DNA of 64,000 nt. Origin: Ornithodoros turicata. Its lineage: Eukaryota; Arthropoda; Arachnida; Ixodida; Argasidae. The notes beneath the pieces are model-generated. The model searched no databases, was not told where the DNA came from, and worked only from the letters and a program-made list of their open reading frames with translations. Positions 1 to 64,000 of the stretch are shown here, in pieces (position 1 is the first letter of the stretch; every line of letters starts with the position of its first letter). The stretch covers positions 4,357,947 to 4,421,946 of the forward strand of contig NC_088209.1 in assembly GCF_037126465.1 (NCBI RefSeq), written 5' to 3'. The position numbers were made by a program, and so were the translations under genes.

Positions 1-3000
1 TTTGGGATCTTCTATCTTCCAAGCTATTTCACCAATCAAAATTCACTCTGCGATTCTAATACTACAGGTATGGAAGTGTCATCGAAAAAAGTTTATCCGT
101 TCTGCATTAAAATCTGTATGCTCCATGCGTCGGCGAGCTTTCCTAAATTTTCGCGTGGACCTGCCGTCATTACCGACTGCGGTATTTCTATCCTGTTGTG
201 GTCCGTCAGCTATTTAATTTATCAAAATTATTTCTGGGATTCTAAGAAACCAGGTAACGTGGTTCAAAGTTTCATGTTTGTACAATGAATCCTTTCGTTC
301 CCTGCGACAGTGTGTTTGGCTAAATCTTCGTCATCTGGGCCAAATTTGGGGTCTTCTATCTTCCAAGCTATTTCACCAATCAAAATTCACTCTGGGATTC
401 TAATACTACAGGTATGGAAGTGTCATCGAAAAAAGTTTATCCGTTCTGCATTAAAATATGTATGCTCCATGCGTCGGCGAGCTTTCCTAAATTTTCGCGT
501 GGACCTGCCGTCATTACCGACTGCGGTATTTCTATCCTGTTGTGGTCCGTCAGCTATTTAATTTATCAAAATTATTTCTGGGATTCTAAGAAACCAGGTA
601 ACGTGGTTCAAAGTTTCATGTTTGTACAATGAATCCTTTCGTTCCCTGCGACAGTGTGTTTGGCTAAATCTTCGTCATCTGGGCCAAATTTGGGGTCTTC
701 TATCTTCCAAGCTATTTCACCAATCAAAATTCACTCTGGGATTCTAATACTACAGGTATGGAAGTGTCATCGAAAAAAGTTTATCCGTTCTGCATTAAAA
801 TATGTATGCTCCATGCGTCGGCGAGCTTTCCTAAATTTTCGCGTGGACCTGCCGTCATTACCGACTGCGGTATTTCTATCCTGTTGTGGTCCGTCAGCTA
901 TTTAATTTATCAAAATTATTTCTGGGATTCTAAGAAACCAGGTAACGTGGTTCAAAGTTTCATGTTTGTACAATGAATCCTTTCGTTCCCTGCGACAGTG
1001 TGTTTGGCTAAATCTTCGTCATCTGGGCCAAATTTGGGGTCTTCTATCTTCCAAGCTATTTCACCAATCAAAATTCACTCTGGGATTCTAATACTACAGG
1101 TATGGAAGTGTCATCGAAAAAAGTTTATCCGTTCTGCATTAAAATATGTATGCTCCATGCGTCGGCGAGCTTTCCTAAATTTTCGCGTGGACCTGCCGTC
1201 ATTACCGACTGCGGTATTTCTATCCTGTTGTGGTCCGTCAGCTATTTAATTTATCAAAATTATTTCTGGGATTCTAAGAAACCAGGTAACGTGGTTCAAA
1301 GTTTCATGTTTGTACAATGAATCCTTTCGTTCCCTGCGACAGTGTGTTTGGCTAAATCTTCGTCATCTGGGCCAAATTTGGGATCTTCTATCTTCCAAGC
1401 TATTTCACCAATCAAAATTCACTCTGGGATTCTAATACTACAGGTATGGAAGTGCCATCGAAAAAAGTTTATCCGTTCTGCATTAAAATCTGTATGCTCC
1501 ATGCGTCGGCGAGCTTTCCTAAATTTTCGCGTGGACCTGCCGTCATTACCGACTGCGGTATTTCTATCCTGTTGTGGTCCGTCAGCTATTTAATTTATCA
1601 AAATTATTTCTGGGATTCTAAGAAACCAGGTAACGTGGTTCAAAGTTTCATGTTTGTACAATGAATCCTTTCGTTCCCTGCGACAGTGTGTTTGGCTAAA
1701 TCTTCGTCATCTGGGCCAAATTTGGGATCTTCTATCTTCCAAGCTATTTCACCAATCAAAATTCACTCTGGGATTCTAATGCTACAGGTATGGAAGTGTC
1801 ATCGAAAAAAGTTTATCCGTTCTGCATTAAAATATGTATGCTCCATGCGTCGGCGAGCTTTCCTAAATTTTCGCGTGGACCTGCCGTCATTACCAACTGC
1901 GGTATTTCTATCCTGTTGTGGTCCGTCAGCTATTTAATTTATCAAAATTATTTCTGGGATTCTAAGAAACCAGGTAACGTGGTTCAAAGTTTCATGTTTG
2001 TACAATGAATCCTTTCGTTCCCTGCGACAGTGTGTTTGGCTAAATCTTCGTCATCTGGGCCAAATTTGGGATCTTCTATCTTCCAAGCTATTTCACCAAT
2101 CAAAATTCACTCTGGGATTCTAATACTACAGGTATGGAAGTGTCATCGAAAAAAGTTTATCCGTTCTGCATTAAAATCTGTATGCTCCATGCGTCGGCGA
2201 GCTTTCCTAAATTTTCGCGTGGACCTGCCGTCATTACCGACTGCGGTATTTCTATCCTGTTGTGGTCCGTCAGCTATTTAATTTATCAAAATTATTTCTG
2301 GGATTCTAAGAAACCAGGTAACGTGGTTCAAAGTTTCATGTTTGTACAATGAATCCTTTCGTTCCCTGCGACAGTGTGTTTGGCTAAATCTTCGTCATCT
2401 GGGCCAAATTTGGGATCTTCTATCTTCCAAGCTATTTCACCAATCAAAATTCACTCTGGGATTCTAATACTACAGGTATGGAAGTGTCATCGAAAAAAGT
2501 TTATCCGTTCTGCATTAAAATCTGTATGCTCCATGCGTCGGCGAGCTTTCCTAAATTTTCGCGTGGACCTGCCGTCATTACCGACTGCGGTATTTCTATC
2601 CTGTTGTGGTCCGTCAGCTATTTAATTTATCAAAATTATTTCTGGGATTCTAAGAAACCAGGTAACGTGGTTCAAAGTTTCATGTTTGTACAATGAATCC
2701 TTTCGTTCCCTGCGACAGTGTGTTTGGCTAAATCTTCGTCATCTGGGCCAAATTTGGGATCTTCTATCTTCCAAGCTATTTCACCAATCAAAATTCACTC
2801 TGGGATTCTAATGCTACAGGTATGGAAGTGTCATCGAAAAAAGTTTATCCGTTCTGCATTAAAATATGTATGCTCCATGCGTCGGCGAGCTTTCCTAAAT
2901 TTTCGCGTGGACCTGCCGTCATTACCAACTGCGGTATTTCTATCCTGTTGTGGTCCGTCAGCTATTTAATTTATCAAAATTATTTCTGGGATTCTAAGAA

Positions 3001-6000
3001 ACCAGGTAACGTGGTTCAAAGTTTCATGTTTGTACAATGAATCCTTTCGTTCCCTGCGACAGTGTGTTTGGCTAAATCTTCGTCATCTGGGCCAAATTTG
3101 GGATCTTCTATCTTCCAAGCTATTTCACCAATCAAAATTCACTCTGGGATTCTAATACTACAGGTATGGAAGTGTCATCGAAAAAAGTTTATCCGTTCTG
3201 CATTAAAATCTGTATGCTCCATGCGTCGGCGAGCTTTCCTAAATTTTCGCGTGGACCTGCCGTCATTACCGACTGCGGTATTTCTATCCTGTTGTGGTCC
3301 GTCAGCTATTTAATTTATCAAAATTATTTCTGGGATTCTAAGAAACCAGGTAACGTGGTTCAAAGTTTCATGTTTGTACAATGAATCCTTTCGTTCCCTG
3401 CGACAGTGTGTTTGGCTAAATCTTCGTCATCTGGGCCAAATTTGGGATCTTCTATCTTCCAAGCTATTTCACCAATCAAAATTCACTCTGGGATTCTAAT
3501 GCTACAGGTATGGAAGTGTCATCGAAAAAAGTTTATCCGTTCTGCATTAAAATATGTATGCTCCATGCGTCGGCGAGCTTTCCTAAATTTTCGCGTGGAC
3601 CTGCCGTCATTACCGACTGCGGTATTTCTATCCTGTTGTGGTCCGTCAGCTATTTAATTTATCAAAATTATTTCTGGGATTCTAAGAAACCAGGTAACGT
3701 GGTTCAAAGTTTCATGTTTGTACAATGAATCCTTTCGTTCCCTGCGACAGTGTGTTTGGCTAAATCTTCGTCATCTGGGCCAAATTTGGGATCTTCTATC
3801 TTCCAAGCTATTTCACCAATCAAAATTCACTCTGGGATTCTAATGCTACAGGTATGGAAGTGTCATCGAAAAAAGTTTATCCGTTCTGCATTAAAATATG
3901 TATGCTCCATGCGTCGGCGAGCTTTCCTAAATTTTCGCGTGGACCTGCCGTCATTACCGACTGCGGTATTTCTATCCTGTTGTGGTCCGTCAGCTATTTA
4001 ATTTATCAAAATTATTTCTGGGATTCTAAGAAACCAGGTAACGTGGTTCAAAGTTTCATGTTTGTACAATGAATCCTTTCGTTCCCTGCGACAGTGTGTT
4101 TGGCTAAATCTTCGTCATCTGGGCCAAATTTGGGATCTTCTATCTTCCAAGCTATTTCACCAATCAAAATTCACTCTGGGATTCTAATACTACAGGTATG
4201 GAAGTGTCATCGAAAAAAGTTTATCCGTTCTGCATTAAAATATGTATGCTCCATGCGTCGGCGAGCTTTCCTAAATTTTCGCGTGGACCTGCCGTCATTA
4301 CCGACTGCGGTATTTCTATCCTGTTGTGGTCCGTCAGCTATTTAATTTATCAAAATTATTTCTGGGATTCTAAGAAACCAGGTAACGTGGTTCAAAGTTT
4401 CATGTTTGTACAATGAATCCTTTCGTTCCCTGCGACAGTGTGTTTGGCTAAATCTTCGTCATCTGGGCCAAATTTGGGATCTTCTATCTTCCAAGCTATT
4501 TCACCAATCAAAATTCACTCTGGGATTCTAATACTACAGGTATGGAAGTGTCATCGAAAAAAGTTTATCCGTTCTGCATTAAAATCTGTATGCTCCATGC
4601 GTCGGCGAGCTTTCCTAAATTTTCGCGTGGACCTGCCGTCATTACCGACTGCGGTATTTCTATCCTGTTGTGGTCCGTCAGCTATTTAATTTATCAAAAT
4701 TATTTCTGGGATTCTAAGAAACCAGGTAACGTGGTTCAAAGTTTCATGTTTGTACAATGAATCCTTTCGTTCCCTGCGACAGTGTGTTTGGCTAAATCTT
4801 CGTCATCTGGGCCAAATTTGGGATCTTCTATCTTCCAAGCTATTTCACCAATCAAAATTCACTCTGGGATTCTAATACTACAGGTATGGAAGTGTCATCG
4901 AAAAAAGTTTATCCGTTCTGCATTAAAATATGTATGCTCCATGCGTCGGCGAGCTTTCCTAAATTTTCGCGTGGACCTGCCGTCATTACCGACTGCGGTA
5001 TTTCTATCCTGTTGTGGTCCGTCAGCTATTTAATTTATCAAAATTATTTCTGGGATTCTAAGAAACCAGGTAACGTGGTTCAAAGTTTCATGTTTGTACA
5101 ATGAATCCTTTCGTTCCCTGCGACAGTGTGTTTGGCTAAATCTTCGTCATCTGGGCCAAATTTGGGATCTTCTATCTTCCAAGCTATTTCACCAATCAAA
5201 ATTCACTCTGGGATTCTAATACTACAGGTATGGAAGTGTCATCGAAAAAAGTTTATCCGTTCTGCATTAAAATATGTATGCTCCATGCGTCGGCGAGCTT
5301 TCCTAAATTTTCGCGTGGACCTGCCGTCATTACCGACTGCGGTATTTCTATCCTGTTGTGGTCCGTCAGCTATTTAATTTATCAAAATTATTTCTGGGAT
5401 TCTAAGAAACCAGGTAACGTGGTTCAAAGTTTCATGTTTGTACAATGAATCCTTTCGTTCCCTGCGACAGTGTGTTTGGCTAAATCTTCGTCATCTGGGC
5501 CAAATTTGGGATCTTCTATCTTCCAAGCTATTTCACCAATCAAAATTCACTCTGGGATTCTAATACTACAGGTATGGAAGTGTCATCGAAAAAAGTTTAT
5601 CCGTTCTGCATTAAAATATGTATGCTCCATGCGTCGGCGAGCTTTCCTAAATTTTCTCGTGGACCTGCCGTCATTACCGACTGCGGTATTTCTATCCTGT
5701 TGTGGTCCGTCAGCTATTTAATTTATCAAAATTATTTCTGGGATTCTAAGAAACCAGGTAACGTGGTTCAAAGTTTCATGTTTGTACAATGAATCCTTTC
5801 GTTCCCTGCGACAGTGTGTTTGGCTAAATCTTCGTCATCTGGGCCAAATTTGGGATCTTCTATCTTCCAAGCTATTTCACCAATCAAAATTCACTCTGGG
5901 ATTCTAATACTACAGGTATGGAAGTGTCATCGAAAAAAGTTTATCCGTTCTGCATTAAAATCTGTATGCTCCATGCGTCGGCGAGCTTTCCTAAATTTTC

Positions 6001-9000
6001 TCGTGGACCTGCCGTCATTACCGACTGCGGTATTTCTATCCTGTTGTGGTCCGTCAGCTATTTAATTTATCAAAATTATTTCTGGGATTCTAAGAAACCA
6101 GGTAACGTGGTTCAAAGTTTCATGTTTGTACAATGAATCCTTTCGTTCCCTGCGACAGTGTGTTTGGCTAAATCTTCGTCATCTGGGCCAAATTTGGGAT
6201 CTTCTATCTTCCAAGCTATTTCACCAATCAAAATTCACTCTGCGATTCTAATACTACAGGTATGGAAGTGTCATCGAAAAAAGTTTATCCGTTCTGCATT
6301 AAAATCTGTATGCTCCATGCGTCGGCGAGCTTTCCTAAATTTTCTCGTGGACCTGCCGTCATTACCGACTGCGGTATTTCTATCCTGTTGTGGTCCGTCA
6401 GCTATTTAATTTATCAAAATTATTTCTGGGATTCTAAGAAACCAGGTAACGTGGTTCAAAGTTTCATGTTTGTACAATGAATCCTTTCGTTCCCTGCGAC
6501 AGTGTGTTTGGCTAAATCTTCGTCATCTGGGCCAAATTTGGGATCTTCTATCTTCCAAGCTATTTCACCAATCAAAATTCACTCTGCGATTCTAATACTA
6601 CAGGTATGGAAGTGTCATCGAAAAAAGTTTATCCGTTCTGCATTAAAATCTGTATGCTCCATGCGTCGGCGAGCTTTCCTAAATTTTCTCGTGGACCTGC
6701 CGTCATTACCGACTGCGGTATTTCTATCCTGTTGTGGTCCGTCAGCTATTTAATTTATCAAAATTATTTCTGGGATTCTAAGAAACCAGGTAACGTGGTT
6801 CAAAGTTTCATGTTTGTACAATGAATCCTTTCGTTCCCTGCGACAGTGTGTTTGGCTAAATCTTCGTCATCTGGGCCAAATTTGGGATCTTCTATCTTCC
6901 AAGCTATTTCACCAATCAAAATTCACTCTGCGATTCTAATACTACAGGTATGGAAGTGTCATCGAAAAAAGTTTATCCGTTCTGCATTAAAATCTGTATG
7001 CTCCATGCGTCGGCGAGCTTTCCTAAATTTTCTCGTGGACCTGCCGTCATTACCGACTGCGGTATTTCTATCCTGTTGTGGTCCGTCAGCTATTTAATTT
7101 ATCAAAATTATTTCTGGGATTCTAAGAAACCAGGTAACGTGGTTCAAAGTTTCATGTTTGTACAATGAATCCTTTCGTTCCCTGCGACAGTGTGTTTGGC
7201 TAAATCTTCGTCATCTGGGCCAAATTTGGGATCTTCTATCTTCCAAGCTATTTCACCAATCAAAATTCACTCTGCGATTCTAATACTACAGGTATGGAAG
7301 TGTCATCGAAAAAAGTTTATCCGTTCTGCATTAAAATCTGTATGCTCCATGCGTCGGCGAGCTTTCCTAAATTTTCGCGTGGACCTGCCGTCATTACCGA
7401 CTGCGGTATTTCTATCCTGTTGTGGTCCGTCAGCTATTTAATTTATCAAAATTATTTCTGGGATTCTAAGAAACCAGGTAACGTGGTTCAAAGTTTCATG
7501 TTTGTACAATGAATCCTTTCGTTCCCTGCGACAGTGTGTTTGGCTAAATCTTCGTCATCTGGGCCAAATTTGGGATCTTCTATCTTCCAAGCTATTTCAC
7601 CAATCAAAATTCACTCTGCGATTCTAATACTACAGGTATGGAAGTGTCATCGAAAAAAGTTTATCCGTTCTGCATTAAAATCTGTATGCTCCATGCGTCG
7701 GCGAGCTTTCCTAAATTTTCGCGTGGACCTGCCGTCATTACCGACTGCGGTATTTCTATCCTGTTGTGGTCCGTCAGCTATTTAATTTATCAAAATTATT
7801 TCTGGGATTCTAAGAAACCAGGTAACGTGGTTCAAAGTTTCATGTTTGTACAATGAATCCTTTCGTTCCCTGCGACAGTGTGTTTGGCTAAATCTTCGTC
7901 ATCTGGGCCAAATTTGGGATCTTCTATCTTCCAAGCTATTTCACCAATCAAAATTCACTCTGGGATTCTAATACTACAGGTATGGAAGTGTCATCGAAAA
8001 AAGTTTATCCGTTCTGCATTAAAATCTGTATGCTCCATGCGTCGGCGAGCTTTCCTAAATTTTCGCGTGGACCTGCCGTCATTACCGACTGCGGTATTTC
8101 TATCCTGTTGTGGTCCGTCAGCTATTTAATTTATCAAAATTATTTCTGGGATTCTAAGAAACCAGGTAACGTGGTTCAAAGTTTCATGTTTGTACAATGA
8201 ATCCTTTCGTTCCCTGCGACAGTGTGTTTGGCTAAATCTTCGTCATCTGGGCCAAATTTGGGATCTTCTATCTTCCAAGCTATTTCACCAATCAAAATTC
8301 ACTCTGGGATTCTAATACTACAGGTATGGAAGTGTCATCGAAAAAAGTTTATCCGTTCTGCATTAAAATCTGTATGCTCCATGCGTCGGCGAGCTTTCCT
8401 AAATTTTCTCGTGGACCTGCCGTCATTACCGACTGCGGTATTTCTATCCTGTTGTGGTCCGTCAGCTATTTAATTTATCAAAATTATTTCTGGGATTCTA
8501 AGAAACCAGGTAACGTGGTTCAAAGTTTCATGTTTGTACAATGAATCCTTTCGTTCCCTGCGACAGTGTGTTTGGCTAAATCTTCGTCATCTGGGCCAAA
8601 TTTGGGATCTTCTATCTTCCAAGCTATTTCACCAATCAAAATTCACTCTGGGATTCTAATACTACAGGTATGGAAGTGTCATCGAAAAAAGTTTATCCGT
8701 TCTGCATTAAAATCTGTATGCTCCATGCGTCGGCGAGCTTTCCTAAATTTTCTCGTGGACCTGCCGTCATTACCGACTGCGGTATTTCTATCCTGTTGTG
8801 GTCCGTCAGCTATTTAATTTATCAAAATTATTTCTGGGATTCTAAGAAACCAGGTAACGTGGTTCAAAGTTTCATGTTTGTACAATGAATCCTTTCGTTC
8901 CCTGCGACAGTGTGTTTGGCTAAATCTTCGTCATCTGGGCCAAATTTGGGATCTTCTATCTTCCAAGCTATTTCACCAATCAAAATTCACTCTGGGATTC

Positions 9001-12000
9001 TAATGCTACAGGTATGGAAGTGTCATCGAAAAAAGTTTATCCGTTCTGCATTAAAATATGTATGCTCCATGCGTCGGCGAGCTTTCCTAAATTTTCGCGT
9101 GGACCTGCCGTCATTACCGACTGCGGTATTTCTATCCTGTTGTGGTCCGTCAGCTATTTAATTTATCAAAATTATTTCTGGGATTCTAAGAAACCAGGTA
9201 ACGTGGTTCAAAGTTTCATGTTTGTACAATGAATCCTTTCGTTCCCTGCGACAGTGTGTTTGGCTAAATCTTCGTCATCTGGGCCAAATTTGGGATCTTC
9301 TATCTTCCAAGCTATTTCACCAATCAAAATTCACTCTGGGATTCTAATGCTACAGGTATGGAAGTGTCATCGAAAAAAGTTTATCCGTTCTGCATTAAAA
9401 TATGTATGCTCCATGCGTCGGCGAGCTTTCCTAAATTTTCGCGTGGACCTGCCGTCATTACCGACTGCGGTATTTCTATCCTGTTGTGGTCCGTCAGCTA
9501 TTTAATTTATCAAAATTATTTCTGGGATTCTAAGAAACCAGGTAACGTGGTTCAAAGTTTCATGTTTGTACAATGAATCCTTTCGTTCCCTGCGACAGTG
9601 TGTTTGGCTAAATCTTCGTCATCTGGGCCAAATTTGGGATCTTCTATCTTCCAAGCTATTTCACCAATCAAAATTCACTCTGGGATTCTAATGCTACAGG
9701 TATGGAAGTGTCATCGAAAAAAGTTTATCCGTTCTGCATTAAAATATGTATGCTCCATGCGTCGGCGAGCTTTCCTAAATTTTCGCGTGGACCTGCCGTC
9801 ATTACCGACTGCGGTATTTCTATCCTGTTGTGGTCCGTCAGCTATTTAATTTATCAAAATTATTTCTGGGATTCTAAGAAACCAGGTAACGTGGTTCAAA
9901 GTTTCATGTTTGTACAATGAATCCTTTCGTTCCCTGCGACAGTGTGTTTGGCTAAATCTTCGTCATCTGGGCCAAATTTGGGATCTTCTATCTTCCAAGC
10001 TATTTCACCAATCAAAATTCACTCTGGGATTCTAATACTACAGGTATGGAAGTGTCATCGAAAAAAGTTTATCCGTTCTGCATTAAAATCTGTATGCTCC
10101 ATGCGTCGGCGAGCTTTCCTAAATTTTCGCGTGGACCTGCCGTCATTACCGACTGCGGTATTTCTATCCTGTTGTGGTCCGTCAGCTATTTAATTTATCA
10201 AAATTATTTCTGGGATTCTAAGAAACCAGGTAACGTGGTTCAAAGTTTCATGTTTGTACAATGAATCCTTTCGTTCCCTGCGACAGTGTGTTTGGCTAAA
10301 TCTTCGTCATCTGGGCCAAATTTGGGATCTTCTATCTTCCAAGCTATTTCACCAATCAAAATTCACTCTGGGATTCTAATACTACAGGTATGGAAGTGTC
10401 ATCGAAAAAAGTTTATCCGTTCTGCATTAAAATCTGTATGCTCCATGCGTCGGCGAGCTTTCCTAAATTTTCGCGTGGACCTGCCGTCATTACCGACTGC
10501 GGTATTTCTATCCTGTTGTGGTCCGTCAGCTATTTAATTTATCAAAATTATTTCTGGGATTCTAAGAAACCAGGTAACGTGGTTCAAAGTTTCATGTTTG
10601 TACAATGAATCCTTTCGTTCCCTGCGACAGTGTGTTTGGCTAAATCTTCGTCATCTGGGCCAAATTTGGGATCTTCTATCTTCCAAGCTATTTCACCAAT
10701 CAAAATTCACTCTGGGATTCTAATACTACAGGTATGGAAGTGTCATCGAAAAAAGTTTATCCGTTCTGCATTAAAATCTGTATGCTCCATGCGTCGGCGA
10801 GCTTTCCTAAATTTTCTCGTGGACCTGCCGTCATTACCGACTGCGGTATTTCTATCCTGTTGTGGTCCGTCAGCTATTTAATTTATCAAAATTATTTCTG
10901 GGATTCTAAGAAACCAGGTAACGTGGTTCAAAGTTTCATGTTTGTACAATGAATCCTTTCGTTCCCTGCGACAGTGTGTTTGGCTAAATCTTCGTCATCT
11001 GGGCCAAATTTGGGATCTTCTATCTTCCAAGCTATTTCACCAATCAAAATTCACTCTGGGATTCTAATACTACAGGTATGGAAGTGTCATCGAAAAAAGT
11101 TTATCCGTTCTGCATTAAAATCTGTATGCTCCATGCGTCGGCGAGCTTTCCTAAATTTTCTCGTGGACCTGCCGTCATTACCGACTGCGGTATTTCTATC
11201 CTGTTGTGGTCCGTCAGCTATTTAATTTATCAAAATTATTTCTGGGATTCTAAGAAACCAGGTAACGTGGTTCAAAGTTTCATGTTTGTACAATGAATCC
11301 TTTCGTTCCCTGCGACAGTGTGTTTGGCTAAATCTTCGTCATCTGGGCCAAATTTGGGATCTTCTATCTTCCAAGCTATTTCACCAATCAAAATTCACTC
11401 TGCGATTCTAATACTACAGGTATGGAAGTGTCATCGAAAAAAGTTTATCCGTTCTGCATTAAAATCTGTATGCTCCATGCGTCGGCGAGCTTTCCTAAAT
11501 TTTCTCGTGGACCTGCCGTCATTACCGACTGCGGTATTTCTATCCTGTTGTGGTCCGTCAGCTATTTAATTTATCAAAATTATTTCTGGGATTCTAAGAA
11601 ACCAGGTAACGTGGTTCAAAGTTTCATGTTTGTACAATGAATCCTTTCGTTCCCTGCGACAGTGTGTTTGGCTAAATCTTCGTCATCTGGGCCAAATTTG
11701 GGATCTTCTATCTTCCAAGCTATTTCACCAATCAAAATTCACTCTGGGATTCTAATACTACAGGTATGGAAGTGTCATCGAAAAAAGTTTATCCGTTCTG
11801 CATTAAAATCTGTATGCTCCATGCGTCGGCGAGCTTTCCTAAATTTTCTCGTGGACCTGCCGTCATTACCGACTGCGGTATTTCTATCCTGTTGTGGTCC
11901 GTCAGCTATTTAATTTATCAAAATTATTTCTGGGATTCTAAGAAACCAGGTAACGTGGTTCAAAGTTTCATGTTTGTACAATGAATCCTTTCGTTCCCTG

Positions 12001-12677
12001 CGACAGTGTGTTTGGCTAAATCTTCGTCATCTGGGCCAAATTTGGGATCTTCTATCTTCCAAGCTATTTCACCAATCAAAATTCACTCTGGGATTCTAAT
12101 ACTACAGGTATGGAAGTGTCATCGAAAAAAGTTTATCCGTTCTGCATTAAAATCTGTATGCTCCATGCGTCGGCGAGCTTTCCTAAATTTTCTCGTGGAC
12201 CTGCCGTCATTACCGACTGCGGTATTTCTATCCTGTTGTGGTCCGTCAGCTATTTAATTTATCAAAATTATTTCTGGGATTCTAAGAAACCAGGTAACGT
12301 GGTTCAAAGTTTCATGTTTGTACAATGAATCCTTTCGTTCCCTGCGACAGTGTGTTTGGCTAAATCTTCGTCATCTGGGCCAAATTTGGGATCTTCTATC
12401 TTCCAAGCTATTTCACCAATCAAAATTCACTCTGGGATTCTAATACTACAGGTATGGAAGTGTCATCGAAAAAAGTTTATCCGTTCTGCATTAAAATCTG
12501 TATGCTCCATGCGTCGGCGAGCTTTCCTAAATTTTCTCGTGGACCTGCCGTCATTACCGACTGCGGTATTTCTATCCTGTTGTGGTCCGTCAGCTATTTA
12601 ATTTATCAAAATTATTTCTGGGATTCTAAGAAACCAGGTAACGTGGTTCAAAGTTTCATGTTTGTACAATGAATCCT
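1..12677. repeat. 344-bp tandem satellite array, about 37 units
   Basis: A 344-bp unit repeats head to tail without indels from the left edge to 12677; recognisable points recur at 70, 414, 758 and so on up to 12454. Units differ only at a few diagnostic positions (G/C in the CTCTG[G/C]GATTC segment, A/G in TAAT[A/G]CTAC, A/C in AAAAT[A/C]TG, G/T in TTC[G/T]CGT, G/A in TACC[G/A]ACT), so identity is about 98-99% by eye. The two short overlapping reading frames per unit (83 and 72 codons) recur only because the units are nearly identical. 344 is not a multiple of 3, so no frame runs through the array. I see no CENP-B-box-like motif. The array starts outside the window. Confidence 0.98.
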
Positions 12678-12698
12678 TTACTGTGTGTCCATATAAAA

Positions 12699-12733
12699 CC
12701 TTTCGTTCCCTGCTCCGGTGTGCTTGGCTGAAC
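12699..12733 (+). repeat. Diverged partial satellite unit at the array edge
   Basis: After the last full unit, about 20 unrelated bases are followed by CCTTTCGTTCCCTGC, which matches the unit, and then a diverged continuation (CCGGTGTGCTTGGCTGA against the unit's ACAGTGTGTTTGGCTAA). This is the decayed right edge of the array. 12734-12780 holds nothing I recognise. Confidence 0.75.
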
Positions 12734-12780
12734 ATGAGATGCAAACGTTTGGTTACATTTTATCCTATCTGTGTTGGTAT

Positions 12781-13400
12781 CTTATGATAAACGATTTGGC
12801 CTAACCGCGTCACCGCACAACGCAGAACAGGTAGCACAAGATGACAACCACAAAGTGGAAGGCGCAGGGTAAAAAATTAACACCGCTAAACATGCGACAG
12901 CAAGGAGAAAAGGCTTAAGACGCACAACTCTACGAAACTCAACGGCGTGGAAACCACTGCTCAACAAGTCTAGTCATACAGGCGGAAATGCTTGTGACGA
13001 GCGCAGTAAAAATGCGCAAATATCGGGAAAAAGTCATAACCGCTACGTGAAATCACTCACCTTTGCCCCGTAGCGACAGCGAAACGACGGATTGGATTTC
13101 TTCTCCACACTAAACACGTCGGCCACGTCGGCCACGTGATCATAGCCACGTAGCGAATCGCGATCCGCCACGCAGCGTCTCTGATTGGCTGCGCAATATA
13201 TGTATAAATATTTGGATGCTAATTGGTCTAAAAAACTGGCGTCAGTTTCCTTTGCGCTGACTGGGCGAGAGTCATTTGACTGAGGAGCGAGCATCCGAAC
13301 GCGCGAACCGCTCAACGGAAGCACGGAAGCAGTCGAACGGAGAATCACGTCTGTTCGGCACGCGCTCTCGGACTGCAACCGTTGTGCACGCAGACGCTAG
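12781..13400 (-). promoter_or_regulatory. Polinton-TIR-like promoter, first exon and splice donor module
   Basis: Read on the minus strand this stretch shares a series of words, in order, with the terminal repeats of the Polinton at 54-64 kb: AAAGGTGAGTGATTT (a consensus splice donor, here at about 13060), TAGACTTGTT, AAGCCTTTTCTC, CGCATGTTTAGCGGTG and GGTTAGGCC. The sequence upstream of the donor is CpG-rich. It could be a decayed terminal repeat of a related Polinton, or a host promoter and first exon that Polintons have taken up. Transcription from it would run into the satellite array. No Polinton coding region lies beside it. Confidence 0.6.
13195..13250 (+). promoter_or_regulatory. TATA plus initiator core promoter, rightward
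   Basis: TATAAATA at 13203-13210 is followed 30-40 bases downstream by GTCAGTTTC at 13241, a good arthropod initiator (TCAGT). It points right, away from the module on the other strand, so the region could act in both directions. The call rests on spacing and motif only. Confidence 0.4.
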
Positions 13401-14130
13401 GGGGTAGTTTGAGGGTTTTGAATGCTTTAGATTTAGATTGTGGCGAACTGCTAATGTGAGAACGGAATGGCACATCCACCTCATCATCACAACAGCGGGA
13501 AGACGAACATGTGATGGAATCCCTGCACCTCCAAAGGACGCAGAAATCGTCAGAGAGGAAGTCTGCACTCTTTCCGACGTACTGCAGGTGAACGGTAAGA
13601 CAAGTTTGATTACTTTTTTTGTGACTGAAGGAAGTAATGCAGGTTTATCACGTTTAGTGCATTACGTACAACATTTACGAGTCACTCGGTACGTTAGCGG
13701 CGTTTCATTGTGCAGTGCATTGCCGTAACTTGTACGTTTCTGATATGCCGTTAATCAAATTATGTGTGGTTATGCTAGTTGCCCCTCATGCGCGTCGCAG
13801 CCGTTCATTCACTGTGATCTACGAACATTCGTGGCAAATGCCTTGGTGTTCAAATACGAAATCAAGATCGATTGCCTATCATAGCAGTGATTTCCGTGCA
13901 GAGTTACGGATCATCAATATATTTTTTGTTTTGTTTTAGTTCTCCCGCAGCCATCGGCAACAACGACGCACATAGCCCAGCATTGGCTTTTGAACTACCC
14001 TTCGATGCCGAAGTACCTAAAGCTCCAGTGAAGCCTGTTACAAGACGTAAAAACATATGTACTGTAGCTTTTTTGAGGCAGTTTACGAGGACAAATAAAG
14101 TTTATTTGTCATACAGCATCGCTTTTTGAT
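13251..14130 (+). other. Possible rightward transcript, unknown product
   Basis: A weakly supported transcription unit downstream of the TATA/initiator. A plausible donor (CAGGTGAACGGTAAGAC) lies near 13590-13600 and a pyrimidine-rich acceptor (TTCTCCCGCAG) ends near 13950. The last open segment codes about 60 residues with PFDAEVPKAPVKPVTRRK in the middle. AATAAA follows at about 14094. I do not recognise the protein. The exon structure was assembled by eye from splice signals, and it could be a transposon relic. Confidence 0.25.
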
Positions 14131-14274
14131 TGTCTGCTTTGGGACAGCATGATCGCTGCTCTACAGCAAGACAGCAAGCGCCGAAGACAAACGGACGAGG
14201 CTGGGGGGATAAGGGGGACGAGAGGAGAGACGAAAAACCCGAGGAGAGAAGGGAAAGGAGGTTGGGAAAGGAGG

Positions 14275-14420
14275 TCGGTCTGCGCATGCGCACTGGGCCC
14301 CAGCTTTTTTCCCGCGCTGGCCAGCGGAGACGCTGTGAGTGGCTCCTGGGGATCACGTGGTTTGGGCGGCCGCCATTTTCCCTGGACCATTGCGTAAACG
14401 GCAGCTTCCGGCGGATGGCT
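14275..14420 (+). promoter_or_regulatory. CpG-rich TATA-less promoter-like region
   Basis: A short stretch packs several motifs of metazoan CpG promoters: TGCGCATGCGCA (NRF-1 type palindrome) near 14280, CACGTG E-box near 14356, and GGCGGCCGCCATTTT (YY1-type) near 14367. The DNA on either side is CpG-rich. No convincing coding exon follows. Confidence 0.45.
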
Positions 14421-15253
14421 ACAGTGCCCTAGAAGAGTATAGTGGAAAGAGCGGAACCGGTTTCAGCCCGATAGTTGAGGAAGGATCTCCTGGCGCTGCT
14501 GTCGAATTCCCGAGGAGAAACTGTGAAGCGCCTATGTCCGCTGCAGCGTTTTTGCTGTTTTTGCGTGATGCTTTGGTGACTCCGAAAGAAGGCGATGTGT
14601 GACGCATCAAAATAGTGAAGCTTCCTTATGGCGGGCTAGAATGAATGGTGTGCTGAGCGAAGGATGAAGTTGGGTCGGGACGACGGGCCTGCCGACAGGT
14701 GGCTACCACGGGCTGCTTGCGCTGTCGTTTCCGGCGCCCTCTCCCTCACGTGATAGGGTATGTGAACAGCATCTGAGCGCGCTCCGGAGTGCTGAGAAAA
14801 ATAGATGGAATCTACCGAAAATACAAAATAAATAAAAGCGAAGCGTGCGCGTGCTCATAGCTGTCGTATACGCACGTGCTGCCGGTCTCGGCAGCTGCAA
14901 CAAATGCACTCTCAAAGACAAATCGTGTTTCCTTCAACATGTATATGGCAAACATAAACAGAAACGGTAATGTGCGAACATCATTTGCACGACTGGTGAA
15001 GCACACAAATAGAAACTTTAGACTGCCGCACGGCTTTTTACACATAAAAATTATGCGGCGTATCAATTAAGTGAGTTAGTTAATTCGATCGATGTGTACT
15101 GTGATGGGCGGTCTTGCATTTGCAGCTGAGGCAAAGATGCGTGTCCCAAATAGAAAGTCATCATGAGGCATATTGTTGCCTGTTGCGAACACAGTTTTGG
15201 TAGAGCATATTGGTGGATGACGAAACCAACGCGAGATGTCAAACTACTGGATG
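14421..15253. other. No gene seen
   Basis: Short frames on both strands only, none with recognisable protein character. The first 200 bases keep the high GC of the promoter-like region and could be untranslated leader. The rest is ordinary mixed-composition DNA. Confidence 0.5.
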
Positions 15254-15352
15254 ATGAAATGTGTCCTATGCAGTACATCTCAAAGCGTACGAAAGGAAAC
15301 GAACCGTTTCCTTTCGTACGCTTTGAGATGTACTGCATAGGACACATTTCAT
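15254..15352. repeat. Perfect 99-bp palindrome (48-bp arms, 3-nt loop)
   Basis: The left arm 15254-15301 is the exact reverse complement of the right arm 15305-15352, separated by AAC. No mismatch was found in 48 pairs. This could be a very young foldback insertion, a hairpin RNA source, or an assembly or cloning artefact. The apparent frames on both strands mirror each other and are not evidence of a gene. Confidence 0.95.
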
Positions 15353-15708
15353 GGTGATGGTGATTCCAGGTAATGGTGAGCATGAGCTTGACGAACTCTT
15401 GCTTCGGGGGATGCGAGGCTTGTACAGCGTGAGGCCGTTAAGGTGGCTTCGGATCTGAACGGCTAGGTTCACCCACATTTTATCACACAGGCTCGGATGT
15501 GTATGCGCAAGTGTGACCCTCGGCATAGCTTTGAGTGCAGGAGCCCCACAGTCGCAAAGCATAGTTTTCATGTGCTCCCACAGGAACTTCGGAGCCGTGC
15601 AAGAGCAAAAGCACAACTTAGCGGGCATAACGTTTGCATCTCAAACGCTGTGCATTACGCGCGCCGTAGCAGTTTTCCCAGTAATCGACCTCTGAGGGGG
15701 GTTCGGAG

Positions 15709-16115
15709 CAGACCTGTACACGTTACCGAAAAAAAGGAACTAAATACCGGTACTCGTTACCATGAAAAAAATGAACTAAATACGTTACCCATTACCAAAG
15801 TAACAAAAGGAACGCGTTCCCGTTACTCGATAGTAACGAGTTACTTTTACGTTACCACGTTATTACAGAGCCGCTACCATGTCTAAATTGGCACGTGCTT
15901 CATTTGGTCCGACTATTCCATGGAATTCGCTTTGAAGAATAGTTGGTGCTCGAAATGGGCATCGGTCATTTTTGGTGCATTTGCTCGAGAGAGCCCCTGT
16001 GGCAAGACTGAAAAATATTTTTATAACTGAACATGTTATTAGTTACAATTTTTAGAAAAGTAACTAGGTCGTTACTTCGTTACCGAAAAAAGTGACTGGT
16101 TACTGGATAACAAGG
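15709..16115. mobile_element. GTAAC-rich foldback element (hAT-like MITE)
   Basis: Begins CAGACCTGTACACGTTACC and consists largely of degenerate GTAAC/GTTAC words in both orientations (15720-15870 and 16030-16110), with a central spacer. It has the same architecture as the better-defined element at 43165-44080, which has an 8-bp target duplication. I could not find a matching 8-bp duplication here, so the right boundary is uncertain. Confidence 0.55.
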
Positions 16116-16227
16116 TTATGGTTTATTGCTTTTTTTTTAAAGTGAAAAGAGCAATTCCCTTTCAGTGGTCGTTCACAGGGATGCTTACACTAGGTTTTCT
16201 GCTTCTCTGGCCGTTTTATTTCGGTGT

Positions 16228-16405
16228 TCGGTTCGGTGTTCTGATTTTCGGCCTTTTGGCTTTCGGCCTTCTGACACCTTCGGCGTTATGATTTTTCGGC
16301 CTTTTGGCTTTCGGCCTTATGATAGTTCGGCGTTCAGATTTTTCGGCCTTTTGACTTTCGGCCTTATGATAGTTCGGCGTTCTGATTTTCGGCATTTTGA
16401 TAGGC
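16228..16405. repeat. Minisatellite, about 47-bp period
   Basis: Three to four imperfect copies of a unit built from TTCGGCGTTNTGATTTTTCGGCC, TTTTGGCTTTCGGCC and TTATGATAG. Short frames across it encode repetitive Phe/Gly/Arg-rich strings that come from the repeat itself. Confidence 0.85.
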
Positions 16406-16493
16406 TTCCTTCCCCAACACAATTAACGACGATGAACAATGTCCATCTGGGGTCAGCTCGTACTGGGAGCAGCACACTTTTCTTTCATGGTGT

Positions 16494-16706
16494 TTGCCTG
16501 CTACAACATGTACCGTGGAACAGTTTTTCAGCACCCTGCGGAGGGTAAGAACCTGGCTTCGTTCCACAATGACTGAGGACCGGCTAAACGCGCTGTGTAT
16601 GATGAACTGTTCATCGCGAAAAAGTGGGTGGCGACAACACATTTGTGGAAAAAGCTATCAACTCTTTTGCGCGAGAAAAGCAAAGGCGCCTACAGTTTCT
16701 GTCTAA
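16494..16706 (+). pseudogene. hAT transposase C-terminal fragment
   Basis: The frame reads TCTVEQFFSTLRRVRTWLRS followed by TMTEDRLNALCMMN, the classic hAT C-terminal dimerisation block (ER/EQ-x-FS-x-L-x-R-x-K/R-T-x-x-R-x-x-M and RLxxLxxL). About 30 codons later the expected tail (INSFARE) appears in a shifted frame, so there is at least one frameshift. No RNase-H-like catalytic region lies upstream; only the minisatellite does. This is a relic, not a gene. Confidence 0.8.
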
Positions 16707-17133
16707 AGAGTGAGGGACATAGGGAGTGAGGGTAGAGAATTATCGTCTATACTGATACTGATGTCCATATCTGCTGAAAATAAGCCACCACTTGATATTG
16801 TCAACTTGTCACAAGTAGACACGGCTGTTTCACCGTGTGTTCTCGTTTTTGCGAAATCAACAGAAATGAGATAATCGCTGACAGAAAGGGCAGCAGGAGT
16901 GGCGACGGCAAACGTATAGTATGAAACAGAAAATCAGGAGCGAGCCTTTGCACGGACAAGGGATTGCGTTGCCGAGAAATGGCAAAACGTAAAAATTCCG
17001 AAGCATAGGGTTACTGAGCCAAAGCAATATAGTTGCGAATAGACACCCATAACTAGAGGAATATCCCGTACCTTGAGCACCAGCCCGAACGCCTCCACAC
17101 CCGCCCTGCACTCGCGGCACCCATAACGACCCC

Positions 17134-17191
17134 CCCACCACCACCACCACCACCACCTCGGTCGGCATTAGTTTGCCCCCCCCCCCCCCCC
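17134..17191. repeat. CCA microsatellite and poly-C tract
   Basis: An ACC/CCA run at about 17134-17157 and an uninterrupted run of 16 C at about 17176-17191, separated by a short unique piece. The runs produce spurious Val/Gly-rich frames on the minus strand. Confidence 0.9.
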
Positions 17192-17781
17192 TGGAGAAAA
17201 TCCTAGCGGTGCCCATGCCAGGGGATGTTTATTAATCAATGTCTATGGGTGTATGCATTGGTAGGTAGCCGACCCATATTGGGCGTTCCCAAAAATTTTA
17301 CGTTTCACAGTGTTGTTACTGCGGCAAGGGAATATTTGCTTTAGTGTGTCTCATCTCACAGAATGCCTTTTTGTATTGCCAACTCACAGAATGCCTTACG
17401 CAGCAATCGTTCAACGTCCCGGACGAGCTATATTTGCACATGAAAACTAAATAAACAACCAGAGAGAAGACCTCGCGCGAGCGCTCGCGACTTTTGGCGC
17501 AGATGGGCTGTACAACTTTTCAGCCGGAGCGAATCTGTGCTGCAGGAACGGCACGTGGTCGGCTCGCAACAGAAGGGCGTTTGTGAGCCCCACAAAAATG
17601 TGCCTTTCCGCGTGGCGCGCTGCGAGCGACAGCGCAAAAGCTCGTGCAATTCGCCGCCATCTTGTCCACGGCCGTGACCACGCGCTCCCCATGCATTAGA
17701 TTAGGCGCTTGGCACACCAGTCCTTCTAGCCCGCCATAGCTTCCTGTCAATTTTGCCGGTATTTGCGTGTGCTAGTCCTCG

Positions 17782-17882
17782 ATGGAGAAGAAGAAAAAGA
17801 AGTTAGAGACACATTGCTTCGCGCCCCGTTGCAAGACTGGCTACCCGGGCAGCTTTCTGTCTAGCTTAAAACAGCTGTGGGC
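17782..17882 (+). pseudogene. THAP-domain N-terminal fragment of a P-type transposase
   Basis: ATG at 17782 opens a lysine-rich start followed by HCFAPRCKTGYPG, the first Cys pair of a THAP zinc finger (C-x4-C spacing as in tick-type THAP proteins). After about 25 residues the frame loses THAP character and stops at the TAA of the TTAA where the next element is inserted. The upstream 140 bases hold GCCGCCATCTTG (YY1-type) and a CpG-rich promoter-like stretch. The tail at 21533-22365 belonged to the same element. Confidence 0.6.
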
Positions 17883-17886
17883 TTAA

Positions 17887-20800
17887 AGGGACCGAAAAGT
17901 GAAAAATAACCCCCATATTTTTGCCCACTGTCGTGCACAACATCGTTGTTTGATAAGACACAGAAAGCATTACTTCTCAATTCGGCATATTTTCTACGTA
18001 TAAATATTTTGAAGATCGCCGGAACATGGACGGTGCTGCCAGCGAACGGCGAAAAAGAGCAACTTGGGTTTCGGGTCAGGGCTCCCAGGGATTGGTCAAC
18101 CCTTACCACGTGAGAGTTGATTTTGTAGAGAACAAAGTTCACGCACATTATCTTACAGCTCAACGACATTTTAAAAATGACGCTCACTTCCATAGCTTTT
18201 ACGTTAATAAAGCATTCAGCTACTTCGCCGCTACGAGCTACGATCCGCCGCGCCATCTGCAAGGCCATCTGTGTTATCGCGTTTATTGTTTACGTCGTGG
18301 GTGGTCATGTTGGTCGCCCGAAGCACAAAGTATAAGTGAATGGCATGTTCGTGGCTGTTGTGTCAATTATTCCAGAGACCTACATATACCTGGTGTAGTT
18401 TTGGTGCTGGGGGATGCAAAAATCATGTTCGTTCACCATCGGCGGCGGGCGTTTTCTACCACAAGATTCAACAGGAGAGTGCGCGAAAACGAATGTGGTT
18501 CGAAACACTCGGTTATTAGATGTAGCAGTCGTGTCGTGTGTGCTGAGCTCATTTTGCTGCCGATGACTACGAATATGCCGTAGAAGGCGAATTGCGAAGA
18601 CGTAACGATTGCACTGATGCTCAGTACCCAGTGATTTTGGTTCACCGAGGTGAAGAGTTCAACACAACGTCTAAGGTACGTACAGGCGTCACACATGTAT
18701 AAATTATAATATAGCGATGACGTATTCCATTTAACTTATGTTATCCTACTTGTCCCATACTCAACATTGTCAACATCAACAAATTTAATTTTAGGGGCCT
18801 TCCAGTGTTGAAGTGGCGCAAGACTGCTTCGTGTGTGTGTGATCCAGGCACTCAAGTTGACATGACAGAAATAGCTGAAAGCGGGTATGCAAAGTAAACA
18901 GATGGAAGCACTAGATTTGTTGCAGACTTTGTGACATTTTTTGGAGTCTTTGGACAGGTGCAGAACATTAGTATGACGTCAACAATAGAAGAAACCGATG
19001 AGAACTACTAGCTTGTTTGAAGGGTACAAGAATACTTCCTGTTGAGGTGTAGTTATGACTTCATGGCTAAGGAACGCTAATTAATTTTCTAGAGAAGCAT
19101 CCTCTACACTTGAATGCCCTATGAAACAGCGAAGGTTCATTGTCTTTGAAGCCCCACTACTGGAATTGTTCAATGTGTGTCAGAGCTGTAGTGAGCCATG
19201 CTAGGTTATCACATCATATCGGTCCTAAATTTGCAGAGTTCCCCTATCTCAGACGCAACTGTCATTTCTCTTTATTGCTCTTCCGATCCTACCTTCTCAG
19301 AGATTAATATGGTTCACCATACACTGCATGGGCACTGCCTTGCTTTACTCATGCTTTCGGTTTCTTGTTCTGTTGAATAAATCTTGACTTGAGTTTGCAG
19401 CCATCACGCTGTCTACTGTGTTTGGCCCTCATCTATATTGATGTGCTATAACGGTATAGCACATCAACATGCCAACAACCTACCAACAACTACCAAACAA
19501 CCTTGAGTAGTCCTACTTTTGGATGGAAACTACACGATGTGGTAACATCCACACATATAAAGTTTTAGTCGACGGAGATTTGCTGTTTTTGTACAACCTT
19601 CATTGTACATTTCTTTTGTCTCACTTAGCATGCCTGAAGAAAAGTTCTCATCTTCATCAAGATTATAGTTCCTGTAATCTTTTCACCAACAGAGAATACA
19701 AAAGTGAACAAATGGTAAAATATAACCGCTTCTTAAATTCAAAAGCAAAAGACAAAACTGTTTATACGTCTCTTGTTTATTTTGTTGCAGGTTTTACAAC
19801 TCTATCAAGTATGTCAAAACATCAGAGGGCAGGAAGTCCTACTCTGTTTCCTAAGTCCCTGGACAATAAATAAGAAAGATATAGTTTGAGTTGTGACAAA
19901 ACGTTGCTTCTGCTCTTATATTATATTTCAATCAAATGTTAGATGCATTGTACAAAAAAATGCAAAAAAATATGCATTTGTACTGTACACTGAAGCCAGT
20001 TTCAATTTGCAGGGCTGTCAAAAGTACGTTACAAAAGTACATCTCAATTACAGTAACAGAGAACTTATGCAATAAATTATTTAGCCATTTTGGAGTACTA
20101 TGCACACCAATGGTGCATGGTTAACTTTGAACCCAGATCAAGGGTTAATAATATTTGAAGTCAGCCCTCAAGTCCTTCTTTACAAATGTTAGTTGGTGAC
20201 GTGATAATGAATCAGTCACAAGTACTCCGTTTAGCAAAACAGAGTTAATTAATTGTTAAATCCCGATCTTTGTTCAAATATTAATTGACATTTGGAAACA
20301 TGGTCACTAAGAAGTGTACTAAAAGGTTATGAACACAGTTCAGCTGAATGACACTGATGAAAATTATCTTACTCACTCCTCACGTATACAATTGAGACAT
20401 GAGTATAACCTAGAAATACATCTACGCCCACAGATTACTTAACCCTCCAGGAACAAACTAGTAATTATAATATGCTGTGACAGCAAAGAAAAAGGAATGA
20501 GAAAAACTTGCAGCAAGCACGAAATGAAAATATGCTGACATCAACATTTCTACAAGTCTGCTAGCTGATGGGAAAGCATCCCTAATTGCATGCATGACGC
20601 AGATCGAGAACCAGTGGAGTACTTTCTATTGTATTTTCTCGGAGCACCCCATATCCTTCGTGTGAGTGGAAGACCTCCTCCAACCAGGTGGTATAACGGA
20701 ATTTCCTGCAGAAATAAGGGTTTTTCGTCCAGTTTGCTGTTCAAGTAGCGCGTAAAGACCACACGGCGCTGCCGTGTATATTGCCATGCTCTTCGGTTTC

Positions 20801-21528
20801 TCGGATGTATGTAAAAGACACTTGCAGTACTTCGGTGTCAAGGCACAGTATTTCGAAATATTCGTTAGTTCTGATACAATTGTCTGTCTGCCTTCCACAC
20901 GCATTCTCTACCTCTCAGCAGCAAAAACCGTAGTATCCATCCGTAGTATCCGTCGGTTTGCATTTCACACATGAACACCTGCGACGAAAAAACAGCGCTT
21001 GTTTCGGCTTACACAAGTGCTTCTCCCTGATACATGGAAATTTCACAAATCAGTCCATGTTCACGGCACGGTGAGCTACTGCTGAAGACGAGTGTGACTC
21101 CGACTAATCTCTGGACGAGGAATCTTCTGCTGCGAAGAACACACTTTCCACCACCCTAACGCATGAACAACAGTTCTGTGTGAGCGACAGTTCTCGAATG
21201 CGGAATTCCAGCGCACTCATGTTCAAGAGGCTCGACATTCTCGACGTAGAAAGTGGTCACAAATGCCCACTGCCATTTTCGTTTTCGCCGGATTAGCGCC
21301 CGGAAGTGCGCGTGTTACATGCGTCCTCGACAGATGGCGCGGGGTCATGCAATTGTTGACAGACTGGTCGGTTTCCTACTAGGTCCCTGGACATGCAATT
21401 ATGGAAAATTCGATTACAGAAAAACTACTGCGATTTCAGCGGAGTTCTTTGATATTTGAACTTTTGAAAGTTCAAGCTTTTCGCTGAACATAAAGTTTCG
21501 ATAGGTTTATATTCACTTTTCGGTCCCT
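17887..21528. mobile_element. 3.6-kb TTAA-flanked insertion with AGGGACC termini
   Basis: The ends are inverted copies: AGGGACCGAAAAGTGAA at 17887 and its reverse complement ending at 21528. Both are flanked directly by TTAA (17883-17886, 21529-21532), as expected for a TTAA target duplication (piggyBac-like or Kolobok-like use this target). The sequence outside the two TTAA copies forms one continuous transposase-like stretch when the insert is removed. I do not recognise a transposase inside. A candidate exon at 18547-18675 ends in AAG|GTACGT. An unassigned minus-strand frame covers 20626-20904. Otherwise 18.7-20.5 kb looks non-coding, with a 10-bp hairpin at 19440-19465. Confidence 0.7.
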
Positions 21529-21532
21529 TTAA

Positions 21533-22365
21533 GGGTCACCATTGCCAGCACGCTGTCCTTGATGGACTACTTAACAAGGCACGTCGGGTATAAGTTCTCC
21601 GTGACATCACGAAGTCAAGATCCGCTTGACAACGTTTTTGGCATCGTGAGGCAATCTTCAGGCTGTCACATCCAACTCCACAACAGTTTTTGATAACTGT
21701 TTCTTGCCTTAGCTTTTATATAGTATGGCAAAATCTGTTGCAAATGGAAATGCGGAGCCTGGTGTGTTAGATGCTCTGCTCAGTACAAACGGCATAGAGG
21801 AATACAAATGCGTAAAGCAGACTCTGATAGACAAGTTCATTGGAGATGGTGACCTCAGCAGCGCCGAACTTGTAATTGAAAAGTCAACAGACCGTGTCGT
21901 ATATCCTCAAGAAGCGACCAGAGACTAATTTTTTATATAGCTGGCTATGTTGCCACAAAATTCCTGTCTAAATCAAGGTGTGACATGTGTAGAAAGTTGT
22001 TGCTTAGCGACAAGAATGATGTACAGAACCTGCAGGCAGCTCAGCTGACTCAGTTGAAAGATAAGGGGGGCCTGTTGTATCCATCAGGCTTTATGCTTAG
22101 GTTCGTGGAAAATTTGGAAAACGTGTTTACCAGCTGCTTCAGTACGCAGGAACTTCACCATGAACGCATTATGGACGTCATTGCACTTCTTCATAGAATT
22201 CGACAGGATGCCATTGGTTGCACTGAACATAGCAAGCAACTGAGTGCTGAAGTTATGGCATTTTATGTCACCACTAGGCTTCATTTTTTTGTTAAGTCGC
22301 TGAATCGAGCCAAAGCACAGAAACGCGACTGTGCAAAATATCTGAACTTCAGTCGCTGCACATAA
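21533..22365 (+). pseudogene. C-terminal part of a THAP/P-element-type transposase
   Basis: Successive frames encode LRVTIASTLSLMDYL, SVTSRSQDPLDNVFGIVRQS, then a MAKSVANGNAEP-type segment, IFYIAGYVATKFL and DMCRKLLL, the order of conserved C-terminal blocks in P-type and THAP9-like transposases. At least three frameshifts separate the blocks (near 21670, 21715 and 21930), so it is dead. Upstream of the TTAA insertion, GCTGTGGGC reads on into the LRVT block. That shows that the THAP start and this tail were already joined by an internal deletion, as in deleted P-element derivatives, before the 3.6-kb insertion. Confidence 0.8.
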
Positions 22366-22879
22366 CTTGTCATTTTTACCTGCCAGTAATTAATTTTGTA
22401 CTTCACATTATGTGCATCCAATGTTGCATTTAATTTCAGTTTCATTGTTTTTTTATATATTCATACTCTGTGGTCGTTATAATCTTGTGTCTTGTACTTA
22501 TCAGCCAACTTTACATCGTCATAGCCTGCGATCGTTCCATACCTGAAAGCATAAACCTGTCTCCCTCATTGCGTGCGCTTCCCGTTTTATGTGGCATATG
22601 CCGGTAGACTGTGTCGTTTAGTAAAAGTTTTTGAAAGAAGTAACAAGGAATAATTCACAGAGAGACACACACACACAAATAACAATCCTAGGAAGTGCGA
22701 TAACCCAATACGCCGGCGCCAGTTTCTGCTCGGGGTAACTACGCCAGCGCCCCACAGCGGCATCCGCCTCAAGAGCCTCACAAAGGGAGCGTCGCATTTT
22801 CCACTACAATCTTCTAGGGCAGTGTAGTATCGCGAAGGCAGCCCCCGCGTCTGTCACCAAAAAGCGCGCGCTGATTGGA
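22366..22879. other. No gene seen
   Basis: AT-rich DNA after the transposase relic, then a CA-type dinucleotide patch near 22665. No coding or RNA feature was recognised. Confidence 0.5.
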
Positions 22880-23285
22880 TCGAACTGCGCATGTGCGCTG
22901 CATGCATGCCCTTTCCTATACCCTCTCTCTCGGATACGCTCCCTCCCCCCTACTTCGTTTCCGTTACCGCCATTCCACCGGGCCGTCTGCAAACCTTAGA
23001 TCGGGAACGGTGGTAGCAGCCTTACCGCGTTGTTGCTATCTTACAGCTGCTGTTATCTTCAAGCACTACCGTCTGCGAAACATCTGCCACGACCAGTTCC
23101 GCGCCTATTTGCCTTGGATTTCCCCGCGAGTGTCCTGTCTCCTCTGGAGTCCCGACTTTCCTTCAACTACTCTGCTAATTTTTCAACACAGGCCAAGCCA
23201 CGTATTCATTACGTCAACGGTGACAACTACAAAACAGTCACCACATAACTTCTTAACCAGTGGGAACGGCGGTAGCAGCCGAAGT

Positions 23286-24106
23286 ATGTTCGCGTACCGC
23301 TTTCTTGCTATCTTACAGATAGGTGAAACAGGCACTTCTTGTAACCGTTCTGATGATGTGTGTCTTCTGCTGCTGCCTTTCCCACACATTGTTGATTTTC
23401 TGAGTTCTGTACGTAACATCCTCAACCTATTTCTACTGCTTCAGTTATCCGGCGACGTAGAGCAAAACCCGGGCCCCATGACAAAATCACAGGAGGGACA
23501 ACTGAGCCGCGCTCTTGATATTCTAACCAAATTAGATGGGAATGTAACTACATCGATGTCAGAAGTAAAAGCATTACAGGTAAACCAACAGACAACGCTA
23601 TATCTGTGCTTTCAAACAAATTAAGCATTGTCGAAGACGAAATGTCTTCGATGAAGGACACACAATTTGGTCTTCTTGAAAGACTTCAGTCTGACGTGAA
23701 AGAGCTCCGTTCACATAACTCTCAAACCGCTGCACGCGTGTCGGCCATAAGTAGCCGTCTGATCGACCTCGAGGACAGATCCCGCAGAGATAATGTTGTG
23801 TTCTATGGTATACCAGACTCTGCTACTGAATCTTGGACCGTAAGCGAATCAAAAATAGTTGACATATCTGTGAGCACGTTAGGTATTCAGTGTACCGCGG
23901 ATGATTTCGATCGAATCCACCGCATTGGGAAATTTACTCTTGATAAACAACGACCAATTATTGCAAAGTTTCGCTCCTTTAAACTAAAGGAAAGCGTTAT
24001 ATCGTTGGGACATAAACTAATGGGGTCTGGGCTTAGTGTCGCGAATGACTTCTCGTCGGCCACGCGTACAGCACGTCGGCCACTGATTGACTTTGCAAAG
24101 GGCTAG
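23286..24106 (+). pseudogene. Retrotransposon ORF1 with 2A peptide, one frameshift
   Basis: From the in-frame ATG at 23286 the product has a hydrophobic N-terminal segment (NILNLFLLLQL) followed directly by LSGDVEQNPGP (23445-23477), an exact 2A ribosome-skipping consensus D-V-E-x-N-P-G-P, and then Met. 2A peptides are known near the start of ORF1 in several invertebrate non-LTR elements and in L1Tc. Downstream are a coiled-coil-like region and LEDRSRRDNVVFYGIPD, typical of LINE ORF1 proteins. The frame shifts once, near 23600, so the copy is broken as it stands. The hydrophobic segment before the 2A could act as a signal sequence. Confidence 0.85.
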
Positions 24107-24255
24107 AACATGAACTTTAAGCTACGACACGACAGGGCTGTTCATTTGGCCCAAGTCGTATTATTTTGATGCCGGTGCTGACGGTGTAAAAGAATGTGCG
24201 CGACAGCTAGAATCAAACTGTCCACTTGTAAATTCTCCAAAGCCTACGGCATCCT

Positions 24256-24420
24256 CACATATATCGGTCATGTGCACTAACATCCGAAGTGTTCTATCAA
24301 CGTTTAATGACTTCAGTGATTTTGTTCACGCCGGTTCATCTGATATTTTCTCTGTAACCGAGATATGGTTAACTGATGCCATGTCGAACGACGAACTTCC
24401 ACTGCAAACTTCGAGTTGAC
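24256..24420 (+). pseudogene. AP-endonuclease N-terminus of retrotransposon ORF2
   Basis: The frame reads ISVMCTNIRSVLSTFNDF then DIFSVTEIWLTD, matching the first two blocks of the LINE apurinic endonuclease (N-x-R-S and the catalytic Glu in T/E-x-W-L). It stops at 24418-24420, where sequence similarity to the element ends. Confidence 0.75.
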
Positions 24421-24472
24421 CACAACAGCTGCAATAAACAGCAGCGAAAGCAAACTATCAGTGCGCAGCATC

Positions 24473-24793
24473 ATAAACATGTGCGTATGCGACGAATGCT
24501 CAGAGGCATGTCTTTTCGGATTGTGTCAGAATTGTCCCAGTACGGAGGCCCTCACAACAGAAAGCCTAGGATTGCCGGACGATGACGAAATCCACCATGC
24601 CACATGGGAGCATGGAGGGATGGTGAAGCGCACGTTGCCAGTAACCGACTTCGTCGACGTGTTGCGGAATTCGGTCGGATCGTATATCACGTCGGGCGAC
24701 TATGTCAGAAAGGTCCAGCGGGAAGCCATACGTAAAGAAAAATGCGCAGTGAAGCCCGGCAACCTATATATAGCCGAGTCCAAGTCATCTTGA
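24473..24793 (+). pseudogene. Transposon-associated protein fragment (rightward piece)
   Basis: Encodes a Cys-rich start (CVCDECSEACLFGLCQNC) and then DDDEIHHATWEHGGMVKR and SYITSGDYVRKVQREA. From memory, this order (acidic residues, W, then a Y-x-x-H/D-x-x-x-K-x-Q block, then K-P-G) resembles the middle of an uncharacterised protein family common in repetitive DNA of ticks, hydra and other invertebrates. The function is unknown to me. It converges on the minus-strand piece beside it. Confidence 0.35.
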
Positions 24794-25530
24794 TGTAATG
24801 GATTTCTTGGGTATGGGTCGGGCGTCACCCACACATGTCTTTCCAAAACCAACTTCTTCGCTTTGCGAATCATGTATCGCGTCGCTTCGGGAATGATCTC
24901 TTGTATATCGCGCTCAGCCATGGACACTGGGAGCAGGGTAAGAATTTGACATTTTTCTTGCAAGGACTTACTTGCCCTGTACGCTGCTCGCAGATTCTCC
25001 AAGACTTCATTGTAGAGCTGCGTCGACGAAGTCGACGTACCAGGAAGAGAAACTTCCAAGGCAGTTTCGACCTGTCTTCGGGTCTTAACATTCAGGGCCT
25101 CATTATTTCAGAGTGCTTCCTTGCTGCATATGACGCTGAGGACCTCTTGCACTTTTTCAGGGGTGTCACACCGATCTCTTGGGACGTTATCAGGGTATTT
25201 ATGTCCTCGATCGCTAGCTCGTCTGTCGTGAACGGCACATCCCCAACACTTCCTTCTGAAGAAGTGGATGTCGAGCTCTTCTCCGCCAGCGTTAGACTTC
25301 TTAGGAACACAAAACAATTCCTGCAGAGCATATCCGATTCGTTGACGTTCAGTGCCAAGCACAGCTCTCACTGCACCCACTCCAATTGCGGAAACACATC
25401 TGAAATCCCTCGTGCGCAGCATCTTCTTCTGATGCTTGTGAAAATAGTCCGCACAATAAATACAGTTGCCGCTGTGGACTGAAGACACCGCAGACATTGC
25501 GGACGAAAATATAAAGTGAGTGCACGGCAC
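24700..25530 (-). pseudogene. Transposon-associated protein fragment (leftward piece)
   Basis: Minus-strand frames, broken by at least one frameshift near 25070-25100, encode a Ser/Thr-rich linker, then LYNEVLENLRAAYRASKSLQ, EKCQILTLLPVSMAERDIQE and ATRYMIRKAKKLV. This looks like the N-terminal helix-turn-helix-like part of the same uncharacterised invertebrate repeat-associated protein family. It runs head-on into the rightward piece, which suggests an inversion. In 24700-24793 both strands are open and I cannot say which is the true reading. Confidence 0.4.
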
Positions 25531-27714
25531 TAACTAACGAACTGAGACGAGTCGTAGTAAGACAAGGAAACGCAGTCTCCAAAGCTGATATGTACACACT
25601 TACTGACGCAACCACAAAGATGGTCAAAAACTGGTTTTGGCATATCCACTGTACCATTTTCGGAGGAATATGACAGGGTAATCGTCGCAGACGCATATCC
25701 TGTGAGCGGTAATCTCGTTAAAATCAGCAAGGCCACAGGCGCTATAGCGAAAAAAACGAAGCGTCCCAGCCGTACACCTCTCATGGGAAGACCGATGTTA
25801 TAAGCTCCAACGACAGTTTCATATAAGTTTGTATTAATGAACGCGATTCCATTACACAGTATCACACGCTATTCAAAGGTGACCCCCGGAAGGAGCAGAC
25901 GACGGGAGGGCTTGAGCACGTGCACCGGCGTTAGCTCGAAAAATCGCTGGGTCAGCTGCGGTCAAGAACGAATGCGTATTTTTATTTCAGATATTGTTCA
26001 AACATTGTCCTGAAATATGTCAGAAGCTGGTGGCATAATTTTAGTGGCGCGCTCTTGCTATAAGCGTCCAAAGTACGCTAACTTTGCGATACGCCTTTCC
26101 AAAAATGGTCAAAAAATATCACTTCTGCGCAGACAAAAGAAACAAAATTGACACCACTGTAAAGAGCTTTGAATGGCGAAAACACACGTGTTGATCTCGC
26201 ATTTTTGCGATGAACCAGTCACGTAAGAGAGGGTCTCAGAAACCAGCGAGTTTCGCGATCTGTTGCTACTTTCACATTAAAAAAAAAATAACTGCCCCTG
26301 CTATAGCGAAAAAAGTATCCCGGTGGTTACCCACCAACAATACGTTCTATAGTAAAAGTTGTGGCGTTCTGCGACATGCGGTTGGCTCCAGGGAAATCTT
26401 CGAAATCGCCTGCGACGGCTAGTCTAAAAACGGCACCAAGAATTTGACCCCCTCTCCCTCACGAACCGCTTTGCCCCCGAAGATGAAATTGGGTAATTTT
26501 CCAGCATTCACGATGGTCTACCGAATATATTTTTTTCAATCGAATTGGAGACCCAAAGGTTCCATACTTGTTCGAAATTCGGGGGAATTAGCCCAAAGTG
26601 TATTATAGTAGTAGATTTGATTTATTCGCAAATATATGCCCAGTAATCAGTTATATTTGATAAGGCAAGTTGCATAATCACTTGGAATCCCTCGCAAGTA
26701 CTCCATTAATCAATTTCAACTTCGTTTTGTAACCGGCGAGACATTTTGCAACCGTCTCTCTCGTTCACGTCATCCCCTTCCACACTAAAAGAAAGCGGCT
26801 TAAGGACGCTATGTCTTCAACTCTATCGTAAAAGACTAAATGGACCTTTTATACCGTCCAGTCTGCTGACATTCACACGTAGCGTATACCTTTCAGTTCC
26901 CCACATATGCAAGCACATTAGACGTAAACATGAAAAAGGGTTGGTTGGTGATTCATATGAATTAACAGAAAGCAGATTGAATATATATAACATGAAAAAC
27001 GGTTAAAACCTGGGCTGGTTGGTGACCACGGGAAGAAATTTGTAGAATGCCATATCGGCAATCATCAAGGTGCGTAAACACTCATTTAAAAGAACATTCA
27101 ACTAATACCTCTATTACATATAGTGCGTTGTGGGACCACTTATTGACACGTGTGGGATGTCAGGCAGAATTCCAAAAAACAATTTTTGTTCAGGTGTAAA
27201 AAACAAGGTAGCCTTCTCGTTCGAGAGGCGCATGGGATCAAAAAAGCAGGTAGTAACTGCATCAGTAACCCCTCTATTTTTCCCAAAAAATATCAGCATT
27301 CATGTCAATCACTTATGTTCACACACATGTTGTGTGTGCAAGAGATGGCCGTGTAAACAGAAAGTCCAACACGAGAGGGAATAAAGGGGGAGAGGAGGGT
27401 TCTTATGTATTTAAGGCCTCGTTTCGCAAAATAAAAATTCTTTGGTTGGCAGTTCATTGCCGTGTCCTCGTGTTCCAGTCTCGTCTTTTCCTGTACTGTG
27501 GATTTTATCGTTCTTAACTATATTAGGCGTAAGATGTGAAACAGTGATTTCGTTCACAAATCATATGCACATATGGAGTTTACTTTGCTGTAGATCACTG
27601 ATTATAGATTTCTTAACAAAATTTGTTTGCTTCGCTTTCACATGAGTCGAGGCATGCATGTAATTAAGAAATCTGTGCAGCAGTAAAGGATGAGTAAAGT
27701 GTTTGTATTACACT
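25531..27714. other. No gene recognised
   Basis: A 111-codon minus-strand frame at 25530-25865 has hydrophobic stretches but no homology I recognise. The rest is AT-rich with short frames only. Repeat debris is likely but I could not assign it. Confidence 0.4.
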
Positions 27715-28155
27715 TTACAGTTCCCAGAATTGCGGGACACCCCCTCTTAAAGTTGGCTTGACCTGCGTACTCCCTGCCCTCCATTGAAGCAATGCATTCC
27801 ACTTAGTTTTGTTAGAATATCCGTTGACCCCGTGCTTTAGAAAGAAGTGTCCACGCTTAGGTGTTTCTATGAGATGTCCCTCGATAGTGTACAAGTGGAA
27901 TGGAAGCGCAAGAGTGTCACAGTTCTTTTCTGGGGCACTTATTTTCGCCCTGTTGGCTTCATGGCAGAATACATTGGCGTGCTCGTTTGCTTGTATTTCG
28001 CGTAAACAATGGGTTCCCCAGGAAGTATCCATGTCAGGCATTAAAGCTGAACCTGCAAGGTAAATATAGATGGTAGCGAAGCTTGCATTGGCCACCACGT
28101 CTTCAAGGGCGGCCATGATAAAGACCGTCAGCGCCATCCATCCGTTGCGGGGCAA
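27715..28155 (-). CDS. Hypothetical protein, possibly spliced
   Basis: A 146-codon minus-strand frame. It contains a good splice acceptor (TATTTACCTTGCAG) at about codon 30, so the first 28 codons (MAALEDVV region) may be a separate exon or intron sequence. The distal part is hydrophilic (EIQANEHANVFCHEANRA) and ends GGVPQFW. The nucleotides of that end (GGGTGTCCC..AATTCTGG) recur at 38978-39005, so the 3' end lies in a dispersed repeat. It starts beside a CRE-rich, CpG-rich stretch that may be its promoter. Product unknown. Confidence 0.3.
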   Translation of the reverse strand: MPRNGWMALTVFIMAALEDVVANASFATIYIYLAGSALMPDMDTSWGTHCLREIQANEHANVFCHEANRAKISAPEKNCDTLALPFHLYTIEGHLIETPKRGHFFLKHGVNGYSNKTKWNALLQWRAGSTQVKPTLRGGVPQFWEL

Positions 28156-28247
28156 ACTACAAGTTCCGTCATAATGACGTTACCTGGTACGTCACCATTA
28201 CGTATAGCGCGGGCCGGGCGCTCGAGCTGCGCGTTCGTTCCATCGCG
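28156..28247. promoter_or_regulatory. CRE/ATF-motif-rich divergent promoter-like segment
   Basis: Between two divergent frames lie TGACGTTACC and TACGTCACCATTACGTA (three CRE/ATF-like cores within 35 bases), followed by a CpG-rich stretch (GCGCGGGCCGGGCGC). The plus-strand frame from 28248 (75 codons) is unremarkable and may be an untranslated leader. Confidence 0.4.
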
Positions 28248-28475
28248 ATGTCGAGCCGCGGAATATCACAACCGCTGTTGAAAGCAAATCCAAGAGCAAA
28301 AACTCAAACAATTTGTAAACCGAGAAGAATCAACACTAGCGACATGCATGTAACAAAGGACACAGGAGACGCGGTAGGGGCTTGCTTTCTTTTATCACAG
28401 GTAAATTCGCCATGCCGTTGTAAACAGTATAAATACCCACATGAGACAATTGATGTTCTGAGGCTGGAACACTGA

Positions 28476-29583
28476 CTTTTCAGTGACTTCCATCTTTTAT
28501 CATAAATACCGACGACAGAATAATGTACAAAATAACCAGTATGACAGTCCATGTACTGAATAAGCACGAAAGCGTAATGTACAAATTCCAGCAAACACAG
28601 GTGGGGCCCAGGACCTTAATGTCCAATGCATGCTGCTTAGCTGCCCTCATGTACATCTGGAACTTTCCACATATCTCTCGTACAAAGAAGGTGGAAGTGA
28701 ACAAATTTGCACTTGAAGATCACATTATATGATATTTGCATACGGTGTGGTGCTATGTCTGCCCACAGTTTTTGGCACTGTAACGAATGCTATGGGGGAA
28801 TAAGAAGGCACAAGTCCATTAGCTCTTTTTAGAAGTCTGTGATACTTTATCTTGCAAAACAGCCACAATAGTATCAGCTTCCAGCAATGACAACCTTGTT
28901 CAGTGTGTACACACCCTGCTGATGACTACTTCTACTTTGATTACAACAGCATTTTTGTGTTAAAGGCATGTCAAAGCACCGACAATGTTCTGTGCTTCTC
29001 CTATTTTGTGCACATTTTGCAATGTGGTTTAGATTTTCAAGCTGCACAAGGTGCTTAGCCCTGCACATAACTGCGCCTACATACTTGCACGCAACTACTG
29101 AACTCAGCGCAGGATTCAAAATATAAAATAACGTGCTAGGGATCTATGTACACAGGTATACACTTAATACGTATCAAAGGATAGGCAAACTGCTGAAGAT
29201 TCAAAATAGAAAATGTATGCTATGTATCTATGTACACCTGTGTGTGAACATATAAATAATAGGCACAGACTACTGAACTCTGCATGGCTGTCATAATACA
29301 AATAACACAGTAAGGAACTATCTGCAACAGTGCACTTCGACAAATCGAATGCTACACAGAAATGAAAGAATTACAAGAGATCATGTGTAATCTAGGTTAC
29401 AACTGAAAGCTCTGGATAGACAACAGAACCATGCATATCCCTTTGCATGGAAAGAAAACTTCTGGTTACATCACAACAACGTGCAGAGATTACGAACTTA
29501 GTCTCGCTGCCTGCTGCAGTGCCTTCTGACGTAACGTACTACTTCGTACTTCCTCATTCCTTCTCGTGCAAACCAGAACGGTC
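28476..29583. other. No gene recognised
   Basis: Frames up to 96 codons on the minus strand (28304-28594, 28874-29119). The latter is Cys-rich but matches nothing I know. AT-rich, probably old repeat DNA. Confidence 0.4.
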
Positions 29584-31062
29584 GTACACTCTCACAAAGA
29601 AACCGGATAGTAAGGGTCAAAAATCGTCAAATTTTTGACCCATATTCTAAGGGTCAACACCTTACGCATAAAAGTATGACGGATAGTAAGCGTAAAAAAA
29701 TCGTCAAATTTTGACCCCTATTTTAAGCGGTGTTCGATGCCGGTTATTCTATGTGCTGTTTGGCTACCCTTGTGATACCGCTTACTGCACCTAAAAATAC
29801 CACACAGTATGCGTTAAACCTGAGCGCCGTAGACATCACGTGACCTCACAGTCCTTGTACAGGCAACGGCTGCAATTCTGAAATGACCCGCAATGCGGTT
29901 TTCCGGCGGCTGTTCTGGAAAAGGGTATGTGGTTCCCGATTGCCAAAAGCATTAGAAAGAAGTTTCCAGAGCAGTAGACGGAAAATCGGATTGCCTGTCA
30001 ATTTTGCATTGCAGCTATTGCCTGCCCAAGGGACGCTGACATCACGTGGCGCCTAAGGTTCCCAGATATGATGCGTACTGCGCGGCATTCTGGCGTGCAA
30101 TTCTCTGTGCAAAGACGGCATACCATGCGAAATTGTTTCATAGGAAAAAAAGAACAGCTGCTACAACAGGATCTTGATGATACGAATCTCACAAGGCATG
30201 AAAAAAACAGCTCGTATCATCCGAGACTCGTCAGCTGTACCACATAGGTGCACGAAGCATGTATACGGACGGAAGCCCGTTCACTTTTATATGCTATCTC
30301 TTAAAATATATCCATGGTATAAGCATAGCTTGTTGTTCATCCAAAAGAGTTGGCAATTGACAGTACGCCACAATAGCTAGGCCCACTGCACTGCAAAATC
30401 GTATGACACAGACAAACCCATCCATCACGTGAATAAAAGATATAAAAGGCACGTTCTTGCGCAAGGCAAGCAATATAGAAGAGTTCTAGCGACAGTCAAA
30501 AGAAAAATAAGAAGCACGAGTGCATCACTTGAACCGGGTTCATCGACTCACTATAGCCCGCGTACGCCGCTATCTCATTTAAATCAGAACAACTGAATAC
30601 ATGCAAGTATTTCCCACAGCGTTAGTAGCACGCATCTAAACCGTAATGCAACAAAAATTCGCCAAATAGTTCCACTTTATTGCAGGAAAGAGCCCAAAAT
30701 AATAGATACATGCCTGTGTTTATAGAATATTGCACCGACTTACTGAAAATGATGTGGCATAAGGTGCACGTGACCAAACATTAAAAAAATGGGAACAGCA
30801 TACTAGCCATAAACCAACGGATTACAACACCTGCAATATTTTAGAGAATTATGAAATGACATCTGTGCATCTTCACAACACTTCAACACAACAAAATATA
30901 AATTGTAGACTAGCTATATGAGCTAGTAATTGAATTAAATTACGTTTATAATGAAAAAACATTTAATGAGCGTTATATCACAGGATGAGGCATCGAGGTA
31001 CACAGAATATCAGACATATACAAAAAGAAATCCATAGCAGACAGGTCATAAACTAATTATAT

Positions 31063-32600
31063 ATAGGGTGATTCCACGCCGGATCAGGCAGGGTGTTCCG
31101 GTCGACCTCTTCAATTTTTTTTTGTTTCAAACATATATTAAAGCCTTGGCCCTAGGAGGCATATTGGTGCTGAAAGTAGTTGAAAATAATTGGTGGGTAT
31201 TTTTAATGATTTATCATTCAGATGTGAGCTTCCTACGCTGCTTGACGCCACGCATCTTCAAACTATTTGACATACTCAGTCTATCACTTTTTTTTTCTTT
31301 TTTTTTTCACGTATTGTCTGGGGTGGGTAGCATTGAATCCTAAGTTGTGAAGATCCTAAGATTTGCCTTCGAGGAGAGAAAAAATCGAAAATTTGCCTCA
31401 TTTGTAAAATATCGTATGTTTTGGGAACCTCACAACTCGTCCCCCAGTTGTGGTACCCGAAAGTAATCTACATCATTGTGTTCGTCTCGAAATGCCCATT
31501 CTTCGCATAGCGAGTACTTCGTATTGTGAATTGGGGCAACGCTCCCAATAGACGTTTTCTGAGGGATATCTACGGAAAATGCAGAAATTCGACACCGCGC
31601 ATCCCATATATTCCTACTCGTAACATCGTTCATTTTGTTCGCAAGCGTTCATCATGACTATTCTTAGTTGTCGTATACCCCAGACTAAATGGCAATAGTT
31701 TAGGTGAGACACGAACAGTGAACGGTATAGAAGTAGCTTAATTCGATAAGGAAACATGTGTCTATGCCTAGCGGTCATGCCTAATATTTTGCACAGTTTA
31801 TTCTGAACGCATTCAGTGCGAACTCGTGCTCGTGTTTGTCCTCGTTCCTGTTTCGATGCATCGAAGGATCATGTATCAACCTGCCCATCTAGTAACGAAC
31901 GTATTCAATGTGTTCATCCCATAGCAACTGTTCGTTAAAGATGATACTCAAACATTTGATGCATTTTACAATATCAACAGGACTATTAGGATATACTATC
32001 TCTTTATTTAGACTAACGCTCCTGCTTTTGGTCAAAATATGATTGCTTCAGTTTTACTACTATTAATGCGTGAGAGTTTAAATTAACCCATTTTTCTAAG
32101 TTGCAAAGCATCTCGTTAGCAGTAGTGGTTATTACATCATTATCAGAGCCACTGGAAAACACGCTTGCATCGTCCGCATACGTAATAAATTCACAATTGA
32201 CATCAATGTTAATTATGTCATTTAGATATCGGGTATCAGATCCGTACGTACCATACGTACCGAAACGTAACATATTTTACAAATGAGGCAAATTTGCGAT
32301 TTTTTATCTCCTCAAAGGCAAACCTTAGGATCTTCAAAACTTACAATGCAATGCTACCCACCCCAGACAATATGTAAAAAAAAGTGTTAAATAGTTGATA
32401 GAAGATACGTGGTGTCAAACTGCGTAGGAAACGCAATGGTCGAAATGTCCACATCAGATTGATAATTCATTAAAATAGAACCACCGATTATTTTCAGATA
32501 CTTTCAGCGCCAATATGCCTCCTAAGGACGAGCTTTTAATATATGTTTGAAATAAAAAAAATTCACCACCGCGCATGATCCGGCGCGAAATCACCGTATA
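31063..32600. mobile_element. Foldback element carrying an RT fragment between its arms
   Basis: Arms of about 340 bp (31063-31411 and 32275-32600) are inverted copies at roughly 80-85% identity by eye, sharing for example GGAGGCATATTGG, TTGTCTGGGGTGGGTAGCATTG and TTTGCCTCATTTGTAAAATAT. The outer ends read TAGGGTGATTCCACGCC and its complement. The 860 bp between the arms are a retrotransposon RT fragment. A related head (ATTCCACGCC..GATC) appears alone at 52242. Confidence 0.8.
31430..32274 (-). pseudogene. Non-LTR reverse transcriptase fragment
   Basis: The minus strand encodes NCEFITYADDASVFSSGSDN with an intact YADD catalytic motif (codons at 32169-32180), then NEMLCNLEKWVNLNS, then in shifted frames the segments KCIKCLSIIFNEQLLWDEHI typical of the thumb region. 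Both ends are truncated and there are several frameshifts. It is bounded by the arms of the foldback element. Confidence 0.75.
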
Positions 32601-32614
32601 ATAACTGAAGTATA

Positions 32615-32825
32615 CAGGGTGTTCAAAATTAAGCTTTCACTAGCACTTTATAAATAGGCGAACAAAAGGAAACTGGCTGCTATTTTTCTGTTCCTTGAGT
32701 AAGAAACAGGTGCTACATAATTAGCAGCAGCTGTTTCTTACACAAGTAGCGTAAAGTTATCTTTAGGTTTCTTGTTATCGCTGTGATTGCGTAGCGGTCG
32801 TGAAAGCTTAATTTTGAACACCCTG
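32615..32825. mobile_element. Tc1/mariner-type MITE, TA target
   Basis: A 211-bp element with perfect 26-bp inverted ends (CAGGGTGTTCAAAATTAAGC... and its complement), each abutting TA. The centre holds a second hairpin, GTAAGAAACAGGTGCT...AGCAGCTGTTTCTTAC. No coding capacity. Confidence 0.9.
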
Positions 32826-33139
32826 TATAGTTCAGTGTATTGCAGACGTTGCATTTATCGAGCAACGCATCATTACTCATGAAGCAGTCACAACTTACAA
32901 GTCATCTTTACAGGTGAGTTGTACTGGTTGTACATGCGTAAGGGAGTAGAGTCTTGTGTACTTCTTCCCAGAATGTGTCGCACAGTAGAAACTTTAGGAG
33001 CACCACCTAATGCAGCTGAGGGTGCATGCGTGGTATTATGCAGTCCAGCATGGCTACGAAGAGCGTGTCGTGTCCTGTTCCTTGGGATGCTGGACATAGA
33101 AGTTTATTGTCATGAGCGCAAAATAATGTGCTTGCTGAT

Positions 33140-33690
33140 ATTGTCAAATGGCTACGCATGTCAGTTCAACTAGATTCCAAAGATATGGTATTGCATTTCA
33201 ATGAGAAAGCTAATCTCGAAAATGTGCTAACGTCATAATACGTGATGCAGATAAGGTCTTCTTCGCCAGACCTGGGTCATCTCCAGAGACCTCCCACATG
33301 AAATGGTCACAGGCTGGCAAACATAGCATTCTGAAATCTTTCTCATCCTTTAAGTAGCCTTCAACTGAATTTTTGTAGACCTGTAAATCAATTTATCATG
33401 TCATTGGTGTGATCTGTGGTACTGTCAAATGGATGCACGTGTCTGTGCAGCAGTATATATGCGGAGCTGATACTGTTTCTAGCGTTGAAATGGGAAAGCA
33501 AATCTCGTAAATATGGTAACGCCGAAATAAATCATGCCGATGAGGTGCTCTTTGCCAGACCTGAGTCCATCCCCGCAGAGGCCGCTTACATGAAATAGTC
33601 ATAAACGTAACATGGACTTCAAAAACCACTTACTACAACTGGAAACACTCTAGTCCTTTAAGATAACAGTTAACTGAATAATGTTAGACG
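33140..33690. repeat. Diverged tandem duplication, about 288-bp offset
   Basis: Blocks around 33140-33400 and 33415-33690 match in order: GTCAAATGG, GAAAGCNAATCTCGNAAATNTG, GCCAGACCTG(G/A)GTC, ACATGAAATNGTCA and CAACTGAAT. Divergence is roughly 25-30% by eye. The short plus-strand frames across it are unremarkable. Confidence 0.6.
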
Positions 33691-34015
33691 CGTAACTCAT
33701 TTCAGCTGTCTAAGAAGTGGCGTTCCACACGTGTTTTGCAGCACCACCACAACCACCACCTGCACCACGTTATCGATAATCGTGACCATCAGAAAATCGA
33801 TTTGCTTCATGTCAACACATCATGCTGCGGTATAATCAGCAATAATCATCCGAACTCCTATTAGAAGAACGGATTGAGGAATCGTTAACACAGATGCTTC
33901 AACGGGGAGAAACGCACATCCGAGAAAAACGAGAACGAAGATGATGAAGATGATCTCACCTGATGGACAATGGGCGTACGCATACGAATTTGTAGCGCGG
34001 AGATAGCGTGGAGAA

Positions 34016-34615
34016 TCACAACTGTTCAAGCAGCGTCGTCAGCGTGCCTTGCCCAGATATTGTGCGACGTTGTCTCGTTCGATGCCATCTCTTCCTGTGA
34101 TAAGTTTGACACAAATGAAATATGAAATTTAAAAAACTACAGACACCCAGCGCGAAATGTGACAACTTACATTTGCTAGACCGTGCATGATGTGAGACCG
34201 TGAGACGCCAGAAGCCAGAGTGACCGTTAACGAAGCGAAGGAAAAGACGCTTTGCACACGGAACCATGCACGTGTTCTCAGAAGGCAGGGCCCGTATAAC
34301 AATTGAAAAACAATAAGCGTCAATATAGGCGTAAATGGATAATATGAGACGCCAGAAGCCAGAGTGACCGTTAACCAAGCAAAAGGAAAGACGCTTTGCA
34401 CACGGAACCATGCACGTGTTCTCAGAAGGCAGGGCCCGTATAACAATTGAAAAACAATATGTGTCAATATAGGCGTAAAGAGCTAATACTCCAACGCAGA
34501 GCGTCAAGACGAAATCGTATGCGTCAGGATATAAGAGTAGATGATGTCCTCCGTCCCATTTACGCATAAAACTCCGCTCTTTACGCTTACAGCGAGCGCG
34601 TTTACGGGTATACAA
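34016..34615 (-). CDS. Open frame carrying a 48-residue in-frame repeat (doubtful)
   Basis: A 199-codon minus-strand frame. Its middle is a direct duplication of 144 bp (34201-34344 and 34345-34488), which keeps the frame, giving two copies of a segment with YCFSIVIRALPSENTCMVPC and VNGHSGFWRL. It is hydrophobic and Cys-containing with no family I recognise. It lies inside the inverted-repeat element at 29.6-34.7 kb, so it may simply be an accidental frame through duplicated non-coding DNA. Confidence 0.2.
   Translation of the reverse strand: MYTRKRARCKRKERSFMRKWDGGHHLLLYPDAYDFVLTLCVGVLALYAYIDTYCFSIVIRALPSENTCMVPCAKRLSFCLVNGHSGFWRLILSIYAYIDAYCFSIVIRALPSENTCMVPCAKRLFLRFVNGHSGFWRLTVSHHARSSKCKLSHFALGVCSFLNFIFHLCQTYHRKRWHRTRQRRTISGQGTLTTLLEQL
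34201..34488. repeat. 144-bp tandem duplication
   Basis: Two adjacent copies of 144 bp starting TGAGACGCCAGAAGCC differ at only about ten positions (for example CGAAGCGAAGG against CAAGCAAAAGG). This is a recent local duplication. Confidence 0.95.
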
Positions 34616-35199
34616 GGAATAAAACAGAGCTTGACGGATACGGCGATTTTGTCACCTTTACGCTTAGTAAGGGTAAGATTGGACGGAAGCGTAAATTTAT
34701 CCGTTTCGTTTCTGAGAGTGTACCCTCACAAAAAAGTGAAATAGATCATCATACACCGATGAAGAACACGAACTCAATGCCTTTGGCACAAGTGTGTCCA
34801 ACGCGTCACACAGCTTGGACCTGACCCCTTGAGAGGTGAGGAATGTCTTGACGTTGGCTTTGAAGGCTTCCTCACACGCACCCACAAACGTCGCAAAGGC
34901 AGGAAGAGGAACCGACAGCTCCAAAGTCAGTACTGTCCACATTCTTCACACTCAAATAAAGCAATAGCTGGCTACTGTTCTGAAATGTGGCATTCCTCCG
35001 AGGAATGTCCCATGTTCGACTTGGTGGTTTGAAATTGAAAAGACGACGATGAAGAAGAAAACGGCTATGAACAGTCACAAAGTGCGCAGTCAACGTACAG
35101 CAAGCTCGTAGCTAACAACATGGAGAGCGACAGGAACCGGAAGAGTACTCGGCTCTGTCTATAATCTTACGTATTACTGGCAGACCACGCGAATTGCTA

Positions 35200-35524
35200 T
35201 ATTAAAAACATGCATATTGCATTAGTACAGACAATATTCGCGCCTGCGATTAAATTATTTTTGTTTACCTTCGTAGTTTGCCCCTCAACAACCACGCTCG
35301 CATGTGTATCATGAAGGGCGCAGTGTTGCTAACACAGATTTCGTATTTTTCCCGCCTTCGCTACCATTTATGTTTACCTTGGAACCTGTCTTCTATGCTT
35401 TACAACTTTGTGGGCAACTGTAGGATGCTCCAGTTTTTTTCCCACGACGAAAGAAGTGACGACGGATTCAGTGTGGCTTCCGAAGCATTTGCGTCTTGAT
35501 CCCTCAGGATGATAACCTGTTGTG
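35200..35524. other. No gene recognised
   Basis: Mixed-composition DNA between the 5.1-kb element and the SINE, with short frames only. Confidence 0.4.
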
Positions 35525-35590
35525 TTGTTGGCCTAGTGGTGTAGATGTATTGGCTTCCGCGTTCGCTGGTTCGATCCGCGGACAATTGCG
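35525..35590 (+). mobile_element. tRNA-derived SINE head
   Basis: GGCCTAGTGGTGTAG resembles a pol III A box, and GGTTCGATCC at 35568-35577 is a B box at the spacing of a tRNA-like head. No acceptor-stem pairing is seen, so it is not a tRNA gene. A second, unrelated tRNA-like head lies inside the Polinton at 57098-57175. Tick genomes are known to hold tRNA-derived SINEs, but I cannot assign the family. Confidence 0.5.
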
Positions 35591-36284
35591 TTTTCGTAGT
35601 ATTTCTTTTTCTTTTACAAAGAGAGCTCCGACAATAACAGCCTGCGAGAGCGTCACAGTTTTCTACCTGGAGGGCTTATTAATACCCTACTGGCACTATG
35701 ACATAATCAATTCCTGTTCTGTTTTGCTTTAGTTGCTGTAATGCTGACATCTCGCCTGTACGCTTAGCGTGTGAAAAGTAGACCACTTTCCACTGCATGC
35801 CGACCTACTTCACCACCTTCCGATGTACTTGGCAAATTAACAATAGTAGAGAAAGAATCTTTAATCGCCAGCTTTAGACGGGAATGGGGAGGGTCGAAAT
35901 TCCTGTTTCTCTCGTTTTTTTTTTTTTAATTTTACCTGTTCATCCTTAACATTGTGTTCTTGTTCGCACCTGCAGGCCTTCCCACGCATTTTTAATCCAA
36001 ATGTAATAACGAGTAATGCACATGCCACAGGGACAGCTTTGCACGTGGATTAGTCATTACAACACTTATAGGACGGCTGGGAAAACCTGTATTTTTTCCC
36101 TGCTTCTCTTATTACAAAGTGTACACTTCATGTGGGCGTATACGGGCCTGTTGTTGAGGCCAAGTTGTAGTCTCTTATTTCGTGTTATCAATAGCAAGCC
36201 TATATTATGTTTACTGCATTTCGTAATAAAACGCATAAAGCGCCCGCAAAAATTAAGAAATGTAGATTCGAGTAAAGCACATGG

Positions 36285-36450
36285 CCCAGGTCCGCCCGAA
36301 GCCCGAACAAATATAGGTTACCTCGGCCCGGCCCAGTGTAGTAAAGTTGACCGTGACTCACTAATAGTGGGGTAACACATGCTTGAGCCCAACCTAGGCC
36401 CGGTAATGTATGGGCCCGGGCCCGAGTCCATGCAGGGCCCACAAAAAGAA
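36285..36450. mobile_element. GGCCC-rich foldback piece
   Basis: Dense degenerate GGCCC/GGGCC words (GCCCGAAGCCCG, CTCGGCCCGGCCCAG, GGGCCCGGGCCCGAG) over about 165 bp. This resembles in style the GTAAC and GTGAGG foldback elements elsewhere in the window. Ends not defined. A poly-C run lies at about 36463. Confidence 0.4.
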
Positions 36451-36679
36451 TGCTATACCCGCCCCCCCCCCCCTGCAGTGTTTTAATTTCCAGTCAATCT
36501 GCGAGATACATCACGGGCGTTTGCTTGACTCCACTCTTGGCGCGATTAAAGGAAACTTCGATATGACATCCGTTGATACCTACAACCTTATCACCACCGT
36601 TTGCAGATTACGTCTCTCTTCCTTTTGTCTGATTCTCGTGCTTATTTGAGCAGGCTTTACTAACCACTTTTTGTGTTAA

Positions 36680-37181
36680 AAACGATAAAATACCCCAGTG
36701 GAGGGGACACAAAGAAGAGACGAACACTAAGAGCACTGACTGGCAAACCGAAATTTTATTTGACAAAGAAACACCCTTATAACGCTATGCAAGTAGGTCA
36801 GCCATTCGCGCAGCCCTTCAGCTTTTCCCTTTCCCGTCGTGCACGTAGAGCAGTCTTGCTCTTAGCTGATCTTAGTTAAATTGCAATTAAAGTATTGTAC
36901 TTAAATAAGGTACCACAACAACTACACGTGAAAGATGAAAGTCTACACGTGAGATCCACAGGACTTCGCCTTTTCACCGTAGTGTTGCGGCCCGTCTGCG
37001 AATGGGCCCACTTATTGCTGTTTTCTCAGTGGACAGACGCTTTGTCACGTGCTTTCTCCAACCTTTTCTTCCTGTTATACGCAGAGACATACTGTCGTAG
37101 TGTATTGGAAGACAAGGTTTCCAACAAAACCACTCTGACCTTCGTTACCACAAACCCGAAACCTGGGGTATTTTATCACTT
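36680..37181. mobile_element. 502-bp TTAA-flanked inverted-repeat element
   Basis: TTAA at 36676-36679 and 37182-37185 flank inverted ends: AAACGATAAAATACCCCAG on the left, and on the right (reverse-complemented) AAGTGATAAAATACCCCAG. The interior has no convincing coding region. The TTAA target matches the 3.6-kb insertion at 17.9 kb but the termini differ. Confidence 0.65.
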
Positions 37182-37393
37182 TTAACATGCACTACAAAAG
37201 GCCCCGGGTTTTTATCACTTTTGTCACCTTTCGTACCATATCATAGGTCACATGCGCTTGGTACAAACTCGCGCGAAGGTCACTCTGTAGCCTCCTCCAA
37301 ATGTTCTGAAATTGAGCATTCTTCGGCTTTCTGCTTGTTGTTCTTTCGTTTTACTTTCGGGAGGGGGAGGGGTGCCGTTGACCGAATCTGTTG

Positions 37394-37613
37394 CTAGACC
37401 GGGAAAAAAAAAAAAACACAGGGCGAAAACGACAACCACGGGAGGAACACAAGACACATACGGGCGCTTACTGCAACTAAACTTTACTGCACTGAAGGGT
37501 GCGCAGCTACATGGAAGTGCAGTAAAGTTTAGTTGGAGTAAGCGCCCGTGTGTGTCTTGTGTTCCTCCCGTGGTTGTCGTTTTCGCGCTGTGTTCTTTTT
37601 TTCCCGGTCTAGT
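37394..37613. repeat. Foldback, about 100-bp arms
   Basis: Arms 37394-37494 and 37516-37613 are near-perfect inverted copies (TAGACCGGGAAAAAAA, CGACAACCACGGGAGGAACAC, ACTTTACTGCACT and complements) around a 21-nt loop. Differences are mostly in the A-run length and single bases, so it is recent. Confidence 0.9.
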
Positions 37614-37675
37614 GATAAATTACAAACTAGCCCAACAAAGAATTTTGTTGGACCGAATCCGTTTTCGTAGCGTTT

Positions 37676-38460
37676 TCGTTTTAGTACACCGTACGCTAAC
37701 GCCTTTGCGCACGGAAGGGATAGCGTTTGTGGTTCTGTGCACTGCGCGAAGCTCTCTTTCTGTTGTGGGCGTGCGCAGAAGCATCAATGCTGTCCCTTCC
37801 GTACGCAAAGGCGATAGCGTACATACACTAAAACTAAATTAGTAAGTGTTAGTAGACCGCTACCGGGAAGCCGGTAGGCTACAGTGTCTACCGCACCCTA
37901 TCAACACATAAGATTATGAGTCACGGTGTATCTCTCATTGGTTCCGGTAGGCACGGTAAGTTAACGGTGACGTTATCACCGGTCTACTACCGCTTGTACG
38001 CTATCGCCTTTGCGTACGTAAGGGATTGGGTTGATGTTTCTGCGCACGCCGATAACAGAAGGAGAGCTTGGCGCAGTGCGCAGAACCATCAACGATGCGT
38101 ACGATGTATGAAAACTCTCTATGGTGTGGTAATTTCTGGAATATACCGCAGAGGGGAAAATTGTAGAGACATGTGGCCTTACTCACTATTTTTATTATAT
38201 TTCTTTTCGCATACAGATTTCTTACACAGTGAGTCCCAACTACGCTTTTGCTGCGTAACGATGTTGCAGTCTCACTAACGCACATTAATAATATACGTGT
38301 TAGTATACCGTACGCTATCGCCTTTGCGTACGTAAGGGCTAGTGTTGGTCGTTCTGCGCACGCGCAGAGCATAAAGAGAGCTTTGCGCATTGCGCCGAAC
38401 CGTCGCGATATCCCTTACGCACGCAAAAACGGCAGTGTACGATATGCTAAAATTCACTAA
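37676..38460. repeat. Three dispersed copies of a palindromic MITE
   Basis: Copies at about 37676-37843, 37984-38112 and 38299-38458. Each starts with a version of ACCGTACGCTATCGCCTTTG and CGTACGTAAGGG, has a GC-rich centre with TCTGCGCACGC and GAGAGCTTNGCGCANTGCG, and ends in an inverted copy of the start. The copies differ from one another, and the middle copy has a degraded right end. Frames through them are artefacts of the palindrome. Confidence 0.8.
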
Positions 38461-38760
38461 TATCTGAACCAAGACCAAACGTCTTTGGACGCCGGTCATT
38501 CTCAACCCTTCTTTGCAAACACTGGCTAACATTGTAGAATTAATATTATGTCGCTAACAGACGATGCAAAACTAGTCCCGGACTAGTCCTAAGTTTACTG
38601 GACCTTTAATGAAACCGAGCCACACTTTGTTATCGTGGATCAGGTCCTGCTTTATACGTGCCAATCGCTGTGTTCCACACGCTAGGAGTTGGAGCTCAGT
38701 CTTCTGAACAGCAGTACAGCAACGGAGCTGCTTGTTAAAAGTTTTCAGAGCTGATTCATC

Positions 38761-39015
38761 ACATTTTCCCTGTTGGTTCGGCGTCTGCGCTCGTGCAGTC
38801 TACCCAGGCTTTGTTTGTCTGCTGTAGACTGTCCCGCGCTCGATATCTAGCGATATCTGATGTACAAATTCCCTTTCTCGTCTTCCCGCGCCTCTTTCCA
38901 TCTGCTTTCCTCCTCACGTCGTGCTTATCTTTTAAGTTGGCTTTCTTACATGTCGTTCCGCTATATGGCAAAACCGGCACCACAGGAGGTGTCCCTGAAT
39001 TCTGGTCATACTAAT
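38761..39015 (+). repeat. Dispersed repeat with GGTGTCCC..AATTCTGG tail
   Basis: The tail GGAGGTGTCCCTGAATTCTGG at about 38985-39005 matches the end of the minus-strand frame at 27716-27745 (GGGGGTGTCCCGCAATTCTGG). Two copies in one window in different contexts point to a dispersed element, probably a short retroposon. Boundaries and class are unknown. Confidence 0.4.
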
Positions 39016-40244
39016 ATCTGCAAAATACATATTCACCCACACATATGGTTGTTGCTTTTTCCACACTAACGCTTCATGCTTGATATAAGTGAAATGTGGA
39101 ACACAGTCATTGTGTACACAAAATGTGTCCATACGTAGTGCCATTACTTTGCTGGACGTAACTACTTATTGCTTTCAAGTAAAATTTGTATATATATGGA
39201 CATGTACAACATATCTGGCCTTAGCTCTGTCGTGTACCATGATTGTTACCTGTGTCTGAGTGGCACGTTGTCGTTCGGAGGAAGTTCACGGAAGGAGGAA
39301 AGAAAAGAAAAAAAAGAGGAAGAAATCACGTGCACCGTGCCTTCTGTAAATATCTCACTTGTGCACTTCCAAAGGGTTGTCTCTATGCGATGATCTAAAA
39401 TGCACAGATGACAAGTGGTTGCAAAGCAACATGTACGCTCTGCCTGTATGTATGCTCATCAAAGTGAAGAAGATTTTCTCCAATAAGGAGGGATAAGTTA
39501 TCTTGAGACTGCTTTGCATAAACAGAAGCATGCTGTTCCCACTTTGGTCAACCATGATACCATATATGCTTGTTTTGCTGCAGGAAGAGAACAGGTTATA
39601 CTCACCAGTGTGCTGTGAGAGTTTGTCACTGCTGTACCTTAGAAATGAGCTGCTTGAGTAATCATGACAGAGGAAAGAGGAAGCATTGAGTCATTGATCT
39701 GTAACATTTTGGTTGATGTCTTCTGTTCTTTTTTTTTTTTTTTGCTATGCCTTCCCCTGTGGTCCATGGAGGCTTTACATCAGGATTATGCCATCGAAGT
39801 GTGGTCCACATTTCGTGATCTTTGGACGTCTGCATTTATGAATTAGGTTTTACCCTTAGCAGTATTGAAATGCTGAGAGCTTCACGTTCCATTCTCCCCC
39901 TCCTTTGCAAATACATTAAAAGCATTTCAGGGAGGTTTTGACTCAACATCTAGTTCCAGATGTGCCGGCATATGATAGATATGTAGCACGCCAAAACCCG
40001 CGACCAAGAAACCGAAACTGTCATTGTCGAAACGTAGGAACGTCTGCCAACAATCGCTAAGAATGTCAAACACAACAATGGCTAGTTATTACAAATTTTT
40101 ACCCGTTTACTTCATCATTTTTCAATAAATTCGTTTGTTTAAGCAAATATTACAAAAATACAACGGCGGCGTTTTGTGCCGCCGTAACGGGCGAATTCGG
40201 GTTTACGGGTCTGGCAACTGCGTTCCACAAGATGGCAGCCTCCG
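39016..40244. other. No gene recognised
   Basis: A purine-rich patch near 39290-39330 and a run of 18 T near 39730. Short frames only. An ACAAGATGGCAGCC (YY1-like) motif near 40228 directly precedes the retroelement relic. Confidence 0.4.
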
Positions 40245-40979
40245 CTGTTTGACGCTGATTTAACGGCAGCTTGACCCACCTGGTTCAACCTGACACGAGT
40301 CATCTCACAACCAACAAGAATAACATCAACTACGAAATGCATCCTCGATCTTGTTCTGACTTCACACCCGGATCATATATCATCCGTACACGTTACTGTC
40401 TGTCTTAGCGACCATAAAAACATCATCTTCGATATAACCACAACTCGACCTCTCTCTCGTGCTTGTACCGTCTAGACCACTCAAGCATACAATCGAGCTA
40501 ACTTATTCTGACCTCATCAGAATGAATAAGAAAACTGACTCGTCAGATAGATAATCCTCGTGGAGAGGTGAAAAAACATTCATGTATTTCACCTTGAGTT
40601 ACATGTTCAGACAGAAGAGAGCCAGAGCTCCACAGTGGGACTACGTAAGACACAAGGAAGATAAGAAAGATCACGTGGTACAGAGACCCAAGGCGTTGTA
40701 CACGAACGGAAAGAAAGGAAACGGAGCGAACCACACACCGAAGCCACCCCACCCCGCCCAGCGTTGTGGTTATGGCCTCTGGAGTCAAACAGGGGTTCTT
40801 CGAACTGTATCAGCACCGGAGATCCCACTTCGAGATGTGTGGCATGTTATGGTTCCCTCCAAGCTGCCTGTGTGACACTTCGACTGCTGTCATTTGGTTA
40901 GAGTGCAAGGAATTCGCACTATAAGAATACAGAGCAAAGAAACGCCTTGTAAGCGGCAGCACGTAACTCCCAAGCAATT

Positions 40980-43060
40980 AATGAGGGCCTCATGTCATTT
41001 TATGAAAACAACTTTCTAAACTGCACATTGCGCACAGTTGATCATAATTGGCGTCTGTTCCGTGATTGTGTCATGCAACTTGTTGATACCCACATTCCAA
41101 AAATAAAAATAAAATCATATCACTGCAACCCATGGTTCTCAAAGCATCTTAGAACTCTTCTCAATAGGAAAAAACGCCTGTATAGATGAGCCGAGTTCCG
41201 CGATTGTACCCGTGAATACAGCCGTTCCGTCAAATGTGCCAAACAAAACATTTTATAGCCATGACCTTCCATGACCTTCCCAACTTGTTGGAACACAACC
41301 CGAAGAAAATTTTGGAACATTGTGTCACCACTGAAATCTTATCACATCACTTTAACGGATTCTTCCTCGACTGTTCTACCGGATAATCTCAGAGCTTCGG
41401 AATTTGCTTCCTTCTTCTCATCTGTTTTCAGTGCTGGTAGCTCAAGCATTCATCCCCCCTTATAAATCCCTTTACTGCATCAATGTTCCACACAGATATT
41501 AGCTCACATGGCATTTGTAAAATAATGGAAAACATAAAATTGTCATCCTCTGCTGGACCAGATGGAATTAACTCGAATATATTATACAACACTCAAGTGA
41601 AATCATGTGTTGCATATTCAGACAATATCTCCACCTGTCTACCCTGCCGAGTGACTGGAAAACAGCCATGGTCATCCCAGCACACAAGGAAGGTGACACG
41701 CAGCTTGCATAGAACTACCGTCCGATTTCTATTACCTACATGTCATGTAAAATGTTTGAGCACATTATATACTCTAACATGATTAAATTTCTTGAGCAAA
41801 ATAATTTCTTCTACCCTTTCCAACATTGATTCAGGAAAAAAAAACTTCTCTTGTGAAACGCAGCTAGCTTGTTTTGTTCATGACATTCTTCGTAATGCCT
41901 CTAGAGCGGACGCTGCATTCTTAGATTTCCGAAAAGCATTCCAAATGGTCCCACATAACAAACTTCTATACAGGATGTTTGCTCTAACGTGTCCAGAAAT
42001 TATCTTTAAAGCCAGCGATAAAAGAAACACAAGTGGTACTTCTCTGCTACTTGAGTAAGAAACAGGTACTGCTTCACTAGTAGCAGCTGTTTCTTAGTCA
42101 AGTAGCTGAAACGTAGCGCTCTTTTCTCTTTTATCGCTCGCTTTAAATAAAATTTATGGACAGGTTAGAGCAAACACCCTGTATAAGCTCTCCATTCTAA
42201 ATCTGGATTATTATCTTCCGCGGTGGATAAAAGCATTTCTTACAAAGCGTTCGCTCTTCGTCTCGTGTAACAATTTCCACTCTCCCAAAACCCCAGTAAC
42301 ACCTGGCATACCGCTGGGCCCTGTTGTCGCACCTCTGCTGTTCCTCATCTATATCAAGGACTTACCTAATGGCCGACTCAACCGTCCGACTCTTCGCACA
42401 CGATTGCGTCATTTATCGTAAAACTGCTTCTCCTCTGGACCACTCAAGATTACAAAATGACTTAACAGTAATACAGGAATGGTGCACTGTATGGCAAATG
42501 CCCTTGAACATCAACAAATGTAACATTGTCTCTTTCTCACGACAACGACTCTGCACCCTTCCCCCTTTTTCTCACACAATCGATAATCTGCCACGAGCAG
42601 ATTCTTACAAATATATTGGCGTTCAGCTCTCAGCAAACATGACATGCAGTACACACATTGACTAGATAATGTCTAGCGCTAATAGTTCACTTGGCTTTAT
42701 CCGTCGAACATTGAAGCAGGCACCTCCTCACTTCAAATATTTAGCATATCTCACACTCACTCGCCAAGAACTGGAATACGCCTCCGCACGCTCCCACAAC
42801 CCTCATTGATAATCTTGAACGCATCCAAACCAGGGCAACACGATTCATATTCAACAATTACTGCCCCACAACGTCAGTAACCGCACTCAAAGCTGAGCTT
42901 AACCTCTCGACCTTAGCACATCGTCGTACCATTTCAAAGTCGTCCCTCTTTCACCGATTCTTCCATTATACCATTCCCACAGATCAGTCGCCAATTTGCG
43001 ATTACCTCCCAGAACACACAGCTACCACTCAAGACCACCATCATTTCTGAACATTATACG
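40980..43060 (+). pseudogene. Reverse transcriptase domain of the relic
   Basis: Recognisable blocks in order: SSSAGPDGINSNIL (RT block 1-2), AAFLDFRKAFQMVPHNKLL (block 3, F-D-F-x-K-A-F), TPGIPLGPVVAPLLFLIYIK (block 4), RLFAHDCVIYRK (block 5), LNINKCNIVSFSR, and DSYKYIGVQLSANMTCSTHI (thumb). The catalytic F/Y-A-D-D motif reads FAHD at 42393-42404, so the first catalytic Asp is lost. Several stops (for example near 41190, 41465 and 42660) and frameshifts also break it. The frame reads on across the MITE at 41971-42181 once that insert is ignored. Confidence 0.85.
41971..42181. mobile_element. Tc1/mariner-type MITE inside the RT, TA target
   Basis: A 211-bp insert between TA dinucleotides with inverted ends CAGGATGTTTGCTCTAAC and (complement) CAGGGTGTTTGCTCTAAC. 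Its central hairpin (GTAAGAAACAGGTACT...AGCAGCTGTTTCTTA) matches the centre of the MITE at 32615-32825, although the outer parts differ. The two are the same length. Confidence 0.9.
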
Positions 43061-43164
43061 CCCGCTAAACCGATTTTTGTTTGTTTTTGTTTTTTTTTCT
43101 TTTAGATTACTTGCAAGGGCTATTAAGTATATTCGTGTTGCTCAATGATGTACTAACTATTTTG

Positions 43165-44080
43165 CAGAGTTCGAGGTAACTTGTTACAAGTAACTCGTTA
43201 CTGTAACTAAGTTCCTTTTATTGGTAACTTCTAACTTAACTCGGTCCTTTTGCGCCGTGGTAACTTTCAGAGGAACTCGTTCCTTTTTCAGGTAACTTTG
43301 CCAAAGTAAGTTAAGTTAAGTTCCGAGTTACTTTTAACTCGCTTTCCACTCACGCCCACATATTTTCTTGCTTTCTCTCCGGTTCCTTCATGGCATTTTT
43401 TGTCATAAAACGTGATATTCAATCAATGACAGTATTTTATTGAGGAAGTAAGAACCGCTGCCATTGAAATGAAGCTGAACCATTTTACGCCCACAGGGAG
43501 TAAGATGCAAAGCGTTCGAATAGACCTCTACCAGAGAAACGTGATAACATTGGCAGACAGACTGAAACCGAAACAAATCGGAAGGAGAGGGCTGGGTTCC
43601 ACAAACGGGCACTTTTTCGCTGCCTCTCATTAAAAGAAAAGCAGGATCGATGGTCGCGCCCCTTTAAGGAACCATATCGTAATCCCCTAAAGACCGTGGC
43701 TTTCGGGCGCGACCTTGTTCACCTCTAGCTTCGAGCGTAGTTCAATTCTACCAAATTTGTGGCGCTGTCAGACACTATGACGTCATTTGTTTACAAACAG
43801 GGAGAGGTCTATTGTTGGACATAAACGAAAACGATCTAAGCGTGTTGCACTCCTCGGCAGGCAGCTCAAGGTCTAACTCAACTGCTCACGCGCGTTGCAC
43901 CTGCGTAATGCTATTTTGTGTCCGAAGTAACTTGGAAGTAACTCGTTCTTTTTTTAAGTAACTCAGTAACTGCGAGTTACATTTCAGGCTGAAGAACTTC
44001 GTTATTAACTTAGTTACATTTCGCACACGGTAACTTAACTCGTAACGAGTTCTTTTTGACGGGTAACTTCTCAATCTATG
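43165..44080. mobile_element. hAT-type MITE with GTAAC-rich ends and 8-bp TSD
   Basis: Starts CAGAGTTCGAGGTAAC; its right end reverse-complemented is CATAGATTGAGAAGTTACC. CTATTTTG occurs immediately outside both ends (43157-43164, 44081-44088), an 8-bp target duplication as hAT elements make. Both subterminal regions are degenerate GTAACTCGTTAC-type repeats (43175-43345, 43920-44070). The interior has no transposase. It splits the 3' region of the retroelement. Confidence 0.8.
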
Positions 44081-44300
44081 CTATTTTGTGTTATGTCCAC
44101 TTTTCTTTTCTTTCTTTTTTCTATCATTGCAAAATATTCACTGTATCTTATTTGTATTTTATATACTGTATTTACTGTTTTTCACTGTATGTTCACTATT
44201 CCACTGTAACTTTATGCATGTAGCTATACTGTAATTGCAACTGTTTGTTTTCCCACCCCCATGTAATGCCGTAAGGGCCCCTTGGCGTAAAAATAAATAA

Positions 44301-44632
44301 ATTAGAGTGTTTTAGCAAACCGTTAGGCAGCGAACGGAAGGAACGCTATTCTCCACCTGAGCAAGAGCGCATGCGCGGGTACGAAAGCGCGACTTCCGCG
44401 TTTAACGTCCGAACGATCGGCTCATCTTTTTTTGCGTTCCGTCCTCTACGTTGTTTTCGTCGCACAAAACAAGATGGCTGCCTGCAACACCTCGTCCACT
44501 GTGTCCCAGGTGAAGACTACAAGACTGCGCTTCAGCATGAGGGACTATATCTTCTTGTTAAGAGAAGCTGTATACCTGGTACCATTCGGAAACACGAGCT
44601 TGTTGTCTCTGGATGCTGCCAACGAAGTCTGA
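44301..44632 (+). pseudogene. Promoter plus Myb/SANT-like N-terminal fragment
   Basis: A CpG-rich leader (GAGCGCATGCGCGGGTACG, NRF-1-like) leads to ATG at 44474 in AAGATGGCTGCC (a YY1-type site over the start codon, common in host promoters). The 52-codon product includes TRLRFSMRDYIFLLREAVYL and VPFGN. That resembles the start of Myb/SANT-like DNA-binding domains of transposon-associated proteins (F-S-x-x-D-x-x-L-L-R-E-V...P-F). It stops early at 44630-44632, so it is probably broken, or is a first exon read past its donor. Confidence 0.4.
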
Positions 44633-44639
44633 GTGAGCA

Positions 44640-46346
44640 GTAGCATCCGCCATCAAGACAGGGGATAGCGATGAATTGACCGGTAGAAATAGCCCGTTGT
44701 CTTTTCGTTTGTTCGAGTGTTATGCTTTATGTTTTACGTAACGCCGTTACAAGTGACGTCGCTACCGTAATCGCTACCTTTTCTTGTATAGAAGCGCGGA
44801 TCGCGGTATTTTCTTAAATACGTATCGGAAAAGTATTTCAGCTACAAATTTATGGCAACGCGATCCACCTTTTTTCAGCGACGACATTGCTTACTCGGAT
44901 TAACTGGTCCGCCTAGCACTCGACAAGCAGCCTTGGGATTTTTCCTACGTGCTCGGTAACGGGAAATATACCAACCACACGTTTGATACATAAAAAAAAA
45001 AAAAAAAGAAGACGACGTTAAGAAGAAAAACCTGCACATGTTCACTTTTTTTTTTTCGAACCTGGAGGAAATAATCACGCTGGGCTCAATGAAAAAGTTG
45101 AAGTCAAGGAAGAGACGTCAAGTGCTTGACAGTGCGCTCTAGGTTCCACTGCAAAACTGTCGTGCCGCATTGAGTCACGCTCACATATAATGTGGTATTG
45201 TCCACTTCGGATAGGTTTCCTTGCTCAGTGGACTCCACGGCATATATCTAAGCCTACCACAAACGTAGTAATCATCGGTCTCTGTCCGTTGTCGGAGAGA
45301 CCACGGTCTGCTACGATGACAGAATAAAACTTTGAGAATCCGCTATTGATAAACGTCAAGCAAAGTGTCGGAGCCACATGACAAACATGCTGTCTTTTTT
45401 CTGCGAAATTGTCTTCTCTCAATTTGCTATTATGCAAATTAGCTGTTATGTGTTATTCTGTGCAAATGGGCTATTACGTGCTATTATGCAAATGGGCTAT
45501 TCACGTGATCTCGCTGTTGCATGTCCTTCGTTCTTCGAACGCGGGGTGGCTCATTTTTAGAGATATTTTTTTTTATTGCCTCGCTTCCTCGCGAAGCCAG
45601 CATCCCCCGCAGCGTTTAATTTTGGCACGTCCACAAGTCACAGAGGATAGAGACAGTTTGAAAAACCAGGCGAAGGAGTCCAGATGCAGTTTCGTCGTGT
45701 CAAACACGAGACAAAAAAAGAAAAAAAAAGCAGTTGCAACCGGAGCATGCAATCTTAGGGCGCGGCACTGTATGTATGTATCTGACGAGTGTTTATTCTG
45801 CAGCCAGTTTTTACTCAACGAGCAAGATACATCCCTTAACATCCGAGCGCCCGATTTCATACCACGTTAAACCTATTCGGTGCTTTAAAAACCCCGCATT
45901 AATATCATAATAACATTTTCATTCCCCAACAGAGTTCACCTGACGTTTCTGAAAGCGAATTGCGCGTAAAACGCCCTCAGATCAACAATCCCTGGAGCGA
46001 TGAGCTGTTGCTTCTTGGTTTGGAACTGGTTTGGAACTCTCGGTTCTTTAATTGGCATCATCCGAGGAAGCCGCTCACTGATTCCAGCACACAAGTTCAC
46101 ACACGCTTGAACATCCGTTATCAGCACACAAGATACCCGTTGGTATTCAAATACAGCCATCAATGGGTTTGCGTGGAAAAGGACATCGCGTGTTAACAAG
46201 CCTGTATCACCAGGCTTTCCAGGAAAGCGCAGAATTCAAAACACAACGAACCGCATAGCATTCATAATTCCGTAGCACAGATCTCACGGGCCTTCCACCA
46301 CGTGTATTTTTTGAGCCGCTCCACAAGTGTGTATGTTTGTACAGGC
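44640..46346. other. No gene recognised; short repeats with octamer motifs
   Basis: 45421-45505 holds two to three copies of GCTATTATGCAAAT(T/G)(A/G)GC, giving the POU octamer ATGCAAAT at 45432-45439 and 45486-45493. A-rich runs lie near 44993 and 45716. A frame of 153 codons (45409-45870, plus) has low-complexity patches and no recognisable domain. Confidence 0.4.
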
Positions 46347-47960
46347 CAGAGGTGGGCCGCAATTGTAAAATTTCTCTTATAACGCAATTTCTCTACTATT
46401 TCGAGTGTCTGTATTTTGTATTATACGGTGTGTTGCATGGATGCATTTGTATAGCTACTGAATACTCAGATTTGAAGTATTGTATTATAATACCCTAGCT
46501 GATGTATTACTTATTAAGGAACCTCGCGAAATTCTCGGCCCGTGGTGGAACGCTGCCCACTTGATGCACAGCCTTTGTCTTCTTGCGGAGTTCTTGAGCT
46601 CCACTGGTCTGGCGACGATATCTGAAAGTGGTCCCCACAGCATTGTCCCTTCATCTGCACCAAAATGTGCGATAGGGCAGTGTACCGCCTGAGCGACGGT
46701 GAGTCACCCACCTCATCATCATCCAGTGTATGCGTGTCTGTGTGTGTTTAGTAAGGGATCGGAAATCCTACCTGCCCAGTGTCATCAGTGCATGTGATCG
46801 TTGATGTTTCCAAGTCCATGTCCGGCGAACCTTTGGTTACAAACAATTCATTTGCCTAAAATGGTTGTCCGGGGGTTGTGTATCGGTTAGCCAAGATAAA
46901 ATCCGTATTTCGTCCACTTCGTAAATAATGCCGCGGGAGAGCGGAAACTTTTACTCGAGTCCGAGGAAAACAAGACGGGCGGTCAACAAAAATACCGTCG
47001 ACACGGTAGATACTGCAAATTTCGTATATACGTATGGAGTGCTCAAAAACGTGTAAAAAAATTTCAGCTTCCAACTTTGTTCCAGTAAACTATGCCAAAT
47101 GAAAAACCATTCGCTTTTATACATTGCCAATACCCTATTCTGCCGTTTTCATTTCCGACAGGAACCTTAGTGGATTTGCAGTTAACTCTGGACGGCATAT
47201 TTGCTAATAGTGGTGCAATAAAAATGCATATTATGATTGCAAATTGTAAAAACTGCAAATTAAATATCATAAAGCCGGGCTCCCATACGAAACTACGCGA
47301 GTGCGCATACACACGAGGGTCAGCCAGAAAGGTCAGCCCGACAGAGGTTGGCTTGCTATTAAAAAAAACATGAAGAAAAGGAAAAAGAAGAAAAAGAAAA
47401 GAAACAGAATAACAAAAACTGAAAAATCAAACGCAATCACAAGGCGTTCACACGACTTTGCAGGCGGTATAAGGCATTGGCAATGTTAAGAGGGCAGCGT
47501 TCTTTTTTTGTTTTCGCAGTTTTTCTGTAAAAAATTGGAGCACGTTGCAATTATTGTATAAAATTATTGCAGATCATACGTCTCTGAATGTAGCTCAGCT
47601 TCCAAATACACTTCTTGTTCGTTTTATCAGTATCACAAACCCGGAACTTTGTTGTGAAACTATCTTGGCGGTCCCTGTATTACTACTATTAGTCGCATGA
47701 TACACATATACCTGTACTTAAATTATGTATTATGTTACAGTAGCCCAAGTTATGATTATGTAAAATTATTATTATCCCTCAGGATCATAGTATTACGTAT
47801 TAGTGTTTACTGATTTTCGGGAAGTATTATACGGTTGGATTACGTGATACAAAATACAAGTATTATCGCTCTTCCGTGGTATGAACCACACAATACGGAG
47901 AATACTATAATTTATCCAACCGACAAATTATTGGGTTGTTTTTGCGATGTTTATATCGTT
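46347..47960. mobile_element. GTATT-rich foldback element, hAT-like left end
   Basis: The left end CAGAGGTGGGCCGC is a typical hAT terminus. Both subterminal parts are degenerate GTATT/AATAC words (46405-46510, and 47690-47880 in inverted orientation, for example TATTTTGTATTATACGG against its complement near 47825-47860). The interior (46.5-47.6 kb) has no recognised gene. The right boundary was not located precisely and no 8-bp duplication was found. Confidence 0.45.
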
Positions 47961-48048
47961 GATTACAATCTAAAAACAGAGATTCACCCCAAAGCACGCT
48001 CCTAGCCAACCATCATCTTGAATGACAACGCTCGCGTCCTTGACCTGA

Positions 48049-48125
48049 TGAAAACGGGGGCGTACGCCATTTTTGTGGCAATTATGAACTGATGCCACAA
48101 AAATAGTGTACGCCCCTCGTTTTCA
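48049..48125. repeat. 77-bp hairpin
   Basis: TGAAAACGGGGGCGTACGCC...TGTGGCA pairs with TGCCACAAAAATAGTGTACG...GTTTTCA across a 12-nt loop, with two or three mismatches. The size resembles a pre-miRNA, but a minimal foldback MITE is more likely. Confidence 0.8.
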
Positions 48126-48175
48126 GCAAACCATGGGAACGAAGGATGTCGCATGGGTTGATGGTTGACCACGAG

Positions 48176-48322
48176 CAGTGGCGGATCCAAGAGGCGGGCG
48201 GTTGGGCGATCGCCTCCCAAAACGTCAGTTTACAACATTGGATTTCCCTCTCCCCCTCCCCCACTACGCGCTCCGACAAAGAACCCCCCCCCCTCTAAAA
48301 CGAGGGTCTGGATCCGCCCCTG
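48176..48322. mobile_element. 147-bp hAT-type MITE
   Basis: Inverted ends CAGTGGCGGATCCA...TGGATCCGCCCCTG. The flanking octamers ACCACGAG (48168-48175) and ACCTCGAG (48323-48330) match at 7 of 8 positions, an 8-bp target duplication. The interior is pyrimidine-rich, with a C run. Confidence 0.85.
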
Positions 48323-48330
48323 ACCTCGAG

Positions 48331-48959
48331 CGTGCTACGTGGTGATACTCATTTTTGAGAGTGTAGACGGGCTGTAGATGATGCAATGGGTTCGCTAAAC
48401 CATGTGCGATATTTAAAAAAAAAAAAAATGTTGTGTGCGTAGACCGCTTATGTGCGCGTCACAGCCCAGGTCCGTCACAGTCCGAAATGTATTTTCGTCG
48501 AGATCTTGGGCTCGAAGATCAAGACTTCATGGCGCCCCATCGGTAGTGTGAAGCGAGAAATGTGTACGCAGGGAAGCGTTAAATACCTGAATTGCGCAGG
48601 AAACGAATTTTGAAACCAATTTGAACAATATCATTTTCGTCTCCATTACAGGAAATCGAACCGAAAACGAAATTGAAGTGTGGTGAGGAAAACCGAAACG
48701 GAATTCCCGCAAGGCAATCCTCCTTCTCCGTCTTTGAAATTTAATGTTAACTTATAATAGATAAAACTATTCTCCCATTCGTAGCTCATCACGTTAACTG
48801 TACGACGAAATACATATCGACTGTGCGAGTGGCAGGGGCAGAGAGGTCCACGCGAGCGACGCTTCTTCGCAACATCCCCTTATAAGCAGTGCAGTCTACT
48901 GCGGATCATTATGCACGGCCGTGCTCGTGTTTGTGCCTAAAATAGAGCATGCGTGGTCG
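48331..48959. other. No gene recognised
   Basis: An A-run at about 48416-48428. Short frames only. Confidence 0.4.
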
Positions 48960-49590
48960 GGAGAAACCACGTTCTTGTTTCTCTTATCGTATGACTCCGA
49001 CAAGCTTTCAAATTACATGCACTTGCTTCCTGTTGTTAACCGCCGCCACATTCAACACATGATGTTTCTTTATAAATATGTTCACTCCATATTTGGTTCT
49101 TTTTTTCTGTAAGGCAGCCTAAATGTTTGTCCCCCACGTGCTACTCTGCGGAACCCCCCAACGTTCTATGTCAACCACTGCTGTCCTAATGATCCCCTTA
49201 CACGGTTCCAGATTTTGTTTAAATCGCTTCCTTCATGTCTTGATATTTTTTTTTTCATTAATCATGTACATTATTTACGCGTTATGTCTTTTCTCATTTT
49301 GCGGAACTTTCTTTTCTTTGATTTTTTTCTGATAATTTTCCTCTTGTTGCCGTGCGATTGTATGTGTGCGTATCTCTCGTTACAATGCGCGTGTGCTATT
49401 TTGTTATTTTCAATTCAAGTCATCTACATTTTTTTGTGATTGCATAAATCGTGACTCGTTATTAGTGTCTGTATTTGCATATTATATTATTGTATTTATA
49501 TGTATATGGCGTCTATACACTCTAAAGTCTGTACCTGCTACGTACCAGACGAAATAAGAAGTTCGTAAGGGGTTGATAGACGGTGCGCCT
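48960..49590 (+). pseudogene. Non-LTR RT C-terminus and 3' UTR
   Basis: The frame includes DKLSNYMHLLPVVNRRHIQH and MMFLYKYVHSIFG, then in a shifted frame CPPRATLRNPPTFYVNHC and LTRFQILFKSLPSCLDIF. This is the arrangement at the C-terminus of L2/CR1-type RTs (R-R block, Y-K-x-x-x-G, P-x-x-x-R, R...N block). AT-rich UTR-like sequence follows. Truncated at the 5' side. Confidence 0.6.
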
Positions 49591-49650
49591 TCGCGAACCG
49601 TCTCATTCATGAGGTTCGGGCTGCAGCCTGAATAGTTTTAAAGGGACTGT

Positions 49651-49876
49651 AGCGACGTACAGATGCCAGTCATCGTCAGCGCGTCAGAATCGGGCCGGTC
49701 ATCGTCAGCATCGATGCGCGCCTTATCGCGACCGAGGTATCATGTGGCGCGCCAGGTGCAGTGGGCGTGTACCGAGTTGTGGTGGAACGCTGTATTTTGA
49801 AAGTTATTGTCAGTAAAGGTTCACGTCTCGACAGAGCTGTTTGAATGAGCCTCACTCCTACTTACCTACCTACAGG
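49651..49876. other. Possible solo LTR-like segment
   Basis: Starts TGTAGCGACGTACAG and ends ACCTACCTACAG close to a CA, about 226 bp, GC-richer than its neighbours. No TSD, primer-binding site or polypurine tract is evident. Weak call. Confidence 0.2.
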
Positions 49877-50171
49877 ACTATCGCATCCATCCCGATCGAT
49901 TCCGAAACTTTAATGCCACAATATTTCTCGGTGGTCCCTGACAAGAGCAGGGAAATCCCAAAGTGAATAGGTTGCGTATATGCTGAGCAATCTAATGAAA
50001 TGCATCGGAAGAGTAGACGACGGAGTATGAAGTCCCTCTCCACCAGCTGTCCCCAAAGTCTTGAAAACGTCACGCCCAACAGGGCCAATGAGAGCGCGTC
50101 TTCTCGCACAGCTGATCGGTGGGGTCGGCGAGCATCTGAAATGTGAGGCGGCGAGCAGACAGCCACTGTCA

Positions 50172-50355
50172 TGTCGGAATCATCGTAATACGAAAGTGAC
50201 GTCGCGTCGCTTCCAAGCGATTCTGGGGATTACAGCGTTGAAGAAATTGTGTTAGATGACGACCCTTACTCCACAGACCATCGGCCACTTGACCCTGCCG
50301 CAAGTGAAGGTGCAGGCACTGAAGAGAGACCGTCCGATGGCGACGACACTTTCAG
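50172..50355 (+). pseudogene. Acidic N-terminal exon fragment, transposase-like
   Basis: After ATGTCGGAATCATCG an in-frame TAA occurs, and the same frame continues with ESDVASLPSDSGDYSVEEIV, LDDDPYSTDH and ERPSDGDDTF up to a splice donor (TTCAG|GTGAAC) at about 50356. Acidic Ser/Asp-rich starts like this are common in piggyBac-type transposases and some host nuclear proteins. The early stop suggests a dead copy. Upstream sequence is CpG-rich and promoter-like. Confidence 0.35.
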
Positions 50356-50533
50356 GTGAACCTATCATATCCGATCGCTCATGATGATTGTGCACTGCCG
50401 GGCATTTTGACATTTGTCCACTTGGAAATGAAGATGCCTCTGCACTCGCTATACTCCAGTGGAACCTGACGAACAGCGGGTGTCACTTGCCTCGGAAATT
50501 GCAGGGACAGTTGTATCGAGTTGTATCACCAGA

Positions 50534-50605
50534 GGTGGGCACACTACGAGGGCGTGTGAGGGTGAGGGTTTCCTCACCCTCACCTCACCCTGACCTCACG
50601 ATATT
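50534..50605. mobile_element. hAT-like terminus with GTGAGG repeats
   Basis: CAGAGGTGGGCACACTACG is a canonical hAT end. It runs into degenerate GTGAGGG/CCTCACC words in both orientations. Only about 70 bp survive before an RT fragment begins. Confidence 0.5.
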
Positions 50606-50860
50606 TGAGGTGCATATGTTTGCATTTATGGAGGTTAAGCTCCATGCCCCATTGAGTACACCAGGCAAATATTTGTGCTAGATCAGACTGTAGGTTATTT
50701 TTGTCAGAATTGTTAGTGATTTGGCGGTAGATGACGCAGTCATCTGCGAATAGACGGACGGATGAGGAGACACAGCTAGGCAGGTCATTGATGTATATTA
50801 AAAAAGAAGTGGTCCAAGAACAGAGCCTTGATTATAACACCTCGAGATTTGAGATGGGAT
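50606..50860 (-). pseudogene. Non-LTR RT fragment with FADD motif
   Basis: On the minus strand, a block-4 relic is followed after a frameshift by DLPSCVSSSVRLFADDCVIY (intact FADD near 50735-50750), then FAWCTQWGMELNLHKCK. Both ends are truncated. Confidence 0.7.
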
Positions 50861-52230
50861 AAACCACGGGGTGCTGATTTCAGACAACCCTGCCGCAAGC
50901 AGTACCCTAAATAAACAATTTTCGTTAGAGTTGTCTTCCCGTGTGCGTACACGGTAGCGTACACTGCTGCCGATTTTGCGGCCAGCATTATATCTGCTTC
51001 GGCCACCAAAGTGTGCGATGGACATGTGCCAATAGCTATTTTAAAACGTAAACAAACACCTTGAGAATCCTTATGTAACCGAACCTAATTAGGAGCCAGA
51101 AGTTGAATGACCAAACTGAATATACACTGTATATCTCAGGCCGCTTGACTACCGCTTATTCACGAGTGACAGAATAGCAAAAATCTCGCCTCTGAATTAG
51201 AGGGTTTCTACGTGACCTTGAACCGCGTCCTCGGTGCTCGCTTTCAGGCGGTTCCCGGGGCTTTATTTTCCATCGCGCTCTTTCACACTCTATCCCATGC
51301 TGTGTACCACCTTCATCTACCACGAAATGTGGCCCCGAACGGTTGACGAAAATGTGCACAATATACGAACCAAATTCACTTTATTTCCCAGTGTCACGTT
51401 GTCTGTGCATCAAATTCCCACAAATAAATAAAGCCATATACAAAACGAATGTACACCTATTTTAAACGTACTTTACCGCGGTTAACCAACATTCCTGCAC
51501 GGTTGGAACTGTTGGAGTGGGAACACGGGCGGATGAGCAGGAAAAAGAAACACATGCGCACACGACAAGCACTTTTCCTGTTTAGTTGTCCATATCACAG
51601 CGTGAAGTCCGGTGTCGATAGAGTCTAGCACGGAACTCCGTTGACACACATAAGAATTCAGCAGGAAGCGGTTCACCGTGACTCTTCACTGTGGATTAGT
51701 TGCTGCTTCATCCACACGAAAGTCCAAGCAGACACACAGAGAGCCGGGAACACCTGCCGACGAAATATTCAGATCAGAACTCGAGCCAAGCAGTTCAGGT
51801 TTCAAACCTACGTGCTGTGATTCACTGTGCTTCAAAGTTGCCCAGTCACGCGATGTAAGGGACCTGCAAACTTCAATGAAGGCATGGCAAATATTTAGAT
51901 ATAGTGATCGGAGACGCACGACACGTTATACCGGGTGTATCAGTTAAATCCCGGTCTAAATAATTCGCTAACGGGTGCACCAATCGAAGAACTTTCTTTT
52001 TTACAAGTATCTGTCTGATACCGCCTACAAGCCGCGCATCGTGTGAATGAGTGCGAGGGGCTCACTATTTAAATAAAAGTTCAAATGAGTTTCGTGAAAA
52101 ACAAGGTACCGTCTGCATTAAAATGGGTACTACCCCTTTTGGGACCTCCGGTGGACACCTTTTCTAGAAATATCTGCAACCGAAGTGGGTCATTTGTTCC
52201 AGTAGCTAATTGGTTTCGGTTTACACATCT
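50861..52230. other. No gene recognised
   Basis: 51931-51955 reads ACCGGGTGTATCAGTTAAATCCC, resembling one terminus of a mariner-type element with no partner found. Other frames are short and unremarkable. Confidence 0.4.
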
Positions 52231-54249
52231 TTGTAGCGGGGCCATTCCACGCCAACTGATCCAGAGGGGACGCTGGAACCCCCCCCCCTTCCCCTGCGCC
52301 CTACAATTTTGTTGTGAATTTTTTGGTGGTTGCTTATGACTCCTAAAGGAACAGAACATTGGTCTTTTCTAACGAAATTGAAATTTATACGATGCAGAGC
52401 CCCTCAAAAATGCAGGACTTGGCGAAAAGCTGTGTCGGTTTAAGCAGGTATTACGGCCCACGTAAGGCACGGAGCACGTTAAAAAACATCTTATTTGATA
52501 GGGGAGAGTTCATTTTACGGTATGTAAGCACCTTTCACCATCACACTCGACGCGATCGACGCTTGTGGCGTGCACGAATTTTGCAAAATTTGTGTAAGTT
52601 TACCAATTTTTTTGCAATATAAAATTTTATAATTTCTTCTTCAAAATTTTGTCATATAGCGCCGGTGTTGTACTTTCAACACAAAAAAAAATCCAACCCC
52701 GACGGTGCACTGTAAGCCGCCGTAAAAAATCGGGAAGTTGTAAAAATTCGACAAAATGCACATTTTTTACTGAAAAATTCGGTGTAAAATCTCAGAGGTA
52801 CTCTTTGTTAAACTCAAATAATAAAATCTAAGTTAATCACCTGTTGCCCTGCAGCATGGGCAGCCGGTCTCGCGAGCCAATCAGGACGTTCGTTGGTGTT
52901 GTTTTCGTTCGACGGTGTTTAGGGTTAGCAGGGCCCTGACGGCTCAAATGTTTGTGCCTGGTTGTTTTGTGATTTGTTCCTGAGGAACTTAACACGCTTG
53001 TGATTACCAATGGCTTGGAGTGAGTGTTCAACCATCGGTACCGCATGAAGTGCGATTTCAGGACATAATTCAGTTCATTTATTTTACTATTTGCAGCTAA
53101 TAAAGTGTTCGACAAAACGTGCGTGAAACATATGTTGTGCCAGAGTTGCAGATAACATGTTCGCTCCTGTTCTGGTTAGTACTTTATAACCCGTGACCTG
53201 ATAACGTACAGGCAAATTACTTCCACGTCCATCCTGCGTAAAAACCATATTAACCAGATTGCCTGTGGAGATCGACGGCTTGCGAGGTAGGTTTTTATAA
53301 ATGAAACTGACCCTTGAAAAGGGTTCGATAGAGATAGAAAATGTTCAGCCTACAAAAAGGTTCGGGAGAGATAGACAATGTACCTTATTACCTTATGAAA
53401 ACAGGCACAAACAAGTGATGACTAGCAGAAGAGGCCGTTGCTTTCGTTAGACAGCTTTATTTCACTAACAGCAACGTACGCATTTGACAGTCACAATATA
53501 ACGAGGCGATATTTATACGACAAAATCCCTGAACAGTCTCCGTACAACCGCAGCAGAGGCTGTTCTGCACAGCAGTGCAAAAGGACGAACCTACGTTGAA
53601 TGTCACGAGACTTCTTACGTGTCAACGAAGAGTCAATTAGGTAATATGAGGCTCAGGCTACCACCACAATCATTTCACAGCCCACTTGTGAGCTATACAG
53701 ATCCATAATATATCTCACACTTTAGCCTTTCACCTGGAATTGTGTTCCTACGTGTGTGTACTAAAAGGCTTAGCTACTGCGCACGCCTTCGGAATGTTCG
53801 AAATGTAAACAATGCCGTAGTTGCCAACACGTTTTGGATCTCCTACGCCGCTGCTGCTGCTAATTCAAAACGAAGCTATGGGACGCCCCTAGTACCAGAG
53901 CCGCGGCAGCAGAAACCTGCTCTGCTGACATGCTGCCGTGTTGCTGCTGCTGCTTTGCTACTCCTGCTCGCATAAACCTATGGGACCCAGCCCTAAGGGG
54001 ACTGAACCAGGCTCCAACAGCTCCCCATAGAGCCCATAGTTTGAGATAATTCACACAACGCTGGGCACACAACCAATGAAATTGCGATGTGGTGGATATT
54101 ATGCACAACCAGTCGGCCAATCTGGAGCCTCAATGCCTGGCTGGCTTTTCGGCGGGTCCTAGGTACCATCGACTTCTACTGGATTTCAGGCCTGCCGCCA
54201 TTATTCGGTATTCAAAATAACTAAAGCGATTTTTGGGTAAAATAAATGT
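52231..54249. other. No gene recognised; repeat debris
   Basis: 52242-52262 (ATTCCACGCCAACTGATCCAG) resembles the outer end of the foldback element at 31.07 kb. A C-run lies at 52278. GCT/GCA-rich patches at 53850-53970 form imperfect inverted repeats. No coding region was recognised. Confidence 0.4.
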
Positions 54250-54480
54250 TTATTTGATACAAAGCACTGAGTCAAAGATCTGGCACATGGGTGCACTGTG
54301 CGTACAAAGCCCACTGCGTTGCTGACACACTGGGACAAAGTTCAAACATGAAGCAGAACGAACACAGCGTTCAACTCTTAATACCGAGCCAGTCTCATAT
54401 GAGTGGGTACCATTTCCTGATGACCATCTTGTTTCGCTGCCTGCGGTGCATCCATTATAGCGAAGCGAATAGCGCTTGTG
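54250..54480 (-). other. 3' part of a frame split by the Polinton insertion
   Basis: A minus-strand frame enters from the Polinton side, runs 76 codons and stops at 54250-54252 beside an AATAAA (CAAATAAACATTT), as at a transcript end. On the far side of the Polinton, minus-strand ATG at 63914 opens 28 codons ending in the target duplication. With one duplication copy removed the two pieces share one frame (about 104 codons). The product is not recognised and chance is possible. Confidence 0.3.
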
Positions 54481-54486
54481 TAGCAC
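54481..54486. repeat. Target-site duplication, left copy (TAGCAC)
   Basis: The same six bases follow the right end of the element at 63831-63836. Six-base duplications are characteristic of Polinton/Maverick integration. Confidence 0.92.
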
Positions 54487-55637
54487 AGTAGTAAGTACTG
54501 ACCACGTTTATCCGGAAACGCACATCTTCGTCTGGACGCCATTAATTAGCAATTAGAGCTAATTGGGACCCCCCATATTAATCAGCACCCTCCAGGGAGC
54601 CATCACACTAATTGGGGAATGTCTATCTCGCGTCCAGACCAGTTGTGCGTTTCCGGATAATCGTGGTCATAAAAAATAAAAAAATAGGCAGAAAATAAAA
54701 TAAAAAGGTAAAAATAGAGTGGTGAGAAACAATTTATTCGAAAATCAACGATGCCGCGGCGAAGAAGCCGCTCCGCAACACCCGAGTGACCAGCGTCCGC
54801 CATGTTGGTAGTTTGCACCCAGCAGTTGCAGAGATCGACGACAGGTGGCCACTTAGTTGCAAGGCATCACACAAGATGGCGCCACCATCATAGCTCTAGA
54901 CGAGAAAGACAGAACAAGATACTAGCGGCAGGTAAAAATGGTAGCACTGCTGAACAAGTCTAGGCATGCGAGAGAAAAGGTCTAACCGCTACTGCTAAAC
55001 AGAAAACAGTACTCATCGGGGAAAAAGGCTTACGGGGACGATCGCTTAGGCCTAACCACAACACTACGCAGCTAACACAAGGCGGGAACCTCACATCGCT
55101 AAACATGCGTCAACAGGCTTGCTCACCGCAAAACAAGTCTAAACATACGAGGAAAAAGGCTTACGGGGGGACGATCGCTTAGGCCTAACCTCAACACTAC
55201 GCAGCTAACACAAGGCGGGAACCACACATCGCTAAACATGCGCCAACAGGCTTGGACACCGCAAAACAAGTCTAAACATGCGAGAAAAGGCTTAGCACGA
55301 GCGCGGTCACCGCTAAACACGGCAAACATACGAGAAAAGGAGCGCGTCAAATCACTCACCTTTTTCCCCGCGGCAACTTCCAGGCAGAAACTGAGTGAGC
55401 GCGAAGAACACACGTCTGCTCTCTACGAGAGCCAGCCAGAAACTGAGCGAGCGCGCGGAGCGCACGTCCGTCTTCCGCGACAGTCCGAGAGAAACTGAGT
55501 GAGGCGACGCGCCGCGGCAGTTATGGATGCGCGCGCGCCCTCTGCTCCACCCGTCCGCGCATGCGCGCGCGCGCTGCTAGCTCCCTCTGCGCCGGCCGCG
55601 GGTGTTTTCGGTTTCGGCTCTCTGATGCGCGCGCGCA
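54487..55637 (+). repeat. Polinton left inverted terminal repeat
   Basis: Matches the reverse complement of 62680-63830 throughout, with scattered substitutions (for example CATATTAATCAG against CACATTAATTAG near 54575). The inner edge is at the CG-dinucleotide run (TGCGCGCGCGC). It contains an imperfect 131-bp direct duplication (55022-55152 and 55153-55283), three copies of a 52-bp CAGTTTCT unit, and, pointing outward on the minus strand, a splice donor (GGTGAGTGATTT, GT at 55358-55359). Confidence 0.93.
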
Positions 55638-55645
55638 TTCAAGTA

Positions 55646-56678
55646 TCAAGGATTCATGTACTTGTGGTATCTAACATGCAGGTTTGGTTTGCTCCTCAAA
55701 GGATGTAAGAGTGCCAGCACGCTATACTTGAAACACTCGTTTTCGTGATTCGGTGGAAGTTTGACGTTTGTGAGAGTCTTTGTTTTTGTCTTTAGCAGCT
55801 CGGGAAGCTCGATCGTGCATCCAATCCGCTTCGGTTTTAAGTGCGTTAGTTTTAAGTCGACACATTGGACGTCGCTCGAGGTGAAACCAGACCCTTCTCT
55901 CGCATAGTTTTCAACGCGTTGCGAGGACTCTGCGATGGCAGCATTTATCGCGCCTTCGATTTCTTGGCGGTTATGAACGACTCTCATGTGAAGGTTCACG
56001 TGAAGGAGATGAGAAGTCAACCCGTCGGCTCCGTCCTTAACCATGAGCGCCTTCGAGCACAGACAAAATTTGAAAGGCATGGGATAAGCTTCGAGGACGC
56101 GCGTGATTACTGGAGCTATGCTCGGTAGATAGAGTCGCAAATCGTCGACGTTGTCGTCGTGCGGGGAACAGAGAAGCGTGTACCTAGTAGCTGTTCCGTC
56201 AAATGCCTCATCTGTGACAAAAAAAGGAAGGAATCGTCTCTCCGTGACGGAGGGATGATTCTCTACGACGTGTTCTCTCAATTCAACGATTCTACGACCC
56301 TGGACAGGCTCAGCTTCGTTTCGAAATTCTGGGCTTGCATCTGGTGATTCATCTCGAACCCTACCAGACAGAGGAATGAAATCTGCATACGACTGATCCC
56401 CTTCCCACATGAACAATTCGTCTGCATTGTCATGTCCATCTAGGGGTTCGTCGTCGTCCGTTTCAGGTATTACGAAAGGCGGACTACTGTCTCTGTCGTC
56501 GTCGTCGTCATCTGAAAGGACGACTGGGCTATTACCGAGATTCTCTATTCTAGCTTCGTGCTCTCTTTCTACGGCCACGAGCGTGGCATCGATGGGGTCG
56601 TACTGACATACGAGACAGCGCGGCACTGCGGTCAAACAAAATCAGTACGAGATTCCCCCTCACGAAACAATGCTCACT
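55646..56678 (-). CDS. Acidic protein ending in a PolB-type N-terminal block (truncated)
   Basis: Minus-strand gene with splice signals upstream. Acceptor GACCGCAG|TG at 56626/56625; the preceding small exon (56774-56678) ends GGGAAAA before GTGAGC, so joining forms ATG from A(56678)+TG(56625-56624). That gives 326 codons starting MPRCLVCQYDP; the uninterrupted frame otherwise only begins with TTG. The product has Asp/Glu-rich stretches (SDDDDDDRDSS), a Cys/His patch (FCLCSK...HLLHVNLHMRVVH) and near the end NECFKYSVLALLHP with RYHKY. As I recall it, that C-F-x-y-S/C-v-l-a-x-L-h-P...Y-x-x-Y block is the N-terminal conserved part of Polinton-type polymerase polyproteins. The frame stops at 55646, a few bases before the terminal repeat. 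I infer that a deletion removed the polymerase itself. Confidence 0.65.
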
Positions 56679-56925
56679 TTTCCCTTCAGTTGAGGAACGC
56701 TTGAGATTGATGATGAGAGAGGATGGGATGAGTTCCTGTGTTCAGTGTCATGCGGTGACAGCGGCTATCGGTTCCTGAAAAACAATGTCATACATAGAAT
56801 ACACTCTCACAGCAGAGACGGTCAACTTACATTTTGCTCCACGAAACGCTTCGTGTCGTGGATGGATGCCCCTCGTGGGCTTCCTGTCAATCGTCGTAGA
56901 ACCAGCGCACCTTTTATAGTCGCTA
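56672..56925 (-). promoter_or_regulatory. TATA promoter and spliced leader region of the acidic gene
   Basis: TATAAAAG on the minus strand at 56911-56918, then a leader ending GAGCAAAAT|GTAAGT (donor GT at 56829-56830), an acceptor TTGTTTTTCAG ending at 56775, and a second donor GTGAGC from 56677. All sites match consensus well. None of the leader exons has a usable open frame, so they would be untranslated up to the start codon formed at the last junction. Confidence 0.55.
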
Positions 56926-57097
56926 CACCGCTCTCCTCCTCCTCGCATTGCGACGGTGTCGTCTGTACTTTGACCACCCCGCCTTCCGTCTTTCGCGCCT
57001 TTTTGCGATGTCGCATATGACAATGATAATACCATCGACGTTGAATAAAACATTACACTAATTTCTAGCTAACACTCTGGGACGACTTGTACATGAC

Positions 57098-57175
57098 CAC
57101 AAGAAGACCCAGAGTGGGATTCGAACCCAGGATCCTTCTACACTGGGCGCGACACACTAACCACCAATCTAATTC
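57098..57175 (-). mobile_element. tRNA-derived SINE-like head inside the Polinton
   Basis: On the minus strand GGTGGTTAGTGTGTCGCGCC (A-box-like) precedes GGATCCTGGGTTCGAATCCC, with the B box GGTTCGAATCC at 57118-57128. Flanking CCAGAGTGGGAT pairs partly with sequence nearby. It is too irregular for a functional tRNA, so a SINE or tRNA relic is more likely. It sits between the promoter of the acidic gene and the motif array of the four-exon gene. Confidence 0.5.
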
Positions 57176-57219
57176 GTACTGCGTGACGTTTTTCGTATTG
57201 CGGGGTTCGTGTCTACACA

Positions 57220-57396
57220 CATCCAAACATGTTCAGACACGTCCAAACATGTTCAGACACGTTCAATGACGTCATCAAGAGGAAGAGAGAGGAACGAGTG
57301 TGTCCAGGGGCGACTTCGACGGTTCGCCGCCCGTGTCCGAACATGTTCAAACACGTCTTAACATGTTCAAACACGTTCAATGACGTCATAGAGAGT
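57220..57396. promoter_or_regulatory. Array of p53-half-site-like decamers and CRE palindromes
   Basis: Two related blocks about 114 bp apart. Decamers of RRRCATGYYY type: AAACATGTTC at 57225-57234 and 57245-57254, GAACATGTTC at 57339-57348, and TAACATGTTC (one mismatch) at 57359-57368. They alternate with (A)GACACGT(C/T)C-type versions at a 20-bp period. Each block ends with a CRE palindrome TGACGTCA (57267-57274, 57381-57388). A third CRE lies at 57488-57495 and a fourth at 60302-60309. The array is just upstream of the four-exon gene. Binding by p53-family or CREB/ATF factors is inference from motif shape. Confidence 0.55.
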
Positions 57397-57418
57397 GAGA
57401 GGCAAAGCTTTACTATAA

Positions 57419-58106
57419 ATGTCGAAGCGAATGGTCGATCGTCATTCCATCATGATCAGCTTGGTAGATCCTCGTAAGTAATACCCATGACGTCATCATC
57501 GCCGAAATGTTTGAAGAGTTTCGTTTCCAGTGTACAACACTTTTGCTGCGCGTGAAGTCGGTTTTTTCCCGCCTCACATATTTCGGGAGATTGGCAGCGC
57601 CCGCTTCTTCTGCACCAATTGCGGTGGATTGTGGTCCAAAGGTACGCTTCCTCGTTATTTTTTTTAATACGTTCTATAATCGTTCACATTTTTTCAGAGC
57701 AAAAGCATTGGACGGACCGATTGATTCGCCCGTTTCTCGGCTGTCGGACGGTACCGTTCGACGTACGTTGCGAAGGACTTCGACTATTGAAGGAAGATGG
57801 AGAAGATGGACCATCAGTGTCACTCTGTGACTGAAGAAGATTTTACGTGTGTGTTTGAGTTAAAAAAAAAAAACACGCGTTTCTCACACTCCTTTCGTTG
57901 CAGATTACGAATGGCTACTGGGAGATCTACCCCTGGTCCTAACCTTCAAGCCTCCTCCAAAGACGTTCTTTTTGCGAATCGGCGATCAACTGACTACCTG
58001 TCGTTGCGGTGGACTCTGGTCGAGAAACCCCAGCCATTGGTTAGACTCGAGCCTTCGTCCGTATTTGGGCTGCCTTCCCGGCTACGAAACCAAAGCTGGA
58101 GCCTAA
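57419..58106 (+). CDS. Four-exon gene, duplicated C-G-G-L-W module protein (165 aa)
   Basis: Exons 57419-57473, 57531-57641, 57698-57826 and 57904-58106 total 498 nt and close one frame from ATG to TAA. All three introns are phase 1 with GT..AG ends (GTAAGT, GTACGC and a weaker GTGACT), and AATAAA follows at about 58124. The product holds two copies of a module that are alike across introns: F-x-P-P...F-x-(R/E)-x-I-G...C-x1-2-C-G-G-L-W-S-(K/R)...H-W-x-D...R-P-(F/Y)-L-G-C. The same pattern emerging independently from exons 2-3 and exon 4 is strong support for the splicing. The C-x2-C-G-G core with downstream W and C recalls BIR (inhibitor-of-apoptosis) domains, but the zinc His is absent and spacing differs, so no function is assigned. 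Confidence 0.7.
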
Positions 58107-58160
58107 TTCATGTGTAACGAGAAATAAAAAAAGGTTGTCTACTCTCATTCCGTCTCAGTC

Positions 58161-58553
58161 ATGATGACGCCCGAGCAGAGGTTTGCCACCTTTGTGCAAA
58201 CGCGAAAGTATCGGGACTTGCTGCGATTACGCGATTATATTCACGGCGATAGCGGCGAGGGAGACTTTCGCTCGATTCTCAAGACGATACCCTTACGTCT
58301 GTTCACCGTCAGTGGGAAGATTGCAAAGAAAATGAAGCGTTTCGTAGATTACAAGCTCGAGCTGTTGGAAAAGTATAGACGAGGAGAGACAGTCGACCCG
58401 TGTCTCATCAACGCGGGTTTCAACCGACCTATCGTCCGTCGCTACCGGCTTCTCCACACATCCCTCGACGTCACGGTGCAGACCGGCGACGACGGTGAGC
58501 GTCGGGTCAGCACGTTGGAAGATCGTCTCGCAAGGGTCTTGTGTATGTCGTGA
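58161..58553 (+). CDS. Hypothetical basic Polinton protein (130 aa)
   Basis: ATG at 58161 lies two bases after a good splice acceptor (TCATTCCGTCTCAG), so an untranslated upstream exon is possible. The product is basic and helical in character: LRLRDYIHGDSGEGDFRSIL, KKMKRFVDYKLELLEKYRRG, RRYRLLHTSLDV. No membrane segment or metal motif. AATAAATATA follows the stop (58556). It converges with the protease gene, 20 bp stop to stop. Function unknown; a small DNA-binding or virion core protein would fit but is a guess. Confidence 0.75.
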   Translation: MMTPEQRFATFVQTRKYRDLLRLRDYIHGDSGEGDFRSILKTIPLRLFTVSGKIAKKMKRFVDYKLELLEKYRRGETVDPCLINAGFNRPIVRRYRLLHTSLDVTVQTGDDGERRVSTLEDRLARVLCMS

Positions 58554-58573
58554 AAAAATAAATATACTATTTT

Positions 58574-59014
58574 TTACGAAACGAGTTCGCTCACGAGGAG
58601 ACGTTTTATTGTTTCGTCATTCTCTTCGAGGTTACAGGAAAACATGGATACACAACTTTTCAAGCTGTAGCGTTTCCACATGCGCGTGGCTACGTAGATA
58701 CAAAAAAGCCCGCAGTAAGGCGAAAAGGGTGATTGAATACACTTGTCGTTATACTCGTCCACTACAGGTAAAGTCTTTCGAAGGTTTGCTTCGATGGGGG
58801 GAAGTCCGTAGCTGTCGAAAAACACGGCAGACCCGTCGTAGTTTTTCAGGTAGAGCACCCAGTGCTGCCCGCGTCTTCTTCGCTCTCCGGTATTGATGAT
58901 TAAATAGCCGGGTTTGCGTAAAACGAAGGCTTCGTCGGAAGCGCAAATGCCTCTCAGCATGGAGGAAGCGAGGGGGTTCAGGGACACGAGTTCCAAGATG
59001 TCGCTCTCGTACAT
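58574..59014 (-). CDS. PRO: Adenain-type cysteine protease (maturation protease)
   Basis: 146 residues. Catalytic pattern of adenovirus-type/Ulp1-fold proteases in order: His51 in QHWVLYL, Asp67 in VFFDSYG, Gln94 in CIQSPFSPY and Cys101 in YCGLFCIYVA. In Polintons and adenoviruses this enzyme cleaves capsid precursors at particle maturation. The length is somewhat short, since N-terminal sequence before the His is only 50 residues. ATG at 59014 is 6 bp downstream of the capsid gene stop, so the two may share a transcript. All catalytic residues are present. Confidence 0.9.
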   Translation of the reverse strand: MYESDILELVSLNPLASSMLRGICASDEAFVLRKPGYLIINTGERRRRGQHWVLYLKNYDGSAVFFDSYGLPPIEANLRKTLPVVDEYNDKCIQSPFSPYCGLFCIYVATRMWKRYSLKSCVSMFSCNLEENDETIKRLLVSELVS

Positions 59015-59020
59015 CTTTTC

Positions 59021-60310
59021 TTATGGGAAGGTGACCGTACGGTCCTTGTCGACGTACATGAGCTTGGGACACTCGGAAATCAAGAGGACGGTGACCGCGT
59101 GTGGAAGGGCTTTAGCGAAGCGTAATTGCAGGCGAACGTTTCCTTTTCGCCACTCGTTCAAATGCGAAGGAGAAGAACACTTGTCCACGTCCAAGTTAAA
59201 GTAGAGAAGGAACCCGTTCGTTTTAAATCGCTCGTAGCTATACTTGAAATGTTTCTCTCCCAGTTCTTGCAAGAAGTTAAAGTAGGGAATTTTGACGAGG
59301 TCGTTCTGAAAGTCGTACTCGGCTCGCACTTGCTGGCCGTCCACGGAGAGCATCGAATGAGACAGGTCGTAATGGCGGAATTTGTAGGGGTTCGATTGGA
59401 TGTCGCCGAGAAAGTCGGACGTGGCGAGCAGGGCGACGCATAATTTGGAAGGCACCCTTTCGGGGTAAACGTTTTCAAAGTGAGCGTCCAAGCTCCCGGC
59501 ACTCAAGCTCCGCACCTTGGTTTCCAATCCGCGTAACACGTAGATGGCCGGCGTGGTCTGAAGCCGCCGCTCGTATTCCAAAAATAGGGAACGTGCCAGC
59601 GTCACCTTTTTCAAGTGTAACGTCATTTCTTCAATGTCCACCTGGTAATTGTACGTTTTCTTGTCTTTGGGGACCGATACGAGTTTAAATTCGTCGTTGT
59701 TTAATAGGAAAACGACGCGAATTTCGACGGCAGGTACCATCAGGCGCGGCTGTTGAAACAAGTCGGTATTGATCTGACCGACCAGGTTAAAGTATTTGCC
59801 ACCCTTCGTCGCTTCGTAACGTTGTTTCGGACCGCGAGGCGAGACGTCGTAATCGTCCTTTAAATGTTCGTCGTCCTCGACATAAAGTCCAGCCGCGTGC
59901 ACTGTTTCTTGAGCCATGGGCGTAGAATGAAGCACGACGTCCAAAATACTCCTGTAGGCGTACAACTCGTTGGAACTGACGAGCTTGTTGTTCGCATAAA
60001 CGGTGACCGTCTTAAACATGCCGCTCAACAGGTGGTTTATTGGGAAAACGACATCTTTCTCGTCCATTTCTTCCCCGTCGTCGCGAACAATGCGCACGGT
60101 CAAAGACACGAAACTGCCGTAGAGATCCAAGTGTGCCCTTTGCAAATTTTGAATACAAAACTCGATCACGGAATTATTTACCCCGTTGACCGGATAAAGA
60201 AGTTGGTACGAAGTATCTTCCACGCCGTATTGAATGGAAGGGGGTTCGAATATGATCACATCACTCGTTAGACAGATCGGCGTCTGTATTTTTCCTTTCA
60301 TTGACGTCAT
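59021..60310 (-). CDS. Major-capsid-like protein (F54H12.2-like family)
   Basis: 429 residues, uninterrupted. From memory it follows the pattern of the invertebrate family annotated 'F54H12.2-like': L-x-G-Q-I-x-x-D-L-F-x-Q near residues 165-175, a V-x-I-R-V-V-F-L-L strand, K-K-V near 235, F-L-G-D-I-Q-S-N-P-Y-K-F-R-H-Y-D near 300 and G-N-V-R-L-Q-L-R-F-A near 400. Length, high beta content and position beside protease, penton-like and ATPase genes fit a double jelly-roll major capsid protein. It is shorter than classical Polinton capsids (over 550). ATG at 60310 overlaps the ATG of the plus-strand two-exon gene and lies in a TGACGTCATGACG motif. Confidence 0.75.
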   Translation of the reverse strand: MTSMKGKIQTPICLTSDVIIFEPPSIQYGVEDTSYQLLYPVNGVNNSVIEFCIQNLQRAHLDLYGSFVSLTVRIVRDDGEEMDEKDVVFPINHLLSGMFKTVTVYANNKLVSSNELYAYRSILDVVLHSTPMAQETVHAAGLYVEDDEHLKDDYDVSPRGPKQRYEATKGGKYFNLVGQINTDLFQQPRLMVPAVEIRVVFLLNNDEFKLVSVPKDKKTYNYQVDIEEMTLHLKKVTLARSLFLEYERRLQTTPAIYVLRGLETKVRSLSAGSLDAHFENVYPERVPSKLCVALLATSDFLGDIQSNPYKFRHYDLSHSMLSVDGQQVRAEYDFQNDLVKIPYFNFLQELGEKHFKYSYERFKTNGFLLYFNLDVDKCSSPSHLNEWRKGNVRLQLRFAKALPHAVTVLLISECPKLMYVDKDRTVTFP

Positions 60311-60692
60311 GACGGAGCGCGCGCAGCGGATGTGTGACCTTCACGGCGTACCAAAGATATCTGCAGGTGCGTCGTGTGTCGGCGCCTTTTGTTGTCTTTT
60401 GCGGCGTTTCTTTCCATTGTTGTTGTTTCCAGAGCCCTACATGGAATCCAGCACGTCTCTCCCCGTTGCTATGGCTGTCTTTTTTACTGCGCGCGATATT
60501 CCTTCGCCATCGGCCAAATTCCGCGCCAAGCGCTTCAACGTTCTCTTGGCGATCGGTTTTATTTGCTACCAGATGGGAACGATAAACTTGGATATGTTGC
60601 TCAACACACCGCCCCCTCGTTGGAAAAGGGGTCCCGTGTACACGGGAATTATTTTGGGGGAATTACGGTACATATTTGAAATGCAACGTTAG
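60309..60692 (+). CDS. Two-exon small protein (105 aa), unknown
   Basis: Exon 1 60309-60366 (donor GCAG|GTGCGT), intron 66 bp, exon 2 60433-60692 (acceptor TTGTTGTTTCCAG). The 318 nt close one frame from ATG to TAG; the intron is phase 1 like those of the four-exon gene. The product has a basic patch (KFRAKRF) followed by a hydrophobic stretch (NVLLAIGFICYQMG), possibly membrane-associated, then a Pro-rich loop and RGPVYTGIILGELRY. It overlaps the penton-like gene by 30 bp at its 3' end. It fills what would otherwise be the only long gap in the structural cluster. No family recognised. Confidence 0.6.
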   Translation: MTERAQRMCDLHGVPKISAGASCVGAFCCLLRRFFPLLLFPEPYMESSTSLPVAMAVFFTARDIPSPSAKFRAKRFNVLLAIGFICYQMGTINLDMLLNTPPPRWKRGPVYTGIILGELRYIFEMQR

Positions 60693-61514
60693 ATTGGTTC
60701 TGCCTTTGGACCGCAACGGCAAACGTCTTCCCGTTTCGTCCGCGAGAACGATCGTCACTGAAGGAATTTCGAATTGAGACAGGTTAAAATACTGGATGTT
60801 ATCTAACGTGTAGGTGACGACGTGCTTGTCTTTCTCGTAATAAAAGGGTAGTATTTTTAATATAGGTTTTTTCCCGCTCCCCACGTACGTGGGTTCCACG
60901 ATATCCGTGTAGACGATTATGTTGTGAAACGGGGGTTCCAGGAGTACCTCGACGGAGCTCGTGGCATCCTCCCCCGTAAACACGGTACGCGATTCGAAGC
61001 CCAAAAGCACGGCCAGGTACTCGGAAAGTCTTAGGGTGGAGGTGCCCTCGGAAAGTCGAATTTTACATTTCTGTTCGGTTCCGTCGAAGCTGAAGCGCGC
61101 GCGTTCGCCTACGCGCTGGTTAATCGCATTTAGAAGTGCTTGTGGCGTCGCATAATAGCCGGGAGGCAGATGTACTTGCAAAGATCGAGGAATTTTCGTC
61201 TTGATCGTGAAAGAAAATTGACGCGCTACGGGGAGAGAGACGCGTAGCGTTTCTTCGTGTCCCTCGACGGGTGTGAGATGTAGCAGCTTGACAAAGGGTT
61301 CCGGTACGTGCAACCCTTTCGGTGTTTTCAGAGAGTAGAAGTTATCCGCGAATTCTAGCGAGGCGTCCAGCTTGTGCGTCTGGAAATACTTGTTGAGTGT
61401 GTTCCGTAGGGACGTGGTTTCCGAATTCAGAGTGATGTCGCCGAAAGCGACGGGTGCGGCGTGCTCCAATAAGATGAAGGTGGCTTCGCGTTCGCTCAAT
61501 TTGGGAGGTTTCAT
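60663..61514 (-). CDS. Penton-like minor capsid protein
   Basis: 283 residues from ATG at 61514 (MKPPKLSEREATF). The frame is open further upstream, but that part overlaps the ATPase gene out of frame, so the internal Met after the ATPase stop is preferred. The motif LPPGYYATPQALLNAINQ near residue 130 (G-Y-Y-x-x-x-x-x-L-x-x-x-I/V-N) recurs in single jelly-roll penton homologues of Polintons and related viruses. The rest is beta-rich (LRLSEYLAVLLGF; FHNIIVYTDIVEPTYVGSGK, typical near the C-terminus of these proteins). It would form the capsid vertices. Confidence 0.75.
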   Translation of the reverse strand: MKPPKLSEREATFILLEHAAPVAFGDITLNSETTSLRNTLNKYFQTHKLDASLEFADNFYSLKTPKGLHVPEPFVKLLHLTPVEGHEETLRVSLPVARQFSFTIKTKIPRSLQVHLPPGYYATPQALLNAINQRVGERARFSFDGTEQKCKIRLSEGTSTLRLSEYLAVLLGFESRTVFTGEDATSSVEVLLEPPFHNIIVYTDIVEPTYVGSGKKPILKILPFYYEKDKHVVTYTLDNIQYFNLSQFEIPSVTIVLADETGRRLPLRSKGRTNLTLHFKYVP

Positions 61515-61572
61515 CGGCGTGGAGGGGGTAGAGTGGAGAGTACTTTGAGTAAAGTGAGGTGAGGGCGGAGAT

Positions 61573-62208
61573 TCATTTCGGAGCGTAGATATATTGACGT
61601 TCTCCCGGAAAGGTATTGCTACGCAACCTGTGATCCTCGTGCGTATAGTTGTGGAGATCCACGAGTAAATATGCGTGGGGCGACGACATCGCTTGTTTAT
61701 ATGCGTCCAGAAAATACTCCAATCTTTTTCTGCCAAATAGCTGTTGGCCGAAATGTTCCATCTGGTGCACGCTGCGCACGGTGCGCCACAGGACGACGTA
61801 ACTGGCGTTGTAGGATATTGTTCTAAAATGGCTACTGTCGAAAAAGATGTTTTGAACGAGTAAGAAGATCGACGCGTTGGCGTGGTGAGAACCCCGAATG
61901 AAAAGATCGGTCACCTCCTTCAAGGAACCGGCGTCGGTCATGTGATCGTCGACGATGATCAGCGTAGCGCGCGACGTGTCCCACTCTCGCAGTAGCTCCT
62001 TGGTAAATTTTACGGAGTCCCCGAATTCGTCCTGCATGCTCGGCGAAGCATATTTCTGCACGTAGAATATTTGTGACGGAGGCTTGTCTACCACGTCGTT
62101 CAGGTTCCTCAACACGTTAGCAATGAAAGTAGATTTGCCGCACATGGAGGGGCCGCTTAAGATACAGCGAAAGGGATGACGGAAACGAAAAGGTTCGGGG
62201 GAAGACAT
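61573..62208 (-). CDS. ATP: Genome-packaging ATPase (A32/FtsK-HerA type)
   Basis: 211 residues from ATG at 62208; a GTG five codons upstream is in frame but is not a credible eukaryotic start. Walker A GPSMCGKST at residues 19-27, Walker B ATLIIVDD at about 81-88, and LLVQNIFF with a polar residue after the strand (sensor-like) near 120. In the poxvirus A32/Polinton family this enzyme pumps genomic DNA into the capsid. Length is typical for Polinton ATPases. The stop lies 58 bp upstream of the penton-like start. Confidence 0.9.
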   Translation of the reverse strand: MSSPEPFRFRHPFRCILSGPSMCGKSTFIANVLRNLNDVVDKPPSQIFYVQKYASPSMQDEFGDSVKFTKELLREWDTSRATLIIVDDHMTDAGSLKEVTDLFIRGSHHANASIFLLVQNIFFDSSHFRTISYNASYVVLWRTVRSVHQMEHFGQQLFGRKRLEYFLDAYKQAMSSPHAYLLVDLHNYTHEDHRLRSNTFPGERQYIYAPK

Positions 62209-62278
62209 GTTGCGTGCGTACACGTTGCACGAAGAAAAAGAAGAGACTGAGACTCGAAGAGAAATGCATCGCTTTTAT

Positions 62279-62554
62279 TTACACATCCTCGTCGTCGTCC
62301 TCTACATCGGAACTGCGTTCCCAATACAGATTGTCCAGGCTAAAGTTGGACTTCTTTTTCGCCAGTCTGTCCGCCGCTAAGATGCGGTCGAGCGTCTTCA
62401 TCTTGTCCTGACACATTTCTTGACGTGCTTGCAACCATTCCAGACGGTGGACTTGAAAGGCTTCCTCCACGATGCCGCGTATAAATTCGCGAAGTTCTTC
62501 GTTTTTTGTCTTTTCCTTGCGACGACGAGAAGCGCAGGAGAATAAACCACACAT
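62279..62554 (-). CDS. Small charged protein with Cys/basic N-terminus (91 aa)
   Basis: ATG at 62554 (MCGLFSCASRRRKEK); the frame opens at a GTG upstream that is not used. The N-terminus combines two Cys with a basic cluster, as in palmitoylated membrane-associated proteins. The middle is predicted helical and charged, and the C-terminus is acidic (SSDVEDDDEDV). TATAAAGG on the minus strand at 62607-62614 lies about 50 bp upstream and may drive the whole minus-strand cluster. Function unknown. Confidence 0.7.
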   Translation of the reverse strand: MCGLFSCASRRRKEKTKNEELREFIRGIVEEAFQVHRLEWLQARQEMCQDKMKTLDRILAADRLAKKKSNFSLDNLYWERSSDVEDDDEDV

Positions 62555-62606
62555 GGCGTTTTCCACGTATCGGTCAGAATGATGACGCGAGCGCGGTGCG
62601 CGCTGC

Positions 62607-62614
62607 CTTTATAG
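62607..62614 (-). promoter_or_regulatory. TATA box upstream of the leftward Polinton cluster
   Basis: TATAAAGG on the minus strand, about 53 bp before the first ATG (62554), placing a start site near 62580. It is the only clear TATA upstream of the ATPase, penton, capsid and protease genes. Between it and the terminal repeat (62615-62679) is CG-alternating DNA. Confidence 0.6.
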
Positions 62615-62679
62615 AGATAAACGCGCGCGCAAAGAAACGAAAGTGAAACTCAGAAGCCACCCGTCGCGGCTAGGAGCGC

Positions 62680-63830
62680 GCGCGCGCGCGCAGCAGAGAG
62701 CCGAAACCGAAAACACCCGCGGCCGGAGCAGAGGGAGCTAGCAGCGCGCGCGCGCATGCGCGGACGGGTGGAGCAGAGGGCGCGCGCGCATCCATAACTG
62801 CCGCGGCGCGTCGCCTCACTCAGTTTCTCTCGGACTGTCGCGGAAGACGGACGTGCGCTCCGCGCGCTCGCTCAGTTTCTGGCTGGCTCTCGTAGAGAGC
62901 AGACGTGTGTTCTCCGCGCTCGCACAGTTTCTGCCTGGAAGTTGCCGCGGGGGAAAAGGTGAGTGATTTGACGCGCTCCTTTTCTCGTATGTTTGCCGTG
63001 TTTAGCGGTGACCGCGCTCGTGCTAAGCCTTTTCTCGCATGTTTAGACTTGTTTTGCGGTGTCCAAGCCTGTTGACGCATGTTTAGCGATGTGTGGTTCC
63101 CGCCTTGTGTTAGCTGCGTAGTGTTGAGGTTAGGCCTAAGCGATCGCCCCCCCGTAAGCCTTTTTCCTCGTATGTTTAGACTTGTTTTGCGGTGAGCAAG
63201 CCTGTTGACGCATGTTTAGCGATGTGAGGTTCCCGCCTTGTGTTAGCTGCGTAGTGTTGTGGTTAGGCCTAAGCGATCGTCCCCGTAAGCCTTTTTCCCC
63301 GATGTGTACTGTTTTCTGTTTAGCAGTAGCGGTTAGACCTTTTCTCTCGCATGCCTAGACTTGTTCAGCAGTGCTACCATTTTTACCTGCCGCTAGTATC
63401 TTGTTCTGTCTTTCTCGTCTAGAGCTATGATGGTGGCGCCATCTGGTGTGATGCCTTGCAACTAAGTGGCCACCTGTCGTCGATCTCTGCAACTGCTGGG
63501 TGCAAACTACCAACATGGCGGACGCTGGTCACTCGGGTGTTGCGGAGCGGCTTCTTCGCCGCGGCATCGTTGATTTTCAAATAAATTGTTTCTCTCCACT
63601 CTATTTTTACCTTTTTATTTTATTTTCTGCCTATTTTTTATTTTTTATGACCACGATTATCCGGCAACGCACAACTGGTCTGGACGCGAGATAGACATTC
63701 CCCAATTAGTCTGATGGCTCCCTGGAGGGTGCTAATTAATGTGGGGGGTCCCAATTAGCTCTAATTGCTAATTAATGGCGTCCAGACGAAGATGTGCGTT
63801 TCCGGATAAACGTGGTCAGTACTTACTACT
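62680..63830 (-). repeat. Polinton right inverted terminal repeat
   Basis: Mirror of the left repeat. Three copies of a 52-bp unit start at 62821, 62873 and 62925 (each with CAGTTTCT), followed by GGGGAAAAGGTGAGTG with the donor GT at 62959-62960, then intron-like sequence containing TAGACTTGTTTTGCGGTG and GCATGTTTAGCGATGTG, each twice. AACATGGCGGACG (YY1-like) lies near 63512. The arrangement is that of an outward promoter, first exon and intron start. Confidence 0.93.
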
Positions 63831-63836
63831 TAGCAC
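63831..63836. repeat. Target-site duplication, right copy (TAGCAC)
   Basis: Identical to 54481-54486. The remaining flank to 64000 contains the 5' part of the split minus-strand frame (ATG at 63914) and nothing else recognised. Confidence 0.92.
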
Positions 63837-64000
63837 GTAATCCTGTCTTTGTTGACAGTCCTCGAAATCCAACGGCGCTCGAACTTGTTCTTCACGCTCC
63901 AACTCATGAAGCATTCCGGCACCGCAGTTGATCGATTGTTCGTGGGATAATAGTTGTGTCTAGGAACAGCACAATACGCGCAGACTCACAATGACGCACG

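Follow-up and report, generated by a model that had tools for sequence, protein, structure and literature searches.

A spliced Polinton gene with a tandem Cys/His module, preceded by predicted p53-response-element-like decamer arrays

PMC4323202 gives the human MDM2 RE1 as GGtCAAGTTC-AGACAcGTTC and ranks CATG as the strongest p53 core. Sites for p53 have also been described in mobile or repeated DNA, namely in Alu elements (PMC3032802) and in fuzzy tandem repeats (PMC3386156), the latter a tandem arrangement like the one reported here. In both cases, as described, those sites concern host genes, whereas the sites described below lie before a mobile element's own gene. What is new here is a set of predicted p53-response-element-like decamer arrays in front of a Polinton gene. 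No report of such a Polinton gene, or of a p53-linked Polinton, was found in the literature on Polintons/adintoviruses, p53 sites and apoptosis.

The gene lies in a Polinton insertion of 9344 bp (54487-63830), within a 64-kb window, which is the whole stretch of DNA analysed. The features of the locus, in window coordinates, are as follows.

54481..54486: left target-site duplication, TAGCAC
54487..55636, + strand: left terminal inverted repeat (TIR), starting AGTAGTAAG, delimited by self-alignment with the right arm
55646..56635, - strand: PolB-like N-terminal piece, ending next to the TIR, named from a motif
57225..57264: distal p53-like array, an unbroken run of four RRRCAYGYYY decamers
57267..57274: CRE-like TGACGTCA, which recurs at 57381 and 57488
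57339..57378: proximal p53-like array, another unbroken run of four decamers
57414..57419, + strand: TATA box TATAAA, read from the sequence
57419-57473, + strand: exon 1 as first drawn, its coding part most likely beginning at ATG 57452
57442..57447, + strand: inferred initiator-like TCATTC, with a predicted +1 at 57444
57474..57530, + strand: intron 1, 57 nt, phase 1
57531-57641, + strand: exon 2, start of module 1 (F-P-P .. C-T-N-C-G-G-L-W-S)
57642..57697, + strand: intron 2, 56 nt, phase 1
57698-57826, + strand: exon 3, remainder of module 1 (H-W-x-D .. R-P-F-L-G-C) and an acidic linker
57827..57903, + strand: intron 3, 77 nt, phase 1
57904-58106, + strand: exon 4, module 2 (C-R-C-G-G-L-W-S .. 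H-W-L-D .. R-P-Y-L-G-C) and stop
58123..58128, + strand: poly(A) signal AATAAA, read from the sequence
58161..58553, + strand: 130-aa neighbour gene, on the same strand as the module gene
58574..59014, - strand: adenovirus-type protease (Peptidase_C5, PF00770), by Pfam
59021..60310, - strand: 429-aa protein, probable major capsid protein by resemblance
60663..61736, - strand: 357-aa protein without an assigned family
61573..62223, - strand: candidate A32/FtsK-like packaging ATPase (Pox_A32, under the Pfam cut-off)
62682..63830, - strand: right TIR
63831..63836: right target-site duplication, TAGCAC

The original prediction placed the gene in a Polinton, an assignment supported by the long TIRs, the 6-bp duplication, the C5 protease and an rve match in the sister copy L102. 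The TIR arms are approximately 1.15 kb long, with 1133 of 1150 aligned columns identical, and TAGCAC flanks the element on both sides as a 6-bp target-site duplication. The Peptidase_C5 match has an E-value of 2.1e-5 and 24.8 bits, over the Pfam cut-off of 21.3; the ATPase candidate reaches 4.8e-4 and 20.1 bits with Pox_A32, below the cut-off of 22.8. We take the frame at 55646..56635 to be PolB-like from a motif, and the 429-aa frame to be a double jelly-roll major capsid candidate by resemblance. Pfam gave no match for the PolB-like pieces of the window and the sister copies, the capsid candidate matched nothing in Pfam, PDB or viral contigs, and ten further frames of the window had no Pfam match at E<=0.01. 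Both TIRs carry a 122-nt tandem duplication (55034-55288 and 63030-63284), and beside the right TIR there is a 108-aa frame on the - strand (62285-62608) with no convincing family. A tRNA-like B-box (GGATTCGAACCC) is present within the element at 57119-57130; ARAGORN found no tRNA in the whole window.

Comparison with sister copies, made in the same 1.07-Gb genome (379 contigs), indicates what the window copy has lost. The PolB-like gene stops at 55646-55649, with the TIR edge at 55636, and homology to the window breaks off at 55648-55651 in eight of the ten sister copies sampled, with different sequence beyond. In L092 and L093, the two that were read, the PolB frame continues past this break, with a frame break in L093. 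A plus-strand search of the right-hand regions of the ten sampled copies gave no match to the window element. Integrase frames are present in L102 and L103, the two of these ten regions that were read, and the L102 frame matches rve over the Pfam cut-off (E 1.2e-9). A tblastn search of the L102 integrase and the later L092 PolB frames against the window element gave no match. The view of the window element as a whole Polinton was rejected, as the integrase and most of PolB are missing; since both are present in sister copies, the window copy is best described as an internally deleted Polinton. Copies with integrase and PolB exist elsewhere in the genome.

The four-exon structure first proposed for the gene was recovered: the exons join into 498 nt, or 166 codons including the stop, across three GT..AG introns, all in phase 1. 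A DNA search with the gene gave at least 40 copies at 97-100% (the best 40 of 791 candidates). This set, the window copy and 39 others, holds the best-scoring copies, those nearest to the window, and is not a random sample. No copy has lost any of the six splice dinucleotides (40/40 intact). Codon positions 1, 2 and 3 carry 16, 14 and 69 substitutions (0.0024, 0.0021 and 0.0104 per site per copy), third positions changing 4-5 times as often as first or second. The introns are richer in changes and contain most length variants, with 0.0105, 0.019 and 0.022 substitutions per site per copy against 0.002-0.009 in exons. The frame is open in 33 of the 40 copies, counting L033, in which the upstream ATG at 57419 is lost; the seven broken copies comprise six with a 1-nt frameshift and one with a nonsense codon. 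Exon 4 of the window copy is one in-frame codon shorter than in 39/39 others. Among these young copies dN/dS is 0.67 by distinct variants, the kind of value that drift of most copies after insertion would give, and 0.14 by cells; otherwise invariant residues are altered in single copies, for instance L020, L025, L040, L041, L043 and L046. Read from the substitution pattern, the codon constraint implies purifying selection during the spread of the family, and we are almost certain that the spliced gene is real.

Two genome motif scans, with 34 matches (1 in the control) and 18 matches (0 in the control), led to diverged relatives of the gene. The 20 loci taken from the first scan comprised 15 true relatives and five chance matches (L060, L061, L069, L073 and L077). 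Nine diverged copies were fully aligned, omitting the partial L063, L068 and L079 and the subfamily B copies L066, L072 and L078. In these nine the exons align and the intron lengths are free to vary; read by eye, the alignment retains 51 of 54 splice dinucleotides, with one lost in L070 and two in L071. With gapped and stop codons skipped, dN/dS against the reference copy L010 is 0.12-0.22 in six of the nine (L074 0.146, L065 0.122, L067 0.211, L070 0.219, L071 0.154 and L062 0.183), the remaining values being 0.089 (L076), 0.311 (L075) and 0.423 (L064). A stop interrupts the aligned frame in six of the nine, as expected of old copies.

Subfamily B has at least 40 copies (the best 40 of 279 candidates), with a single module in all 15 examined. 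Module 2 alone was found in L066, L072 and L078, and in 12/12 copies fetched later the pieces of module 1 match solely the module-2 place. The B module shares 54-68% identity with module 2. In L078 a relative of the 130-aa neighbour follows the module gene, positioned as in the window. Between subfamily A, with two modules, and subfamily B, module 2 has a dN of 0.26-0.36 with synonymous sites at or near saturation, which marks the module as old and constrained. The corresponding dN/dS values are 0.109 and 0.150, the third comparison being saturated and not computable, and module 2 of subfamily B against L074 gives 0.13-0.24. In L072, L078 and L080-L091, all of subfamily B, two unrelated upstream regions meet near one point, a pattern resembling promoter exchange, and in L066 (1600-2200) a Polinton terminal repeat abuts the B gene near the divergence point of the other B copies.

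Regarding the translation start, the TATA box (57414-57419) overlaps the ATG at 57419, and TCATTC at 57442 lies 28 bp past the TATA box, at the usual initiator position. Nine distinct amino-acid-changing variants fall in codons 1-11 and 22 in codons 12-165 (Fisher p 8e-5), and upstream of ATG 57452 the diverged copies share little besides the TATA region. That ATG is common to them (MLS.., MIS.. or MLR..), with the exception of L070, which has a foreign 5' flank. Codons 1-11 are probably untranslated. Given the placement of the TATA box and initiator, the unconstrained codons 1-11 and the shared ATG, translation most likely starts at ATG 57452, for a predicted product of 154 aa in the window and 155 in the others.

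That the two halves of the product repeat each other, as originally noticed, is evident from a BLOSUM62 score of 107, where the highest of 5000 shuffles reached 54 (z 18.7). The module pattern is C-x(1,2)-C-G-G-x-W-S-x4-H-W-x-D-x6-L-G-C. The elements P-P-x2-F, C-G-G-x-W-S, H-W-x-D and L-G-C are invariant in eight aligned modules from six copies; L071, outside this set, departs from the invariant residues. The zinc His had been reported as missing, which is true of the BIR position and not otherwise, as the H of H-W is invariant in the eight aligned modules. The C-x-C spacing noted for module 2 occurs in every open copy inspected, as well as in the diverged copies; the possibility that the window copy is simply wrong here was rejected, because other open copies carry C-x-C too. 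The C, C, H and C positions are kept in the aligned modules, the C-x-C of module 2 being an unusual spacing for a zinc knuckle pair. AlphaFold models of the product have a pLDDT of 46-47.

Searches for homologues gave little. Zn_ribbon_6 (E 0.014-0.039) and Dicer_N (E 0.03-0.11) were rejected, both lying under the cut-off and fitting one module only, and a PDB profile match (E 0.13) was judged spurious. PHROGs had no match for the product, a protein search of viral contigs with the product gave none, and protein database searches revealed no homologue. The motif pattern had 12 matches in viral contigs, in frames of 15-146 aa, in which the rest of the module was absent by eye. Relatives of the gene were found as diverged copies in the same genome, and none outside it in the libraries searched. 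Because of this absence of homologues outside the genome, no function can be borrowed. With no family match and with conserved Cys/His positions, the idea of a possibly new metal-binding module stands as a prediction. We consider it probable, from the conserved residues, that the module binds metal. The C-x(1,2)-C .. H .. C set would bind one zinc per module, and the product would be a compact two-headed binding protein.

The p53-like arrays lie between the divergent PolB-like gene and the module gene, in a shared intergenic region of approximately 500 bp. CATG and CACG cores alternate in the decamers of both, and TGACGTCA follows each array. Zero-spacer RRRCWWGYYY pairs with at most one mismatch occur four times in the 64-kb window, all within 57225-57358; all four 20-mers carry one mismatch, and the window has no perfect zero-spacer 20-mer. 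The shuffle averages are 0.015 for the element (200 shuffles), 0.0005 for the 484-bp region (2000) and 0.15 for the window (20). As the array region is a tandem repeat, whose sites are not independent, the consensus was also permuted, and 9 of 3000 permuted consensi were as good as that of p53. Among dyad-symmetric consensi, 11 of 5184 reached at least four, the best being near RRRCRYGYYY, one step off the textbook form; the CACG core, found in half of the decamers, is likewise one step from consensus. The site at 57245 reads AAACATGTTC-AGACACGTTC, and its AGACACGTTC half-site is the second half of human MDM2 RE1 as given in PMC4323202.

All 40 near-identical copies have these p53-like 20-mers, with 3-9 per copy. 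The sites are kept in the diverged L065, L067, L075 and L076, and in a two-mismatch form in L074; L064 has no homology left at the array place, and L062, L070 and L071 have foreign 5' flanks. The arrays are absent from all 15 subfamily B copies scanned. Genome-wide, RRRCATGYYYRRRCACGYYY, a pattern derived from the window, has 989 matches against 1 for the reversed control, and among the matches listed, four A copies in the listed stretch of C1 each adjoin RRRCATGYYYRRRCACGYYY sites. Perfect p53-type half-sites of the element fall mostly within the TIRs (8 of 12). Taken from these motifs, a promoter responsive to the p53 family is quite possible, if slightly short of the expected outcome, and it may instead be the divergent PolB-like gene that the arrays serve.

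Alternatively, the arrays might be a neutral minisatellite with a chance likeness to p53 sites, before an ordinary, constitutively expressed gene. The copy number of the unit differs among copies, the surrounding 66-nt unit is repeated too, and 34 of 3000 permuted consensi match at least once, as a minisatellite would allow. Against it, the proximal array outlasts the divergence of the surrounding DNA in L065, L067, L074 and L076, and its minority bases are fewer at C4/G7 (7/312) than at W5W6 (11/312) or R/Y (61/936), counted in 39 anchored copies, with L022 set aside. All seven C4/G7 minority bases come from three copies with displaced or shortened arrays, L023, L030 and L046. The proximal array breaks the consensus at 78/312 W cells and 54/936 R/Y cells, and its commonest second decamer starts with T. 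We give the minisatellite some chance of being the right explanation, without expecting it to be.

A candidate for the host factor is present in the genome. PF00870 is found at 13 places; at seven the match spans almost the full domain within a single open frame. Four of these matches were read (L112-L115) and one was aligned, L114, which keeps the NRR and CACP-RDR stretches of human p53. At the position that we take to correspond to human R273, L114 has Lys; it also retains a tetramerisation-like tail. The seven near-full matches show no visible intron, and a LINE-like RNase H frame lies, by eye, alongside L115; on these two grounds the p53-family matches are likely to be retrogenes.

Under the reading that we prefer, this is a spliced accessory gene of an animal Polinton/Maverick, with its own TATA and initiator-like sites. 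A host p53 or p53-family factor would bind the arrays, which lie some 65-220 bp before the predicted transcription start. The gene would be induced once DNA damage or the replication of the element is sensed by the host cell, which would make it an early, stress-induced gene. The product may then act on cell-cycle, repair or death signalling, to the benefit of the element; an element copying its DNA in the nucleus would gain by blunting the host response. The parts of this proposal differ in strength. We lean slightly towards a real gene with a new, probable metal-binding module and some role in host interaction. The p53-like arrays are circumstantial evidence, motif-based, in favour of some role in a stress or death response; that the product acts on such a response, as predicted from sequence, is itself rather unlikely in our estimate. 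Equally improbable as it stands is the fullest version, in which p53 under stress or damage would induce an early two-headed metal-binding protein that disarms the host, and the spread of the element would have seeded most of the roughly one thousand sites of this type counted genome-wide.

The protein could also be a DNA/RNA-binding regulator, or a replication or packaging accessory, of the element itself, with the arrays binding a general host factor or a protein of the element. Small Cys/His modules commonly bind nucleic acid, the divergent PolB-like gene adjoins with the arrays in the shared 500-bp intergenic region, and the 130-aa neighbour is retained beside the gene in both subfamilies, all of which would suit such a role. 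However, nucleic-acid-binding families all stayed under the cut-off, no such Pfam family reaching it for the product, and permuted consensi fitted the arrays as well as that of p53 in only the 9 of 3000 cases. We regard this alternative as rather unlikely.

The original prediction described the modules as distantly BIR-like, and as strongly derived BIRs they would block caspases. The BIR (PF00653, IAP proteins) does resemble the module: module 1 begins C-x2-C-G-G and goes on to a Trp and a later Cys, both domains are small and the BIR is often tandem. In addition, BIR genes are plentiful in this genome, where a genome-wide search gave 64 BIR matches (121/121 candidates scored). Nevertheless, the kinship does not hold. 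Pfam BIR has no match to modules 1 and 2 at E<=10, in a program (HMMER) whose filters discard most matches above ~0.1. The BIR spacing is C-x2-C-x16-H-x6-C in eight BIRs of this genome (x5 in one), whereas the module has C-x(1,2)-C-x9-H-x11-C, which is not the BIR zinc site, and the N-terminal part of the BIR is absent. The nearest BIR match to any known gene place is 203 kb away, among 40 A, 40 B and 30 pattern-match gene places (two counted twice). Decisive is the profile comparison with hhalign, which gives 99.4% for BIR against BIR and 98.0% for module 1 against module 2, and 2.3%, over 21 columns, for the module profile against the eight same-genome BIRs. The module is thus very probably not a BIR, and its being a derived, caspase-blocking one is highly improbable. 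A large BIR/IAP expansion was observed in the genome, as a cluster at C4:69.4-71.0 Mb and on many small contigs, and a 99-aa BIR frame recurs in scattered copies that look mobile.

That there is no gene, open frames and splice sites having come together by chance, is favoured only by the lack of homologues and can be practically dismissed, being refuted by the codon constraint and opposed by the 40/40 splice dinucleotides, the half-to-half repeat and the dN/dS of the diverged copies.

The preferred reading has some wider meaning. Polintons gain a real, selected gene whose product matches no searched family, and codon constraint among sister copies can, even in the absence of RNA, back up the case for a spliced gene in a mobile element. 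Should the promoter respond to p53, the element would be coupled to the host damage response, and Polinton awakening would become a testable question.

In comparison with known systems, the element is like other Polinton/Maverick and adintovirus elements in its long TIRs, 6-bp duplication, C5 protease, ATPase candidate and the rve match in a sister copy. It is unlike Polinton/Maverick elements in that the window copy is without integrase and most of PolB, and in its two-module gene, unmatched in the libraries searched. Adenovirus E4orf6, which acts on p53 (PMC11071296), offers an analogy only: it is an accessory protein made early by viruses of a related lineage, and the module gene has no sequence match to it. 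The predicted sites share contiguous RRRC..GYYY decamers with the p53 response elements (MDM2 RE1, p21) in PMC4323202, and AAACATGTCC-CAACACGTTC of L074 is close to the p21 site as it appears there. Unlike those response elements, the sites predicted here are in the promoter of a Polinton gene, in tandem arrays of four.
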